The notes under the pieces were generated by a model. That model was not told the DNA's origin. It did not search any database and was given only the letters and a program-made list of their open reading frames with translations. Both the position numbers and the translations under genes were made by a program. A DNA stretch of 64,000 bases from Allorhodopirellula solitaria (GTDB lineage: Bacteria > Planctomycetota > Planctomycetia > Pirellulales > Pirellulaceae): contig NZ_SJPK01000003.1 of the NCBI RefSeq assembly GCF_007859855.1, positions 317,182-381,181 of the forward strand, written 5' to 3'. Numbering within the stretch: position 1 is the stretch's first letter; each line of letters starts with the position of its first letter. This document shows, one piece after another, positions 1-64,000 of this stretch.

Positions 1-1634
1 TCGGTTCCGACAGCGGTCGAGAGCACGTCGGGCCGGGGCAAGCCGAGTTCGTTGATTAGCGACATCGCCTCGGCGAGCGAGCGTCCTGTGTCGATTCCAA
101 AACCGACGTCTTGGCCCGCGTTCTTCATCAACTCGACGAAGTCGTTGAGCGCATCGTTGTCACCCGTCAGCGTGTTGTCGAGATCGGTCATGATGATCCG
201 ATCAAACTCCGGCAATCTCTTGGACGTCCGCGTGACCGCCTGCGAGAGGACTGGCGGCGGCGCCGTGTCGATGATCTCTGAAACGTCTCGCAGGTAGCGA
301 TCAACGTGGGTGCTCCAGCTGTAATGTTCCCGCGTGCCGCTGATTCCTGCTTGCGACCATTCCTCCCACTGTTCGGGTTCGCTGAGGCAACGCATGATCG
401 CATGATCAATCGATTCCCGGTCGAAGGGATCGATTAGCAATCCGTTTTGGCAGTTAGCAATAATATCGCGGGGGCCACCGTCGTTGGTGGCCACGATCGG
501 CACGCCGCTGGCCGCAGCCTCGAGCAGCGTCAAGCCGAAGGGCTCAGTCATGGCCGGATTCACGAACACCCCCTTGCGGCGGGCGGTGAGCCGGTAGAGG
601 TCGGGGACATCGGAGGGCCGATGCGACTTCGGATAAGCGACTTTCCCATACAGGTTGTGGACGTCAATCAGTTGCAAGACGTTCGTGATCACCTTGCGCT
701 GCGAGGGCGGCAGATCACGCAAGTCATCGCGGCCTCCCATCACCAACACGAGGTTGGCAGCTTCCTGCATCTTAGGGTTTTCACCGTAGACACGGACGAG
801 TTGCTCGAGGTTCTTGCGTTCATCGGGACGGGCCATGGCGACGACCATGGGTTTGTCGGGATCCCGCAGAAATGGCAATAGCTGGTCGTAGATCGGCGGC
901 AGAGGTTCAGCAGGATCATCTGGATAGAAGTTTGTGAGGTCCACGCCGGGCGGAATCACCTCCATCCGATCGGGTTGGTAATGGTGGTAGATCGAGTACT
1001 GTTGCTCGACCTCCTGGCCGGTGCTCGTGATAACCATTGCGGCGGTTTCCAAAGCCGTCTCCTCGGCTTCCTCACGCGCCTTGAACTTGAACTTCTTCTC
1101 CAAGTCCTCAGGCTTTTTCTTGCTCTTAGATTTCGCCATCGAGGCGATCATACGTTCTCGCTTGACGCGGCCGAGGGAGTGTCCTGTGAACACGTAGGGA
1201 ACATGCAGTAGGCGGGCGAGCTGAGCGCCGGCGTACCCCGCGTCGGCATAGTGCCCGTGGATCAAATCAGGCAACCCTGTGCGGCGATAGTGGCCGAGCA
1301 TCTGGTCAATGAACGTCTCGAGATACGGCCACAAGGCCTCTTTGCGCAAATACCGCCGGGGGCCGAAGGGGATGCGGACGATCTTCGCTTTGTCGCTGAG
1401 ATGCTCCTCGACCTGCGCATAGTCCGGGCCCACTCGATCATCAAACAATTGACGGGTGACGAGTTCCACGGAGGCAACTTCGTCACGTGTCGCCAATTCT
1501 TGAGCGAGCTCGAGCACGTACTTGATCTGACCACCCGTATCGGCATCGCGACCGAGTTCACAATCGTGACCGCGGATCAACCCATGAAGGCTGAGCAGCG
1601 TGATTCGAAGCCCGTCATTGTCCGGCGATTTCAT
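1..1634 (-). CDS. Sucrose-phosphate synthase with C-terminal HAD phosphatase domain (3' end beyond window)
   Basis: The open frame starts at ATG 1634 and runs off the left edge, so about 544 residues are visible. The N-terminal part is a GT4-type glycosyltransferase: DADTGGQ near residue 25, [12 protein letters not shown] for the sucrose-phosphate synthase class, and [19 protein letters not shown] in the UDP-sugar binding half. The last visible part opens a HAD phosphatase domain with DLDNTLTG, as in cyanobacterial and plant enzymes that join synthase and phosphatase-like domains. The expected reaction is UDP-glucose plus fructose-6-phosphate to sucrose-6-phosphate in the cytoplasm. The start lies 15 bases after the fructokinase stop, so the two are probably one operon. 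No clear Shine-Dalgarno sequence is seen. Whether the HAD part is complete cannot be told here. Confidence 0.9.
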
Positions 1635-1649
1635 AGCAATAATTATTAC

Positions 1650-2615
1650 TTATCTGGAGGGTAGCTGATAGAATTCAGGAGTGTCACAGGTTGCACCGGC
1701 TAGCCCGCAGACCTTCGATGCAAATGCCACTGCGTCGTGCAAGGAGTTGGTGAACGGCCGGCCGGTGACGATTCCGTGCATCACGACAGCGGCAAACGCG
1801 TCGCCCGCTCCGACCGTGTCCACCATTTTCTCAGGCTCGGGTGTATGCACATGCAGTGGCTCGCTGCACCCAGGCGTATAGCATAGAGCACCTTCGGATC
1901 CGCGTGTAACCAGCAACCCCGACAGAGGCACCTCGCCGGGGTCCTCTTCAAACTTCTTACCCGCCGCCAGGGTTTTCTCAACGGCATCGCCATGGATTCC
2001 GTCGGTGAGTTCCGACAACTCGTCCAGGTTCATCTTGAGGTAGGCGGCCGATTGGCGGAGTTGATCGAGTACCGACCGTTCGTAGTGCGGTGCTCGCAGG
2101 TTGACGTCGAAAAAGATGTGCGCGTCGATGGGGTCGTTCAAGATCGCGTCACACAATCCCACGATCGTGTTGCGTGAACGCTCATCACGGCAGGCCAGCG
2201 AACCATGATAAAACAACGCCGGCCGGCCAGATCGATGGCAGTCCGCCAAGCGGTCGCTGATCGCCTCTGAAAGCAACGCGTCCGGAGCCGGGATCTGGTC
2301 CCAGGCGACGTCCTTGACAATGTCGTAGTGAGGCTCACCATCAACGATGGAGACGTTCACCCTACCCGTCGGCACGCCGGGCAATATGGCGACACCCTCG
2401 GTTGACATTCCGAAGCCCGTCATGCGAGATAGGACTTCCTGACCGAGTTCATCGTCGCCGACAGCACTGATAAAGAGAGGGTTCAGGCCGAGGCCTGCCA
2501 GGTTCCATGCCACGTTCAGCGGTGCTCCGCCGAGCACTCGTTGCCCGCCGTCCTCCGGCGAAAAACAATCCCACAAAACTTCCCCTACGATGATGGCGGT
2601 CGGTTTATTAGACAT
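1650..2615 (-). CDS. PfkB-family carbohydrate kinase, probable fructokinase
   Basis: The protein has 321 residues from ATG 2615, which has AAAGGA about 12 bases upstream; an in-frame ATG at 2642 is possible but less likely. PfkB/ribokinase features are clear: GGAPLNVAWNLAGLG near the N-terminus, which binds the sugar, and DTVGAGDAFAAV near the C-terminus, which carries the catalytic aspartate and the anion hole. Family members phosphorylate fructose or related sugars with ATP. Position directly upstream of sucrose-phosphate synthase suggests it supplies fructose-6-phosphate for sucrose synthesis or recycles fructose from sucrose breakdown. The exact substrate is inferred from this context. 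Confidence 0.87.
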   Translation of the reverse strand: MSNKPTAIIVGEVLWDCFSPEDGGQRVLGGAPLNVAWNLAGLGLNPLFISAVGDDELGQEVLSRMTGFGMSTEGVAILPGVPTGRVNVSIVDGEPHYDIVKDVAWDQIPAPDALLSEAISDRLADCHRSGRPALFYHGSLACRDERSRNTIVGLCDAILNDPIDAHIFFDVNLRAPHYERSVLDQLRQSAAYLKMNLDELSELTDGIHGDAVEKTLAAGKKFEEDPGEVPLSGLLVTRGSEGALCYTPGCSEPLHVHTPEPEKMVDTVGAGDAFAAVVMHGIVTGRPFTNSLHDAVAFASKVCGLAGATCDTPEFYQLPSR

Positions 2616-2706
2616 GTCGCGGGGATATCCTTTCAGAAACAATCAGTGGAAGCGGGGGGCCGAATCCCCTCGCAGCGTAGGCCGTCACAGATACGAAACA
2701 AACTGT

Positions 2707-2735
2707 TTGGCACCCATCACTTATTCTTGCATTAT
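2707..2735 (+). promoter_or_regulatory. Possible promoter for the HAD-TreZ fusion gene
   Basis: TTGGCA (2707-2712) and CATTAT (2730-2735) are separated by 17 bases and resemble sigma-70 boxes, in a locally AT-rich stretch between divergent genes. A start point about 7 bases after the -10 box would leave an almost leaderless message for the ATG at 2748. The -10 match is only 4 of 6, so this is tentative. Confidence 0.28.
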
Positions 2736-2747
2736 ACATTAGTTCGC

Positions 2748-5579
2748 ATGACAACACCTCATCGCCCTCACGCATTGGCCACGGATCTCGATGGCACCTT
2801 TATCCCGCTGAACAATGATTCGGCGGCTGAGCAGGCCTTGGAGCAAATAAGAGACCAATTTGCGTCAGGCCGCTTGCCGTTAGCGTTTGTGACCGGCCGG
2901 CATTTCGACTTTGTCTTGGAAGCCATCGTCCAGGAGCAACTTCCGCAGCCCGACTGGATCCTCTGCGATGTGGGTACGAGTGTGTACGAGCGGGTCTCCC
3001 GTTGCGATGGCGAGCGGGGGGCCGGCGCGGGCGGCGGGGATGCTGCGATGCCCGCGTCAGGTGAGGCTACCGCAGAGGCGATCACATCGCTCGCTGCGGA
3101 GTATCGACCGAGCCAGGGGTTTGCTGATCGACTCGACGAGATCGTCGGCGAGATCGACATCGAACACGTCCGCCGCGAAATCGCCGGGCTGCCTGGATTT
3201 CGGCTTCAAGAACCGGTCAAGCAAAAGCGTCACAAACTGAGCTATTACGTTGCCGAAGAATCGCTCGAAGACTGTCACGTCATGGTGGAGGCCTATCTTG
3301 CCCAGCATGCACTTCCCTATGGCGTGATCAGCAGCGTCGATCCGTTCAACGGAGATGGGCTCGTCGACGTGCTGCCGGCGAATGTTTCCAAAGCCTTTGC
3401 GCTGGATTGGTGGTGTCATGATCAGGGTTACCGAAACGATGAGGTTGTGTTTTGCGGCGATTCGGGCAACGACTACGCCGCTCTCGTTGCGGGCTACCGT
3501 GCCGTTGTCGTTGCCAACGCCGACCGCCGGCACGCCGCCCGCGTCCACGACGCCCACATGAAAAAAGGGTGGAGTGACCGGCTGTTGCTCGCCTCGCAAT
3601 CGAGCACGGCTGGCGTGCTCGAAGGATTGCGTTGGTTTGGCTGGAAACCGGAGGATTCGCTGGCGGGTGAGACGTCCGTCGTGACAGACCAAGAGCCCGC
3701 CTTTCCGCTCGCCTGGGGCGCCGTCCCGGTGGGCCACCGCCGCACGCAGTTCACCGTCTTCGCCCCCGCTCACGAATCGTTGACGCTGGAGATCCAGCCG
3801 AATGATGCGTCGGCGGGTGAACCCAGATCGGTCGAGTTGACTCGAAACCAGTCGGGTTTCTTCACTGCCTGCGTGGATGAGTGCCCGGTCGGAACCGATT
3901 ATCGCTTGCGAATTGGCTCTCAAGCAGCCAGTGTGGAGGATCGCCAACCATCGATACCCGACCCCGCGTCACGGTATCAGCCCGCGGGAGTCCACGGCCC
4001 CTCCCGGGTCGTCTCTCAACAGTTTCCTTGGCAACACGACGACCGCACGCGTTGCGAGCGTCGAGAAGAGTTGGTCATCTACGAGCTGCATATTGGCGCG
4101 TTCACGAAGGAAGGGACGTTCACCGGCGCGATCGAGCGGCTCGATGAACTCGTTGAGCTGGGGATCACCGCGATCGAATTGATGCCGATTGCCCAGTGCC
4201 CGGGACGATGGAACTGGGGGTATGACGCGACGCACTGGTTCGCGCCCATGAACGCGATGGGCACCCCCGACGATCTCCGCGGTTTGGTCGACGCCGCTCA
4301 CGCGCGCGGCCTGCACGTTTTCGCTGACGTGGTGTACAACCACTTCGGTCCCGAGGGCAACTATTGGTCGCAACTGGGCGATTATTTCTCGACCCGTCAT
4401 GACACGCCCTGGGGCGCGTCCCCCAATTTTGACGCTGGCGATTCGGCTACCGCGATTCGCCGTCTGGTGATCGACAACGCGATTTACTGGCTCGACGAGT
4501 TTCACCTCGATGGTCTGCGGGTTGACGCGATCCATTGCATGCGTGACCACAGTGAGGAACACATCACGCGTCAATTTGGCCGAGAGGTTCGCCAGTGGTC
4601 CGAGCGTGCCCAGCGGCGGGTTTGGCTGATCGCGGAAACGAATGTGTACGATGGGTCGATGACAGCGCCGTTGGATGAGAATGGCTGTGGGTTTGACGCC
4701 CAATGGGGGGATGACTTCGCTCATGCGCTGTTGGCATGCGTGCGGTCCCACGACCGTTTGACCGTCCGGACCTATCAACCCCACGAAGACTTGGCGCGAG
4801 CACTGCAGCGTGGATACGTGTTTCGCGGCGACGTGGGTGGCGATCGCGGTCGGGAGGAGTTGGGAGATGCCACCGCCCAGCGAGTCGACACGTCGAGCGT
4901 GGTGTACTGCATCCAGAATCACGACTTCATCGGCAACCACCCCTTGGGCCAGAGATTTCATCAGATCACAGCGCCCGAGACGCAGGCCGCCGCGGCGACC
5001 CTGCTGTTGCTCTCGCCAGCGATACCGATGCTGTTCATGGGCGAAGAATTTGCCTGCGAGAACCCGTTCGCTTTCTTCGTCGATTTCGGTGACGAGTCGC
5101 TGCGTCAGGCGGTGGTGGAAGGCCGTCGTCACGAGTACCCCCAGCACGATTGGTCCGGGGGTGTGCTGCCCACCGATGAGCACGCTTTCGAGTCAGCCCG
5201 CATCGGCGCCGTCGCAGCGGGCAATCTCGCCATGCATCACTGGTATCGTGAGCTGATTGCGGTCCGGCGCGAGTTCACCCAATCGGGATTGCTGGCCGGC
5301 GAGCATCTGATCGTGCGAACCGATACCGAGCGTGGTTGCTATGCGTTGCAGTTCCGCCGCGGCGAGGAGCAATTGATTGTCGTTTGCCGCCTAGCCGATC
5401 CCTCTCAGAGCTTGCATCCCAACGACGGTACCATGTCTGGGCCCGACATCGCGGAGTTCCTTCAAATCAACGGTGAACTGCCACCGTTGCTGCTCGATAG
5501 CCGGGCTGCTCTGAGCGGCGATCCCAATGGTTCGCTCGAGCTGCATTTCAACCACGCCGTGGTGCTGCATACGTCGTGA
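2748..5579 (+). CDS. treZ: Fusion of HAD sugar phosphatase and malto-oligosyltrehalose trehalohydrolase
   Basis: The protein has 943 residues from ATG 2748. Residues 1-280 form a HAD-IIB phosphatase of sucrose-phosphatase type: DLDGT at 13-17, VTGRHF, a lysine in QKRHKLSYY, and CGDSGNDYAAL. From about 310 there is a CBM48-like beta domain, then a GH13 TreZ barrel with YELHIGAFT and VVYNHFGPEGNYW. All three GH13 catalytic acids are present: D593 in GLRVDAIH, E630 in IAETN and D726 in NHDFIGN. TreZ releases trehalose from maltooligosyltrehalose; the HAD half probably acts on sucrose-6-phosphate or trehalose-phosphate. No TreY lies in the window. The divergent synthase and kinase suggest a shared compatible-solute role, which is inference. 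Confidence 0.9.
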   Translation: MTTPHRPHALATDLDGTFIPLNNDSAAEQALEQIRDQFASGRLPLAFVTGRHFDFVLEAIVQEQLPQPDWILCDVGTSVYERVSRCDGERGAGAGGGDAAMPASGEATAEAITSLAAEYRPSQGFADRLDEIVGEIDIEHVRREIAGLPGFRLQEPVKQKRHKLSYYVAEESLEDCHVMVEAYLAQHALPYGVISSVDPFNGDGLVDVLPANVSKAFALDWWCHDQGYRNDEVVFCGDSGNDYAALVAGYRAVVVANADRRHAARVHDAHMKKGWSDRLLLASQSSTAGVLEGLRWFGWKPEDSLAGETSVVTDQEPAFPLAWGAVPVGHRRTQFTVFAPAHESLTLEIQPNDASAGEPRSVELTRNQSGFFTACVDECPVGTDYRLRIGSQAASVEDRQPSIPDPASRYQPAGVHGPSRVVSQQFPWQHDDRTRCERREELVIYELHIGAFTKEGTFTGAIERLDELVELGITAIELMPIAQCPGRWNWGYDATHWFAPMNAMGTPDDLRGLVDAAHARGLHVFADVVYNHFGPEGNYWSQLGDYFSTRHDTPWGASPNFDAGDSATAIRRLVIDNAIYWLDEFHLDGLRVDAIHCMRDHSEEHITRQFGREVRQWSERAQRRVWLIAETNVYDGSMTAPLDENGCGFDAQWGDDFAHALLACVRSHDRLTVRTYQPHEDLARALQRGYVFRGDVGGDRGREELGDATAQRVDTSSVVYCIQNHDFIGNHPLGQRFHQITAPETQAAAATLLLLSPAIPMLFMGEEFACENPFAFFVDFGDESLRQAVVEGRRHEYPQHDWSGGVLPTDEHAFESARIGAVAAGNLAMHHWYRELIAVRREFTQSGLLAGEHLIVRTDTERGCYALQFRRGEEQLIVVCRLADPSQSLHPNDGTMSGPDIAEFLQINGELPPLLLDSRAALSGDPNGSLELHFNHAVVLHTS

Positions 5580-5690
5580 TGATTGCCTGCTAAATCGAAT
5601 CACCTGTCCGCGTGCCGGACGGGAATTCATGCTTTGTGACTGGTGAATTGATCTTGCCGTCGATTCCGAGGCGACGGCACAATCGGCGGC

Positions 5691-7079
5691 ATGTCCCAAC
5701 GCTCTCCATCGATCGATTCCCGTCCCCCGTCAACCGCAGCGATACCGCGCCGTGATGCGGTCGCGAGCGAGTCGACGCACGAAAATCAACGCGGCCAGCT
5801 TGGTCCAGACGAGCGGTCTGGCTACGAAGCGGGCAATGAGGCTCAATGGGGCGATACGCCGAACCCTTTCGCCCGCGTACTCGCCGCCAGTGAACCGACG
5901 GCGAAATCTCGCTTTTTACGTGCCGCCAAGACGCTCGTGGCTACTCTTGCGTTGGCCGCCCTGCTGCTCACAGGATTGTTTTTCGGCAAGCAGTTTTTGC
6001 TCTCTCAATTGGTGGCGAGTTTGGATGGACTCGGCTCGGCGGGCAAACAGAATCGCCTGACGCAGATCGCGGGTTTTGGAACCGACGCGATCGCTCCCCT
6101 GGTCGGCCAGTTGGTGGCTGACGAGGAGGCGGTGTCGGCGACCGCCTTCGAGCTGCTGCGGAAAATGCAGAACGACTGGATCACCCTTCCACCGGCCGCC
6201 GGCCGGGCTGCTCATGACCGGTTGGTCGATGCGATCGCGAATACCTTTGCGGTTTCGCTCGGACCCCCGGCGAATGTCGAGCCGAACGATGCCGCGGGCA
6301 GGCGAGCGGGCTGCAGTCCGGCCTCGCGAGCTCGAGCCCAGGAGCTGGTGCAGCAATCCGTGCTCGAATTTTCAGCCACGCCTTCCCTCAATTCTGAGCT
6401 GCTCGTCGCTGCCAATCGCTTGCTCGGCGAACTCGAGGTGGCTGGAGCCTCCGCGGTTCAATCGCCTGCTCTTCAACCTGCTGCTCCCCAATCCGCTGCT
6501 CCCCGCGCGAGGCTGGTTCGCTCGGCGGCAAGGCTGCGTGGAGCGGCAGATTCGACGCCCGTACAATCTGGCGGCCGCCCGTCGACGCCTGTCCAACGAT
6601 CGGGCTGGACCGATTGGCCACCGCCAGCGAGCATGCAGACCGCTCGCATCGTTCGCTCGACCGCCGGTCAGACACGGCTTGGCGTCGCGGCGTCTTCGCC
6701 GGGAAACGAAGGTCGATTGCAGGAGGTTCCCCGTGGCGTCACCGTGCCGCTGGGACGAGTCTCCTCCCAGGAATCAGTCGCTGTAGGTCCTGTGCCCGAA
6801 ACCCTGCAGGCTCCGGCTGCTGTTGTCGCGGCCCGTCGCCCCGTTGACGGCGTCATCCAAGTGGCCGCTCACCAGGAAGACGCGTCGCTGGACACGCTCG
6901 GCTCGGAGGAGTTGCTCGAGCTGCTCGGTGATGCCGACCGCAGGGTGCGATTGCAGGCCGCCTCGGCACTAGCTCAGACCCAGGATGCGGCTGTGTTGGC
7001 CGCACTCCGCCAACGGGTTGTCGACGAGCCCGATCCGCACGTCGCAGCGCGGATACGGCGAATTCTTGATCTCTTCTGA
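5691..7079 (+). CDS. Membrane-anchored HEAT-repeat protein
   Basis: This 462-residue protein has a polar N-terminus rich in Ser and Pro (1-80), one membrane segment at about 81-99 (TLVATLALAALLLTGLFFG), then helical repeats. HEAT-like units are seen at about 110-170 and best at the C-terminus (LGDADRRVRLQAASALAQ, about 407-424). A Pro/Ala/Ser-rich linker with low sequence complexity lies at about 260-390. Such proteins act as scaffolds; no enzyme motif is visible and no function can be named. It stands alone between the TreZ fusion and the FHA gene, with about 110 bases on each side. The downstream gap holds a perfect TATAAT at 7113-7118 without a convincing -35 box. Confidence 0.7.
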   Translation: MSQRSPSIDSRPPSTAAIPRRDAVASESTHENQRGQLGPDERSGYEAGNEAQWGDTPNPFARVLAASEPTAKSRFLRAAKTLVATLALAALLLTGLFFGKQFLLSQLVASLDGLGSAGKQNRLTQIAGFGTDAIAPLVGQLVADEEAVSATAFELLRKMQNDWITLPPAAGRAAHDRLVDAIANTFAVSLGPPANVEPNDAAGRRAGCSPASRARAQELVQQSVLEFSATPSLNSELLVAANRLLGELEVAGASAVQSPALQPAAPQSAAPRARLVRSAARLRGAADSTPVQSGGRPSTPVQRSGWTDWPPPASMQTARIVRSTAGQTRLGVAASSPGNEGRLQEVPRGVTVPLGRVSSQESVAVGPVPETLQAPAAVVAARRPVDGVIQVAAHQEDASLDTLGSEELLELLGDADRRVRLQAASALAQTQDAAVLAALRQRVVDEPDPHVAARIRRILDLF

Positions 7080-7188
7080 AATTGGTCTCTGGAGTACCGG
7101 ACAGAGCGTTTCTATAATAAATATCTCAGCGATTTATTCCATTCCCGCTGAATGACCTTATTGAAACGAGTTTTTCCGTGGACCTGTC

Positions 7189-7641
7189 ATGAGCGAAGAA
7201 AAAGAAGATGAACTAGCGGGTGCCTTTGGCCAATTGACGCCGACCGGTGGTGGTGACCCGATCCCCCTGATCAAGAACAACCTGTTGATCGGTCGCCGCA
7301 AGCAATGTGACATTTGCTTGGACTTTCCCAACGTGTCCAGCCAGCACTGCCGGATGACCTTGGAAAATGGATATTGGTTTATCCGTGATTTAAACAGCCG
7401 AAACGGGACCAAGGTCGACGGTCGTCCTGTGATCCGCAAGCGTGCTGACCCCAACTGCAAAGTCACGATCGCCCGGCACAACTACGTCCTCGAGTACGAT
7501 CCCCAGGTGCTTGGCGCCTACGGGCCGCCCCCGCCGGACGACAATTACATCGAGGAAGTGATGAAGAGCTCCCTGATGGACCGGGCTGGGGTCTCCAAAC
7601 GCGATCCCAAGAAGGGTTTTTTCAACCGCAAGTCGGATTGA
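7189..7641 (+). CDS. FHA domain protein
   Basis: The protein is 150 residues long. A forkhead-associated domain fills residues 20-100: LIGRRKQCDICL holds the conserved GR, NVSSQHCRM holds the SxxH, and LNSRNGTKVDG holds the NG that contacts phosphothreonine. FHA domains bind phosphothreonine peptides, so this is probably a cytoplasmic adaptor in Ser/Thr kinase signalling, which is abundant in planctomycetes. The remaining 50 residues are charged and show no second domain. No kinase gene is adjacent. There is no signal peptide or membrane segment. The next gene starts 156 bases downstream. Confidence 0.88.
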   Translation: MSEEKEDELAGAFGQLTPTGGGDPIPLIKNNLLIGRRKQCDICLDFPNVSSQHCRMTLENGYWFIRDLNSRNGTKVDGRPVIRKRADPNCKVTIARHNYVLEYDPQVLGAYGPPPPDDNYIEEVMKSSLMDRAGVSKRDPKKGFFNRKSD

Positions 7642-7797
7642 GCGGATCGATAATCGGTTCATTTTCGCTAATCCGCATTTCTTATCTCGCCGATACAATC
7701 CAACGTGAGCACTCTCGCTGCGCCCTGGCTCCTGTGGAGTGAGGGGGGGCCGCATGGGTGCAATTTCCCTGGGTTGTTTCATCGCGAGGTTTCTTTC

Positions 7798-8682
7798 ATG
7801 TCGAGCGATACGAGTTCTCTCGACCGATATCGTCGGATCGACGCGTTACAATCGCGTCTGCCGCCAACGCTGAACGCCTGGATCATGCAGTGGGGGACCG
7901 CGATCGTCGAAGGGATCTCGGCCATCGGCGACCTGGCATGTTTCACCTGGCAGATGCTGGGGTGGATGTTCACGAGGTTGCCTCGCCGGGGCACCTTGTT
8001 GACGAACTTCTATCAAGTCGGTGTACTCAGCCTGCCCGTGGTCGCCCTGACGGGGACGTTCATCGGCATGGTTCTGGCCGTCCAGAGCTATTATCAATTT
8101 GAAGCGATCGGGTTGGCCAGCCGTCTGGGTGTGGTCATCAATACATCCCTCGTCCGCGAGCTCGGACCGGTGCTGGCGGCGACTATGCTCGCCGGTCGGG
8201 TCGGCGGTGCCATGGCCGCGGTGCTTGGCACGATGCGGGTTACCGAGCAGATCGATGCGTTGACGACGATGGGTGCCGATCCGATTCATTATCTTGTCGT
8301 CCCCCGTTTTCTCGCCTGTTTATTGCTGATCCCGGCGTTGACCATCATGGCCGACTTCATGGGGATCGTCGGCGGTTACTTTTACAGCGTGGTCATTCTC
8401 GGGATTGATCGAGCTGCGTATCTGCACCATTCGCGTGAGGGCGTTGTCGGCTTCGACTTGTTCATGGGGATTTTCAAGAGTTTCTTTTTTGGGGCCATTA
8501 TCGCGATCGTCAGTTGCTACCGAGGCTTCCATTGCCAACCGGGAGCCGAGGGTGTTGGCAAAGCTGCCACGGCCGCGTTCGTTTATTCCTTTGTCCTGAT
8601 CCTCGCCGTTGATTTGTTTTTGAACATCGCTTTGGATTCGATCTACTTCATGATCTATCCGCAGGGACCGGTGCTGTTTTGA
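7798..8682 (+). CDS. mlaE: MlaE-family ABC transporter permease
   Basis: The protein is 294 residues long from ATG 7798, preceded by GAGGT at a good distance; an in-frame start at 7705 would add an unlikely extension. It has the MlaE/Ttg2B permease pattern: several membrane helices from about residue 75 on (LPVVALTGTFIGMVLAVQ), the VRELGPVLAATMLAGRVG coupling region and LGTMRVTEQIDAL. In Gram-negative bacteria MlaE forms the inner-membrane core of the MlaFEDB complex that moves phospholipids between membranes. The ATPase and MCE protein genes follow directly, and the stop touches the start region of the ATPase. Confidence 0.93.
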   Translation: MSSDTSSLDRYRRIDALQSRLPPTLNAWIMQWGTAIVEGISAIGDLACFTWQMLGWMFTRLPRRGTLLTNFYQVGVLSLPVVALTGTFIGMVLAVQSYYQFEAIGLASRLGVVINTSLVRELGPVLAATMLAGRVGGAMAAVLGTMRVTEQIDALTTMGADPIHYLVVPRFLACLLLIPALTIMADFMGIVGGYFYSVVILGIDRAAYLHHSREGVVGFDLFMGIFKSFFFGAIIAIVSCYRGFHCQPGAEGVGKAATAAFVYSFVLILAVDLFLNIALDSIYFMIYPQGPVLF

Positions 8683-8699
8683 ATCTAGCTGAAACCTCC

Positions 8700-9536
8700 A
8701 TGCCGTCGCATGAAGTCTCCTCAGAGGAACTTGATGCGACTCCGCTGATCGAAGTCAAGGACTTGCACGTCGAGTTTGATGGGCACGTGATCCTGTCGGG
8801 GATCACCCGCAGTATCAAACGGGGACAGACGGTTGCTGTGATTGGCGAAAGCGGTTGTGGAAAAACCGTCTTCATGAAAACACTCGTCGCGCTGATCAAG
8901 CCAACGACGGGACATGTGATGTTCGACGGGCGTGATTTGAACCGTCAATCGCCAGCACAGCTTGCCCAAATTCGGCGTCGTTTTGGCTTCGTGTTTCAGC
9001 ACGCGGCGCTGTTTGACAGCATGAATATCTTCGACAACGTGGCCTTTCCCATTCGCCAGAACGAACCGCAGACGGACGAGGATGAAGTCCGCCGCCGCGT
9101 CCGGCAGCACCTCCTCGAAGTGGGTTTGCCCGAGGAGGTTGCCGCCAAGTATCCGGCCGAGATTTCCGGCGGCATGCAGAAGCGAGTCGGCTTGGCACGC
9201 GCCCTCGTGCTGAAACCGGAGTTGGTTGTGTATGACGAACCGACCACGGGACTCGACCCGATCATGAGCGACGTGATCAATGAACTGATTTTGAATACCC
9301 GGCGGACCTATCCCGTCACCAGCGTGGTGGTCACGCACGACATGCGAACGGCGCGGAAAGTGGCCGACCGTGTGATCATGTTTTTCCCCCGTCGAATGCT
9401 CGACGCGGGACAATCTCAAATTTTATTCGACGGACCGCCCAGCGGACTCGAGCACGCCGAGGATCGGCGGGTTCGTCAGTTCGTCCGTGGGGAAGCGGGC
9501 GATCGAATTCGTGAAATGTCTCGAGCAACGGCGTAA
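8700..9536 (+). CDS. mlaF: MlaF-family ABC transporter ATPase
   Basis: The ATPase has Walker A GESGCGKT, the Q-loop in FVFQHAAL, the signature SGGMQKRVGLARAL, Walker B LVVYDEPTTGLDP, and the switch His in VVTHDM. It ends with a short tail after the nucleotide-binding domain. It powers the MlaE permease in retrograde or anterograde phospholipid transport. I chose ATG 8700 (278 residues); a TTG at 8679 overlapping the mlaE stop codon would add seven residues and is also possible. The MCE gene begins 5 bases after its stop, so the three genes form one unit. Confidence 0.93.
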   Translation: MPSHEVSSEELDATPLIEVKDLHVEFDGHVILSGITRSIKRGQTVAVIGESGCGKTVFMKTLVALIKPTTGHVMFDGRDLNRQSPAQLAQIRRRFGFVFQHAALFDSMNIFDNVAFPIRQNEPQTDEDEVRRRVRQHLLEVGLPEEVAAKYPAEISGGMQKRVGLARALVLKPELVVYDEPTTGLDPIMSDVINELILNTRRTYPVTSVVVTHDMRTARKVADRVIMFFPRRMLDAGQSQILFDGPPSGLEHAEDRRVRQFVRGEAGDRIREMSRATA

Positions 9537-9541
9537 TCATC

Positions 9542-11101
9542 ATGGACGACAGCAGACTCCGGTTCGGTGTGGGCGTGCTGGTGATCGCAGCGATTGGTAT
9601 CGGTGTGATCCTCATGTTCCTCTTTGGAGCCTTTCCGGCCATCCTCAGTCGTGAATACACGCTGACCGTTAATTTTCCCTCCGCGCAAGGCATCAATACC
9701 AACACGCCGGTGTTGCGCGACGGTGTGAAAATTGGCAGGGTTTCCGATATCCAGCTGCGCGACGAGGGTGTTACCCTGACGCTCGCGATGGACGAAGCGT
9801 ACCCGATGTTGCACCAATACATTCCTCAGATCGGCATTGGCTCGCTGATCACGGGCGATTCGAAACTCGAGTTTCGCAAAGCTGAACCGGCCGAACTCGA
9901 TGCTCTTTTCCGCGATGACCTGGCGATGGTCGATCGCACCTACAGCGACGGGGAGCATCTCGATTACGGTCAAAAACTCGCCGACCCATTCACTCTGTTG
10001 TTTGGTATGGAGGACGAGTTGCGGTCCACGTTCACGAGTATTCGGCATGCTGGCGATGCCGTGCAAGGCACGGGGGATAGCATCCGCTCGCTCGTTCACG
10101 ATGTGCGTGGATTGATTGGGATCGAACCACGCTCCAACGCCCGCACGCCCGGGTACCCGCCTCAGTCCTCGCTCGTCCCAGCGCACTCCACGCAAGGGGC
10201 CGCGCCGGATCGATTGCGGTCGGCGCAGTCAGGAACCTCTGGGGCGATGCCGCCGGCGCCGTCTTGGGCGCATCCGGTACGTTTGGTTTCGGCAGTTTCG
10301 ACTGGCGATGCTCCAGCGACTGCGATCCAAACGATGGCTTATGCCAATCAAGATCCGTCGACTCTCCCGCCAGCGGTGCCGGGTGAAGCACCGGCCGTGC
10401 CTCTGCCGCCGGGACAGACGCTGCCGCTCGGTGGACCGAACAGTTCCGTCGGCAAAGCTACCTTCGTCGAACTGCAAAACGAAGCGATCGAGACTCTTGA
10501 GGAACTGCAGGGTGCGATCCGCGATGCACGGTCGATTCTCGGCAATGAAGAGATTCGCCGGGGACTGCGTGATTCCGTCGAACGATTCCCAGGCGTGCTT
10601 GACCAAGCCACCGTGACGCTTCAGACCGCGCAACAAACCTTCGACGATTTTGCTGAGGTCGGAGACCAGTTCGAGCAGGTAGGATCGGTCGCTGAGCAAG
10701 CCATCACGGAGCTGAAGACAACCGCGGGCGGCACGCTCGAGAGTTTTCGGGCAACGGCCCAGAATGTCGAGGCGTTCACCGACCCATTCGGGCGGCGGAG
10801 CGAGGAGTTTGCTGAGCAGATCCTGCGGAGCCTTACCAACGTTGACAATGCGTTGATCCAAATCGACACGTTTGGCAAAACGCTCAACGGTTCCGATGGT
10901 ACCGTCAAGCGGTTGCTCCAAGACGATGAGCTGTATTTCGAGATCCGCCGCACCGTGCAGAACATCGAAGCAGCGACGGCGCGGGTTCGCCCCATTCTCG
11001 ATGATGTGCGCGTCTTCACCGACAAGATTGCCCGCGACCCTCGCCAACTCGGTGTGCGTGGTGCACTCGGCAAACGACCTACCGGTGCGGGCCTGCGATA
11101 G
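9542..11101 (+). CDS. mlaD: MlaD-like MCE domain protein
   Basis: The protein has 519 residues, much longer than E. coli MlaD (about 180). An N-terminal membrane anchor lies at about 8-34 (VGVLVIAAIGIGVILMFLFG). One MCE domain follows at about 38-125, with GINTNTPVLRDGVKIGRV. A Pro/Ala-rich linker lies at about 195-300, and the C-terminal 200 residues are predicted helical and rich in Thr, Gln and Glu, probably a long coiled tube or tether. MCE proteins bind phospholipid in the periplasm. No MlaC, MlaB or MlaA is seen nearby, so the long helical tail may itself span toward the outer membrane; that is inference. Confidence 0.88.
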   Translation: MDDSRLRFGVGVLVIAAIGIGVILMFLFGAFPAILSREYTLTVNFPSAQGINTNTPVLRDGVKIGRVSDIQLRDEGVTLTLAMDEAYPMLHQYIPQIGIGSLITGDSKLEFRKAEPAELDALFRDDLAMVDRTYSDGEHLDYGQKLADPFTLLFGMEDELRSTFTSIRHAGDAVQGTGDSIRSLVHDVRGLIGIEPRSNARTPGYPPQSSLVPAHSTQGAAPDRLRSAQSGTSGAMPPAPSWAHPVRLVSAVSTGDAPATAIQTMAYANQDPSTLPPAVPGEAPAVPLPPGQTLPLGGPNSSVGKATFVELQNEAIETLEELQGAIRDARSILGNEEIRRGLRDSVERFPGVLDQATVTLQTAQQTFDDFAEVGDQFEQVGSVAEQAITELKTTAGGTLESFRATAQNVEAFTDPFGRRSEEFAEQILRSLTNVDNALIQIDTFGKTLNGSDGTVKRLLQDDELYFEIRRTVQNIEAATARVRPILDDVRVFTDKIARDPRQLGVRGALGKRPTGAGLR

Positions 11102-11306
11102 GCTCCCGGCTGGGGGCGGTTCAGGGAAATGGTGACGTTTACTACGGTTGCAGAGACTGCCGAGGGTACGCTTGACGAGGGAATCGCTGCGGGCACGGCT
11201 TGGGAATTTCGGGCTGAATCCTGAGTTTTGCTAGTGTGTTGAATTGGATTTCCCTTACGATCATGGGCATCTTAACGCCCCATCGATCACGGATACTAAT
11301 CTCAGC

Positions 11307-12332
11307 ATGGATGTCACCCTCCCCGAACCGGCGGCTGCGCCCACGCAACCGACCGCTCAAGATCCCTCGGCCTCGATGCATTCGGCACCAACCGAATCGA
11401 CACCGGCGCGAGCATCCCAAAGCAAACAACGGGGAGCGATTCGCTGGGACTACACCATTTTCTTCGTCTCGCTGCATGTGTTGACGATCCTCTGCCTGTT
11501 GCCGTGGTTTTTCAGCTGGGCGGGCGTCGCTGCGTTCCTTGCAGGCGTGGTCCTGTTCGGCCAGATGGCGATCCCGATCGGCTACCACCGACTGCTCACC
11601 CACCATAGCTTTCGAACCCCGAAATGGTTTGAACGCACGCTGGTGACGCTGGCGATGTGTGCTGCCCAAGAGACTCCCGCCCACTGGGTGGCCTGGCATC
11701 GAATGCATCACTCTCACTCCGATCACGAGAACGATCCTCATTCACCCCGCGAGGGGTTCCTGTGGTCACACGTGCGTTGGCTCGTCCATGAGACGCGTAC
11801 TCGGTTGGCGACCTTTTCGATGTACGAGAAATACGCCCGCGATGTGTTGGCCGATCCCTATTACCGTTGGATCGAGAAACTGCCGTCCGCCGCGGGCCTG
11901 TTTTGGCTCGGCCACGCTCTGATCTACACGCTGATTACCACTGCGGTTTGCTTGGCAGTGTACGGAAATGAACCCACCGCGTACCGCATGATCGCCAGCA
12001 TCGTTGTGTGGGGCGTCGTCGCTCGGACGGTTTGGGTTTGGCACATCACGTGGGCGGTCAATTCGCTCAGCCACATGTTCGGGTACCGCAATTACGAGAC
12101 CAGCGACGACAGTCGCAACAATTGGTTGGTGACGTTGCTGACCGCTGGCGAAGGCTGGCACAATAACCATCATGCCGACCCCGCGAGCGCCTCGGTGCAG
12201 CACCGGTGGTGGGAAATCGACGTGAACTACTACGTCATCCGCTGCTTCGGCATGATCGGTTTGGCCAGCCACATCATCCGCCCACGGATTCACCGGCAAG
12301 CCCAGGCCGCTCAGGGAACGTCGAATTCTTAA
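11307..12332 (+). CDS. Acyl-CoA/fatty acid desaturase (delta-9 type)
   Basis: The protein has 341 residues from ATG 11307. After a polar N-terminus of 45 residues there are hydrophobic helices and the three histidine boxes of membrane di-iron desaturases: HRLLTHH (94-100), WHRMHHSHSDH and GEGWHNNHHAD. The second and third boxes are of the stearoyl-CoA/delta-9 class. The enzyme would insert a cis double bond into saturated acyl chains at the membrane. It follows the Mla lipid-transport genes after 205 bases, so a shared role in envelope lipid composition is plausible but the spacing argues for its own promoter. Confidence 0.92.
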   Translation: MDVTLPEPAAAPTQPTAQDPSASMHSAPTESTPARASQSKQRGAIRWDYTIFFVSLHVLTILCLLPWFFSWAGVAAFLAGVVLFGQMAIPIGYHRLLTHHSFRTPKWFERTLVTLAMCAAQETPAHWVAWHRMHHSHSDHENDPHSPREGFLWSHVRWLVHETRTRLATFSMYEKYARDVLADPYYRWIEKLPSAAGLFWLGHALIYTLITTAVCLAVYGNEPTAYRMIASIVVWGVVARTVWVWHITWAVNSLSHMFGYRNYETSDDSRNNWLVTLLTAGEGWHNNHHADPASASVQHRWWEIDVNYYVIRCFGMIGLASHIIRPRIHRQAQAAQGTSNS

Positions 12333-12462
12333 ACGGCGCGAAACACGCGTGCCAACCCCGAATGAGGTTGAAGATCATTCACGACGAGGTCTGCGACCCA
12401 CTTCGGGGGCGACGCTCCATCTTCAACGAACAACCGTAAGTGGCGCTGCGTTGACCGACGGC

Positions 12463-12512
12463 TATTTTCTATCATCCCTTCCGGGATACTTGTGGATAAT
12501 CGACAGCCCGTT
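12463..12512. repeat. Copy of a dispersed palindromic repeat
   Basis: The stretch contains ATCCC-TTCC-GGGAT within TATTTTCTATCATCCC...GGGATACTTGTGGATA. The same unit, differing at a few bases, occurs on the opposite strand at about 60400-60450. It lies in the 230-base gap between convergent genes (desaturase and PGI-like). Nothing else is recognisable in that gap. Confidence 0.6.
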
Positions 12513-12562
12513 CACTAGGGGAACAGCGGGGGAGGCTCGCGACGGGCGGAGCCGTCGGTCGA

Positions 12563-13879
12563 CTATGTCGTCGGTAACTTGTGGTCACCGTCGCGGGGGT
12601 GAACCGCGGTCAGACATTCGCGGGCTAGCCAGATGAACTGGTACAACTGACCGAGTGAGTGGGTGTCGATACGGGGCAGGGTCAGACGCGTGGATGCTTG
12701 TCCTGCGCCGCTCTCTTCGAGTTCCTTCGCCGCGATCGCGTCCTTCATGAGATCCGGCAACGTCGGTGCCTCCCCGGCTTCGTCTAGCGGCGACGTCGCA
12801 GAGGTTGTACCAGTGAGTGGGCGGCCCGAAAGAAAGTTCGGAGCAGGCAGAGGGTCCGTCCGCGGCGCGTCCACACAGAGATGGTGGATGACGCCTCGAC
12901 CTGGTGGTGATTCCAAGCCAACAGGCTGCATTGGGAGAACTCGCCCGCACCACGATGCCATCCCACCCAGCGCCGGGTTCCAAACCCGCAGGCCGTTGCA
13001 GTAATGCGCTTCCGCGAGCACGCTCGCCCAATGGACAGCCGCAAACTGCAGCACCGCGTTGTCGGCAAAGCTGCTTTTTTGGAAATGCTCGTTCATCGCG
13101 GCGGCGCCGACGAGCAACTGGATGCAGTCCAGGCCCAACAGGGCGGCCGGCAGCAGATGGGCAGCTGAATACAGGCCCAGCGGGCCGCCTCGCTCTCGGT
13201 CGAATTGAAAGTCGCGGGCGCAGTGGTAGTGGTCCGCCATGGCTCGCACGGGACCCTTTGCCGGCGAGACCGGGATCATCAATTTGGGGATCCATTTCGC
13301 TGCCGCGTCACCGTGCGCCGCGGTGAGTTGCTCCCCGATCAATCCCATCGAAACAGCAGTTGCCTGAGACGCCAGAGCGTGGTTGTCAGGCGAGTCGATG
13401 GCGACGAGGCCATACCGCTGCTCGGCGGCGTGTGTAGAGTCGCCGCCGGTGGCCAATCGCCTCAGCAGCCCTTCGACGGCATCGTTGTCCAAGCTAGCAG
13501 CAGAAAAGTACAGCCGAGGCTTGCTCCCCCGCGCCGCGCGGGACAGTTCGTTGTGAAACGGCTCGCAGCATGCTTGCATGAGCGCCGAAGGCGCCAATAG
13601 AGTCGCCTGTTCACCGACCACGGCGACTGCATCGAGATGGTCATGCAGGCGGTTGGCGACGCGGAAAACACGCCCCAGTTCGGAGTTCTCTCGCTTCGCT
13701 TCATAATCGGTGAGAAGTTTCTCAGGGTAGCGCAGCGTGTTGTGAAACGCATCGCCGTCAGATTCGCTGAGTTGGTCTCGCGCCGCGGCAAGCCTGGTGC
13801 CGAGCGAATCCAAGCGTTCGGCGCTGAGACCATTGGCACAGTCGAGGGCGCCGGCTGGGTTGAAACGCAGCAGCGTCAT
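12563..13879 (-). CDS. Phosphoglucose-isomerase-like protein lacking catalytic residues
   Basis: The protein has 438 residues from ATG 13879. The fold signature is PGI-like: AKGPVRAMAD matches the family's KGPLRALA, GLYSAAHLLPAALLGLD matches the GGRFSVLSPVGLFPAAL region, and HSLGQLYQFIWLA matches the C-terminal helix. The usual catalytic signatures are altered by my reading. The SGTT phosphate loop reads IDSPDNHA, the DQHS histidine region reads SPPGRGVIHHL, and the C-terminal ELGK lysine is missing because the protein ends early. It is therefore probably a non-catalytic or re-purposed relative rather than the glycolytic enzyme. It is flanked by repeats on both sides and has no operon partner. 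Confidence 0.65.
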   Translation of the reverse strand: MTLLRFNPAGALDCANGLSAERLDSLGTRLAAARDQLSESDGDAFHNTLRYPEKLLTDYEAKRENSELGRVFRVANRLHDHLDAVAVVGEQATLLAPSALMQACCEPFHNELSRAARGSKPRLYFSAASLDNDAVEGLLRRLATGGDSTHAAEQRYGLVAIDSPDNHALASQATAVSMGLIGEQLTAAHGDAAAKWIPKLMIPVSPAKGPVRAMADHYHCARDFQFDRERGGPLGLYSAAHLLPAALLGLDCIQLLVGAAAMNEHFQKSSFADNAVLQFAAVHWASVLAEAHYCNGLRVWNPALGGMASWCGRVLPMQPVGLESPPGRGVIHHLCVDAPRTDPLPAPNFLSGRPLTGTTSATSPLDEAGEAPTLPDLMKDAIAAKELEESGAGQASTRLTLPRIDTHSLGQLYQFIWLARECLTAVHPRDGDHKLPTT

Positions 13880-13994
13880 CGGCGATGTCTCTTGCGGTCG
13901 GGAGAAGGATGGTCGAGAATCGAGTGGAGCACCGTGGCGCATGAATTGCTCGAAACCATAGCGAAACTGCCCCGATCATGTAATAACTGCCTGT

Positions 13995-14033
13995 CTGAAA
14001 AGGGGGCTGACCCTCGCCTTCAACGGGTCAGAC
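13995..14033. repeat. Degenerate copy of the GGGTCTGACCC inverted repeat
   Basis: TGAAAAGGGGGCTGACCCT followed after ten bases by GGGTCAGAC is a shortened, mutated version of the perfect inverted repeat at 31217-31316. It sits between the divergent PGI-like and TolQ-like genes. Confidence 0.55.
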
Positions 14034-14074
14034 GCCATGCCGGATGGGCGCCCAGTGAACTCGACTGAGTGATT

Positions 14075-14764
14075 ATGTTGGAACTGATCTCTTCTTATTC
14101 AACGTTTGCAATCCTCGCGGCTGCCGCGGCGCACGTGATCGCTTTCGGCGTTCTCATCCTGTGGGCACGAGCGGATCGCAAACGCATCGCTCAAACGCTC
14201 GAACGCTTCACCGCGGGCCTGCCGCATCGCAGCCGGATGGATTTCCATGTGCATCTCTCCGACCAGATCGAGGCGTTCGTTGCTGACATCAACGATGTCT
14301 TGGCCGAGCCCCCGCACAGCCCCGATCGCGCGAAGCTCGTCGACCGCATTCGGATCCTCGACGAGCGGCGAGATTATCTCCAATCGCTGCGATTCGAAAC
14401 CGCTTGGAACGTTGCCCGCACGATGATCGAAGCTTATCCGCTCGCCGGGGTGCTCGGTACGATCCTCGCAATCGGCTCGGCATTGGCCGCCGACGAACAG
14501 GCATCGGTGAACATCATCGTCAGCCGTTTCGGCGATGCGATCTGGAGCACCTTCGCGGGTTTGGCTGCCGCGATCGTGTTGATGTTGATCAGTAGTATTG
14601 TCGAACCCGGGTTTGCGCGACTTTCGGAAAACCGCCTGCACGTTCGCGAGATGGCGGGCCGGGTCAAACGAGAGCTCTCGGTGTACGAGGCGACTCACCC
14701 GCCGCAGGAGACACAGGCCTCTGCAACGCAGGCCCCGACAACGCAGGCGGAATCGACCGCGTGA
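14075..14764 (+). CDS. MotA/TolQ/ExbB-type proton channel subunit
   Basis: The protein is 229 residues from ATG 14075; a GTG two codons earlier is an alternative. It has an N-terminal membrane helix (about 7-30), a cytoplasmic helical stretch, then two membrane helices with the TolQ/ExbB core: AYPLAGVLGTILAIGSAL and FGDAIWSTFAGLAAAIVLML. The C-terminus is cytoplasmic and rich in Gln and Thr. With an ExbD-type partner it would form a proton-driven inner-membrane motor. The partner's GTG start overlaps its stop (14761-14764), which supports co-translation. What the motor drives is not shown: no TolA, TolB, TonB or OmpA-type gene is adjacent. Confidence 0.8.
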   Translation: MLELISSYSTFAILAAAAAHVIAFGVLILWARADRKRIAQTLERFTAGLPHRSRMDFHVHLSDQIEAFVADINDVLAEPPHSPDRAKLVDRIRILDERRDYLQSLRFETAWNVARTMIEAYPLAGVLGTILAIGSALAADEQASVNIIVSRFGDAIWSTFAGLAAAIVLMLISSIVEPGFARLSENRLHVREMAGRVKRELSVYEATHPPQETQASATQAPTTQAESTA

Positions 14765-15660
14765 ACCAAGAGAATCACAGCCCCGTGAGCCCCCGTTCGA
14801 CGTCTCGCCCCAGCCCGACGTCTCACCCCGGCGATGTGCGTTTGTCTACATCCTGGTGGTCGCGGCGGACCCGTTTTCAGCTGACTCCGTTGATGGATCT
14901 GCTGCTGATTATTGTCTTCGCGCAGTTCCTCGACGTCCGCGAGACATCTCAACAGGAGGCGATTTCGTTGCAATCCCAACGCGAACGATTGACAATGGAG
15001 ATCGCCCGCGAACGCAGTGAACTCGAGGGGATTCGTCAAGCCATGCAGAGGCAGCAGCGGGAACTCGAGCGGCAGCGGGACCAAGCCCGCGCGGCCCGGG
15101 ACCAGGCATACGCGCAGACCGATGCGCAGGCTGCTCAAATGCAAGTCGCCATGGACTTGATCGGTGACTGGTTCACGCTCGACGAAAACGCTATCACCGA
15201 GACCTCTTCCAACAAGAAACCGGCATCACTCGACGATCCTATCGAGCAGGCGGTGGCGGAGGCCAAACGCCTCGGCCGCGCTGCTCCCGACGCGGTGATC
15301 CGATTCCTAATCGGCCACGACGAGTTGCTCAAGCGAGCCGAGATTTGGACCGTGCATGCCGATGGCAACGGAAACGTTGCGATCGAAGCCGGGCAACAGC
15401 GAGATTCGTTTCGCTTGGAGGGAAAGACGCAAGCCGCGCGGACTTCGGAAGTCACCGATCGACTTTTTGCTGCCTACAAGCAGTTCCCACAACCGAAGGG
15501 GTTGGTGATCCTGTTGGTCTCTTTCGCGCCCCAGAGTGTAGCGGGCGTGTACCAACCGCTCGTCGATGCCATCCCCAAAACGCTTGAACGACTGCGTGCG
15601 GATACCCCCGAATCTCGGTTCGAATACACCGTGCTCGGCGCTACCCCCGATCCGCTCTGA
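14761..15660 (+). CDS. ExbD/TolR-like protein with long coiled coil
   Basis: The protein is 299 residues from GTG 14761. One membrane helix near residues 42-60 reads LTPLMDLLLIIVFAQFL, with the aspartate that ExbD and TolR use for proton transfer. A Gln/Glu/Arg-rich coiled coil follows at about 65-130, longer than in ExbD. A C-terminal alpha/beta domain (about 165-299) ends in VILLVSFAPQSVAG. It is the partner of the overlapping TolQ-like subunit. The long coil suggests reach into the periplasm. A GTGGTG/CACCAC hairpin lies 10 bases after the stop. Confidence 0.75.
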   Translation: MNQENHSPVSPRSTSRPSPTSHPGDVRLSTSWWSRRTRFQLTPLMDLLLIIVFAQFLDVRETSQQEAISLQSQRERLTMEIARERSELEGIRQAMQRQQRELERQRDQARAARDQAYAQTDAQAAQMQVAMDLIGDWFTLDENAITETSSNKKPASLDDPIEQAVAEAKRLGRAAPDAVIRFLIGHDELLKRAEIWTVHADGNGNVAIEAGQQRDSFRLEGKTQAARTSEVTDRLFAAYKQFPQPKGLVILLVSFAPQSVAGVYQPLVDAIPKTLERLRADTPESRFEYTVLGATPDPL

Positions 15661-15670
15661 AGCTCTCGAG

Positions 15671-15686
15671 GTGGTGCGAACACCAC
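15671..15686 (+). terminator. Weak hairpin after the TolQR-like pair
   Basis: GTGGTG-CGAA-CACCAC forms a six-pair stem with a four-base loop, 10 bases after the stop codon. There is no T-tract, so rho-independent termination is uncertain. Confidence 0.3.
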
Positions 15687-15808
15687 GCCGCTGATGGTTA
15701 TCGTGACACCGTTGGAGGCATGCAGTACACTCTGGAAACTTGTTCACGAATATTTTACCCCAACGGCGCGGGTAAGGGTTTGGATCCGTCATCATCAGCA
15801 CCAACGCC

Positions 15809-16774
15809 ATGTCAGCATCACGTGATTCGATATTGAAGATTTCTGAGGCGATGAACGCCGCGATCATCGGACAAGAGACCGTTGTGGAGCGTTTATTGAT
15901 CGCGCTGCTGACCGGTGGCAACGTGTTGATGGAAGGGTTGCCAGGCACGGCCAAGACGCGGTCGATCAAAACCCTCTCGCGGCTGATCGAAGGTGATTTC
16001 TCGCGGGTGCAGTTTACCCCGGATTTGTTGCCTTCGGATGTGACGGGATCGGAGATCTACCGGGAGCAAACGGCGACCTTCGAATTCCAACCCGGGCCCA
16101 TCTTTGGGAACCTCGTGCTCGCCGACGAGATCAATCGCGCGCCAGCGAAGGTCCAGGCTGCGTTGCTCGAAGCGATGGAAGAACATCAGGTCACCGTTGC
16201 GGGCAAGACCCACAAACTGCCGGAATTGTTTTTGGTTCTGGCTACGCAAAACCCCATCGAGCAAGAGGGCACGTACCCGCTGCCTGAAGCCCAGATGGAT
16301 CGTTTCCTGCTCTACGTGCAGGTCCCCTATCCACCGGCAGAGAACGAACTGTCTATTCTCCGTTTGGTTCGCAGCGAGAACGCGGGTGCCGAACAACCGA
16401 GCTTCGCCCCGGTTTCCCAGAAAGCGATTTTTGAGATCCGCCAAGAAATCGATGCGATGCACGTCGCCCCGACCGCCGAGCAATACATTGTCGACCTCGT
16501 CGTCGCCACGCGTGATCCAGCAAAATACGATGCTGACCTGGCCAGCATGATCCAGTTGGGAGCCTCCCCACGGGGGACGATCGCCCTGGACAAGGCATCG
16601 CGGGCTCGGGCGTGGTTGCAGGGCAATGATTTCGTTTCGCCAGCGGACATTCAGGCTGTCGCGCCTGCCTGTTTAGCTCACCGTGTGCACCTGTCTTACG
16701 AGGCCGAAGCCGCCGGCAAGTCTCGTGAAGACGTGATCGGTGAAGTGATCCAACGTGTCGCTGTGACCGCTTAA
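15809..16774 (+). CDS. MoxR-family AAA ATPase
   Basis: The protein has 321 residues. It shows Walker A GLPGTAKT, Walker B LVLADEIN, and the MoxR segments ATQNPIEQEGTYPLPEAQMDRF and GASPRGTIALDKASRARA. MoxR proteins are chaperone-like ATPases that work with von Willebrand factor A (VWA) proteins to mature or assemble partners. It heads a seven-gene run that ends at 22065, with the DUF58 gene 14 bases behind it and later genes overlapping. The 148-base upstream gap probably carries the operon promoter; no clear boxes were found. Confidence 0.95.
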   Translation: MSASRDSILKISEAMNAAIIGQETVVERLLIALLTGGNVLMEGLPGTAKTRSIKTLSRLIEGDFSRVQFTPDLLPSDVTGSEIYREQTATFEFQPGPIFGNLVLADEINRAPAKVQAALLEAMEEHQVTVAGKTHKLPELFLVLATQNPIEQEGTYPLPEAQMDRFLLYVQVPYPPAENELSILRLVRSENAGAEQPSFAPVSQKAIFEIRQEIDAMHVAPTAEQYIVDLVVATRDPAKYDADLASMIQLGASPRGTIALDKASRARAWLQGNDFVSPADIQAVAPACLAHRVHLSYEAEAAGKSREDVIGEVIQRVAVTA

Positions 16775-16788
16775 GAGAATCGCTCGAA

Positions 16789-17703
16789 ATGGCTAGTCAT
16801 GCGCACACACGACTGGAGGACCTCGTTCGGCTGCGACATGCGGCAGCCGGATTCTCGCTACTGCCCAAGCAACCTATTAACAGTTTGCTCAGCGGGCAGC
16901 ATGCGTCCCGGCTTCGCGGCCGTGGATTAATGTTCGAGGAATTGCGAGACTACCGTCCGGGCGACGATATCCGGCAGATGGATTGGAAGGCGACAGCCCG
17001 ACTTCGCAAACCTTACATCCGTGTCTATTCCGAAGAGCGCGAGCGACCGGTCCTGTTGCTCGTGGACCAGCGAAGCTCGATGTTTTTCGGCAGCGCACGG
17101 ACCACCAAAGCGACCACCGCAGCCGAGGTGGCGGCCCTCGCGGCATGGCGGGCGATGGATGGCGGTGATCGTGTCGGAGCTATTCTGTTTGATGACCACG
17201 ATACCATCGAACTGCGGCCGCGGCGAAGTCGCGAGAGCGTGCTGCATATCTGCCATGAGATTACCCGGATGAACCAAGGTTTGTCGGCTGGATCTCCCCC
17301 GGTCGATTCATCGGGACGGCTCAACGATGCCCTGCAACTCTGTGTTAATGTGGCCAAGCACGATTGTCTTGTCATCCTGATTACTGACTACAATGGCGAC
17401 AACGAAGCGACGCAGCGACTGACAACGCGGATGGCCTCGCACAACGATTTGCTGGCCTGTCTCATCTATGACCCCTTAGGGATTCGCTTGCCCGCACAAG
17501 GCCATTTGCCAGCGACCGATGGCGAGATCCAGTACTCGATACCGGGAGGTGAGCAGTTTGATCGATCGTATCAGGATGCCTTCCGAGCACGCTGTGGTCG
17601 GTTGCGCGAGCGACTCGGTGCGATCCGAGTCCCAATCCTGCCGATTTCCACCCACGAACCGGTGACCGACCAAGTCATGGCGGCAATGGGAGAACGCTCG
17701 TGA
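16789..17703 (+). CDS. DUF58 protein (VWA-like)
   Basis: The protein has 304 residues. The DUF58 hallmark FEELRDYRPGDDIRQMDWKATAR is seen near residues 46-68 and a VWA-like fold follows, with LLVDQRSSMFFG near residue 87. Members usually accompany MoxR and are thought to be its substrates or adaptors. No membrane helix is apparent. Its stop overlaps the GTG start of the DUF4381 gene by four bases (17700-17703). Confidence 0.93.
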   Translation: MASHAHTRLEDLVRLRHAAAGFSLLPKQPINSLLSGQHASRLRGRGLMFEELRDYRPGDDIRQMDWKATARLRKPYIRVYSEERERPVLLLVDQRSSMFFGSARTTKATTAAEVAALAAWRAMDGGDRVGAILFDDHDTIELRPRRSRESVLHICHEITRMNQGLSAGSPPVDSSGRLNDALQLCVNVAKHDCLVILITDYNGDNEATQRLTTRMASHNDLLACLIYDPLGIRLPAQGHLPATDGEIQYSIPGGEQFDRSYQDAFRARCGRLRERLGAIRVPILPISTHEPVTDQVMAAMGERS

Positions 17704-18209
17704 GCACTGAGGCAAAAGACGCAGGTAGCTTGGACAATCTCCGCGATATCGCGGAGCTGCCGCCGGTGCCGTGGTGGCCACCCGCACCGGGGTGGTGGAT
17801 CGTCATGGCCGTCCTGACGCTCGCTCTGTGTTACGCGATATGGAAATGTTGGTTGCATTGGCGTGCGAACGCCTACCGCCGCGCCGCCATGGCAGAACTC
17901 GAGTCCGCCGCGACCACCGTGCATATCGCTGCGATTCTGAAACGCGCCGCGCTGGTCGCCTATCCCCGGCTCGATGTCGCTTCGATGACCGGCGCCCAGT
18001 GGTGTGATCACCTGGCGAAGTCCGTCGATGGGCCGCTCTCGGCAGAGCTGAAGCAAGAATTGACGAGCGGGGTTTACTGCCACGAAGCGACCGCGAGTAC
18101 GGCTGAGCTGAAGTCCTTTGCAGCGGCTTGGATCAAGAACCATCCCGACGGCCGCAACCTGTCGAGTGCCGGTCGTCGGACGCCGCAGACGGAGTCCGCA
18201 GCATGTTGA
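17700..18209 (+). CDS. DUF4381 family membrane protein
   Basis: The protein has 169 residues. The family's N-terminal pattern is clear: LPPVPWWPPAPGWWIV at about 20-35, leading into one membrane helix (about 34-52), then a basic cytoplasmic domain of helices. It lies at the expected place between DUF58 and BatA in a MoxR/Bat operon. It overlaps DUF58 by four bases and BatA by seven. Its biochemical role is unknown. Confidence 0.88.
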   Translation: MSTEAKDAGSLDNLRDIAELPPVPWWPPAPGWWIVMAVLTLALCYAIWKCWLHWRANAYRRAAMAELESAATTVHIAAILKRAALVAYPRLDVASMTGAQWCDHLAKSVDGPLSAELKQELTSGVYCHEATASTAELKSFAAAWIKNHPDGRNLSSAGRRTPQTESAAC

Positions 18210-19276
18210 CTTTTGCCTACCCGTGGCTGTTTTTGCTCGCCCCACTGCCCTTTCTGGTCTATCGGTTCGTGCCGCCTCGAACCAATAGCAACATCGCCGT
18301 CCGCACGCCCTTTCTCGACCGGGTGCGTCAGGCCACATCGGGAGAACTCAATACCGATGCGAGCGACTCCATGCATAGTTCACTCGCGATCCTCGCGGTC
18401 GTGTGGCTATTGGTCCTGCTCGCTCTCACACGCCCCCAATGGTTGGAACCACCGATAGAGAAGAATGTTCCAACTCGCGATCTGTTGTTGCTCGTGGATC
18501 TATCCGGTTCCATGGATCAAAAAGATTTCACCAGTGCCGGTGGCAAACCGATCACACGATTGGAAGCCGTCAAAGAGGTGTTGGGCGATTTCCTGACCCG
18601 CCGCGAGGGTGACCGCGTGGGTTTGGTTGTCTTCGGCAATGCACCCTTTCTGCAGGTCCCGTTCACGACAGACTTGGAACTCTGCCGGCAGTTGCTCGAC
18701 GAGACCGCCGTTCGCATGGCTGGACCGCGGACGGCTCTCGGTGATGCGATCGGATTGGGGATCCATCTCTTTGACAATAGCGAGGCGCCGATGAAAACCA
18801 TCATCGCGTTGACCGATGGGAACGACACGGCGAGCTCGGTACCGCCGGTGGAAGCAGCGCGGGTGGCAAAGGATCGCGACATCACGATCTACACCATTGC
18901 GATGGGGAATCCAAAGACAGTCGGCGAAGAGAAACTGGATCAAGTTTCCCTGCGATCGGTCGCCGACGAAACCGGCGGCAGCTATTTCCTCGCTCTCGAT
19001 CGCAAACAGCTCGTCGAGGTCTATGCGGAATTGGACAAAGTGCAAACGCGGAAGGTGAAGACGGTGAGTTATCGCCCTCACCGCGATCTCTTCTTTTGGC
19101 CCCTCGGGGTGGCCCTGCTGATCTCACTGCTGAGCCATCTTTGGATGCTGCTGGTCAATCGTCGCTCCCTGGCCCCGGAGAAATCATCGATGCGGCTGCA
19201 GGTCAATCCACGCACCTTTGAGCTGGAGACGGTTGCCGTGTCCGGCGGGAAGAAGGGAGCGGTCGATGTTCGATAA
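18203..19276 (+). CDS. BatA-like VWA membrane protein
   Basis: The protein has 357 residues from ATG 18203, which overlaps the DUF4381 stop. An N-terminal hydrophobic pair of helices (about 5-22 and 60-80) is followed by a VWA domain with an intact metal site, D99-L-S-G-S (DxSxS), and further loops at GPRTALGDAIG and TDGNDTASS. A C-terminal helix (LFFWPLGVALLISLLSHLW) lies near residue 300. VWA domains bind protein ligands through Mg2+. It is the first of two VWA proteins in the operon; this one keeps the metal site. Confidence 0.92.
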   Translation: MLTFAYPWLFLLAPLPFLVYRFVPPRTNSNIAVRTPFLDRVRQATSGELNTDASDSMHSSLAILAVVWLLVLLALTRPQWLEPPIEKNVPTRDLLLLVDLSGSMDQKDFTSAGGKPITRLEAVKEVLGDFLTRREGDRVGLVVFGNAPFLQVPFTTDLELCRQLLDETAVRMAGPRTALGDAIGLGIHLFDNSEAPMKTIIALTDGNDTASSVPPVEAARVAKDRDITIYTIAMGNPKTVGEEKLDQVSLRSVADETGGSYFLALDRKQLVEVYAELDKVQTRKVKTVSYRPHRDLFFWPLGVALLISLLSHLWMLLVNRRSLAPEKSSMRLQVNPRTFELETVAVSGGKKGAVDVR

Positions 19277-20195
19277 TTTCCACTTCATCCGACCTGGTTG
19301 GTTATGGCTGATCCCGGTGATTATCTTGATTTGGTGGCTGGCGCGGCGTGCCCATGATCCCCTGCGCGGCTGGCGGCGGTCCATCGACGGTGAACTTTTG
19401 AAGGCGCTTACAGTGGGCGACACGACCCGCGATCTATGGCAGAGTGTCGGGGTCCTGGCCGCCTGGTTATTGGCAACGATTGCGTTGGCCGGCCCCACCT
19501 GGCATCTCGAGCCGACGCCATTCTCAGACGATCCCGTGCCACTGATGCTACTCCTGTCGGCCGATGAGTCGATGGATCTCGACGACCTCGCCCCCAGCCG
19601 GATGGAGCGAGCCAGTCTCAAGGTGGCCGATATCGCTGAGGATCGCAAAGGCGAACCACTCGGATTGATCGCCTATGCCGGGACGGCGCACCTCGTCCTG
19701 CCGCCGACACGCGATACATCCGTGGTCGCGACAATGGCCGCTGAAATCAGTTCCAAGATTATGCCCAAGCCGGGCAACGCTTTGGTCGATGCCCTGCAAC
19801 TCGCCGCCCGAACTCTCAAAGAGAGTGGTGGATCGATTATTGTGATCGCCGATTCTCTGCCCGCGGGCGATGCCGCGGCGCTGAGCAGGTTCCGACAATC
19901 GAACGATCTGCTCGTCCAGGTACTGAGTGTCGTCCCACCGGAATCCATCGATGCATCGAGTATGGAGACGGCGGCCTCGGCATTGAATGCCCGGGTGACC
20001 GCGATCACTCCCGACGACGCGGACGTTCGAGCCCTCGTTCGCCGAGCCGCTCGGGCGCCGCAGAGTGTGGCTGCGGCGGACAAGGGAACCCGCTGGGCCG
20101 AATCGGGTTGGTGGCTGATTCCGATTCTCGCGATTCTTACCTTGATCCGCTTTCGGCGGACCATCTCCACGCTTCCCAAGGAGCGACTGGCATGA
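19266..20195 (+). CDS. BatB-like VWA membrane protein with altered metal site
   Basis: The protein has 309 residues from ATG 19266, overlapping BatA by 11 bases. N-terminal membrane helices (PGWLWLIPVIILIWWLAR and SVGVLAAWLLATIALAG) frame the usual BatB layout, followed by a VWA domain with LAPSRMERASLKVADI and a C-terminal helix (WWLIPILAILTLIRF). The metal-site motif reads D100-E-S-M-D instead of DxSxS, so the last serine is an aspartate, unlike BatA just upstream. It may bind its ligand differently or without metal. Confidence 0.88.
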   Translation: MFDNFHFIRPGWLWLIPVIILIWWLARRAHDPLRGWRRSIDGELLKALTVGDTTRDLWQSVGVLAAWLLATIALAGPTWHLEPTPFSDDPVPLMLLLSADESMDLDDLAPSRMERASLKVADIAEDRKGEPLGLIAYAGTAHLVLPPTRDTSVVATMAAEISSKIMPKPGNALVDALQLAARTLKESGGSIIVIADSLPAGDAAALSRFRQSNDLLVQVLSVVPPESIDASSMETAASALNARVTAITPDDADVRALVRRAARAPQSVAAADKGTRWAESGWWLIPILAILTLIRFRRTISTLPKERLA

Positions 20196-20785
20196 AAGGG
20201 TCCGCAACATTCCTGATCATCGGCGCTTTGGCTTGGTCCAATCTGTGGTTCTCCCCAGACCAACAGGGGCAACGTTTGACCGACCGCGGCGAGTTTTCCC
20301 AAGCCGCTGCCGCATTCCAAGATCCCATGCGCCAAGGGATCGCCTGGTTCCGAGCTGGGGAATTCAAGAAAGCAGAAAAATCCTTCGCTCGGATTTCAAC
20401 ACCCGATGCGATCTACAACCGCGCCAATTCTCAAGTGATGCTCGGCAAGTACGAAGCGGCCATCAAGACGTACGACCGCGCGATCCAAAAACAACCGGAC
20501 TTCCCCGATGCGGTGACCAATCGTGAGATCGCGGTCATCCGAGCCAAACGTGTCGTTCAAGAAGGCGGCGACTTAGGCGATCAGCAAGAGGGTGCCGACG
20601 AGATCAAATTCGACAAAAAGAAGCCCGGAGGGCAGGAGACCGTCGTGCAGGCTCAGCAGCCGATCTCGAATGCTGCCATGCAAGCGATGTGGCTGCGGCG
20701 TGTGCAGACAAAGCCTGCCGAGTTCCTCAAAGCCAAATTCGCTTATCAAGATGCAGTCGGTTCTGTCCAGGAGGATTCGAAATGA
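20192..20785 (+). CDS. BatC-like TPR protein
   Basis: The protein has 197 residues, starting in an ATGA overlap with the BatB stop. A signal-anchor at about 4-20 is followed by tetratricopeptide-like repeats: FRAGEFKKAEKSFARI and MLGKYEAAIKTYDRAIQKQP (about 50-105). The C-terminal third is charged with a Gln-rich stretch. In Bat operons the TPR protein is thought to present partners in the periplasm. It overlaps BatD by four bases, so the whole run appears co-translated. Confidence 0.87.
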   Translation: MKGSATFLIIGALAWSNLWFSPDQQGQRLTDRGEFSQAAAAFQDPMRQGIAWFRAGEFKKAEKSFARISTPDAIYNRANSQVMLGKYEAAIKTYDRAIQKQPDFPDAVTNREIAVIRAKRVVQEGGDLGDQQEGADEIKFDKKKPGGQETVVQAQQPISNAAMQAMWLRRVQTKPAEFLKAKFAYQDAVGSVQEDSK

Positions 20786-22065
20786 ATCGGTTGTCCCTCG
20801 GAATCCTACTTCTGGTGATGGCGTGGACCTCCACGTGCCTGGCCCAGCAGAAAACGGTGGAAGCATCGCTCAAGAAGAAAACGGCATGGACGGGTGAAGC
20901 GGTGCCGATGCAGGTCAAGCTCTTTTCTCCGGGGCCGTTTGATGGCACGCCTGCCTTTGATCTGCCGCAGCTACCGTTGACCACGATTATCAAGACGCCC
21001 GGCAGTCCCGTCGTTCAAAACGAAGAAGTCGATGGTGAATCCTGGTTCACTCAGCTGTACGAGTTCGTGATCTATACCCAGCGTGAAGGTGAAATCGTCA
21101 TTCCCACCTTCCAAGTCCGTTTTGAAGGAAAGAGAACGTTCACGGGCGATCCTGAGCCCATGAGCGGCAAGACGAAGGAGCTGGATTTCCAGTCCAAGCG
21201 ACCGCCTGGTACTCGACAGATGGGAGTCGTCGTGGCCGCGTCCGGGATGGAAAATTCGCAGGCTTGGGATCCCGATACCACCGACCCGATTAAGGCGGGT
21301 GACGTAATCGAACGCAAAATCACGCGTCAGGCCGATGACACGACCGCCATGATGTTCAGCCCCATCGATACCGCCGCTCCCGCCGGCGTGCAACTCTATT
21401 CGCGCGATCCCGTTGTCCAAGATGACAACGAGCGGGGGGCGTTTCATGCCCAACGCATCGACACGATTAAGTATCAGTTCCCTCGCGGCGGCGCATTCGA
21501 TCTTCCCGACATTGCGTTGGTATGGTGGGACACGAAATCCAATTCACTCCAAAAACAAACACTCGAGGGCAAGTCGATCACTGTCCTGCCCGCTGCCCAG
21601 CATGCGGCCGAGCCGCCAGCTTCGCCACTGCGTAGAGCGATGAGCGTCATCATCCCGATCGCATTGATAGCACTTGGCGTCTGGGTATTGCGGCGGCCGA
21701 TCAGCAAGGCCGTTGCCCGTTGGCAGGCCGAGCGGAACAGCCCGGTGAATCGGGCGGCGAAGCAACTCCACTCCGCTTGCCGGTCCAATGATACCGAGGC
21801 CGCCTACGTAGCGCTGATCGATTGGCAGCACGCCATGGGCGCCTCCGATCCCAGCTGGCGGTCTCGGCTATCGGCCGCGCTCGTCAGCGAGCTCGACCAA
21901 CAATCCGCGGCGCTAGCCAAGTTGCTCTACGCCGGCGCCGCACGCGAAACCCACTGGCAGGGAAATCAGCTGGCGGGCACCTTCGCCCAAATTCGCCGCG
22001 AACTCGCACACCCTCGGGTCAAGCGTCGCGCTGAGGATGCACTCCCAGATCTGAATCCGACCTAG
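20782..22065 (+). CDS. BatD-like protein
   Basis: The protein has 427 residues from ATG 20782. A signal peptide (LGILLLVMAWTSTCLAQQ) is followed by a beta-rich domain of BatD type (SLKKKTAWTGEAVPMQVKL; GVQLYSRDPVVQDDNERG), a membrane helix at about 291-307 (SVIIPIALIALGVWVLR) and a C-terminal cytoplasmic helical tail. This orders as periplasmic domain, anchor and inside tail. It closes the MoxR/Bat operon. The gap after it is filled by palindromic repeats. Confidence 0.88.
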   Translation: MNRLSLGILLLVMAWTSTCLAQQKTVEASLKKKTAWTGEAVPMQVKLFSPGPFDGTPAFDLPQLPLTTIIKTPGSPVVQNEEVDGESWFTQLYEFVIYTQREGEIVIPTFQVRFEGKRTFTGDPEPMSGKTKELDFQSKRPPGTRQMGVVVAASGMENSQAWDPDTTDPIKAGDVIERKITRQADDTTAMMFSPIDTAAPAGVQLYSRDPVVQDDNERGAFHAQRIDTIKYQFPRGGAFDLPDIALVWWDTKSNSLQKQTLEGKSITVLPAAQHAAEPPASPLRRAMSVIIPIALIALGVWVLRRPISKAVARWQAERNSPVNRAAKQLHSACRSNDTEAAYVALIDWQHAMGASDPSWRSRLSAALVSELDQQSAALAKLLYAGAARETHWQGNQLAGTFAQIRRELAHPRVKRRAEDALPDLNPT

Positions 22066-22080
22066 CGAGCCCCAGGCAAC

Positions 22081-22270
22081 GCGCCGTCCTCTAACCAACA
22101 GGTTTTCCTACGCCGACGGCGTTGGAGAAAATAGCCGGTGGTCGAGCTCAGCGAGCACCACCGGACACGCCTAAATCGACGCCCCAACGGGGCATTCCTA
22201 TGATAGCCCCAGGCAACGCCTGGGTTTTCTGATGCCGACACCTCGCGGCAGCCCCGACGGGGCGGCCCTA
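22081..22270. repeat. Cluster of short palindromic repeats
   Basis: At least four hairpins lie in a row: CCGGTGGT/ACCACCGG (22135-22142 and 22157-22164), GCCCC-AAC-GGGGC (22181-22193), CCCAGGC-AAC-GCCTGGG (22208-22224) and GCCCC-GAC-GGGGC (22251-22263). A related CCGGTGGT/ACTACCGG unit is found at about 60454-60476. This fills most of the 418 bases without a gene between BatD and the dehydrogenase. Confidence 0.7.
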
Positions 22271-22356
22271 TCTACTCCGGCATGCGGTTTGCAACCATCC
22301 GGCGAAATGATCCTGCGTTCGGCTAAGGAGCGTGGGGATAGTAAGTGGCGAGTTTA

Positions 22357-22420
22357 AGAGTGGCGTAAGCTTCCAGCTTGCGATCTTTGCCGACCGCAAG
22401 CTGGAAGCTCACGCCGCTCT
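22357..22420. repeat. 26-base imperfect inverted repeat
   Basis: Arms at 22357-22382 and 22395-22420 match at 24 of 26 bases around a 12-base spacer; the core is AAGCTTCCAGCTTGCG. It would fold to a strong hairpin. No T-tract follows. It stands 64 bases before the dehydrogenase start. Confidence 0.75.
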
Positions 22421-22483
22421 CAGGAGCGGAAAGGGTTTCGCTAGCCACGATGTTCGTCCCGAGTCCCTCACGGAGAAAACTCG

Positions 22484-23272
22484 ATGCAAATCGATTTAAC
22501 AGACCGAGTCATTATCGTTACCGGTGGCAGTGGGGGGATCGGTAAAGGGATTGCCATGGTCGCTGCCCAGTGCGGTGCCAAGGTTGCGATCGTCAGCCGA
22601 GATGTCGAGGAGATGCAGTCTGTTGTTGACGAGATCGAGGCGGCGGGAGGCGCGGCGATGTTCGCCCAGGCTGATGTCACTCAAAGCGATCAGGTCGCCG
22701 CAGCGATGGATAAGATTGCCTCGCATTATGGCTGCATCGATGGGCTCGTCGCCAACGCGGGAACCAACGGTACCTGGGCCCCCATCGATGAACTCACTCC
22801 CGAAGAGTGGCGGAAGACGATCGATGTCAATCTCACTGGAACTTATCTCTGCATTCATCACTGTGTTCCGCTGATGCGCAAACAAGGGCGAGGCAGTATC
22901 GTGATCATGTCGTCCATCAATGGAACACGCACGTTCAGCAATGAGGGTGCTTCGGCGTATGCAGCGAGCAAAGCGGGGCAATTCGCCTTGGCTCAAATGT
23001 TGGCCCTCGAATTGGCCCAGGTCAAAATTCGTGTCAATGTCATCTGTCCTGGCGCGATCGAGTCAGAGATTCATGAGAAGACGGAACGCGAGCATCTTGA
23101 AAGGATCGAAACGCCGATTGAGTATCCCGAGGGCGACATCCCGCTGACCAAAGGTGAGTTCGGCGAACCTAAACAGGTCGCTGACTTGACAGCCTTCCTG
23201 ATGAGCGATCTCGCCGCTCACATCACCGGCACCCCCGTTTGGATCGACGGCGGTCAGTCGCTCATTGTTTAG
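22484..23272 (+). CDS. Short-chain dehydrogenase/reductase (SDR)
   Basis: The protein has 262 residues from ATG 22484 with GGAG upstream. Classical SDR motifs are present: TGGSGGIG (14-21) for NAD(P) binding, NAG after the central strand, an SS site in IVIMSSINGTR, and YAASK as the catalytic Tyr and Lys. It ends with WIDGGQSLIV as in fabG-like members. The substrate is not evident. It lies between a repeat cluster and an M24 peptidase 174 bases downstream. Confidence 0.9.
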   Translation: MQIDLTDRVIIVTGGSGGIGKGIAMVAAQCGAKVAIVSRDVEEMQSVVDEIEAAGGAAMFAQADVTQSDQVAAAMDKIASHYGCIDGLVANAGTNGTWAPIDELTPEEWRKTIDVNLTGTYLCIHHCVPLMRKQGRGSIVIMSSINGTRTFSNEGASAYAASKAGQFALAQMLALELAQVKIRVNVICPGAIESEIHEKTEREHLERIETPIEYPEGDIPLTKGEFGEPKQVADLTAFLMSDLAAHITGTPVWIDGGQSLIV

Positions 23273-23446
23273 GAACCCGTCTCGGAATTTGACCAGGCCG
23301 GATCGGGCGACGGCAAGTCGCCGAGAGGCCGTTAAGGACGTTGACGCCCCTATCGAGCAACCAGATAATGAACCCTCTGCTCGACGAGTTCGCCTATTGA
23401 ATCCGCTGGGAGCGAGTGGCCAGCGACCAACCGAAAAAATTGCGGA

Positions 23447-24607
23447 ATGAGTTCATTGCCCACTGCATCCATCTGCGCAGGAATTCCTGCCATCAACAAC
23501 ACGCTCTATCGACGCATCCAGTTCAGCGTCGGCGATCCGACCGTATTGATTGAGGTGCCAGCGGAGAAGGGCACCCACTCGTTGCTGCTGTTGCGAGATG
23601 TCGAGATCGAACGGGCGAAGAAGTTCGCCAAGGTCGATCAAGTGGGCTGTCCCGCAGACTTCACGCCCGAGGGCGGTCTCTCAGGTGATCGCGAGACAGC
23701 CACGGCGCAGGCATCCGCCGAGTATTTGCGCCGCCAAGGAGTCAAGTCCGTCGTCGCCGACCGCAGCCTACCGCTGATCTACGCCAAGTTCCTCGGTCTC
23801 GCCGGCATTGAGGTTTCTTGTGACGAAAATCTGTGGGTGGTCGAGCGTCGACAGAAGAGCGAAGTCGAAATCGAGCATCTGCGGGAAGCACAGCGCGTCA
23901 CGGAACAAGCAATTCAGTACGCCTGTGAAATGATCGCCAAGGCGGAAGCGAGGAGCGGGGGCGTGCTCTATCACGACGGAGCACCGCTGACGTCCGAGCG
24001 CGTGCGGACCTCGGTTGATGTGTTTTTGTTGAAGAGAGGTTTTACCACCCCAACAGCGATCATCGCAGGCGGCCCGGCGGGCGCCGATTGTCATAACCAT
24101 GGTGCTGGCGAGCTGCTGACCGAAAGCCCCGTCATTGTTGACATCTTTCCTCGCAGCCAAGAGACCCGCTACAACGGCGACTGCACACGAACCGTTGTCC
24201 ACGGCAGTGTGAGCGACGATATCAAGGCGATGCACGCGGCGGTGCGTGAAGCCATCGTGGCAGGCAAGCAGGCGACGAAGGCAGGTGTGACAGGCGAAGA
24301 CGTTCACGTGGCCACGATCGGGATGCTGCAAGCGAATGGATTCGACATCGGCTTGCCCGGTGAAGACGACCCCGATTTCTATTGCGCGATGACATGTGGG
24401 ACAGGCCACGGAATTGGATTGGAAGTTCACGAGCCACCCTTGCTCGATTTCAAGGGACCCACGCTACTCGCTGGGGAAGCGCTGACGATTGAACCGGGCC
24501 TGTATCGTCGTGACCTTGGCGGCGTCCGCATCGAAGATATGGTGGTCGTCACGCCAGACGGTTGCCTCGACCTGAACGAACTCCACGACGGACTGGATTG
24601 GACCTAG
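23447..24607 (+). CDS. M24 metallopeptidase, Xaa-Pro aminopeptidase type
   Basis: The protein has 386 residues. The C-terminal pita-bread domain (about 150-386) contains the five metal ligands of the family: Asp in VIVDIFPR, Asp in GDCTRT, His in GTGHGIGLEVHE, Glu in LTIEPGLY and Glu in GGVRIEDM. The N-terminal creatinase-like domain (1-140) is intact. It would remove N-terminal residues next to proline in the cytoplasm; no signal peptide is seen. It is probably its own unit. Confidence 0.9.
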   Translation: MSSLPTASICAGIPAINNTLYRRIQFSVGDPTVLIEVPAEKGTHSLLLLRDVEIERAKKFAKVDQVGCPADFTPEGGLSGDRETATAQASAEYLRRQGVKSVVADRSLPLIYAKFLGLAGIEVSCDENLWVVERRQKSEVEIEHLREAQRVTEQAIQYACEMIAKAEARSGGVLYHDGAPLTSERVRTSVDVFLLKRGFTTPTAIIAGGPAGADCHNHGAGELLTESPVIVDIFPRSQETRYNGDCTRTVVHGSVSDDIKAMHAAVREAIVAGKQATKAGVTGEDVHVATIGMLQANGFDIGLPGEDDPDFYCAMTCGTGHGIGLEVHEPPLLDFKGPTLLAGEALTIEPGLYRRDLGGVRIEDMVVVTPDGCLDLNELHDGLDWT

Positions 24608-24757
24608 ATCCAAATGGTTACGCCGTCCATGGGATCGATAGGCCGTGAGGCTGGCTTCCCGGAAACGTTACCGTGAACCTGAGCTCACGGAATCTGCTAT
24701 CGTGTGCAGCGAGTCGGGAGTTTCCTAATCACGCGGTCACTAGTCGGGATCAAACCA

Positions 24758-25270
24758 ATGAAGATGACAATTCTTGCGACAGCCTTGATGGGCGGGTTCG
24801 CCCTGGTGGCGGGGTGCATGCCTTCAACACCGACGGCGGAGAACGGCGAATCCACCACGCCGGGAGTGACGGCGGAGGAAGCCACCCCGCGTGAAACGGT
24901 CGGCAAGACCACTCAGAACGTGCTCGACCTCGAGTCCGCCCTCGGCGACGGCGGTGTCCTTGCTAGTACGAAGGTGGAAGCGAGCAATCCCCTAATGGCT
25001 AGCGCAGATGCCTACCGCACCACGGTTGGCAAGTTGGGTGGGATGTCGGTGGACAAAGCGATTCAGCTTCGCAATGCCCAGAGTATTCAGGATCCCCGGC
25101 CACTCGATCACGAAACCTTCATGGCGGAGATTATCAAGGCGGACAAGCCCAACGGCATCCGTTTGCCGATGCTGCCCTACTACCAAGAATACGCCTGGGA
25201 CGAGCCGAATCAAAAACTCGTCGTCGTCGATTTCCCCGCCCGGCAAGCCGAGCGAGAAAAGCAACGCTGA
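24758..25270 (+). CDS. Small lipoprotein of unknown function
   Basis: The protein has 170 residues from ATG 24758. The signal ends in LVAGC, a lipobox with the cysteine near residue 20. A Thr/Ser/Glu-rich stretch of 25 residues follows, then a small domain with LPMLPYYQEYAWDEPNQKLVVVDFP. No known family is recognised. It is likely anchored to a membrane facing the periplasm. The downstream gap contains hairpins that could end its transcript. Confidence 0.72.
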   Translation: MKMTILATALMGGFALVAGCMPSTPTAENGESTTPGVTAEEATPRETVGKTTQNVLDLESALGDGGVLASTKVEASNPLMASADAYRTTVGKLGGMSVDKAIQLRNAQSIQDPRPLDHETFMAEIIKADKPNGIRLPMLPYYQEYAWDEPNQKLVVVDFPARQAEREKQR

Positions 25271-25414
25271 GAAGGTGAGCCGAGCGTCGTGACGGGCTTG
25301 TATTTCTGCAGTCTCCGAAGTTTGGGGAGAATCGACGGGCGCAGCCTCTTCGACGAGGGGCCGATCGCTGGGAAAACGCATCCATTGCCGTGAAGCCGTG
25401 ACTGAGCCCTCCCC

Positions 25415-25469
25415 GAGAAACTCGCTGAAGGCTCGTTTCTCGACCCTCCCCAGCTGCGCTCGGGAGGGT
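25415..25469. terminator. Tandem hairpins between convergent genes
   Basis: GAGAAAC (25415-25421) pairs with GTTTCTC (25435-25441), and ACCCTCCC (25443-25450) pairs with GGGAGGGT (25462-25469). They sit in the 353-base gap between the lipoprotein gene and the convergent epimerase gene. They may serve both strands, though T-tracts are absent. I see nothing else in the gap. Confidence 0.5.
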
Positions 25470-25623
25470 GAAATTCAGACAGAAACGCCAGACCGATGGC
25501 TGGCGCCATCGGCAGTTCCTGTGTCGGCCTCCGGCCTAAAAGAATTGCATTTACTTGAGTCGCTTCCCCGGGGCAGCGTCTTTGGGGCGTCGCGATCAGC
25601 GTGACTCCGCTTAGGAACGCCGC

Positions 25624-26562
25624 TCAGAGGATCGCTCGCAGGCCTTCGACGAAGGTGGGATACTCCCACTGGGCGACCAGGTCTCGTTTGCAGCGATGGT
25701 TCCAGATTTGCTTGTCCGTCTCGCTGCGGTACCGCGAGGGGCCATCCCCGGCGGCTGGTAGGAAAGTGGGGGCGGCGGAGCGGGTTTGCCGGGCGATCTC
25801 CTCGTAGAACTGCCGGCGCATGATCGGTCGATCGTCGCTGGCGACGTACAGCCGCTCGCGACGAGCGGCATCGTCGCGATCGCCCCAGGAGAGAGCAGCG
25901 ATCACGGCGCTGGCGGCATCGTCGACGTGGATCAGATTGAGGTGTCCCTGTGGCGGCGAAGCGATCGGCCGGCCGGCCCGGACATCGGCGGCTCGGGGCA
26001 CACGCCCGGGACCGTAGATCCCCGACAGACGCAGGATGGTCCAGGGCCGCTCACCGAGGCAGCTGCGCAGTTTGGCTTCGGCGATCAGGTGCGCCCGCCC
26101 ACCATCGCGTTGCGGGCGGGTGGTGGAATACTCGTCGACCCACTCGCCGCCGGTTTGGTGATAAACGCCGGTGGTGCTGATATAGCAGATATCTGGGGTC
26201 GCCCGGCCGGTCTGCTCCGACGTCACGCGAATCTGCTGCAAGAGCCTCGCGAGTCCTCCCACCTGGGAATCAAATCGACCCACACGGCTGTTTCGATCGT
26301 AGCTAACTGAGATCAGGACGCGATCAATGTCGTGTTCCCGAATCGCTCGGTCGATCGTTCCCAAGTCCCGGGTGTCGTTCCAATCGAAGGACAGAGGAAA
26401 AAAATCTTGTTGGGCGAGCGTTTGGAGGCGATTGCGCGTGGTTGCCGAGACGGTCCAGCCGCGTGCTCGTGCCTGCTCGCCCACCCGGACACCGAGATAA
26501 CCGCAGCCCACAACCAGTAGGCTGGGGCGGCGGTAAGGTACAGCGATTGTGTTTTTTGTCAT
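25624..26562 (-). CDS. NAD-dependent epimerase/dehydratase-like protein (YeeZ type)
   Basis: The protein has 312 residues. A Rossmann start LLVVGCGYLGVRVG is seen at residues 15-28, where YeeZ-like proteins have GCGYLG. Later motifs are YISTTGVYHQ and LRLSGIYGPGR, typical of extended SDRs; a YxxxK pair is not clear, so an active enzyme is not certain. LNLIHVDDAASAVIAAL is the common substrate-domain motif. It is cytoplasmic with no operon partner, and converges with the lipoprotein gene. Confidence 0.82.
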   Translation of the reverse strand: MTKNTIAVPYRRPSLLVVGCGYLGVRVGEQARARGWTVSATTRNRLQTLAQQDFFPLSFDWNDTRDLGTIDRAIREHDIDRVLISVSYDRNSRVGRFDSQVGGLARLLQQIRVTSEQTGRATPDICYISTTGVYHQTGGEWVDEYSTTRPQRDGGRAHLIAEAKLRSCLGERPWTILRLSGIYGPGRVPRAADVRAGRPIASPPQGHLNLIHVDDAASAVIAALSWGDRDDAARRERLYVASDDRPIMRRQFYEEIARQTRSAAPTFLPAAGDGPSRYRSETDKQIWNHRCKRDLVAQWEYPTFVEGLRAIL

Positions 26563-26712
26563 GGCGAATGGATCCGGTTTCTAGGTGCGTCTTCCCCAAA
26601 AAGGTGGGCGAATCGGGGTGTAGAGGTTACAATATCGGAGCAAGGGGGCGAGGCTCCAACCCCAGCAATGGGTGCAGTCAGATCGACGGACCGCCATCGC
26701 GGTAGGCAATCA

Positions 26713-27870
26713 ATGATTTTTTCTAGCAACGGAGCAGGCAGTTTGAAATTGAAGACTTCCGCATCCGCGGCGAAGATTCCTCGTCACCCGGCGTTTCGCA
26801 CGCTCGCGGCCGCCCTCCTCGTCGCCTTGGCGTCACCCCTGGTCGCTCAGGGGCCGATCTCGTCTCAAAGCGAAGCCCTTTCCGATCGCGGCGTAGGCAA
26901 TGCCGCTAACCAGGGAGGATCTGTCAAAGGGGACACATGGGTCGCTCCACCGGCGAGTTTGCAAAAGCTGCTTGACGAGGGCGGCGTGCCCGAGACGCTC
27001 GATATCCTGCGGGTTCTGCAGCGGCAATCACAGCGGGTCGCGGCGCGGGCCGAGCAGTCGACCGTGAGCGTGCAGATCGGTCCCGCCCAGGGATGTGGGG
27101 TGATCGTGACGGGTAGCGGATTCGTTTTGACGGCTGCCCACGTGGCCATGCGACCGGGCAAACCCGCTGTCTTGACGCTGGCTGATGGCCGTACGGTGAC
27201 CGCAGTCACCCGCGGCATGAATCGCCACGTCGACGCGGGCCTGATGAAAATCGACGCTGGCCAGAACAATGGCAAGCCCTGGCCACACGCCACACTCGGC
27301 AAAAGCGAGGATCTCCGCAGCGGGATGTGGTGTATCGCGACCGGCCACCCGGGAGGATACGATAGCGAGCGTGGCATGGTGACTCGAGTCGGCCGGATTC
27401 TGGACGTACGCGAGGATTCCTTGGACACCGATTGCGCCCTGATCGGCGGTGATTCCGGCGGTCCCCTGTTCGATCTGGCGGGACGTTTGATCGCCGTGCA
27501 TAGCCGGATCGGCAACGATGTGGCAGACAATTTGCATGTGCCCATCGATCACTTTGGTGAATCCTGGGACCGGATGAGCCGAGGCGAGTCCTGGGGATAT
27601 CTGCCTGGATTCAAACCGGTTCTCGGCGTCAAAGGCAACGGGACGACCCAAGCCAACGTCAAAGTGGTCTATCCGGGGTCGCCCGCAGCCGAGGCGGGTG
27701 TGGAAGAAGGCGATGTGGTGGAGCGATTCGGTGATGTGCCGATCTCCGATTTCGAATCTCTCAAAAACGCCGTTGCCGACACGATGCCGGGTGAACGCGT
27801 GAAAGTGTGGTTGCGACGTGAAGGCAGTCTCGTACAAGTGGTTATCGAAATCGGAAGAGCCAATGAATAG
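26713..27870 (+). CDS. HtrA/DegP-type serine protease with one PDZ domain
   Basis: The protein has 385 residues from ATG 26713. An N-terminal signal-like helix (about 28-45, LAAALLVALASPLVAQ) is followed by a trypsin-like domain with an intact triad: H143 in TAAHV, D174 in HVDAGL and S248 in GGDSGGPL. A PDZ domain follows at about 305-385 (GSPAAEAGVEEGDVVERFGDV). It should act in the periplasm on misfolded or exported proteins. Its stop overlaps the next start by eight bases (27863-27870), so the pseudoprotease is co-translated. Confidence 0.93.
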   Translation: MIFSSNGAGSLKLKTSASAAKIPRHPAFRTLAAALLVALASPLVAQGPISSQSEALSDRGVGNAANQGGSVKGDTWVAPPASLQKLLDEGGVPETLDILRVLQRQSQRVAARAEQSTVSVQIGPAQGCGVIVTGSGFVLTAAHVAMRPGKPAVLTLADGRTVTAVTRGMNRHVDAGLMKIDAGQNNGKPWPHATLGKSEDLRSGMWCIATGHPGGYDSERGMVTRVGRILDVREDSLDTDCALIGGDSGGPLFDLAGRLIAVHSRIGNDVADNLHVPIDHFGESWDRMSRGESWGYLPGFKPVLGVKGNGTTQANVKVVYPGSPAAEAGVEEGDVVERFGDVPISDFESLKNAVADTMPGERVKVWLRREGSLVQVVIEIGRANE

Positions 27871-29005
27871 TCCGAACCAATCCCTTGCTAGCACCGATCG
27901 GGGCTCGCGACTCACCCTCCTTACGCTCCTGGCAGCGGCCATTACCGTCTTCACCGCATCGTCGGTGGAGGCTCAGGACACGTCGCCGATCCCCGAGTGG
28001 TTGCAGCAGCGTCTGGTCGACCGTGTCGTCCATCGCCGTGACAGCAATGCGATGATGCAGCTCGTCCACCCGATCGCGGGTGAATTCAAAGGCAGTGTGG
28101 TCGAGGTCATCAGTAGCGGCCGGCCGGTGGCGTTGGGAACCGTCGTCAGTCGTCCTCCAAACGCTCCCATCCCGCCCACGGCAACTGCCACTGGCGATTC
28201 GAAGCTGCAGAATGCCTACATTTTGACGAAGCGGAGCGAATTGTCGGGTGACCCGATCCGCATCCGCTTGACCGACGGCCAACTGCTGCCCGCCCGGGTG
28301 GCGGCGGTGCGTCGGGCCAGCGACCTGGCGTTGCTGGTCGTCCAAGCCGATGCCACCACCATCGCCGAGTCGCTTAACGCGATCCAGTTCAGTCCTGTCG
28401 TTCCCCAGATCGGTAGTTTCTTGGTGAGCCCGGATCGATCGGGGCGGGTGATCGGAATCGGTGTCGTTGGCGCCGAGCCGCGAAAGATCGGTCATCAGGG
28501 GCGCCTCGGCATTGCCCTGCAGCGAACCGAAGAAGCGGGCGCACGGGTAGGCAGCATCTTTCCGCACAGCGGCGCCGCTGAGGCCGGGCTCGAGGCGGGC
28601 GATCGGATCATCGCCATCGACGGACAGGCTCAGAACAATGTCGATATCGTCGTCTCCACGCTCAAGAGCATGTTTCCTGGCGAGGTCGTGCGGCTGACCA
28701 TCGAACGCGATGGCAGCACGGTCGATATTCCGGCGCAGCTGAGCGAATACGCGGTCATGCAAGAATCCGAGAATGACGCGCGGGTCAACGGCGCCCGCAA
28801 CGTGCGTTTGTCTGGGTTTGAACGGGCGCTCCAGCACGACACGGTGCTCAACCCCGAGCAATGCGGCGGCCCTGTGCTCGATACCGAAGGCCGCGTGATC
28901 GGAATCAACATCGCCCGGGCTGGCCGCGTGGTCAGCTACGCGTTGCCGGCTTCTCTCGTCAGCGCCGAAGTCTCCAGTATGATCACCGAAGCGGACCGTC
29001 GATAA
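27863..29005 (+). CDS. Pseudo-HtrA with PDZ domain inserted in the protease fold
   Basis: The protein has 380 residues. The signal peptide ends near SSVEAQ (about 34-39). The protease N-lobe (AYILTKRSELS) has KRSE where HtrA has NNHV, so the catalytic His is lost; the aspartate in RASDLALLVV is kept. A PDZ domain (IFPHSGAAEAGLEAGDRIIAIDG) comes next, and only then the serine region NPEQC334GGPV, with Cys in place of the catalytic Ser. The PDZ therefore lies between the Asp and Ser parts instead of at the C-terminus. It is likely a non-proteolytic regulator or chaperone for the neighbouring protease; that is inference. Confidence 0.85.
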   Translation: MNSPNQSLASTDRGSRLTLLTLLAAAITVFTASSVEAQDTSPIPEWLQQRLVDRVVHRRDSNAMMQLVHPIAGEFKGSVVEVISSGRPVALGTVVSRPPNAPIPPTATATGDSKLQNAYILTKRSELSGDPIRIRLTDGQLLPARVAAVRRASDLALLVVQADATTIAESLNAIQFSPVVPQIGSFLVSPDRSGRVIGIGVVGAEPRKIGHQGRLGIALQRTEEAGARVGSIFPHSGAAEAGLEAGDRIIAIDGQAQNNVDIVVSTLKSMFPGEVVRLTIERDGSTVDIPAQLSEYAVMQESENDARVNGARNVRLSGFERALQHDTVLNPEQCGGPVLDTEGRVIGINIARAGRVVSYALPASLVSAEVSSMITEADRR

Positions 29006-29008
29006 CCC

Positions 29009-31126
29009 TTGTCTGTTCCCTTTGCCGTTCAGTGCGTCAGTTGCCACGGTCGCTTGCGAGTGACCGACGAGGCGTTAGTCGGCACCATCGTGGCCTGCCC
29101 ACGCTGCGGATCGATGGTGCAAATCGATGCACCCAAATCGGGTTCCCCCGAGGCTGCGACACCGATTGCCCCCGCCCCAACGCAGTCGGCTGCGGAGTCT
29201 CCCCACCCGCCCATGGTCGTCGGCAGCGACGCTGTCGATAGCCAGGAGATCACACAGGGAGATCTATTCAGCGAAGAGGAAATCGATCCGGGGCATGGAT
29301 CGAGACAAGCCAATGGGGGCTTCGCCACGCCTGAGCCTCCCGTTGCACCGGGGGCGTCTCGGCCCGAGTTCACTGTGGATTCGCCGCCCGCCCATGACTC
29401 CGGAGTATCGGAGGACTGGCAGGGCACTGCCAACTGGACGAGCGAGCCGACACGCAAGTTTCGCCAACGGCTGCTAATCGCGATCGCGACCGCGGGGACG
29501 CTGCTGATCGTGGCAGTGTTCGTGATGTGGCTGATTAGCGATTCGCCCCCGGATCAAACTCTGGCACCGACGGTTGCTGAGAACACGCCTGCGGCCCAAA
29601 ACCCCAATCCAGAGGCACTCGCGACAGAACCGGATCGAGTGGCGGAGTCAGAGCCCGTCCCCGACATGTCTGAGTCAGACTCGAATGATTCGGGAAACGT
29701 ATCGTCGCCTCAGTCCGAGCCCGCTGAGCCAATCGATTCCGAGGTGGAGGACGAAACTGCGCCGGCGTCCGAGCAGGTTCCCGCCGGTGGCAGTCCGGAG
29801 ATCCCATCGGATTTGCTGCCGGTCGATGTGCTCGGTGGAGACCGCAGCGACCCCGCCGATCGTCCCGCCCGCAACGGCGACAGCGTTGTCTCGGGGCAGA
29901 CCGACGAACCCGCGGCGGATCCTTTGACCGACCTGCCCCCCGAACTCGCCTCTTTTGTCGATCTGCTCAATTTGCCAGGCGATGCCCCGGATGCTCCACC
30001 AGTGCGCACGCCCGAGGTCCCGGTTGCTGATCTGATTATCGATCAGGCCGCCGATGCGATGCTCGACCCCATGTTGCTGGCGACTCCGCCACCGGAAGTG
30101 AATATTGACAACGCGCTCAAGCTCCGGGTCGCCGTCCAGTCTGATGGGTACCCACTGGCGGGAATGGTGTTGGTCTTCAGTGAATTGACTCAGGTCCCCA
30201 TCCAGTTGGATTGGTTCACGTTCGATCTGATGGGGATTTCGATGTCGCAGAAGGTTCGCGACGCGACCCCGGGTTGGAAACCGGTCGGGACCTTGATGGA
30301 TGCGATTGCAAGTGATTCCGGCGTGGTATTCGAGCAGGAGGAAGCGCGGTTGTTTCTTACTGCCAGCCCGGAGGATGCCCGTGAGAGCCTGCGAGCCGTT
30401 TTGGCCACGGACGATTTCGGATCCGAGCAAGAGTCGGCCGAGTCGCTCGCCGAGCGGTTTGCCAGCAATCCACTTTGGAATGAACGAGAACAGCTCAATC
30501 TAAAAGCGCTGGCGACAGACTGCCTGCGGTTGGCCCGTGGCCTGCCGTCGAAGCTACCCGAGCCGGCGCTGGCGCATTGGACGGTTCGTGCCGAAGGTTT
30601 GTTACTGAAAAAAGACAGCGATTCCGATCAACCCGAACGGCTGGCCGAACAATGGCCGCTGCTCGAGGGCGGCAAGTCCGGTTCGCAGCTCGATACCGCG
30701 ATCACCTTGGCGGGGCTGCTGCGGCGGACCTCTCGGCTCAATGGGGCAACCTGCGTCGTGAACTGGGACGATGCCCGCCAGCGGCGACTGACCCCCGGAC
30801 AGCTCGTCCTGCCCTATGCCGATCAGCCAGCCGGCGAAATGCTCGCCGAGACACTCGCACCGCTGGGGCTGCAAACGCGGATGGCGGACCCGAGTCACTG
30901 GTGGGTCGGCACGGCAGCGACCTATGACCGCATGCCGCTGCTGGTGATTGGCGACGAACTCGGTCCCCAACGCGATCAAATACTGCAGCGGATCCGTGAC
31001 GCCGCGGAGCACGCCGACACGCTCATTTTTATCGAGCATGACCCGGTCTCAGATCGCTATTTGGCGATGCTGCCACGGTTCCTTTATCGCCAATTACCCG
31101 CGATCTTGCACCCCTTTTCGCAGTAG
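29009..31126 (+). CDS. Zinc-ribbon membrane protein with STN-like C-terminal part
   Basis: The protein has 705 residues from TTG 29009, three bases after the pseudo-HtrA stop. A zinc ribbon sits at 9-33 (CVSC...CPRC), followed by a disordered acidic stretch, a membrane helix at about 155-176, a Pro/Glu/Asp-rich linker to about 330, and a folded domain at about 345-700. Its first part (MVLVFSELTQVPIQLDWFTF) resembles the short N-terminal (STN) domain of secretins, weakly. The ribbon would be cytoplasmic and the large domain periplasmic. It is probably the third gene of the protease operon. The function is unknown. Confidence 0.65.
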   Translation: MSVPFAVQCVSCHGRLRVTDEALVGTIVACPRCGSMVQIDAPKSGSPEAATPIAPAPTQSAAESPHPPMVVGSDAVDSQEITQGDLFSEEEIDPGHGSRQANGGFATPEPPVAPGASRPEFTVDSPPAHDSGVSEDWQGTANWTSEPTRKFRQRLLIAIATAGTLLIVAVFVMWLISDSPPDQTLAPTVAENTPAAQNPNPEALATEPDRVAESEPVPDMSESDSNDSGNVSSPQSEPAEPIDSEVEDETAPASEQVPAGGSPEIPSDLLPVDVLGGDRSDPADRPARNGDSVVSGQTDEPAADPLTDLPPELASFVDLLNLPGDAPDAPPVRTPEVPVADLIIDQAADAMLDPMLLATPPPEVNIDNALKLRVAVQSDGYPLAGMVLVFSELTQVPIQLDWFTFDLMGISMSQKVRDATPGWKPVGTLMDAIASDSGVVFEQEEARLFLTASPEDARESLRAVLATDDFGSEQESAESLAERFASNPLWNEREQLNLKALATDCLRLARGLPSKLPEPALAHWTVRAEGLLLKKDSDSDQPERLAEQWPLLEGGKSGSQLDTAITLAGLLRRTSRLNGATCVVNWDDARQRRLTPGQLVLPYADQPAGEMLAETLAPLGLQTRMADPSHWWVGTAATYDRMPLLVIGDELGPQRDQILQRIRDAAEHADTLIFIEHDPVSDRYLAMLPRFLYRQLPAILHPFSQ

Positions 31127-31216
31127 CCACCGGTCGAACAGTTCGCAGGCGTTTGATATGGTTTGAGGGCAGCATCCACACCGCCAACGGCGGTTGCCTT
31201 CACCGATTTCTTCTTT

Positions 31217-31316
31217 GAGCCTATCCGAAAAGGGGTCTGACCCTCTCGGGCGAGGCTGTTAAAAAACATGTCCATTGCTCGCCTCCAAAGGGTCAGACCC
31301 CTTTTCGGATAGGCTC
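31217..31316. repeat. 28-base perfect inverted repeat (GGGTCTGACCC family)
   Basis: Arms at 31217-31244 and 31289-31316 are perfect complements of 28 bases, GAGCCTATCCGAAAAGGGGT followed by CTGACCCT, around 44 bases. Inside, GGCGAG and CTCGCC extend the stem. A worn copy lies at 13995-14033. The core resembles repeats often found near REP-associated transposases, though no such gene is in the window. It ends 17 bases before ftsY. Confidence 0.8.
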
Positions 31317-31333
31317 TTAGGAAACCGATACCG

Positions 31334-32329
31334 ATGGCGTTTTGGCGATCGAAAACAGCACCGAGCCAACCGGAAAGTGGCGAGACGCCACCCGCCGAGG
31401 ATCAGGCGGGCCAGGGAGGCATGTTTACCAAGTTCAGCAGCGGATTGCAGAAGACACGGCGGGTGCTCGGCACCGACATCCGTGACTTGTTCAAAAGTGA
31501 AGGCCGGCTGGTCGACGAGGAGTTTCTTGACGAGCTATTCGCCCGTTTGATCCGAACCGACATGGGGACAGGCCCCGCCAACAAAATTCGCGACGAGGTG
31601 GCCAAGCAATATCGTGGCCGCGTCGTGCAGTTGGAGGAAGTCGTCGCGACCATTACCACCGAGATCCGCGAGCAGCTGCGGCAGGATCACGGCGGCCTCG
31701 CCAAGGCGGATTCTGGCCCCACGGTGATTCTCGTCGTGGGCGTCAACGGTAGCGGCAAGACGACGTCGATCGGCAAACTCGCTAACCATCTGCGCAGCGG
31801 CGGTCACTCGCTCGTCCTCGGGGCGGGCGATACTTTCCGCGCCGCCGCCGTCGAACAGCTGACCATTTGGGCGGGCCGGATCGGTTGTGAGATCGTGACG
31901 GGGAAAAGCGGTGCTGACCCCGCCAGCGTCGCGTTCCAGTGCGTCGACAAGGCGATGGAAACCGGTGCTGACTATGCCATCATCGACACCGCCGGCCGGC
32001 TGCAGACCCAGAGTAACCTGATGCAGGAGCTGCAGAAGATCCGCAAGGTGATCGACAAGCGTCTGCCGGGTGCCCCTCATGAAGTGCTGTTGGTGCTCGA
32101 CGCCACGGCCGGTCAGAACGCGATCAGCCAAGCGAAAGGGTTCAGCGCCGCTGCCGCGTGTACGGGAATCGTGTTGGCCAAGCTCGACGGGTCAGCCAAG
32201 GGCGGCGTGGTGCTGCCCATTCACGAGCAATTTCAGCTGCCGGTTAAGTTTGTTGGTCTCGGCGAAGGGCTCGACGACATGGCCGCCTTTGACCCCGATT
32301 CCTTCGCCGAAGCGTTATTTCAAAACTGA
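31334..32329 (+). CDS. ftsY: Signal recognition particle receptor FtsY
   Basis: The protein has 331 residues. Its NG domain has the SRP GTPase motifs GVNGSGKTTSIGKLA, GDTFRAAAVEQL, DTAGRLQ and LAKLDGSAKGG. An N-domain helical bundle lies at about 50-110. The acidic A domain is short here. FtsY receives ribosome-SRP complexes at the membrane and hands them to the Sec translocon. The gene starts just after a large hairpin, which may affect its transcription or simply be an inserted repeat. Confidence 0.95.
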   Translation: MAFWRSKTAPSQPESGETPPAEDQAGQGGMFTKFSSGLQKTRRVLGTDIRDLFKSEGRLVDEEFLDELFARLIRTDMGTGPANKIRDEVAKQYRGRVVQLEEVVATITTEIREQLRQDHGGLAKADSGPTVILVVGVNGSGKTTSIGKLANHLRSGGHSLVLGAGDTFRAAAVEQLTIWAGRIGCEIVTGKSGADPASVAFQCVDKAMETGADYAIIDTAGRLQTQSNLMQELQKIRKVIDKRLPGAPHEVLLVLDATAGQNAISQAKGFSAAAACTGIVLAKLDGSAKGGVVLPIHEQFQLPVKFVGLGEGLDDMAAFDPDSFAEALFQN

Positions 32330-32555
32330 TCGCGTGGACTGTTTCCGAACAAAGTGATGGCGCCGTGCGTCCACTGAAAAATTGGCAGCCGCGACCAAAA
32401 TTCCCTTCGGAGGCTGCTCGGGACATGGCGGATTGCGTCCGGGATGTCGACTCCCCCCTTCCCCATTCGCCCAATCGCATGATAATCCTGCAGCAATAGG
32501 CGAAGCGGTTGATGCTTACGCCGAATTTTACTCCCAAAACTGATCGATAAAGACC

Positions 32556-32732
32556 ATGCCTGGAACCGAACGTCGTCGTGAAATCGCCCGCCTGCGTGCC
32601 CGTCGCAAAAAAACTTCGCAACTTCTCAACCGCGTCAAAGCGGGCACGATCGACAAGGCTGAGGCGGCGCGGAAGCTCCGCCGCATGACGCCGGGCGCCG
32701 ACGAGATCATCAAACGCGAAGGCCTGGCGTAA
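32556..32732 (+). CDS. Small basic protein, planctomycete type
   Basis: The frame encodes 58 residues, from MPGTERRREIARLRARRKKT to KREGLA, with a strong Arg/Lys bias and helix-friendly composition. Its size and start resemble small DUF6800-like planctomycete proteins, though this is from memory of the style and not a search. It lies alone in a gap of about 460 bases between ftsY and the ABC ATPase. Its basic nature would suit RNA, DNA or ribosome binding; no function can be given. Confidence 0.6.
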   Translation: MPGTERRREIARLRARRKKTSQLLNRVKAGTIDKAEAARKLRRMTPGADEIIKREGLA

Positions 32733-32788
32733 CCCCGCCGGCTCCCTCCTTTTTTCTCTGACCTCTTTCCCCTTCGGACATCGACTCG

Positions 32789-33604
32789 ATGGCAGAACCT
32801 GCACGCCAATCCGATTCGGCCGCAATCGAGCTTTCTAATCAATCCTCTCCCACCGCGGCATCCTCAGCGTCGTCACCGACGACGATGATCGAGGCCGTGG
32901 GTTTGAGCAAGTTCTACGGGCCTTTCGCGGCCGCGCGGGACGTCTCGTTCAGCGTCAAAAAGGGTGAGCTGGTTGCCTTTCTCGGCCCCAACGGTGCTGG
33001 CAAGAGTACCACGATGAAGATGTTGACGGGCTACATCGCCCCGAGCGAAGGTTATGCGAGGATTGCCGGTCACAACATGATGGACGACCGCATCGCCGGC
33101 AGTCGTCGACTGGGGTATCTGCCTGAGAATGGGCCGCTGTATCCCGAGATGACACCGATGGGGATGTTGGAGTTCTTCGCTGATGCACGCGGGCTCCCGC
33201 TGGGGACGAAAAAGGATCAGATCGACAAGGTCATTGAAATTTGCGACCTCAGTTCGGTGATCTACAAACCGATCAGCAAGCTGTCGAAAGGTTTCAAACA
33301 GCGTGTTGGCATGAGTCAGGCATTGTTGCACGAGCCCGATGTGCTGATCCTCGATGAGCCCACGGCCGGTTTGGATCCGAACCAAATTCGTGGAGTGCGC
33401 CGTACGATGCGGAAGCTCAGTGAGACCAAAACGATTTTACTTTCGACGCATATTCTGCAGGAAGTCGAAGCGATGGCGGACCGGGTCATTCTGATCAATG
33501 AAGGCCGCAAGGTTTACGACGGCGATGTCGACGGGCTTCGTGAGACCGGGCACGGTGATGTCAACGAAGCCTTCCATGAACTGACCGGCCACAGCGAGAT
33601 CTAA
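32789..33604 (+). CDS. ABC transporter ATPase, GldA-like
   Basis: The protein has 271 residues. Walker A GPNGAGKS, signature LSKGFKQRVGMSQALL, Walker B VLILDEPTAGLDP and the switch His in STHIL are intact. The ATPase begins after a 34-residue polar N-terminus. It is the ATP-binding partner of the permease that begins 94 bases downstream. In Bacteroidetes, GldA works with GldF and GldG in gliding; the same set occurs widely in planctomycetes where its cargo is unknown. Confidence 0.93.
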   Translation: MAEPARQSDSAAIELSNQSSPTAASSASSPTTMIEAVGLSKFYGPFAAARDVSFSVKKGELVAFLGPNGAGKSTTMKMLTGYIAPSEGYARIAGHNMMDDRIAGSRRLGYLPENGPLYPEMTPMGMLEFFADARGLPLGTKKDQIDKVIEICDLSSVIYKPISKLSKGFKQRVGMSQALLHEPDVLILDEPTAGLDPNQIRGVRRTMRKLSETKTILLSTHILQEVEAMADRVILINEGRKVYDGDVDGLRETGHGDVNEAFHELTGHSEI

Positions 33605-33698
33605 CTCTCTCTCTCGATCACGCAGTGCGAGCCGCCGCTCGCTGTTCGCCAATCGTCGCTTCCTATTCGATCCACCTCTCCAAATTTCAATCGTCCCC

Positions 33699-36581
33699 AT
33701 GGCGCTCAATCACGTTTCGATGTCCCTGCTCAGTGTACTGCTCTACGATGCGGTATTTCTGTTGTTGTTGCTCGCGATCGTCCTGCTGCTCGCGTACACG
33801 AAACGGGCCGCCTTCGCGGTCATGAAACGCAACTTTGTCGGCTATTTCAGCAACCCGACCGGTTACGTTTTCCTGTGTATTTTCGTCTTCTTGACCTCGG
33901 TGGCGGCGTTTTGGCCGTATGAGTTCTTTAACTCCAACCTGGCAACGCTGGACCAGCTCAATTACTGGTTCCCGATGATCATGCTGGTCTTCATCCCAGC
34001 GATCACGATGAGTATCTGGGCAGAAGAAAAACGCCAGGGAACCGACGAGTTGCTGCTCACGCTGCCGGCGAGTGATTTTGACATCGTGATTGGAAAGTAC
34101 ATGGCAGCGGCGGCCATTTTCACCGCTTCGCTGCTATTTAGCCAGCTCAGCACGTTCACGACCCTGTCCATCTTGACCGAGGGATCGCTGGACATCGGTC
34201 TGATTTTCACGACCTACCTGGGTTATTGGTTCGTGGGTTTGACGATGATTGCGATCGGCATGATCGCGTCGTTTTTGACCGGCAACCTGACCGTCGGTTT
34301 CATTCTTGGTGCGTTGTTCAATGCTCCCCTGGCATTCGCATCGCTGGCCGATGCGGTCAGCCCGAGTCGCCGTTTTGCCGAGTGGGTTCAAAACAGCGGT
34401 ATCGCACGCCCTTTCGACGATTTTGGCCGCGGAGTGATCTCTTCCTCGTCGGTCATCTACTTTTTGTTGGTCGCTGCGGTGGCCCTGTACGTCTGCATGA
34501 TCTTGATCGGGCGGCGGCACTGGAGGGGCGGGAAAGACGGTAACCAGATGGCGTGGCACTATGTGCTTCGCGCGTTGTCGCTGGTCGTCTTCACGGTCGG
34601 CGCGGTGATGTTTTTCCGGACCCATGAGCTCGGCCGCACGGACATGACCGAGGGACGCGTCAGTTCGCTCGCACCAGCGACCAAGGACCTGATCCAGAAC
34701 TTGAACGACGATCGCCCGATCGTGATCGATGCGTTCATTAGCAATGAGGTACCTGAGCTCTACGCTCAAACCCGCTACGAATTGATCAACCTGCTCAAAG
34801 AATTCCGAGCCGAAGCGGCCAAGAAGAATCGGACGATCGAGGTCAATTTGCATGACGGCATCGATCTGTTCAGTGACGAAGCCACCCTCGCGGCCAAGCG
34901 GTTTGGCATCGAGCCGGTTACGCGCACCTTTCGCGAGAAAGGCGCCTACACGCAGAAACAGTTGATCCTGGGAGCCGCCTTCCGATCGGGGCTCGAGAAA
35001 GTCACTGTGCCGATTTTCGAATACGGAATCCCTGTCGAGTATGAGCTCGTTCGCTCGATCGATACCGTCGCCAGCGGTACCCGCAAACGGCTCGGGATCG
35101 TCAAGTCGGACGCCAATTTAATGGGCGGCGTGACGATGGCGGGCATGCAGATGCAGCGGATCGACAAACACCGCCTGATCGATGAGTTGGCGAAACAGTA
35201 CGAGGTCGAAGAAGTCGATTTGAGTGCCCCGGTTTCACCCGACATGTACGATGCCCTGTTCGTGGTCCAGCCCTCATCGCTGGGACCGGCAGAATTTGAT
35301 CGGCTCGTCACCGCGATTCAAGCAGGCGTGCCGACGGCAATTTTTGAAGATCCACGGCCGGTCGGAGCTTCGTACATCACCGCGACGGGCGACCCGAAAC
35401 AAGCCGGCGGCGGGTTCATGGGCATGGGCGGCGGTGGGCCGCAGCCCAAGGGCGATATTCGGCGATTGTGGGACCTTTTGGAGATCGAGGTTCCTGGAAC
35501 CGCGGCAGCCCAGGGTCTGTACACTCCGGATCTTGCCTGGCAGCAACACAATCCCTATCCGGCTCTCGAAGCCGCCAATGAACTATGGTTGTTCATCGAC
35601 GAAGCGATCGCGAAACAGTCGGGCGAATCGCTCAGTGACGAGAGCCCGATCACGGCAGGCCTGAAACAGGTCTTGGCGATTTTCGCTGGCGGCGTTCGCG
35701 CTAAAGCCAACAGCACGCTCAAACACACGCCCCTATTGAATACGGGAGCCGTGTCGGGCACGCTCGATGCGAATTCGACAGCACAGATCATGAACGGAGC
35801 CGCCACGTTGGCTCAAGAAATCCAAGGCCTTAACCCGAACATGCCGATCGCCATGGCCATCGAGGGCGGCGACGGTGCAGCGGCCGAAGAAGGTTCGGAC
35901 AACGAAACGCAATCCAATGCCAACAGGGGTATCAAAGTCGTCTACATCGCCGACTCCGATATCATCTTGCCTGAGTTCCTCGTCATTCGAGCCGACCCGA
36001 AGCAGATGGAATTGCGATTGCAGTTACAGAACGTCACCTTCGCGCTCAACGCGGTGGATTGGTTGACGGGCCAGACTGATTTCATCGATGTGCGAAGTCA
36101 CCAGATGAATTTTGCTAGCTTGAAAATGATCGATGCACGTCAAGAACAGGCTAATCAACAGGTCCGCAAACGCAGTCGTGAATTCCAGAAAGAGTTCGAC
36201 GAAGAGATCCGAGTTGCTCAAGAGAAAATCGATACGGAACTGCAGGCACTTCGTGAGGACGTCGAGAAGCTCGAAGAGGAACGCGAAGACGGCACCGTGC
36301 CGCAGAGCGTTCTGCAAGAGAAGCTGATCGCGTTCCAGATCAAGCAGGACAATCAACAACGCGTTCTCAACGTGCGTCGCAAGAGCATGGAGAACGAACG
36401 TGACCAAAAGATTGCTACCGTCCGCCGCGAAGCCGATCGGGATGTGACGGAAATTCAAAACCAAGTCAAGACGTTGGCGGTTGTGTTGCCGTGCATCCCC
36501 CCGTTGATCGTCGGCATCATGGTCTTTGCGTCTCGCCGATTGCGTGAACGTGAACACATCAGCAAGAGCCGCCTCAAGTAA
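33699..36581 (+). CDS. GldF-GldG-type fusion: ABC-2 permease with GldG domain
   Basis: The protein has 960 residues. The N-terminal 290 residues form an ABC-2 permease with about seven helices (LNYWFPMIMLVFIPAITM; EEKRQGTDELLLTLP). A further helix at about 287-303 opens the GldG-type aux domain (TRYELINLLKEFRAEA; GIPVEYELVRSIDTVASG). A long Glu/Lys coiled coil lies at about 810-925 and a final helix near 930-945. In Bacteroidetes, GldF and GldG are separate proteins; here they are one chain. It is followed by the DUF4340 gene. Confidence 0.9.
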   Translation: MALNHVSMSLLSVLLYDAVFLLLLLAIVLLLAYTKRAAFAVMKRNFVGYFSNPTGYVFLCIFVFLTSVAAFWPYEFFNSNLATLDQLNYWFPMIMLVFIPAITMSIWAEEKRQGTDELLLTLPASDFDIVIGKYMAAAAIFTASLLFSQLSTFTTLSILTEGSLDIGLIFTTYLGYWFVGLTMIAIGMIASFLTGNLTVGFILGALFNAPLAFASLADAVSPSRRFAEWVQNSGIARPFDDFGRGVISSSSVIYFLLVAAVALYVCMILIGRRHWRGGKDGNQMAWHYVLRALSLVVFTVGAVMFFRTHELGRTDMTEGRVSSLAPATKDLIQNLNDDRPIVIDAFISNEVPELYAQTRYELINLLKEFRAEAAKKNRTIEVNLHDGIDLFSDEATLAAKRFGIEPVTRTFREKGAYTQKQLILGAAFRSGLEKVTVPIFEYGIPVEYELVRSIDTVASGTRKRLGIVKSDANLMGGVTMAGMQMQRIDKHRLIDELAKQYEVEEVDLSAPVSPDMYDALFVVQPSSLGPAEFDRLVTAIQAGVPTAIFEDPRPVGASYITATGDPKQAGGGFMGMGGGGPQPKGDIRRLWDLLEIEVPGTAAAQGLYTPDLAWQQHNPYPALEAANELWLFIDEAIAKQSGESLSDESPITAGLKQVLAIFAGGVRAKANSTLKHTPLLNTGAVSGTLDANSTAQIMNGAATLAQEIQGLNPNMPIAMAIEGGDGAAAEEGSDNETQSNANRGIKVVYIADSDIILPEFLVIRADPKQMELRLQLQNVTFALNAVDWLTGQTDFIDVRSHQMNFASLKMIDARQEQANQQVRKRSREFQKEFDEEIRVAQEKIDTELQALREDVEKLEEEREDGTVPQSVLQEKLIAFQIKQDNQQRVLNVRRKSMENERDQKIATVRREADRDVTEIQNQVKTLAVVLPCIPPLIVGIMVFASRRLREREHISKSRLK

Positions 36582-36682
36582 GCATGCCGTGAGCGGTCGC
36601 CTCTAATGATGAATTTCATTAAACGACAGCCACCTGTTTTCTCCACTCCCCCAAACGCTTCCCTCTTAAAGACGATTTCAAA

Positions 36683-38926
36683 GTGAACGAAGGACAAAAA
36701 ACCGGACTTTTCTGTGTGATCGGCGCGGTCATGCTGGCCGTCGGTCTGTTCGTCTCGTGGCCCGCCTCGCAGCGTGACGAGACCTCCGTGGCCGCCGGCA
36801 AACCGCTGTTCCCCAACTTCAAAGATCCGTTGGCTGCCGCCAGTGTGAAGATCGTGTCGTTCGATGAGGCCCAGGGCCAAGTCGATACGTTCGAAGTGCG
36901 CAAAGACCGTGAGTCGGGAATGTGGACGATTCCGTCACGCAAAGGTTATCCCGCCGACGCCGTTGAGCAGATGAAGAACGCCGCCAATGCCTTGGTCGGC
37001 CTGGAAATCCTCGACGTCCAAACCAGTAACCCCGAAGATCATGTCGCCCTCGGTGTCGTCGAACCCAAACTCGAAATCCTCGAGGCCGGTGATATCGGGG
37101 TCGGTCGGCTGGTTACGTTCCGCGACGAATCTCAGAAAGACCTGGCTTCGCTGATTATCGGTGAACCGGTCAAGGACGAAGCGAGCCGCCGGTATGTGCG
37201 TAAACCCGGCCAAGATCCCGTCTACGTGGTCGAGCTCGAAGAGGGAGCCGTGTCGACCAAGTTTCAAACGTGGATCGAAAAAGATCTCCTGCAACTCAGT
37301 AGCATCGATATCAAATCCATGCAGATTGAGGACTACGCCGCTTCGATGAGCCCGCGTGGAGGCGTCGCGCTCGATCGTAACTACTCCGCCGAGTTGGCTG
37401 CCGACGGTACTCAGTGGCGTTTGGAGCAGTTGCTTGAGTATCCCTCCGATGAAGCGCTCGCCGAACCCGTCGAAGTCGCCGTGGGGCCTGACCAGGTCGT
37501 CAATCAAGAGAAAATCGACGACCTCAAGAATGCTCTCGATGAACTCGAAATCGTCGATGTGGTTCGCAAACCAGACGGCATGAGTGCTAATCTTCGCGCT
37601 GATAAATCTCTGATCTCTGATAACGAAGCGGTCAATTCATTGGCGACTCGCGGCTTCTTTCCCGTTCAAGCCGGGGCCAACGCCGAAGTCGAAGTCTTGT
37701 CCGCTAACGGTGAACTCGACGTCACGCTCACCGATGGTGTGCAGTACGTCCTCCGCTTCGGCAACGTGTTTGGCCTGGCCGATGAGGATTCCGGTGGCGA
37801 AGACGAAGAGTCGTCTGAGACAGCTGTGAATCGTTATATGCTCGTCACCGCTCGCGTTGATGAGTCACAGTTCCCTGCACCCGATCTGCTCGTTGTCCCC
37901 CAGTCGATTGAAGAGCTCGCTGCCATGCTCGGTGAATCAGCTGAAAAAGAGGAGGCCCCGCCAGCCGAGGAGCCTCAGAGCGAGACGATGCCAGCGGACG
38001 GGGAATCGACGCCAGCCGAAGAATCAACTCCGGCCGACTCCGACAGCGAAGAATCGACTGCGGCTGACGATGCTGAAATGACGCAAGACGCAGCAGACGA
38101 ATCCACTCCCCCCGCTGAGCAATCGAGCGAGGAAACGTCCGAAGAGCCGACCGAGGAGGCACCTGCGGAGGAGGAGGAAAGCCCTGCGGACTCAGAAGCT
38201 GCCGAGATGGAAGAACAGCCCGCTGAAACGGAAGAAACTGACTCGGGAGACGAGCCAGCACCGGCCGACGAGGAGCCAGCGGAAGCGGCCGGCGAGGAAG
38301 AACCAGCCATGCAGGACCAGCCCGCCTCCGAAGCAGACGCTGAGGAAGACGCCGCCTCCGACGAGCAACCCGCCGAAGATCAACCTGCCAAAGAAGAAAC
38401 TCCGGTGACCGAGGAAATCGAGGTCGACGGTAGTGGCGAGGCCACGGGCGAAGGGCAAGGCCAAGCCCAAGACGATGCTTCGCCGGAGCCTGCTGATGAA
38501 TCCGGTGACTCAGCGGCTTCGAGCCCTGCCACGGAAACTCCCGCCGATGCGGAAGCTCCCGCCAATACGGAAGCTCCTGCGGATGCGGAAGCTGAATCCG
38601 GTGAGATCACTTTTGCTGACTTGACGGAGGAAGAGCAGTTCGAGCGACTCGAGGCCGAACAGGAGAAGATTCTCAAAGCGAATACGCGTCTGCTCGACGC
38701 CCGCAAGGATCGGCTCAACGCCGCCGCGCGCCGGGTGAGTGACCTGAACGCCCGCTTTGCGGATTGGTATTACGTGATTCCTGAGCAAACCTACCGGAAA
38801 CTGCGAATCAATCGCGACGAGTTGTTGACCAGCCCAGAAGCGGCTGCAGCAGCGGCCCAGCCTGCAGCTCCCGGCGGCCCCAGCATGCCATTCCAAATCC
38901 CCGGCGGTCTCACAGCACCTCGCTGA
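36683..38926 (+). CDS. DUF4340 protein with long acidic linker
   Basis: The protein has 747 residues from GTG 36683. An N-terminal membrane helix (about 8-27, GLFCVIGAVMLAVGLFVSW) is followed by two DUF4340-type repeats (about 40-430) with VKDEASRRYVRKPGQDPVYV. A 200-residue stretch at about 420-640 is almost only Glu, Ala, Pro, Ser and Asp and is likely disordered. The C-terminal 100 residues are helical with YYVIPEQTYRKLRINRDEL. It closes the Gld-like cluster and probably acts outside the inner membrane with the GldG part. Confidence 0.85.
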   Translation: MNEGQKTGLFCVIGAVMLAVGLFVSWPASQRDETSVAAGKPLFPNFKDPLAAASVKIVSFDEAQGQVDTFEVRKDRESGMWTIPSRKGYPADAVEQMKNAANALVGLEILDVQTSNPEDHVALGVVEPKLEILEAGDIGVGRLVTFRDESQKDLASLIIGEPVKDEASRRYVRKPGQDPVYVVELEEGAVSTKFQTWIEKDLLQLSSIDIKSMQIEDYAASMSPRGGVALDRNYSAELAADGTQWRLEQLLEYPSDEALAEPVEVAVGPDQVVNQEKIDDLKNALDELEIVDVVRKPDGMSANLRADKSLISDNEAVNSLATRGFFPVQAGANAEVEVLSANGELDVTLTDGVQYVLRFGNVFGLADEDSGGEDEESSETAVNRYMLVTARVDESQFPAPDLLVVPQSIEELAAMLGESAEKEEAPPAEEPQSETMPADGESTPAEESTPADSDSEESTAADDAEMTQDAADESTPPAEQSSEETSEEPTEEAPAEEEESPADSEAAEMEEQPAETEETDSGDEPAPADEEPAEAAGEEEPAMQDQPASEADAEEDAASDEQPAEDQPAKEETPVTEEIEVDGSGEATGEGQGQAQDDASPEPADESGDSAASSPATETPADAEAPANTEAPADAEAESGEITFADLTEEEQFERLEAEQEKILKANTRLLDARKDRLNAAARRVSDLNARFADWYYVIPEQTYRKLRINRDELLTSPEAAAAAAQPAAPGGPSMPFQIPGGLTAPR

Positions 38927-38961
38927 GCCGGGGGGGATAGCGCTGGCAAGGCGTTCTCAGG

Positions 38962-41124
38962 TCAGAACTTTCGTGTGACGGCGATGCGTTTGCGGTCCAG
39001 GTCGACTTCGAGCACTTTCACTTTAACGACGTCACCGACCGAAACGATGTCGTTGGGGTCTTTGACAAAGGTGTTGGCGAGCTGCGAGATGTGGATCAGC
39101 CCATCCTGGTGAACACCGAGGTCGATGAAGGCACCGAAGTGGGTGACGTTGGTGATCACGCCTTCGAGCACCATTCCGACAGCAAGGTCCTCCATCGAGT
39201 TAACCGACTCGTCAAAGTGGGCGACCTTGAACTCGCTCCGCGGATCGCGTCCGGGTTTGCCCAGTTCGGCGATTATGTCGCGGACGGTGGGCAGACCAAA
39301 TTGCTCATCGACGAACTGTTCCGGCTTGAGTTTTTGGCTGAGTGTCGCGTTGCCGACGAGTGCATTGGGATCTGCGGTCAGCGTGGCTGCCATACGGCTG
39401 ACGACGGGGTAGCTTTCTGGGTGGACGGCAGAATTGTCCAGCGGCTCGTCTCCGCCGCGGATCCGCAAGAATCCAGCGGCCTGCTCAAACGCTTTCTTGC
39501 CCAGCTTGGGTACCTTGGTCAATTGCCGGCGGCTGTTAAAACGGCCATTGGTGTCTCGAAACGCCACGATATTCTCGGCGAGCTTGGGGCCGATGCCTGC
39601 GACATGCGACAGCAGCGGGACGCTGGCCATGTTCAGATCCACGCCGACGCGATTGACGCAGGTCTCGACCGTGCGATCGAGACATTTGCGCAGTTGCGTT
39701 TGATTGACATCGTGTTGGTACTGACCAACGCCGATCGATTTCGGGTCCGTTTTGACGAGCTCGGCGAGCGGATCTTGCAGTCGGCGAGCGATACTGATCG
39801 CTCCCCGCACGGTGATATCAAGGTCGGGAAACTCCTTGCCCGCCAATTCGCTGGCCGAATAGATCGATGCCCCCGATTCGCTGACCATCACTTTGGTCAC
39901 GTCGAGTTTGTGTTCGCTGATGAGGTTACCGACGAAGGCGTCCGTCTCGCGTGAGGCGGTACCGTTGCCAATCGCGATCAATTCGACGCCGTGTTTTTCG
40001 ATCAGTCCGAGCAGCGTTTTGCCTGCTCGTTCCAAATCGCTTTTCGGCGGTGTGGGATAGATCGTGGTGTTGGCCAGGAATTTCCCTGTTCCGTCGACTA
40101 CGGCGATCTTGCAGCCGGTGCGAAAGCCCGGATCGATACCGATCGTCACCCGCGGTCCGGCTGGGGCGGCCATCAGCAATTCGTGGAGGTTCTTGCCGAA
40201 GACTTGGATGGCTTCCTGATCGGCTCGCTCCTTGAGGATCTGCAGCACAGACGATTGGGTTGCCGGTTGCAGGTGCCGCTGGAAACATTCTTCGGCTGCG
40301 GTGTTCAGTTCTCGATGGAACGCAAAGGAAGGGTTCTTGATGAAGGTTGACTTCAGGTGCGAGATCGCGCGGTCATCCTCCATCGCCAGCCCCACGCGCA
40401 GCACGCCTTCGGATTCACCACGCAGCATAGCGAGTAAGCGATGGCCGGGAATCCGAGCGGCCGATTCATGGCGATCGAGATACTGCTCGAACTTCGCGGC
40501 TTCCTCTTTCTTACCACGTTTGACATGGGAGGTGATCTGGCCAAACTTCATGCCCTTTTCCAACATCCACTCTCGCATCGGGGCGTCCTCGCTCCACTGC
40601 TCAGCGATGATATCGATTGCTCCCCCGATAGCCGATTCCTCATCAGGTACGTCTGCATCGGTGTTGACGAAGGATGCAAGGACGTCAGATTTCGAGCGGT
40701 CGAGTCGGTTTTGTTGAATCAACAGGTCAGCGAGCGGCTGCAGGCCTCGTTCACGGGCGATCGTTGCGCGAGTCCGCCGCTTGGGTTTGAAGGGCAAGTA
40801 GATCGCTTCGAGCGTCCGCAGGTCCTGGCAGGCTTCGATTTTCGCGCGTAAGGCGTCCGTCAATTGCCCTTGGCCATCAATTGTTTTCAGTACCGTTTGC
40901 TTGCGAGCGGCCAATGCATTGGCCTTTTCCAGGGCGTCTTCGATCGTGCGGAGGGCGACTTCATCGAGACCGCCGGTGACCTCTTTACGATACCGGGCGA
41001 TGAACGGGATCGTGTTCCCGGCGGCGAGCAGTTCGACGACGGAGGTGACCTGGTCGAGCGGCAAGGCGAGTTCGCGGGCGATGGATTCGGTGATGATCGG
41101 ATCGGTGACGGAAGAGTTGGCCAT
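38962..41124 (-). CDS. tex: Tex family transcription accessory protein
   Basis: The protein has 720 residues from ATG 41124; a longer frame to 41220 runs through the end of the upstream gene and is unlikely. The N-terminal Tex region (NTIPFIARYRKEVTGGLDE), a YqgF-like nuclease fold (TIGIDPGFRTGCKIAVVDGTG), helix-hairpin-helix motifs (NRVGVDLNMASVPLLSHVAG) and a C-terminal S1 RNA-binding domain (GMVLEGVITNVTHFGAFIDLGVHQDG) are in the usual order. Tex binds RNA and acts in transcription and stress tolerance. It starts 10 bases after the stop of the M41-like peptidase. Confidence 0.95.
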   Translation of the reverse strand: MANSSVTDPIITESIARELALPLDQVTSVVELLAAGNTIPFIARYRKEVTGGLDEVALRTIEDALEKANALAARKQTVLKTIDGQGQLTDALRAKIEACQDLRTLEAIYLPFKPKRRTRATIARERGLQPLADLLIQQNRLDRSKSDVLASFVNTDADVPDEESAIGGAIDIIAEQWSEDAPMREWMLEKGMKFGQITSHVKRGKKEEAAKFEQYLDRHESAARIPGHRLLAMLRGESEGVLRVGLAMEDDRAISHLKSTFIKNPSFAFHRELNTAAEECFQRHLQPATQSSVLQILKERADQEAIQVFGKNLHELLMAAPAGPRVTIGIDPGFRTGCKIAVVDGTGKFLANTTIYPTPPKSDLERAGKTLLGLIEKHGVELIAIGNGTASRETDAFVGNLISEHKLDVTKVMVSESGASIYSASELAGKEFPDLDITVRGAISIARRLQDPLAELVKTDPKSIGVGQYQHDVNQTQLRKCLDRTVETCVNRVGVDLNMASVPLLSHVAGIGPKLAENIVAFRDTNGRFNSRRQLTKVPKLGKKAFEQAAGFLRIRGGDEPLDNSAVHPESYPVVSRMAATLTADPNALVGNATLSQKLKPEQFVDEQFGLPTVRDIIAELGKPGRDPRSEFKVAHFDESVNSMEDLAVGMVLEGVITNVTHFGAFIDLGVHQDGLIHISQLANTFVKDPNDIVSVGDVVKVKVLEVDLDRKRIAVTRKF

Positions 41125-41134
41125 GGATGGATCG

Positions 41135-41668
41135 TTAGGAATGTTGTTGTTGGGCTTGATGAAAATGATGGCGAACGGCACGCCCGCTGATCGTGGTTTT
41201 TTCCAGGAGCTCGTCGGCAATGATGGTCATGGCGGCAACGTGAGCGTCGTCGCTGAGGATGTGCTCTGTTTTCGCGAGCATCCGTCGCCGCAGCGTGACG
41301 TGTTGGCGCGACGAAGCCGCCCGGGTACATAGCAAATTCGCGACATCCTTTAAATCGCGATCCGCACCTCGATGGCAGTACTGGCCCGTGAACCTGGCCT
41401 CGGCGACCATTCCCGCTAACAGGATCAGGACGTCGTCTTCGAGTTGGTCGTTGGCGCCCTTGGTGCGGCCTTTTTTGATCTCGCAATGCCCCAACCGTGT
41501 GCCACCAAAGGCCTGTTTTCCCGGCGCGATCGTGACCTTGTGGATTTGCCGGCCCAAGGAAACGGCCATCACCGCGTGCCCTGCCTCGTGATAGGCGGTA
41601 GCCGTCCGTGAGGGGGTGTCCCCCTCGTCAGGCTTGGCAGGCGAACTATTTGAATCAGGAGTGTTCAT
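41135..41668 (-). CDS. Stand-alone M41 (FtsH-like) peptidase domain protein
   Basis: The protein has 177 residues from ATG 41668. The zinc motif HEAGH is at 27-31 in TATAYHEAGHAVMAVSLG, as in the FtsH peptidase domain, and GADRDLKDVANLL provides a possible third metal ligand. There is no AAA ATPase part and no clear membrane helix, unlike FtsH (about 600 residues). It ends 10 bases before tex, so the two are likely one transcript. It could be an ATP-independent peptidase or could work with another ATPase. Confidence 0.8.
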   Translation of the reverse strand: MNTPDSNSSPAKPDEGDTPSRTATAYHEAGHAVMAVSLGRQIHKVTIAPGKQAFGGTRLGHCEIKKGRTKGANDQLEDDVLILLAGMVAEARFTGQYCHRGADRDLKDVANLLCTRAASSRQHVTLRRRMLAKTEHILSDDAHVAAMTIIADELLEKTTISGRAVRHHFHQAQQQHS

Positions 41669-41950
41669 TATCTTGGTATAACCGAATCGCCGCCGAATAC
41701 CCATATCACCATTGCCGAGCCAACATCGAATAAATCGACACCTCGTCGCGCCAGCGGCACCACCGCTTGCCAAGCGACATCCTAAGAACGGCCCGCCGTC
41801 GTCGAACGAGATGGAAAGAACCATCGCTCGCAGCGCCCGATTTCCCCCGCGATTCCGCCTGAAAGCCTATACTCAAAAATTTGGCATCATTGGGCGTGGA
41901 TGCCACATCATCGCATCGCCTGATCAACACTTTTTTCCCGAGGTTCGCCC

Positions 41951-42733
41951 GTGACCATTTTGCTGCTCGCCGACGGCGTCTCCTGGTTGGAATCATTGCT
42001 CGAACATCTGTTCGTCGGCCCGGTGTGGCCCGCCAGCATCCTCGCGGCGGTCGTGCTGGCGCTCGTCCTCATTTCGCTGCTCGGAGCGTTTTCACCAGAC
42101 TTTGGTTTGGGGGGACCGGATCTCGACGCGGGTGTGGATCTGGATGCCGGCGTGGACATCGATCCAGGAGTGGACGTTGACGCAGGCGTCCCCGTGGACG
42201 CTGGCGGCGAGATGGGGACCGGGGTCGATGGGCATGGACACCACGTCTCCGGCGACCTGTTGGGCGGGTTGACTGCGGCGACGATGCGGGCCGTTCATCT
42301 CGACAGAGTCCCACTGATGGTGTGGCTGGCTGTGTTCGCGTTGTTCTTCTGGGTGCTCAGTTTCGTGTTGTGGTTCGAGTTTGACGTGCGGCATTATCGG
42401 CCCACGCTTTGGACCAGTCTCTTATTGACGATTCGCAACGGTGTCATTGCGGTGGTGTTAACCCGCTTCACGACGGCGCCGCTCCACCGGCTGCTGATCC
42501 CACCAACCCATCTGCACCGCACCGCGTTGGTGGGCGGCACAGCGGTGGTCGAAACCAGCACCGTCGACGATACCTTTGGCCGCGCTCGCTACGCCACCAA
42601 TGCAGCCCCGTTGCTGATCGATATCCGCACCTCTGGCCAGCCGATCGCAAAAGGATCACGTATCCGTATCCTCCGCTACGACGCCGCTGAAAATGTGTAC
42701 TACGTCGAGGCGGATGAAGCAGCAAGTCCGTGA
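41951..42733 (+). CDS. YqiJ-like membrane protein with OB-fold and aspartate repeats
   Basis: The protein has 260 residues from GTG 41951, with GAGG upstream. The first helix is at about 19-44. A tandem repeat of six residues (DLDAGV, DLDAGV, DIDPGV, DVDAGV, PVDAGG) fills about 57-86. Two more helices lie at about 120-140 and 150-172, and the C-terminal 80 residues match the OB-fold end of YqiJ/NfeD-type proteins (HRTALVGGTAVVE). YqiJ is normally paired with the flotillin YqiK, which is not seen nearby. The role is inferred to be membrane organisation. Confidence 0.75.
   Translation: MTILLLADGVSWLESLLEHLFVGPVWPASILAAVVLALVLISLLGAFSPDFGLGGPDLDAGVDLDAGVDIDPGVDVDAGVPVDAGGEMGTGVDGHGHHVSGDLLGGLTAATMRAVHLDRVPLMVWLAVFALFFWVLSFVLWFEFDVRHYRPTLWTSLLLTIRNGVIAVVLTRFTTAPLHRLLIPPTHLHRTALVGGTAVVETSTVDDTFGRARYATNAAPLLIDIRTSGQPIAKGSRIRILRYDAAENVYYVEADEAASP
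42119..42208 (+). repeat. Five 18-base coding repeats (Asp-x-Asp-Ala-Gly-Val)
   Basis: Five imperfect 18-base units in the YqiJ-like gene encode six residues each with alternating acidic residues. The codons vary between units (gat/gac, gcg/gcc/gca), so this is kept at protein level rather than being a fresh duplication. Confidence 0.7.
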
Positions 42734-43032
42734 ACGCCGATCAAGAGGCTCACTGCCATTTTGTTTTGCTCGCGTTTGCTCGCTCGTGTGCGTGGCATAC
42801 GCCGAAGTGACGTTTGAAGTGAGAATGCCTCGCCGCTCACTAAATCAACACGCCGGTCAGCGAGGAAAAAGCAGTGTTTTGCGTGGCGAACAAGTAATCC
42901 TCGCTGACGCGTCGGGTTACCAAGACCGCTTCACGGTCGAAAGTAGATGGCGTTGGCCTGACGGCACTCGGCTCATTAGTGCGGGGGCCGGTAGCGATTG
43001 TTTTGGCTGGCTGCTTGAATAAACATGCGATG
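42734..43032. other. Non-coding gap with planctomycete-type repeat text
   Basis: This gap between convergent genes shows no convincing coding frame. It contains CCTCGCTGACGCGTCGGGTT at about 42897-42916, which looks like a dispersed intergenic repeat, and short inverted stretches. No terminator with a T-tract is clear. Confidence 0.4.
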
Positions 43033-43518
43033 CTACGTGTTCGCTTGGCCCTTGATCGTGCGCTGAGCGACCTTCCAGGCTTCGACGAGGTGATCGGCGT
43101 ACTGATCGGGTGACAGCAGAACGGCTGCGGCATCGAGATCCGCTTCGATCTCGATCAGCCAGGCGGCGTCGTATGGATCGGCGTTGATCAGCGATGGGTC
43201 ACTGAGTACGTCGTCATTGATCGCCGTGAGCGTTCCGGCCAGGGGTGTGAAGAGGTCGCTCTCGGCCTTCTTGCTCTCGATCGATCCGATCAACATCCGC
43301 GGAGTGAGCGTGGCGGGCGGGTCGATGGTCCAATCGAGGAAATAGACGTCTTGCAGCAGACGCACGGCGTAGGCGGTCAAGCCGAATCGGTAACGCGTCA
43401 GGCCTGCGTTCTCCGGCGCGGGCATTGGTAACGCCCACATGTGGTTCTTTGCGTATCGATAACTCGCGGGGAACTCGGCCTCGAAGTCACCCATGGCGAA
43501 GGTAAACGAATCAGCCAT
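43033..43518 (-). CDS. Glycine cleavage H-like (lipoyl-domain) protein
   Basis: The protein has 161 residues from ATG 43518, overlapping the thiL stop by eight bases. The lipoyl site reads SIESKKAESDLFTP, with K84 at the place of the lipoylated Lys in GcvH (ESVKAASD). The flanks are of H-protein type (HMWALPMP; GLTAYAVRLLQDVYFLDW) but diverged, and the protein is longer than bacterial GcvH (about 130). No P- or T-protein genes are near. It may be a lipoyl carrier for another system. Confidence 0.78.
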   Translation of the reverse strand: MADSFTFAMGDFEAEFPASYRYAKNHMWALPMPAPENAGLTRYRFGLTAYAVRLLQDVYFLDWTIDPPATLTPRMLIGSIESKKAESDLFTPLAGTLTAINDDVLSDPSLINADPYDAAWLIEIEADLDAAAVLLSPDQYADHLVEAWKVAQRTIKGQANT

Positions 43519-44446
43519 CGGTTTCGCCGTGTACGTAGCCTTGCGGGAAGACACGCTCAAGTTTGCTGCCGGTGATGCGTTTCCACAAACCGGTGCGTCC
43601 GACAACGCTGCCCACGCGGGTGATTTTGACGGATAAATCGTCTGCAGAGAGCGCTTCGATCTTCGCCGCGTCGGATTCATTTGTCGTGAAAATCAGCTCA
43701 AAGTCTTCGCCATCGCTCCACGCATGTTCCAGCGGCGTGCGACCACTGTTGGCGGACATCGCCTCGGCGGCTTCGGAAAGAGGGATCCGGTCCATATCGA
43801 GTTCGGCTCCCACGCGACTGGCGGCGAGCATCCGATCGAGGTCCAAGCTGAACCCGTCGCTGATGTCGATAGCGGCATGCACATCGGCATGTTGTCGCAA
43901 TCGTCTCGCGAACTCGATTCGCGGGGTGGGACGCAGGTGGTGACCGAGTCGGCTGCCGCCGAGCGCACCGGTGACGAAAATGGCATCGCCCTCTTGGGCG
44001 CAACTGCGCAGCCACGGATCGGTGACGATACCGAGTAAACAGACGCTAATCGCCAGTGGCCCGTCGTAGGTGGAGATATCGCCACCGGCGATCGCGACGT
44101 TGAACTGGCCACAGGCTTCCAGGATGCCCTCGTAGACCTCGCCTGCGATCTCTGTCGCATTGTCGGCGGGTAACGCCAGCGTCACGAGCGCCGCCGTTGG
44201 TGTCGCTCCCATCGCGGCGATATCGCTCAGGTTGATCGCAATGGATTTGAACCCGACCGACGCCAGAGGCTGAGATTGACTATCAAAGTCGACACCATCG
44301 ATGATTTGGTCGGTGCATGCGACCTGCTGGGCACCCAAACCGCTGGCCGGCGGATCGATGACGGCAGCGTCGTCGCCAATGCCGACGGCAACGCTAGGCA
44401 GGCTTCGGGTGCGGCCGCGGAGGTAGGCGAGAAAAGATTGTTCCAT
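43511..44446 (-). CDS. thiL: Thiamine-monophosphate kinase
   Basis: The protein has 311 residues. The ThiL pattern is clear: AVGIGDDAAVI near residue 21, ACTDQIIDGVDFD, KSIAINLSDIAAMGATP, GGDISTYDGPLAISV and AIDISDGFSLDLDRM. It converts thiamine monophosphate to thiamine pyrophosphate with ATP. It lies 37 bases after ribH and overlaps the GcvH-like gene, forming a cofactor-linked run behind rho. Confidence 0.93.
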   Translation of the reverse strand: MEQSFLAYLRGRTRSLPSVAVGIGDDAAVIDPPASGLGAQQVACTDQIIDGVDFDSQSQPLASVGFKSIAINLSDIAAMGATPTAALVTLALPADNATEIAGEVYEGILEACGQFNVAIAGGDISTYDGPLAISVCLLGIVTDPWLRSCAQEGDAIFVTGALGGSRLGHHLRPTPRIEFARRLRQHADVHAAIDISDGFSLDLDRMLAASRVGAELDMDRIPLSEAAEAMSANSGRTPLEHAWSDGEDFELIFTTNESDAAKIEALSADDLSVKITRVGSVVGRTGLWKRITGSKLERVFPQGYVHGETDG

Positions 44447-44483
44447 GTTGGTTCAGTCGTGAAGTTAGCTCAGTCGCGGTCGA

Positions 44484-45014
44484 TCAGCGGAGTTTCGGTG
44501 CGAGACGCAGTAGTTCGAGGACGGCGTCGGCTGCCTCGTGGCCTTTGTTTCCAACGTTGCCGCCGCTCCGCTGGATCGCCTGCTCAAGCGTATTGCATGT
44601 TAGTAAACCGAAACCGATTGGCCGACCGCTGCTGAGACTTTGGTCCATCAATGAGGCACTGACGGTACGGTTGATATGCTCGTCGTGAGTGGTTTCGCCA
44701 CGGATGACGCAACCCAGTGCGATGGCGGCGGTGACATCGGAGTGCTGGAGAGCTTGTTCGACGGCCCAGCACAACTCCCAGGCGCCGGGGACACGGATGA
44801 CCCAGTGACGTTCCTCGCTGACTCCGGCCTGGGTAAGTGTTTCGATAGCAGCCTGGCACATCGAGTCACAGATGCCGGGGTTGTAGCGACTGACGACAAT
44901 CGCGATCCGGCCAGACGGCAAGGCACCGGTCGTTCCATCAATAGGTTGGGGCACGGCTGAGAATCTCTGCGAGGGGTCGGTGTGGGAGGGAAGGGGAAAC
45001 GCGATGGTTATCAA
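44484..45014 (-). CDS. ribH: 6,7-dimethyl-8-ribityllumazine synthase
   Basis: The frame is 176 residues from TTG 45014, which overlaps the rho stop (45011-45013); a GTG at 44954 giving 156 residues, the usual size, is equally plausible. The lumazine synthase motifs are visible: [43 protein letters not shown] with the catalytic His, and [16 protein letters not shown]. It condenses a ribitylaminopyrimidine with a butanone phosphate in riboflavin synthesis and forms icosahedral capsids in many bacteria. Confidence 0.93.
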
Positions 45015-46483
45015 GCGTCAGGTGGGATGCTCATCAGGAACTCCGCGTTGTTCTGCGTCGCGCCGAGTTTCTTCGTCAGGGTCATCATCGCGTCGCTCGG
45101 CGACAGGTCGGCGAGGGAACGGCGGAGCGTTTGGATCCGCTGATATTCCTCATTGTCGAAGAGAATCTCTTCGCGCCGCGTGCCACTGCGGAATAGATCG
45201 ATGGCGGGCCAAACCCGTCGGTGAACGAGTTCTTGGTCCAGGACGATTTCCAGATTGCCGGTGCCTTTGAATTCTTCAAAGATAACATCATCCATGCGGC
45301 TGCCGGTATCGACCAAAGCGGTGGCGAGGATGGTCAGAGAACCGCCCTCTTCGACTTTGCGCGCCGAGCCGAAAATCGACTTGGGTTTCTGCATCGCTCC
45401 AGCGTCCAAACCGCCACTGAGGATCTTGCCGGTCGCCGATTCAGCGTCGCTGTTGAAGGCTCTCGCCAGACGCGTGATCGAGTCCAGGAAAATGACGACG
45501 TCGGTCCCCGACTCGACCATTCGTTTGGCTTTCTCAACGACCATCTGAGCGACTTGGATATGCCGTGAGGCTGGCTCGTCAAACGTGCTGCTGATCACTT
45601 CGCATTGGTGGGAGCGGATTTCTCGCTCCATGTCCGTGACCTCTTCGGGCCGCTCGTCGATCAGCAGAACAAAGACGTACGCGGACGGGTAATTTGCCAA
45701 CACACCGTGGGCGAGTTGTTGCATCAGGATGGTCTTGCCAGCCCGTGGCGGGCTGACGATGAGCCCGCGTTGGCCGAAGCCGATGGGGGTGACGAGATCG
45801 ACGACACGCGTGCTCATTTCGTTGGCTGCGTGCTCCATCACGATCCGGGTGCGGGGGTGCAGCGGCGTGAGTTCGTCGAAGGGGACCTGGCGCCCGCGAC
45901 GCGACGGTTCGTTGTGATTGATCGCTTCGATTCGCAGCAACGCGAAATAGCGTTCGTTCTCTTTCGGTGGGCGGATTTGTCCGGCGACGTGACTGCCGGT
46001 GTGCAGTCCGAAGCGGCGAATTTGACTCGGCGAGACGTAGATGTCGTCGGGGCATGACAGGTAGTGATACTGCGCGCTGCGTAGAAAACCGAATCCGTCG
46101 GGTAGGATTTCGAGCGTGCCTTCACCGTACATCAAACCATTGGCGCTCATCTTCGCTTTCAGCAAGCGGAAGACGAGTTCTTGGCGGACGATGCTGCCGG
46201 CGTCAGGAATCCCGGCTTGCTCAGCCATCGCGATCAAGTCGGGATGCGACATCTTCTGCAGCTCGACGAGATTCACCGGAGCGCCGTTGGTGTCGGGCTG
46301 CGGGATTCCTACGCGTCCGCCCGCCTTGGTGACTTCGCTAACAATTTCTTCGGGCAGGGAAAGCGGATCGCGTTCGGCGTCGAGTTCGCGCACCCGCTGA
46401 TCGACAGCTTGATCGGGATGGCGCATGCGGGGTGGTCTGCGGCGCGGATCGCGCGCCGACCGAGGCGGGGTGGAGGGTTCCAT
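45011..46483 (-). CDS. rho: Transcription termination factor Rho
   Basis: The protein has 490 residues from ATG 46483; a frame back to 46609 is possible. It has a charged N-terminal extension (about 1-100), the cold-shock-like RNA-binding domain ([17 protein letters not shown]), Walker A PRAGKT, Walker [17 protein letters not shown], and [22 protein letters not shown]. Rho ends RNA synthesis as a hexameric RNA helicase. It leads a run with ribH, thiL and the GcvH-like gene, the first overlap being at its own stop codon. Confidence 0.95.
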
Positions 46484-47065
46484 GAGGAGGAGAACCGGTC
46501 GGAGGTAGGAGAGAAGAGAGGAGTGATTCGGATACCTGTTTGATTGACAAGACAGGCGGTATCCGGGAGGGGTTCGGGGCGGACCGTTGGCGGCCCCCCG
46601 AATCGTCAATTGATAGTTTAACTCAAACGAGGCCGCACGTCAGCCTCCTTTTTCGCGTTCCTAATGACTCGGTGGAAGCATACCCCCTTGCGCAGTCCGG
46701 TCTGGGCGATTCTCTGTAGTAGAGGCGTCGGCGAGCGAGAACGCCAGCGATTGGTGACGGGTCCTACCGGCTGAGCAAGATAGCGAAGCTGGCAGCGTCC
46801 GTTCGGCTTCTGACTATTTTGGCGGATTTACGGTTTCCAACTGTAATCCGGCTAAGGCACCGAGGGTGTCTCGGCCGATACTACCTGCACAACCCGATAT
46901 GAAAGGCACACAACAGCGTGCCGGATTGTGGTTTGATTTAAGCGACCCGCAGCCACGCGGGGCAGGATTGGTGATCGTAGTGGCGTCAACGGCTTTCGTT
47001 GGCATCGCTGGATGATCGGTCCTCAAGGCGCGGGCGGCAACTCCTAGCATGACGGTGGAATTACG
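46484..47065. other. Gap of 582 bases between divergent rho and porin genes
   Basis: No convincing gene lies here. Short frames on both strands lack family-like features. The stretch should hold the promoters for rho (leftward) and the porin (rightward); I saw no strong sigma-70 pair, terminator or riboswitch. The rho side could be a long leader, as Rho often controls its own messenger; that is inference. Confidence 0.4.
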
Positions 47066-48319
47066 ATGTCGGTACGGAAGCTGACGACGAAACTGACGAT
47101 GTTACTGGTCTTGGTGACCGGAGGCGTCTCCGCATCGGCACAAGATCATAACCATCAACTTGCGGATCCGTTCGCATTTGATCCGGACTTTCAATGGTTC
47201 GAGCCGGTCTATGACGCAGACATCTTGGATATGAAGCCCAAAAAACGGGCTCACACAGGCTGGTTTGCAACCTATGACCGGCTTCATCTGTACGGTTCAC
47301 GCCCAGACAATCCTGAGGATACCGGTGACGGCAATCGTCTCGATTACGGCGGCGGCCACCGTTACGATGTCGGCTACATGCGGCCCGACGCTGATTCCGG
47401 GATGCTCTTCACCTATCTCGAGAACGACGTTACTGAGATCGATTCACTCTACGTCGATCGGCTCAATCGAATCAACGTCAATGATTTCCAAGGCGACCCG
47501 AACTATCCCGACCCGAACCGGTTTGGGCTCGACGTCTTCCGCGACACGGACGGGAACGTCATTGGGTACTCCAGACGCTTCTATTCCGTCGGGCTGACGC
47601 TCAATTCGATGCAAATGCGGAGCTACGAACTGAGCAAGACATGGCGGATGGAGCCCTACCATTACGGTGGGATCCTCGAGCCTATGCTCGGTGCTCGGTT
47701 CATTCAAGCAGAGGATCAAGCATCCTTGCGGACCTATGGTTACACGTTCGACGACCCCAACCTCGCCCTGATCGGTATTGGGACCTCGCCGTACGTCAGC
47801 ATCATTCCCAATCCTCCGGGTACCGATGCCACACCGCTGGATCGCCTGAACACATACAGTGTGCAGATTCGAAACGATATCTATGCTCTGCAGGCCGGTT
47901 TCCGGTACTTCAAGTTCCAGAATCGCTGGCGATACTCAGCTGAGTTTCGTGGCTTCACCGGTGTGAGTTCCCAGGCGTACTCGAGCCGACGTACCGAAGC
48001 GACCACGGTTTATGATAGTTTCGACGAAGGTGCCGAAGTCGTGCTGGATACCACCACGACGAGCACGACTCAGTTCGATAGCAACAGTGAGTTCGTCATC
48101 GGTTTCGATGCTCGTGCCGAACTGGGGTATCAGTTGACCAAGATGATCAATGTGCGATGCGGCCTGCAGGTCGTCGATATTGCCAGCGGCGTGTGGCGGT
48201 CGAGTCACAACCTAGCCGAGCAAACCGGCGGGCTAGTGACCCCATCGGTCGAAACCGGACGGCAAGATCAAAGCTATCTCGCATTCGGTTACACTTTCGG
48301 CATCGAACTGAACCGCTAA
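47066..48319 (+). CDS. BBP7-like outer-membrane beta-barrel protein
   Basis: The protein has 417 residues. A signal peptide (LTMLLVLVTGGVSASAQ, about 10-26) is followed by strand-rich, aromatic and Asp/Tyr-rich sequence: GWFATYDRLHLYGSRP, the repeated-looking ...GGHRYDVGYM... and GFRYFKFQNRWRYSAEFRGF. The final residues FGYTFGIELNR have the aromatic pattern of barrel ends. This matches BBP7, a planctomycete porin-like family named for its barrel. It should sit in the outer membrane. Confidence 0.8.
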   Translation: MSVRKLTTKLTMLLVLVTGGVSASAQDHNHQLADPFAFDPDFQWFEPVYDADILDMKPKKRAHTGWFATYDRLHLYGSRPDNPEDTGDGNRLDYGGGHRYDVGYMRPDADSGMLFTYLENDVTEIDSLYVDRLNRINVNDFQGDPNYPDPNRFGLDVFRDTDGNVIGYSRRFYSVGLTLNSMQMRSYELSKTWRMEPYHYGGILEPMLGARFIQAEDQASLRTYGYTFDDPNLALIGIGTSPYVSIIPNPPGTDATPLDRLNTYSVQIRNDIYALQAGFRYFKFQNRWRYSAEFRGFTGVSSQAYSSRRTEATTVYDSFDEGAEVVLDTTTTSTTQFDSNSEFVIGFDARAELGYQLTKMINVRCGLQVVDIASGVWRSSHNLAEQTGGLVTPSVETGRQDQSYLAFGYTFGIELNR

Positions 48320-48324
48320 GACGG

Positions 48325-48615
48325 TCATTCTGGGCGGGGCATCGCCAGGGCGTGCAAGCTCACGACGCTGCCCACCGCAATCATGGCTAGCCCCAGCCAA
48401 CGGGGTGGATGAACCTGCTTGGTCGGGTTTGGATGAACCTGCATCATCATGTTGTCCATCGAGTTCTCCTGGGCCGCACCGGCCTTCTGACTCACTTTAA
48501 CCAAGGTCCGGGTGGTTCGCTCATTGAGTACGAAGGAATCCACCATCCGAAACTGTACTCCCATCAGAACGAGCAGCGTCCCGAGTAGGAAGAAGCGATT
48601 GCGGTTCAGTTTCAT
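48325..48615 (-). CDS. Small two-helix membrane protein
   Basis: The protein has 96 residues. Helix 1 at about 7-24 (RFFLLGTLLVLMGVQF) and helix 2 at about 73-90 (WLGLAMIAVGSVVSLHAL) flank a polar loop with Met-rich NSMDNMMMQ. It is convergent with the porin gene; only five bases separate the two stop codons. A short small protein with two helices is plausible for planctomycetes but no family is known to me. Confidence 0.6.
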   Translation of the reverse strand: MKLNRNRFFLLGTLLVLMGVQFRMVDSFVLNERTTRTLVKVSQKAGAAQENSMDNMMMQVHPNPTKQVHPPRWLGLAMIAVGSVVSLHALAMPRPE

Positions 48616-48825
48616 GGCAGCGGTCCATCCGGGAAGGGCGAGAAGGCGAGTAGCGATTGCATAGACACCTTTTAGATCGTCGGCGGTAGAGCACGGGCAA
48701 CAACCGGGCTGATCGATTTCGCGTTGTCACGGTCTTTGCGTTTGCTGCTATCATGGCGGATGAATCGCTTGTTCAGGTCCTAACGACGCCCATCTTTCCC
48801 CGCCCCCTATCGGAGGCTGCCCCCC

Positions 48826-49437
48826 GTGTCGATCGTGCTACTGATCGACGGATACAACGTGATCGGCCCCGTCGCACCGCCGGGCCGTCAACCGCGTGCC
48901 GGCCGCAGCAATCCGCTGGGGCACGATGAACCGCCGCGTTGGTTGGCGATCGAACGCCAGCGTCTTCTCGACCGACTCGCTGAGCATCTCGATGAAAACG
49001 TGCGACTGCGGACGTGTGTGGTTTTCGACGCCAAGGACGCGCCGCCCAATCTTCCCTCGCGATTCGAACACCAGGGCATCGACGTTCGGTTCGCCGTGGA
49101 TTATTGCGAAGCGGATGATTTGCTCGAGGAACTCATCGCAGCTCATCCGGCGCCGAAGACCCTCAGTGTGGTCTCATCGGATCACCGCATCGGCACCGCG
49201 GCACGGCGGCGGCGGGCGGGATGTTTCGATGCCGCCGATTGGCTCGATCGTCTACTCGACGGCCATGTTCAGCTCATCAAGGTCCCGAAAGCACGAAAGC
49301 CGAAACCGTCCCCGTCGCACACGACCGGGAAACCTCGTCCGCCCGAACGGCGCCGCAGCCCGGACCCGAGCGACGCACAAGCCGACACGATGATCAGCGA
49401 CGAAACACTCGACGAATGGATCCGCAAATACCAATAG
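48826..49437 (+). CDS. NYN domain ribonuclease-like protein (YacP type)
   Basis: The protein has 203 residues from GTG 48826 with GGAGG upstream. It begins with LLIDGYNVIG, the acidic metal site of NYN nucleases, and continues with VVFDAKDAPPN, ADDLLEELIAAH and VVSSDHRIGTAARRR, which supply further Asp residues of the PIN-like centre. YacP/Rae1 relatives cut mRNA at the ribosome. The C-terminal 50 residues are basic and Pro-rich. Confidence 0.85.
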   Translation: MSIVLLIDGYNVIGPVAPPGRQPRAGRSNPLGHDEPPRWLAIERQRLLDRLAEHLDENVRLRTCVVFDAKDAPPNLPSRFEHQGIDVRFAVDYCEADDLLEELIAAHPAPKTLSVVSSDHRIGTAARRRRAGCFDAADWLDRLLDGHVQLIKVPKARKPKPSPSHTTGKPRPPERRRSPDPSDAQADTMISDETLDEWIRKYQ

Positions 49438-49469
49438 CGTGGCATCGCCAGAAAAAAATCTGTTAAAGC

Positions 49470-49967
49470 TCACCCCGCCTCGATGATCCACAGATTCACT
49501 TCGCCCACCAAACGCGGCGGCCCCGCAGGATCGGATGCTGCGACGAGGTGGATCTCGAGTTCATTGTGATCGACGAGTTGGTCGGTGAGGTCGACCCGCA
49601 AACCCGCCTGCCCTTCGCTGGGGAGTCCCTGATCATCCACCGCCTGATCGTTGAAGCCGGAGATCTTCAGGTTGTTGATGCTGAGCCGAGAGATCCTGCC
49701 TGCCACCGCACCAATCTCAAGGATCACGCGGTCGTGCCGCTCCAGACCACTGGGTCGGTGAAACTGTCGGACGTAGCTGACGCGGTCCACTCGGGCTCGA
49801 TCGGTCGGCTGCCCTCCCGATTCCTCTGGCTGTGGATCCGGGACATCGACTCGATCGGCTGCGACAGTGTTCGCTCCCTCACTGCCAAGGTGATCAGGAT
49901 CGCACTCGCCCCCGACGAGATGATCCCGCCGCTGCCACGGTTTGCGGAGTCGAATGCGGTGAGCCAT
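49470..49967 (-). CDS. Hypothetical beta-sandwich (galactose-binding-like) protein
   Basis: The protein has 165 residues from ATG 49967. After a polar N-terminus with RIRLRKPW (4-11), the C-terminal part has alternating strands: HDRVILEIGAVAGRISRLSIN, GLRVDLTDQLVDHNELEIHL and LVGEVNLWIIEAG. The pattern resembles the sugar-binding jelly-roll of GH2-type enzymes. There is no catalytic site and no signal peptide. It lies 32 bases from the convergent NYN gene. The function is unknown. Confidence 0.6.
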   Translation of the reverse strand: MAHRIRLRKPWQRRDHLVGGECDPDHLGSEGANTVAADRVDVPDPQPEESGGQPTDRARVDRVSYVRQFHRPSGLERHDRVILEIGAVAGRISRLSINNLKISGFNDQAVDDQGLPSEGQAGLRVDLTDQLVDHNELEIHLVAASDPAGPPRLVGEVNLWIIEAG

Positions 49968-50018
49968 GGGATGAGATGCTGTCTCAGGAAAGTCGGAAAT
50001 AGTGAGCGATGCGGGGAA

Positions 50019-50136
50019 TGGCGTGGACCGAAGCGGTTCTAGATTTTGAGCCGACGGCGCTAGCCGCGGATTTTGCACGGAAATAGCGGTATGAAGAACC
50101 CGCCGCTAGCGCCGTCGGCTCACGAAGTCCACGCCA
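50019..50136. repeat. Nested inverted repeat
   Basis: Outer arms of ten bases (50019-50028 and 50127-50136, TGGCGTGGAC) enclose inner arms of 17 bases (50048-50064 and 50105-50121, GAGCCGACGGCGCTAGC). The inner repeat looks like a dispersed planctomycete element. It lies between the jelly-roll gene start and the tatC stop. Confidence 0.7.
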
Positions 50137-50165
50137 CTCGACGCAGCGGGTGGTTCTCGCTGTCG

Positions 50166-51284
50166 TTATGCGGGGTCGTAGGCATTGTTGCCCATCCCGC
50201 GTCCACGCGGCATGTACTTGCACAAACAAATCCCGAGGAAGTACAGGAACATCAGTGGGACTGCCAGGGCGACCATGCTGGTGACGTCGGCGGGGGTGAC
50301 CACCATTGAAATCATGAAAATCACCAACGTGGCAATTCGCCAACTGCTGATATAGTCCTTGGTCTGGATCAGATCGATCCGCTGTAAAAACAGCATCACC
50401 AGCGGCAATTGAAAGGCGATGCCAAATCCAAGTGGCAGCATCAGCACGAAGTTGACGTAATACGACAATCGCGGCTCAATCTCGACGTCCATGCTGCTGT
50501 TGAAATCGAGGAGGAATTTCAGCACATACTGCAGCACGAGGAAGAACGCGAGAGAAACTCCGGCGACGAACAGTGTCACGCTGAAGGGCAAATAGATGCG
50601 AACGTACTTTCGCTCGTGCGAGTGTAGCCCAGCGGCGACGAAGCTCCATAGATGATAGAAGATCATCGGTGACGCCACGACGGCGCCGACGATCAACCCG
50701 GCTTTGAACCAGATCATGAAGGTCTCCTCGACCTTCAACGAGCTGACCCCCTGTTCGCTCCGCCGAAACTGGATCGTGGGCACCATGTCATCGGGATTGG
50801 GGACCTGGCCGATCGCTGCGATCAGATCGGCGGTATGAATGCGGCGTGTCGAGTCGACGGGTTTGGCGGTTTCGCCCGCATCGGCTTGGGCCGCGTTGTC
50901 GGCCGCCACCGCATCCTCGTTCTTTGCTGCCGCCAAAGAGGTTGCTTCGGCTTCGCTCAGCGCCCCCGGCAGCGCGTAGACCAATTCGGCCACCAACGAG
51001 TTCTGGGCCAAAAATCGGTGCAAATGACTGACCGCCGGGTCATCGCGATCGGGCAGCCCCAGCAGGACCAAGTCGCGGTCAGCGTTGTAGTTCACAATCG
51101 CCTCTTTCAACGGTTCTTGCACATAGCGAACCACCCGACTGGCGAAGATGAGTCCAATGGCGAGCCCGATCGCCAACCAAATGATGGCTTTGACCAACGC
51201 ACCCCGAAGCTCTTCGAGGTGCTCGCGCACGGTCATGGTCGAGTTGTCAAATAGATCGTCTTTGGGGCGAGCCAGGGCGTCCAC
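50166..51284 (-). CDS. tatC: Twin-arginine translocase TatC with long first periplasmic loop
   Basis: The protein has 372 residues from GTG 51284; ATG 51236 is an alternative. It matches TatC at EHLEELRGAL (21-30), SHERKYVRIYLPF, and further helices such as ISMVVTPADVTSMVALAVPL. The loop between helix 1 (about 33-50) and KVEETFMIWFKAG (184-196) is about 130 residues, whereas E. coli has about 20-25; it is Ala/Asp/Glu-rich and partly helical. The FQLP of helix 4 has Gln where E. coli has Glu170. TatC receives twin-arginine signals of folded exported proteins. Confidence 0.92.
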   Translation of the reverse strand: MDALARPKDDLFDNSTMTVREHLEELRGALVKAIIWLAIGLAIGLIFASRVVRYVQEPLKEAIVNYNADRDLVLLGLPDRDDPAVSHLHRFLAQNSLVAELVYALPGALSEAEATSLAAAKNEDAVAADNAAQADAGETAKPVDSTRRIHTADLIAAIGQVPNPDDMVPTIQFRRSEQGVSSLKVEETFMIWFKAGLIVGAVVASPMIFYHLWSFVAAGLHSHERKYVRIYLPFSVTLFVAGVSLAFFLVLQYVLKFLLDFNSSMDVEIEPRLSYYVNFVLMLPLGFGIAFQLPLVMLFLQRIDLIQTKDYISSWRIATLVIFMISMVVTPADVTSMVALAVPLMFLYFLGICLCKYMPRGRGMGNNAYDPA

Positions 51285-51408
51285 GGCGGTCTTTATCGAA
51301 AAAAGGAAGGGGCGGCTTGTTTCTCACGAATCTACTAGTTTAACTGTTTCCGGCAAAGTCGCACGATCACTTTGCCAATCCGTTGCCTTCTATTGGAAAA
51401 AACACACG

Positions 51409-51972
51409 ATGGATGCCCTCCCCCCCACCGAACACGTCTCGCCGATCTCGTTGTCCGGTGTGCGAGTTCTCGCCTTTGTGGGCGAAATCTACGAGGATCT
51501 GGAACTCTGGTATCCGAAACTGAGGCTGATCGAGGCGGGAGCAGAGGTGCTTGTCGCCGGACCCGAGGCGGGCCAATCCTACCAAGGCAAACTGGGGTAT
51601 CCCTGTGTCAGCGATGCAGCGATCTCGGACGTTTCGAGCGGTGATTTCCACGGGCTGCTCGTCCCGGGCGGCTTCATGCCTGATAAGCTCCGACGCGATC
51701 GAGACGTTTTGAGGCTGGTCGGGGAATTTGACGCCGCGGGCAAACCGATCGCCGCAATCTGCCACGGTGGGTGGATCCCCATTTCCGCGGGGGTCTATCA
51801 GGGCGTGAGGGTCACTGGTTCACCGGGGATCCGCGATGATCTGACCAACGCCGGTGCCGTTTTCGAAGATGCTGCCGTGGTGGTCGATCGGCACCATGTA
51901 TCGAGTCGCCGACCGGACGATCTGCCCGACTTTTGTCGGCAATTCCTGGCATTGCTGGCCGCTGGACGTTGA
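51409..51972 (+). CDS. DJ-1/PfpI-family protein
   Basis: The protein has 187 residues from ATG 51409. The class I glutamine-amidotransferase-like fold is clear: VRVLAFVGEIYEDLELWYP, LLVPGGFMPDKLRRD, and AAICHGGWIP with the nucleophile-elbow cysteine. The Glu of GEIYEDLE is at the place of the DJ-1 acidic residue. PfpI members act as peptidases, glyoxalases or chaperones; which one cannot be told. It lies alone between divergent tatC and the next gene. Confidence 0.88.
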   Translation: MDALPPTEHVSPISLSGVRVLAFVGEIYEDLELWYPKLRLIEAGAEVLVAGPEAGQSYQGKLGYPCVSDAAISDVSSGDFHGLLVPGGFMPDKLRRDRDVLRLVGEFDAAGKPIAAICHGGWIPISAGVYQGVRVTGSPGIRDDLTNAGAVFEDAAVVVDRHHVSSRRPDDLPDFCRQFLALLAAGR

Positions 51973-52102
51973 CACACAGGGAGCTGGATTCGTATAGACG
52001 CATGCTCGGGTGGGTGCTCACCACGTTGCGGACAACGTGTCGACGCTGGCCAACCCTGTCGTTTACCCAGCACGCTACTTTTCGACCGACGAAGCCTTCA
52101 CG

Positions 52103-53026
52103 ATGAAATCTGCGAAGATCGAAATGCAGTTCCTCGGGTTTTTCATCGCGTGGATTGCAGTTTCAACGGGCGTTGGGTGCACGCTCTGGAACTCGGGGGT
52201 GTGGTCCGACACGGAGCTTTTGGCCGGCATCAACGAGTCGTCCGACGAGGCCAAGGCAACAACCCACACCACCCATCACAACGTTTCCTCGCTGACGCAT
52301 CAATCTCGCGACACGATTTCGCTCGCGGTGGAGTTTCGCCATGTCCCCTCTTCGGTGCTCGGCGAAACGATGTGGCGCAGCATTGACGAAACCGTGTTCG
52401 AGACGGGCGTCCGCCAGGCTTGGCTAGCCAATGGACTGCGCGTTGGGGTGCTCCATGACGTGAACCCCCCTTCGGATAATGGGTCCCAGGGCAAGGGCAA
52501 ACCGCTATCAGATCCGATCAATGAATTGTTTGCAGGTGCGAAGGTGCTCGGTGGCCAAGCCGATGGCCGAGAAATCATTCCCCTGCGACCAACCCGGCGG
52601 CACGAATTGCCCTTAGCGCCCGCGTTGAGCGGTAACACGACGGTGTTGCTGCAGGACACCGGTGGCCTGATCGGCAAGGCCGTCGAATCCCCGCAATTCT
52701 TGCTCGCCATCACCGCTCAAAAAGGGACCCGCCAGGGGCAGGCTCTGTTGCACCTGCGACCCGAGATCCAGCACGGAGCCGTTCGGCAAAAATTCATCAG
52801 CAGCGACGCAGCTGTCCGGATTCAGGCCGGTCGAGAACGCTGGGAACTCAGCGATCTTAATCTCGCCTGGACCGCCCAGCCCGGTGCCACCCTGGTCATC
52901 GCTCCGGTGGCCCAGCCATCCGAGAGCGAACCAACCTTTGGTCTCGGACGGCAGATGTTGCGAGATTCCGATCATCTGGTCGACGACCAGCACATCGTCG
53001 CATTCCTGCAGGTTGAAAAGCCCTAA
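52103..53026 (+). CDS. Hypothetical exported protein, possibly a lipoprotein
   Basis: The protein has 307 residues from ATG 52103. An N-terminal hydrophobic stretch (FLGFFIAWIAVSTGVGC, residues about 10-26) ends in a Cys; the residue three before it is Gly rather than Leu, so a lipobox is uncertain. The rest is beta-rich with LAVEFRHVPSSVLG and ITAQKGTRQGQALLHLRPE, without known family. The final segment overlaps a large inverted repeat. The function is unknown. Confidence 0.62.
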   Translation: MKSAKIEMQFLGFFIAWIAVSTGVGCTLWNSGVWSDTELLAGINESSDEAKATTHTTHHNVSSLTHQSRDTISLAVEFRHVPSSVLGETMWRSIDETVFETGVRQAWLANGLRVGVLHDVNPPSDNGSQGKGKPLSDPINELFAGAKVLGGQADGREIIPLRPTRRHELPLAPALSGNTTVLLQDTGGLIGKAVESPQFLLAITAQKGTRQGQALLHLRPEIQHGAVRQKFISSDAAVRIQAGRERWELSDLNLAWTAQPGATLVIAPVAQPSESEPTFGLGRQMLRDSDHLVDDQHIVAFLQVEKP

Positions 53027-53139
53027 GCAACACACGATGAACCATAAGTGTTGGTTTTCGTAGTGGACGAGGCGACGAGTCCTGCGGCTTGGGACTCGTC
53101 GTCTCGTCCACTACGACAGAAATTGATCGTGCGTTGCTA
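53023..53139. terminator. Large inverted repeat spanning two convergent stop codons
   Basis: A 24-base stem (53059-53082 and 53092-53115, 23 of 24 pairs; CGTAGTGGACGAG...) has a nine-base loop. An outer pair, TAGCAAC(A/G)CACGAT, includes the stop of the left gene and the stop of the enolase-superfamily gene. It would form a bidirectional terminator or is a dispersed repeat used as one. Confidence 0.65.
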
Positions 53140-54240
53140 AGTCACTTCGACGACGGCGTCTCCGAGGACATCAAAACGCGGCGTGATCCCCAGTCCAGGA
53201 GTGTCACTGGCTTTCATGAATCCGTGTTCGCGGCGTGGCGCTCCCTCGGCATTGCTGACGCTCACGTAACTATTGAAGTCAGTACTTGTGAACCGCAGTT
53301 CCTCGGGTGTGCTGTGGGCGAGATGCGCGATCGCCGCGGTGGTGATGTCACCTCCCCAACTGTCTTCGAGGGTCATGGCGATGCCTGTTGCCACGCAGAG
53401 ATCGCGGATCTGTTTCGTCTTGCTCAAACCGCCGAGTTTGCTGATCTTGAGGTTCACTGCGTCCATGGCGAGATCCGCTTTGGCACGCAAGAACATCTCG
53501 AGTCCGTCGATATTCTCGTCGAGGATGAAAGGATGGCCTGTGTTGCGGCGAACGGCGAGGCACTCCTCGTAGCTCAGGCAAGGTTGTTCGATGTAGACAT
53601 CGAGGTCTCGCACACTGCGGACGACCCGCACGGCTTCGTGCTGCGTCCATCCAGTATTGGCATCGGCGACGAGTCGATCGCTCGACCGCAGAACGCTCCG
53701 GGCGGCGTGGATGCGTTCCATGTCGATGTCCGGGTCGCCGCCGACCTTCAACTGAAATCGCGTGTACCCCTGATCTCGATACTCGGCCACGTTCGCTGCC
53801 ATCGCATCGGGTTCAATTTGTGAGATGGCTCGGTACAGCCGCACCGAATCACCGAAACGTCCACCCATCAACTCGCAAACCGGCATCCCGGTGGCTTTGC
53901 CCAACAGGTCCCAGCAGGCGATGTCGATCCCCGACTTGACGTAGGGGTGCCCTTTGAGGGCCGCGTCCATATGGCGATTGACGACACTCAGCTCACGGGG
54001 GTCCAGGCCGATCAAGTGCGGTCCCAGTTCACGCACTCCGGCGCGGACGCCCTCGGCGTAGGCGGGGAGATAGAACGGACCGAGCGGGCAGACTTCCCCG
54101 TAGCCGACAAGACCCTCGTCCGTCTCGACCGCAACGACAGTGCTGTCAAATACGGTGACGGACTTGCCGCCTGACCATTTGTAAGAGCCTTCGATCAGTG
54201 GCAGTTCGACACGGTATGCAGAAATTCGAGAGATTTTCAT
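53137..54240 (-). CDS. Enolase-superfamily (mandelate racemase/muconate lactonizing) enzyme
   Basis: The protein has 367 residues from ATG 54240. The barrel carries the expected residues: K in RFQLKVGG, metal ligands in [14 protein letters not shown] and ILDENIDG, and a second Lys in NLKISKLGG. The 20s loop ([16 protein letters not shown]) and the WGGDI segment look like the hydroxyproline-betaine epimerase or cis-3-hydroxyproline dehydratase group rather than mandelate racemase. The substrate is not settled. Its start shares one base with the ROK gene stop, so they form an operon. Confidence 0.87.
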
Positions 54241-55358
54241 CAGACAGGTGTTTTTCCGGTTTGAACGAGCGCGTCGACGTACGCACCGATTACGGATGCT
54301 TGGTCGCCACAATGTGAAAATGTAATTGAGTCAAAACTACGGAACCCGTCGAGGGCGCGTTGGTAAAACGCTTCCTGGACCGTCTTCAAGTAACGCTCGC
54401 GAATCGCTGGGGTGAGATCACACACGCCGCCGCCGATGACGAGTTCGTCGTAGTCTCCGATGTACTGAATCATCAACAACGCGATCCCCAACGCGGTGGC
54501 TTGATCATCGAACAGTTCCAGGGCCAGGGCATCTCCCTCGGCCGCCAGTTCACGGAGTTTCTTGGCGCGGTCTTTGGTGGTTCCTTTCACAGCGTGCAGC
54601 GAATGGTCCTTCCATTGGTCGAGTTCCAATCGATAGGCCAATTGGTGAGTCAGGGCGGTCAAGGAGACTGCGGACTCGACTGTGCAGTAGGCATTGCCAA
54701 CACGCAGTTCTTGGTCATGCGGGTAACGGAACGCGTCGGCGGGCAGCATCAGGTGCCCGGCGTGCCCGGCGCGGCCTTCACTGCCACAGACCACGGCCCG
54801 GTTGCGAACCTCGCCTCCGCCCAAACCGGTGCCCACAGCAACCATGAAGAGCGAGTTCAAATCGGGCTCGGCATCCTGCATCTGGATGTTCAGCTGAGCC
54901 GCCATCTCCGGGCACACTTCAAGGTCACCGCGGCGGACAGCAAACTCACCCAATGCGGCAGCTTGACCGTCGCCGAGATACCGCACCGCAAGCTCTTGGA
55001 TCGCAGCATCCACTCGCGGATGGTTTTTCGCCTCAGCACGCAGTTTTGACTCGAGCAATTCACGGACGGGACAGTTCTTCCACTCGCTGTGCTTGAGATT
55101 CGGCGTCGACAGCAGCACCCCCTCGCTCGTAGCCGGGCCCGGTGTCGCGATGGTCACCATGGCGACGTCATGGAGGTCTTTACCGTGTGTTCCCAAAACA
55201 CGAACGATTTCCGACGCGATGTCCGCAATGGTGGCCGCCGGTCCCTCGTCGCTGCGGGTCGCAAACTGAGGCGTGATCTCAATCAAACGGCCCTCTGCAT
55301 CCCCCAAACAAACGGTGCAGGTCGTGCCGCCTACGTCCACTCCAATAAATATCCCCAC
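54240..55358 (-). CDS. ROK-family sugar kinase-like protein without zinc motif
   Basis: The protein has 372 residues from GTG 55358 with AGGAG upstream. It has the ASKHA phosphate loop [33 protein letters not shown] and GGGVCDLTP. The usual zinc motif CxCGxxGC is missing: the place reads [22 protein letters not shown] has His where sugar kinases have Glu (GEIGH). It may be a divergent glucokinase-like enzyme or a non-sugar kinase. It heads the operon with the enolase-superfamily enzyme. Confidence 0.83.
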
Positions 55359-55648
55359 GCGTCCTGATCTCCTAAGCTAAGCCATCGTCGCCAAAAAACG
55401 GAACAATGCATGAGATTAGCGAGTCGGCAGTGAATTTCTAGGCCTGCGGGTGGTAAGATACCCCGGGAAATCGGTGAGCGACGGTCCCATGCCGCCTGAA
55501 TTACCGCCCCCAATCCGACCGCGAAGGACAGGTGGAAGGACGGGGGATCGGTGGCCCCGCCTGCTCGACGCTCTCTCGATTCTCGCTACCCTGTCCGTTG
55601 TCAATCATTCGTTAACTCCCACCACGTTTCGATTCCGGTATCCCCCCT

Positions 55649-56506
55649 ATGTCTGCTGCACAACCTGAATCCCATCCGGCTTCCCAACCGCTCCCGGGTA
55701 CCCGCCCGCTCCAGGGCCAGCGTGCGATCGTCTCGGGCAGTTCGCGAGGAATCGGTCGCGGGATCGCCGTTGCGTTGGCCCAGGCCGGAGCCGAGGTGAC
55801 AATTAACTACCACTCTCACGCCGGAGAGGCCGATGAGGTGGCGGCAGAATGTCGATCCCATGGCGCCGTTGCTCACACCCTGCCCGCCGACATGGGCGAT
55901 CGGGAATCCGTTGAGAAACTCATTGATGCCGCTGCCGAAAAAATGGGCGGGCTCGACATCGTCGTCAGCAATGCGGCCTACAGCGACCGCCATCTGATGT
56001 TGGAGTCGGATCTCAGTGAGTTCGAAAAGACAATCGACGTCAGCATGTGGGGTGCTTTTCATCTCGTCCGCTGTGGCGCCCAAAAGATGGTCGACGCGGG
56101 AGCGGGCGGCAACATCGTCGTCATCAGTAGCCCCCACGCCAAGATCGCGATGCCCGGCGCGATGGCGTATAACATGGCCAAGTCCGCCAATGATCAAATG
56201 GCCCGTACCGCGGCCGTGGAGTTGGCGCAGCACCGAATCCGCGTGAACCTGATTCATCCAGGCTGGATCGATACCCCCGGCGAACGCAAATTCTTTACCG
56301 AGGAGACGCTGCAGAGCCGTGCGGCGAAATTGCCTTGGGGGAGACTCGGACGCCCTGACGAAATCGGCCGCGGTGTCGTGTTCCTCTGTGATCCCGGCAG
56401 CCAGTACGTGACCGGCAGCACCCTGACGATCGATGGCGGTATCCAATTGCCGTGGCAGGAGATGTACCGCGTGGATGAAGCCCGGCGAGAGGCTGCAGAG
56501 AACTGA
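55649..56506 (+). CDS. Short-chain dehydrogenase/reductase (SDR)
   Basis: The protein has 285 residues from ATG 55649. SDR motifs are SGSSRGIGRG (about 29-38), SNAAYSD for the NAG region, VISSPHAK with the catalytic Ser, and YNMAKS with Tyr and Lys. The tail has TIDGGIQLPW. A Pro/Ser-rich extension of 22 residues precedes the Rossmann fold. The substrate is unknown, as is any link to the divergent ROK operon. The 290-base gap upstream holds no other gene that I can support. Confidence 0.9.
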   Translation: MSAAQPESHPASQPLPGTRPLQGQRAIVSGSSRGIGRGIAVALAQAGAEVTINYHSHAGEADEVAAECRSHGAVAHTLPADMGDRESVEKLIDAAAEKMGGLDIVVSNAAYSDRHLMLESDLSEFEKTIDVSMWGAFHLVRCGAQKMVDAGAGGNIVVISSPHAKIAMPGAMAYNMAKSANDQMARTAAVELAQHRIRVNLIHPGWIDTPGERKFFTEETLQSRAAKLPWGRLGRPDEIGRGVVFLCDPGSQYVTGSTLTIDGGIQLPWQEMYRVDEARREAAEN

Positions 56507-56654
56507 GTCGCCCGCCCGAGCTGAGATGCGGAGAACTGCTAGGGTCGTCTTTGACGCCCGTCGATGACTTCCTCTTGGAGCGATATTGACTCGCGCCAGA
56601 GGCGTGTCGTAGCGTCCGATCGCACGTCTCTTCTCGCTCTTCAGGTGGCTCATT

Positions 56655-59600
56655 TTGTTTTCGTCGCGACAGTTCCGATTAACCGCACTGGTGCTCATAA
56701 GTGCACTGTTTCTCCCGCAGGGGCGACTGATTCCCCTGTGCGGCCAGGAACTCAATAGCCCCGTAACGAACCATTTCGAGACGAGCCGGCCAGGGACCTT
56801 CCCCCCTGAGCAAAGCGCTGCCGATACGAAAACGCCGGACGTCCATCAGCCGCCCGGTCCCGCTCCCGCTCCCGTTCCAGAAGCGGCGGCGACCGAGGCC
56901 GCAATTTCGATCGAGTCCGTCGAGGGGGTGATCGCGGAGTTGAACAGCCGCACGGACATCGATCCCGAAAAACGCGTTCAGGCTCTCGAGAACTATCAAT
57001 CGGCGCTGAACAATCTCCGCACAGCAGCTGAGAACGAAGCACGCCACCTCGCTCTCGTACATGAAACCGAATCGGTGCCCGCTCGGGTCGAAGAACTCAA
57101 GCAACAGCGTGTGGCGCTGAAGTCACTCGAGCCCACCGTCGAAGAGGGGCTGAAGCTACAGGAGATGGAGCAACTGCTGACGCAGTGGGAGCTGCTGTTG
57201 GCGACGCACAAAAAAGCGCGGCAATCGGCTGAATCGGAGATTCACACACGCTCGCAACGGCGTAAAGAGATTCGAGCATTGATGGTGAGCAAGGAGCAGC
57301 GGCTTGCCGACGCGACAGCCCAACTGCAGACGCTCGCCTCGGCCGAGGGCTCGCAGCATTCCAAATCGTTAACGGCCCGGCTGCTGACCCGCCGTTTGAC
57401 GTTGACCAAGGAATTGCCAGCCTTGCAAGCGGAACTCTCCAAATACGATGCCGAAGACACCTGCGATCTGCAGCGGGTGCGTTTCGACGTGGCGACGGCG
57501 GAGGCCTCGCACCGGGAAAAGTGCATCGAGCTGCTACAGCAACATATTAACTCGGCGCGAGATGCCGCTGCGGAGCAATCGATCCGTCAGGCTAGGTACG
57601 AAGCGATCGCGGCAGCCCCCGTGCTGAAAAACTATGCTGAGAAGAACCAGGAGCTCGCTGAGAAAACGAAGTCCATCTCCGATGCACTCGTGAAAGCTCA
57701 GCGAGATCAAAAACACGCTGCTGAGGTCTACGAGTCACTCATCAGCCAATTCCACCGAACGCGCACGAAAGTCCAATTGATTGGCATGACCGGTTCCGTG
57801 GGTGCCTTGTTGCGGAAGGAAAAGAAAAGCCTGCCCGATCTGTCGGCGCGGCGTGACGCGATCGCCGAGCGACAACCTCTGATCAGTAAAACGCAGTACT
57901 CGATGTTCGAGTACGAGGACCAACGCCAAGAGGTCGGTGGTGCCAAAGAACTGCTCGCCGAACTCACCAAGGACACGGGCGACGCCGGTGCAACCTCCCC
58001 CACCTCGGCCCTCGACGCCGCATTGATCGAATCGGCGGCAGAGGACTTGATCGCCCGCCGTTCGGAAACACTCGACACGCTTATCCGCAGCAACGAACAG
58101 TACTTCAATGAACTGATCGAACTCGACACCACCGACCGACAGTTGAGCAAACTCGCTGTCGAATACGAAACGTACATTGACGAACGGGTGCTATGGATTC
58201 GCAGTAGCCGTCCCATGACCTCCGATTTTGATCTCGGCTTGTCGGAGACTTGGTGGACGAGCCCATCGAAGTGGATGGGAGTGGCATCGCTGGTGGCGTC
58301 GGATGTTCGATCACGGTGCTATTGGTATCTACTCGCAGTGATCCCGTGGTGTTTGCTGCTCACCCGGGGCAGCTTTCTGCGGCGACGGATCACCAAGCTC
58401 GGCGAAGAGGCCAATCGAGTGAACTGTCGCTCGATCGTACCGACCCTACGGACCATTCTCCTGACCGTGGTCATCTCGCTGGTGTGGCCATCGGCGTGCG
58501 CCTTCATTGCCTGGAGATTGAGCGGAATTGGGGGCGATTCACAGTATTTGGCCGCTCTGAGCAACGGGTTCTATTCCCTCACTCTTGTCTGGTTTGCCAC
58601 TGAACTCGTTCGGCAAGCCTGCCGCCCGATGGGCTTGGGCGAGGCACACTTTCGTTGGTCGGCGCACGCGACATCTTCTCTGCGCAGCGGGTTGCGATCG
58701 GCGGCCCTGATCGCCTTTCCGCTCACTTTGGCCACCGGAACGCTGTGTGTCAGCGAGCACTCCCACGGTCGCGATTCACCGGAGCGATTGTTCTTCGTGG
58801 CGGCAATGTGCTTGGCCGCGTTCGTCGTGTATCGCATCTTGACCCCCAGCGGCGTGCTCCGAGATTACTTCAATTTGGGCGAGTCCACTTGGAGCGATCG
58901 AGGTAAGTACCTCTGGTCGTTCGTGGGCATTTGCCTTCCCCTGTCCCTGGCAGGACTTGCGATCGCAGGCTTCTTCTATACCGCCGAAGTGTTGTCGTGG
59001 AGACTCTTTGAGACCATCGGATTTTTGATGGGTTTGGTTGTGGTCCGTTCACTCTTGTTCCGCATGCTCCTGTTGCGTAGGCGGTACCTGAGCATTGAAC
59101 AGTCGCGGCAGCGGGCGGCAGCACTCGCGTCCAGCGACGAGCCCGAGTCACCCATGGTCGCTGGGATCGTCGCCGAAGACGCCAAGGCAGACATTTCGGC
59201 TCACAGTGAGCAGTCACGACGCTTGATCAACACTGGCATGATCGCGTGCTCGATCGTCGGTTTGTGGATGATATGGGTGCAGGTGTTGCCCGCTCTAAGC
59301 ATGCTTGATAAGTATCCGCTGTGGTCCGCGACGCCGGTCGCCTCGACGAGCGGGGCAGTGCCTGCCGCGTCGCCTGTGGCGGCGATGATGCCGTCCTCGG
59401 GCAGTGAGAGTGACGCCGACCGCGACGTCATCTTGACCCCGGGTCTGCAGGAGGCGGATGTGATCACTCTGTCGGACTTGGTGCTGGCGATTTTGATCGT
59501 CGTCGTCATGATCGTGCTGTTTCGAAACGGTCCCGGCTTGCTCGAGATCACCGTCCTACAGCAGCTGCCTGTCGATGCGTCGGTGCGATACGCGATCACC

Positions 59601-60326
59601 ACACTGGTCAGCTATGCGATTGTCTTGGTTGGCACCATCGCTGCTTGTTCCACAATCGGTTTGAAATGGTCCCAGATCCAGTGGTTGGCTACCGCACTGA
59701 CGTTTGGTCTGGCCTTCGGTCTGCAAGAGATGTTCGCCAACTTTGTCGCTGGGTTGATCATTCTGCTCGAACGCCCCATTCGGGTCGGTGATATCGTGAC
59801 GGTCGATGACGTCAGCGGAGTGGTCTCCCGGATCCGTATCCGAGCCACGTCGATCACGAACTGGGATCGCAAGGAGTATGTGGTTCCCAACAAAGAATTC
59901 ATCACGGGACGCTTGCTGAACTGGACTCTCTCGGACAAGGTCAACCGCATCGTCGTCAACGTTGGGGTTAGCCACGAGTCGGACACCGAACGCGCCCGCG
60001 AACTGTTGCTGGCGGCCGCTAACGATCATCCGCTCGTCCTCGAAGATCCTCCTCCGATCGCCTGTTTCGAAGGATTTGGGGATAGCGCACTCAATATGGT
60101 TCTGCGCGTCTATCTACCTACTCTGGACAATCGGCTCGAGGTGATCCATCAGTTGCACACGTCGATCAACCAGGCCTTCCGCGCCGAGGGGATTCAGATT
60201 CCGTTCCCACAGCGTGATCTGCATGTCCGCACCACGCCCGCAGCCCTGGGACTGAGCGTGGGCCCGGAACCGAATTCCCATTTGGCAGCGGATGGCCGTG
60301 ATGAACTCGCCAGCGAAGCGGCATGA
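56655..60326 (+). CDS. Large MscS-family mechanosensitive channel
   Basis: The protein has 1223 residues from TTG 56655. A signal peptide (FRLTALVLISALFLPQGRL) leads a long periplasmic coiled-coil region (about 100-480, Glu/Gln/Ala/Lys-rich). Membrane helices follow from about 540 to 1040. The MscS pore helix is LTFGLAFGLQEMFANFVAGL, followed by the beta domain RVGDIVTVDDVSGVVSRIRIRAT and NKEFITGRLLNWTLSD. This is the MscK/YbdG-like layout. It releases solutes in osmotic downshock. A Ser/Ala stretch lies in the C-terminal tail. Confidence 0.93.
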   Translation: MFSSRQFRLTALVLISALFLPQGRLIPLCGQELNSPVTNHFETSRPGTFPPEQSAADTKTPDVHQPPGPAPAPVPEAAATEAAISIESVEGVIAELNSRTDIDPEKRVQALENYQSALNNLRTAAENEARHLALVHETESVPARVEELKQQRVALKSLEPTVEEGLKLQEMEQLLTQWELLLATHKKARQSAESEIHTRSQRRKEIRALMVSKEQRLADATAQLQTLASAEGSQHSKSLTARLLTRRLTLTKELPALQAELSKYDAEDTCDLQRVRFDVATAEASHREKCIELLQQHINSARDAAAEQSIRQARYEAIAAAPVLKNYAEKNQELAEKTKSISDALVKAQRDQKHAAEVYESLISQFHRTRTKVQLIGMTGSVGALLRKEKKSLPDLSARRDAIAERQPLISKTQYSMFEYEDQRQEVGGAKELLAELTKDTGDAGATSPTSALDAALIESAAEDLIARRSETLDTLIRSNEQYFNELIELDTTDRQLSKLAVEYETYIDERVLWIRSSRPMTSDFDLGLSETWWTSPSKWMGVASLVASDVRSRCYWYLLAVIPWCLLLTRGSFLRRRITKLGEEANRVNCRSIVPTLRTILLTVVISLVWPSACAFIAWRLSGIGGDSQYLAALSNGFYSLTLVWFATELVRQACRPMGLGEAHFRWSAHATSSLRSGLRSAALIAFPLTLATGTLCVSEHSHGRDSPERLFFVAAMCLAAFVVYRILTPSGVLRDYFNLGESTWSDRGKYLWSFVGICLPLSLAGLAIAGFFYTAEVLSWRLFETIGFLMGLVVVRSLLFRMLLLRRRYLSIEQSRQRAAALASSDEPESPMVAGIVAEDAKADISAHSEQSRRLINTGMIACSIVGLWMIWVQVLPALSMLDKYPLWSATPVASTSGAVPAASPVAAMMPSSGSESDADRDVILTPGLQEADVITLSDLVLAILIVVVMIVLFRNGPGLLEITVLQQLPVDASVRYAITTLVSYAIVLVGTIAACSTIGLKWSQIQWLATALTFGLAFGLQEMFANFVAGLIILLERPIRVGDIVTVDDVSGVVSRIRIRATSITNWDRKEYVVPNKEFITGRLLNWTLSDKVNRIVVNVGVSHESDTERARELLLAAANDHPLVLEDPPPIACFEGFGDSALNMVLRVYLPTLDNRLEVIHQLHTSINQAFRAEGIQIPFPQRDLHVRTTPAALGLSVGPEPNSHLAADGRDELASEAA

Positions 60327-60399
60327 GCGAGTGGGAGGGATCGATGATGCTGTCAGTTAGGAACGGGAGAGTAATGAGTGTCGTATTGGAGGAACCAAT

Positions 60400-60480
60400 G
60401 AGCTGCTCAGTATCCAGAAGTATCCCGTCAGGGATGATAGAAGATAGCCGGTGGTTTGCGCGTAAGCGAACACTACCGGT
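60400..60480. repeat. Dispersed palindromic repeat, second copy
   Basis: This contains ATCCC-GTCA-GGGAT in TATCCCGTCAGGGATGATAG, the reverse of the unit at 12463-12512, and then CCGGTGGT with ACTACCGG, as in the cluster at 22135-22164. Two repeat types are thus joined in this copy. Confidence 0.6.
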
Positions 60481-60550
60481 TAAGACATGGCGGGAACGCC
60501 GGAATGCCCCTGGAAAACTCAACCGCAGGCTCCCCGCCAGTCGAAGCTCG

Positions 60551-60887
60551 TTTATAATGGATCATCCGACGGAAGCGTGCGCCCGAGGTTTTCAAGGCAT
60601 GGCTCCAGTATCCAAGGATTTAATTGTGGGATGTGATTATCAATGTTAGCCTGGCGCTGCCGGGAGAAACGGAGCCGAGCTCTGCAGGGGTGCTGGCTTG
60701 GCAAGGGATATCTCGGTCGCCAGCGTTTCCCTGCAAAAGCGGTACGCCAATGGTGTTGTCGGTCTCTAGCGAGCGTTTGTTCGTCAGGGACGCATTTTTG
60801 AACGATCATTGGATACTAAGCCATGCCTCAAAAAACCTTCCGCTGTGCTCTGCGCACGCTTCCGTCGGATGAACCTTTATAATGGCA
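60551..60887. mobile_element. Candidate miniature inverted-repeat element
   Basis: Perfect 21-base arms lie at 60562-60582 and 60853-60873 (TCATCCGACGGAAGCGTGCGC). Further matching pieces (GGCATGGCT...AGTATCCAA, 60596-60614 against 60810-60829; and TTTATAATGG at the outer ends) extend the pairing to most of 64 and 77 bases, around about 195 bases with no gene. This fits a non-autonomous element or a large structured RNA. It ends about 105 bases before the helicase start. Confidence 0.55.
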
Positions 60888-60992
60888 GAACTGGCTGATG
60901 ACCGAGCGCAACGGCGGGTCTCCCGATGAGAGGTGTCGCGGCCATTTCGCGACACGTCATCCCGTATTTCTGTACCCGCTTTCGATCCGCTC

Positions 60993-62456
60993 ATGCCTGA
61001 CGGCACACCGCGTCACACTGCCGACGATTCATCGGTACGGTTAGCCTTTGATCAAGGAACCCTGCTGCTCAGCGGAGTGGCGCGGAACTTTGTCGAGCGG
61101 GTTTGGCCCGTCGACCTCTGGACCTATGATCCTCGCGGCGACAATCGCACCTGTGGTATGGAATCATCCAATCGTGATTCCTCGGTTCGGCATTGGCGTA
61201 CCGACGCGCTGCACTACGACCGCGTCCGCGATGATCTCAAGCGTGCCCTCTCCTCCACACAAGTCGAAGATGACGTCCCCGCCTGGCACCAGATTCATTT
61301 TCCACGCTGTGACCTGCACGCTCCCCGGCCCGACCAACGCGAAGCGATTGATTCCTGGATGGAGCGTCGCCGCGGCGTGATCGTGATGCCCACGGGCACT
61401 GGCAAAACCGAGGTCGCTCTGCACGCGATGGTTCGATGTCAGTGTGCGACTCTCGTGGTCTCACCGGTACGCGACCTCATGTATCAGTGGCATTCCCGCA
61501 TCCTCGCCGCAACAGGAATCGATGCGGGTATCATCGGCGATGGGGTGCATCGGGTCAGCCCGATCAGTGTGACGACCTACGACAGTGCGGCGATGCATAT
61601 GCCGCGACTCGGTAATCAGTTTCAATTGATACTCTTCGACGAGTGTCACCACTTGCCCGGGGCAATGCGTCAAGACGCTGCCCGGATGAGTGCCGCGCCG
61701 TTTCGGATGGGATTGACCGCGACCCCTGATCGACGCGATGGGAATCACGCGTTGCTCGATGAACTGATCGGCCCCCGAGTGTACACGCAAGCTATCGCGT
61801 CGGCTCGTGGTAAGACGTTGGCTAAATATGATGTGCATCGCATCTCAGTACATCTATCGGATGAAGAACGGAGTCGGTATGAAGCTCTCGGTCGCCGCGT
61901 CCGTGACTACATTGCCGAGCGACGCAAGGATGAGCCCGACTATGATTGGCAGACATTGTGCAGCGAAAGCGGTCGCGATCCTGGGGCGCGGTCGGCGATG
62001 CAGGCGTTCCATGCCAAGCGTTCGATCGAAGATCGTGCCGCCGAGAAGCTCCGGATCGTCGAAGACCTGTTCCGTCTGCACGCCGGCGAACCAGTGATTG
62101 TATTTTGTGGTTCCAACGCAATGGCTCGCGACGTCTCGACTCGCTTCCTGATTCCCTGCTTGCTAAGTCATTGCCGCAAACGCGAACGGCAAGAAATTCT
62201 CATGGGCCTCCGCGAGGGGCGATATCCTGCGCTCGTAGCCAACCGCGTGCTCGATGAAGGTGTCGATCTGCCGGAGGTCAATGTGGCGATCGTGATCGGT
62301 GGCGGCAGCGGCACGCGGCAGGCGATCCAGCGACTCGGTCGTGTGCTACGCAAAAACGCTTTCGGACGAGCCTGTTTCTATGAAATTGTCACGGCCGGGA
62401 CGCGCGATGAACAGCGTTCGCGAGACCGGCGCCGCGATGAGGCATTCAAGAAATAA
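60993..62456 (+). CDS. XPB-type DNA helicase, archaeal-like
   Basis: The protein has 487 residues from ATG 60993; GTG 60933 would add 20. SF2 motifs are PTGTGKT (133-139), DECHH (216-220), LTATPDRRDG (241-250), LDEGVDLP and IQRLGRVLR. The sequence follows archaeal XPB closely: LAKYDVHRI after the ATP domain and GSGTRQAIQRLGR. The XPB RED motif place reads R247-R-D. It is 8 bases before the DUF790 gene, as XPB and Bax1 are in archaea. It would unwind damaged DNA for repair. Confidence 0.9.
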   Translation: MPDGTPRHTADDSSVRLAFDQGTLLLSGVARNFVERVWPVDLWTYDPRGDNRTCGMESSNRDSSVRHWRTDALHYDRVRDDLKRALSSTQVEDDVPAWHQIHFPRCDLHAPRPDQREAIDSWMERRRGVIVMPTGTGKTEVALHAMVRCQCATLVVSPVRDLMYQWHSRILAATGIDAGIIGDGVHRVSPISVTTYDSAAMHMPRLGNQFQLILFDECHHLPGAMRQDAARMSAAPFRMGLTATPDRRDGNHALLDELIGPRVYTQAIASARGKTLAKYDVHRISVHLSDEERSRYEALGRRVRDYIAERRKDEPDYDWQTLCSESGRDPGARSAMQAFHAKRSIEDRAAEKLRIVEDLFRLHAGEPVIVFCGSNAMARDVSTRFLIPCLLSHCRKRERQEILMGLREGRYPALVANRVLDEGVDLPEVNVAIVIGGGSGTRQAIQRLGRVLRKNAFGRACFYEIVTAGTRDEQRSRDRRRDEAFKK

Positions 62457-62464
62457 GGATCCTC

Positions 62465-63721
62465 ATGCTGACCAAACAAGAATCCATTCTCGAGTTCGAT
62501 TTCTCGCGTCAAGCTGTCCTGCCTGATCGACTGACCCGGAAAACACACTCCCCCTACCTCCCTGCCGTGGAACAGATCCTCGGCATTTACCGGGATCAAG
62601 TGGGGCGGACCCGGCGGGAGCTGCACACGCTTGTGCAGCGAACGATGCAAGAACTGGAGGACTGTTCGAGCGTCCGCATGTCAGCGTTTTGCAAGCTCCT
62701 CGACGACGCCAGTGAGTTTGACCAGGATCGTAGCGGCGCGGCCGCAACGCTTCGTCGACGCGTCTTCACACTCGCTGCCGCGTACCATCCCCTCGTCCAT
62801 GCGCCGGACCATCTCTTTGCGTCGAGCGAAGCGGAGGTCAAGCAGAAGATCGCCGACCAGCTCGGGCGTTCCTGGCCGGATATCGAAGCGGAACTGTTCG
62901 CCGATGTGATCGAGTTTCATCGTCTCAAAACACCGCCCGATGCTAGCATCGATGCCGCCGCGCTGTTGAGTCGATACAACGTTGCGCAAACCCAAACGGC
63001 GCTGTACTCGGCGGTGGAGTTGACCGTCCTGGCGGGCCGCGATTTCAAGACCATTCTCCGCTATGCCAAACTTGCCCGGCTGATGCATACTATCTCCCGG
63101 CAAGGCAATGGGTACACCCTCCGCTTCAACGGTCCCGCCTCAATCGTTCGCGAGACTCGCCGCTACGGGGTCGCCATGGCTCGGTTCTTGCCAGGACTCC
63201 TCGCCGCGGATGATTGGCGGATGCGTGCAATCGTGATTGGCCCGCTGCGACGCCGGTTTGCCCTCCAGCTATCCAGCCGTGATGGACTTCGCAGCGAAGT
63301 GGCCCCCAGCGATTTCGATAGCGAGCTGGAGGAGACCTTTCACCGCCGTTGGCTCGAATCGGACACCGGCGATTGGCAGATCGCACGCGAGTCCACTGTT
63401 TTGCACTCGGGTCAGAACGTTTTCATGCCCGACTTCACGTTTCGCCACCCCGATCATGGCGAGATGTTGCTCGAGATCATCGGCTTCTGGACACCGGAAT
63501 ACCTGCGCGAGAAGGCTCAGCGACTGGCCCAGTTCTCTGACCATGGGCGGATCCTGCTCGCCGTTGCAGAGCATGCTGACGAAGCGATCCCCGACCTCGG
63601 TTTGCCCCGTGCGGTCTACAAGACAAAGCTCCTGCCGAAAGCAGTCATGGGGCTCCTGGCGGCTGCCCACGAGGCATCGCCCAATCCCTCTCAGACCGAA
63701 AACTCTAACGAACCCGGATAA
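62465..63721 (+). CDS. Bax1-like (DUF790) nuclease partner of XPB
   Basis: The protein has 418 residues. AAGGAT lies about 8 bases before ATG 62465. The N-terminal half is helical (FDFSRQAVLPDRLT), and the C-terminal half has a PD-(D/E)xK-like centre: MPDFTF with D323 and LEIIGFWTPEYLREK with E337, the GFWTPEYL block being typical of DUF790. In archaea Bax1 binds XPB and cuts DNA near bubbles, replacing XPG-type cutting. Here it follows XPB with the same order and tight spacing. Confidence 0.87.
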   Translation: MLTKQESILEFDFSRQAVLPDRLTRKTHSPYLPAVEQILGIYRDQVGRTRRELHTLVQRTMQELEDCSSVRMSAFCKLLDDASEFDQDRSGAAATLRRRVFTLAAAYHPLVHAPDHLFASSEAEVKQKIADQLGRSWPDIEAELFADVIEFHRLKTPPDASIDAAALLSRYNVAQTQTALYSAVELTVLAGRDFKTILRYAKLARLMHTISRQGNGYTLRFNGPASIVRETRRYGVAMARFLPGLLAADDWRMRAIVIGPLRRRFALQLSSRDGLRSEVAPSDFDSELEETFHRRWLESDTGDWQIARESTVLHSGQNVFMPDFTFRHPDHGEMLLEIIGFWTPEYLREKAQRLAQFSDHGRILLAVAEHADEAIPDLGLPRAVYKTKLLPKAVMGLLAAAHEASPNPSQTENSNEPG

Positions 63722-63722
63722 T

Positions 63723-63737
63723 CGTTAAACCTTAACG
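63723..63737. terminator. Weak palindrome after the XPB-Bax1 pair
   Basis: CGTTAA-ACC-TTAACG forms six pairs directly after the stop codon and is followed by CCTGTTTT. The stem is AT-rich and weak. The 162-base gap also has GCTCGAACGAGC at about 63788-63799. Confidence 0.28.
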
Positions 63738-63883
63738 CCTGTTTTGTCGATGGATTGCTTAGGACCTCTCTGAAAGCCGGGCGTTTGCTCGAACGAGCGT
63801 GTGCGTCGCCCTTGGGTGATAGCCGCGTACTTTCAGGGGCTCAGGTCGGGTTACAAGATAGGCCGCTGCCCGCTAGGTCGGGG

Positions 63884-64000
63884 ATGAAGTACTGCCGGCG
63901 ACCCTACGTACTGGGATTAGAAGTGTACGGGCGAAAACGTTGCAAACTCGCATTCATGGCAATAAGCATCCTGATGCTTACCAAGGCGACTGCGCAGTCG
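63884..64000 (+). CDS. Start of an exported protein (cut by right edge)
   Basis: An ATG at 63884 opens a frame that continues to the edge, giving 39 residues: a basic stretch with GRKRCKLAF, a hydrophobic core MAISILMLT and an AxA-type site ATAQS. This is the pattern of a signal peptide with an extended N-terminus. GTG 63923 or ATG 63956 are other starts. No stop occurs before the edge. The family cannot be known from this much. Confidence 0.42.
   Translation, partial: MKYCRRPYVLGLEVYGRKRCKLAFMAISILMLTKATAQS

Follow-up and report, generated by a model that had tools for sequence, protein, structure and literature searches.

A two-gene locus of the planctomycete Allorhodopirellula solitaria encodes an XPB helicase of the archaeal, Bax1-linked type and, directly downstream, a Bax1 nuclease. 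We interpret the pair as a bacterial XPB-Bax1 helicase-nuclease complex, most likely devoted to accessory DNA opening and incision beside UvrABC and carried as a transferable two-gene cassette (probability about 0.7). The XPB-Bax1 machine itself is already known, and the most useful addition made here is the co-occurrence of the two genes across Planctomycetota, which persists when they are unlinked.

Identification of the helicase and nuclease genes

The window, by which we mean the whole analysed stretch of 64,000 nucleotides, carries the XPB gene at 60993..62456 and the Bax1 (DUF790) gene at 62465..63721, both on the + strand and separated by 8 bases, in agreement with the adjacency claimed in the original prediction. 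The helicase comprises 487 aa with a DRD-like N-terminal region, the two RecA-like domains HD1 and HD2 and a thumb (ThM). The ATG at 60993 is its likely start because the closest homologue aligns from there over all 487 residues (82% over residues 1-487); an alternative GTG at 60933 would give a protein of 507 aa. Pfam searches returned ResIII, Helicase_C and ERCC3_RAD25_C, together with a weak XPB_DRD match below the cut-off (E 2.8e-4); in the relative at locus L038 the same domain passes its cut-off of 26 bits with a score of 33. The top sequence match in the PDB is an archaeal XPB, XPBII of Sulfurisphaera tokodaii (E 2e-89), and the helicase blocks LAKYDVHRI, LDEGVDLP and IQRLGRVLR, picked out previously, are all present in the translation.

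The L038 XPB (L038:1120-4728) has an open frame of 1202 aa. About 735 aa of it precede the DRD in frame and match nothing in Pfam; the frame is either a real fusion or simply a long one.

The second protein, of 418 aa, matches Pfam DUF790 at full length (E 2.3e-83, residues 1-397, profile positions 1-386 of 387) and contains the expected GFWTPEYL block, and a sequence search of the PDB ranks archaeal Bax1 chains first (E 5e-31 to 3e-26). It fails the NCBIfam Bax1 equivalog cut-off (147 bits vs 500). Since a haloarchaeal Bax1 encoded beside XPB fails the same cut-off with 186 bits, the Bax1 models of NCBIfam are species-narrow equivalogs and do not mark a family boundary.

Conserved motifs, putative wedge and active site

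The helicase was aligned with two sets of relatives (30 and 23 sequences). Walker A (PTGTGKT, residues 133-139, 61389..61409, + strand) consists of columns that are invariant or nearly so, motif II or Walker B (DECHH, residues 216-220, 61638..61652, +) has invariant D216, E217, H219 and H220, and motif VI (QRLGRVLR, residues 446-453, 62328..62351, +) has invariant R447 and G449, the rest being mostly nearly invariant. The ThM region aligns with archaeal XPB without large gaps. Within it, W319 (61947..61949, +) is a putative strand-separation wedge, aligned to F278 of S. tokodaii XPB, the strand-separating residue of that enzyme (PMC7672443); the column holds F in Archaeoglobus fulgidus and S. 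tokodaii, Y in Halobacterium and W in the bacterial proteins compared, and W319 is invariant among 23 planctomycete XPB proteins.

The RED-motif position reads R-R-D (residues 247-249, 61731..61739, +), aligned with RED of A. fulgidus and with R205-D206-D207 of S. tokodaii. The original prediction had read RRD correctly and supposed that the change might affect strand separation. This second part is not supported, and we rejected RED-to-RRD as a functional change, because the position is variable in the family: relatives have any of E, D, S, A, T, R, P or G in the middle, and some relatives, including one clade of the window's genus, also lack the Arg (LPSDET). Sulfurisphaera XPB itself has RDD at this position, so archaeal-type XPB cannot be defined by a strict RED. 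The second XPB version found in the genus (L054:5926-7380, L055:8099-9550 and L057:7480-8985) has lost the RED Arg (TATLPSDET and similar) and kept the Trp wedge.

The active-site acids of A. fulgidus Bax1 were assigned as E275, D305 and E318 (PMC7293015). Alignment with the A. fulgidus, S. tokodaii and P. furiosus proteins places E289/E290 of FDSELEE (63329..63334, +) at E275, D323 of MPDF (63431..63433, +) at D305 and E337 of LLEIIGFW (63473..63475, +) at E318. D323 and E337 are invariant, as scored in 36 relatives. A second planctomycete class of DUF790 proteins (L002-L009, L012, L013, L016 and L027-L030) has a rearranged first motif and an Arg replacing the conserved Lys, so that FDSxxE...EIxGFWTPEYLxxK becomes forms such as xxPEE...EIFGFWRKxALxxR.

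Structure models

Single-chain AlphaFold2 models, for which the alignments were built from the window and its genome-locus relatives only, reached a pLDDT of 86.7 for XPB and 89.8 for Bax1. In a Foldseek search against the PDB, archaeal XPB headed the matches of the XPB model; the TM to 6p4f_C, the XPB chain of a DNA-bound XPB-Bax1 complex, was 0.78/0.86. The model has helices at residues 290-347 in the thumb region. The top eight matches of the Bax1 model were all Bax1 (E 8e-24 to 2e-21, prob 1.00), the next match having E 3e-3, so the suspicion that the second protein might lack the Bax1 fold can be dropped. The whole-chain TM to Bax1 chains was about 0.5 with an rmsd of 9-12, a low value that probably comes from domain rotation.

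Judged from alignment and model together, the archaeal-type XPB ATPase is intact, with Walker A and B, motif VI and a thumb bearing an aromatic wedge, and is predicted to be active. The same applies to the Bax1 nuclease, in which an N-terminal domain, a Cas2-like centre and a PD-(D/E)xK-like core with E289/290-D323-E337 are in place and nuclease activity is predicted. The sequence searches, the AlphaFold models and Foldseek bear out the original proposal that a planctomycete carries an XPB-Bax1 pair of the archaeal type.

Co-occurrence and linkage of XPB and Bax1

The partnership was examined in 392 Planctomycetota genomes, with an XPB threshold of E<=1e-45. Bax1 was found in 54 of them, XPB in 55 and both in 53 (Fisher p 5e-62, uncorrected for the relatedness of the genomes). 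The exceptions are G123, which has Bax1 only in a genome 59% complete, G252, which has XPB only in a genome 68% complete, and G191, where XPB alone was found at a contig end, at which a downstream gene would be lost. In the window's genus, the identical six of 13 genomes hold both genes. Protein distances of XPB and Bax1 correlate with r 0.88, a value reached by none of 2000 permutations.

Among 29 survey loci outside the window, 22 have XPB immediately before Bax1 on the same strand, and there the genes usually overlap, commonly by 14 bases. In the other seven, Bax1 is unlinked and sits among unrelated genes; six of these seven genomes have XPB at another place, and the seventh is G123, with its completeness of 59%. 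The idea that another helicase had replaced XPB beside such orphan Bax1 genes was rejected: they are flanked by cytochrome-assembly, ComM-like, radical-SAM and MlaE genes, and XPB is located elsewhere in those genomes. The two genes behave as a unit, and their co-occurrence gives genetic support to an obligate partnership in bacteria. Two genomes, G149 and G178, have two Bax1 and two XPB copies each, on separate contigs and matched pair for pair.

Distribution and history of the pair

About one seventh of the 392 sampled planctomycete genomes have the pair, as do 14 of 217 Planctomycetota genomes of good quality. It is dispensable, since most Planctomycetota and seven of 13 congeners lack it. 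Two XPB versions, 82% versus about 52% identical, are found in the window's genus at different genomic places. Upstream of the window pair is a mechanosensitive-channel gene, which the pair likewise follows in genome G397; in relatives without the pair, other genes follow the channel gene. The patchy occurrence (six of 13 congeners), the unrelated insertion sites and the two divergent versions mark the pair as an accessory cassette. Its breadth in bacteria beyond Planctomycetota was drawn from plasmids, control genomes and the literature, and the same operon is present on Deinococcus and haloarchaeal plasmids. On some haloarchaeal plasmids (L063 and L065) the pair has genes for SWIM zinc finger proteins and for transposases nearby.

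Two other accounts of the origin of the genes were weighed. A helicase of the ordinary long bacterial XPB type with an unrelated nuclease as its neighbour, for which the match of the helicase core to the NCBIfam XPB equivalog speaks (E 6e-49), is hardly credible: the score of that match is 167 against a cut-off of 610, and the reading is contradicted by tree, fold and structure match. In the tree the helicase groups with the Bax1-linked XPB of archaea (A. fulgidus and S. tokodaii) and Deinococcus. It is separated, with SH-aLRT 100 and branches of 1.45 and 0.57, from the long XPB of the Actinobacteria Arthrobacter and Nonomuraea and of Haladaptatus, although the join is long, and it does not fall within ordinary bacterial helicases, the placement that would have told against the original prediction. 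The XPB model best matches S. tokodaii XPB from the Bax1-DNA complex, and the neighbour is a full-length DUF790 protein with the Bax1 fold. A recent transfer of the pair from archaea into A. solitaria might be suspected from its accessory nature and from the archaeal origin of the best solved homologues, but we regard it as very improbable and found no support for it. The nearest XPB relatives are all planctomycetes (82, 74 and 61% identity), the GC content of both genes (59-60%) equals that of the window, a single planctomycete Bax1 clade survives the AU test (p-AU 0.31, not rejected), and the family goes deep in Planctomycetota and is widespread there.

Comparison with known systems

One of the closest known systems, XPBII-Bax1 of S. 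tokodaii (PDB 5tnu, 6p4w, 6p4f and 6p4o), has in common with the window pair the gene pair, the domain plan, the helicase motifs, the acidic triad of the nuclease and the GFWT block, at identities of about 41% (XPB) and 30% (Bax1). It differs in having RDD where the window XPB has RRD and F instead of W as the wedge, and the host of the window pair additionally possesses UvrABC. A. fulgidus XPB-Bax1 (PDB 2fwr and 6p66) belongs to the same family and shares the active-site residues, with 36% (XPB) and 32% (Bax1) identity over the compared parts, whereas it has RED, an F wedge and a longer C-terminal Bax1 domain, as described for that species. The plasmid operons of Deinococcus and haloarchaea (DEAD/DEAH helicase plus DUF790) have the same gene order, often with a 14-base overlap, and about 37% (XPB) and 30% (Bax1) identity; they lie mostly on plasmids in the collection studied, whereas the window pair sits on a 735-kb contig. 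Long bacterial XPB of the Mycobacterium type (PMC3353954) shares the XPB superfamily core, but it has a larger N-terminal domain, no thumb and no known Bax1; its branch, for which Arthrobacter and Nonomuraea served as stand-ins, is separate from the window XPB in the tree.

As to novelty, such a pair is not new to bacteria. Feder and Bujnicki, in the part of their 2005 paper covered here (PMC1189080), associated COG3372/DUF790 with COG1061 (XPB-like) helicases in Archaea and Cyanobacteria, and the operon is present on Deinococcus plasmids. It is the same association as that of the window pair; its function was unknown in 2005, and planctomycetes are not named in that part of the paper. Our literature search found no paper on DUF790 in planctomycetes and no relevant pairing of XPB with planctomycetes.

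Repair and defence as possible functions

Archaeal XPB-Bax1 unwinds forked or bubbled DNA and cuts near the junction (PMC7293015, PMC7672443). By analogy with the archaeal complexes of known structure, the A. solitaria XPB would bind the N-terminal domain of Bax1 through its thumb and HD2 and would grip a forked or bubbled duplex. W319 may wedge the strands apart while XPB moves 3' to 5', and Bax1 would cut near the junction. An accessory pathway of this kind would open and incise structured or damaged DNA beside UvrABC, with the pair presumably carried as a transferable two-gene cassette and not as part of core repair, and accessory repair is what we infer as its most likely use in vivo.

The host does bear UvrABC, as was claimed beforehand, with UvrA, UvrB and UvrC all encoded in the A. 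solitaria genome. Outside the window, a 2309-aa open frame of the same genome (G000:C3:670765-676644) contains two full-length UvrA matches in tandem, and further UvrA paralogues are on contigs C1, C8 and C16. To call the pair a second, archaeal-style machine for excision repair was an overstatement, because dark repair in Halobacterium fully requires UvrABC despite its XPB homologues (PMC1590041) and the loss of XPB/XPD function in archaeal mutants causes only slight UV sensitivity (PMC7776575, PMC7690668). The repair role of XPB-Bax1 is uncertain even in archaea. No repair genes were found among the neighbouring genes examined, and the literature search returned no experiments on any bacterial XPB-Bax1 pair.

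The main rival to accessory repair is defence. As an anti-phage or anti-plasmid module, XPB would load on forks or bubbles of an invader and Bax1 would cut them; we consider this unlikely, and still somewhat less likely the proposal that in bacteria XPB-Bax1 has become a mobile nuclease attacking replication forks or bubbles of foreign DNA, which would explain why it is distributed patchily, like a cassette, in a host with a complete UvrABC. That distribution, in which insertion sites differ and a single genus holds two divergent versions, is consistent with the defence use that had been raised at the outset, as are the "potential selfish character" suggested in 2005 (PMC1189080) and the location of the pair on plasmids in Deinococcus and haloarchaea. 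The haloarchaeal location is weak evidence, because many ordinary genes are found on those replicons. Among PADLOC models the helicase comes closest to PbeA, which belongs to a phosphorothioate-linked system, but the homology is limited to the helicase core, and the nuclease matches no PADLOC model. The neighbours are ordinary housekeeping genes, a PADLOC scan of ten neighbours gave no convincing defence gene, and neither a known defence system nor a defence-island context was found for the pair by PADLOC and in the neighbourhoods checked. No phage copies of the pair were found in INPHARED and no viral copies in IMG/VR, the latter searched with two short peptide patterns of limited sensitivity. 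Six genomes, moreover, hold the two genes at separate places, which is unusual for a defence cassette.

Accessory repair by an XPB-Bax1 complex accordingly remains our preferred reading of the pair. A paper of 2012 stated that no XPB-Bax1 complex had been identified in bacteria (PMC3353954), and set against that statement, a co-occurrence that persists when the genes are unlinked supports an obligate bacterial partnership. XPB-Bax1 has been studied as an archaeal stand-in for the opening of the repair bubble in eukaryotes. A mesophilic genus that possesses UvrABC, with close species that have or lack the pair, offers a comparison in which the role of XPB-Bax1 can be asked.
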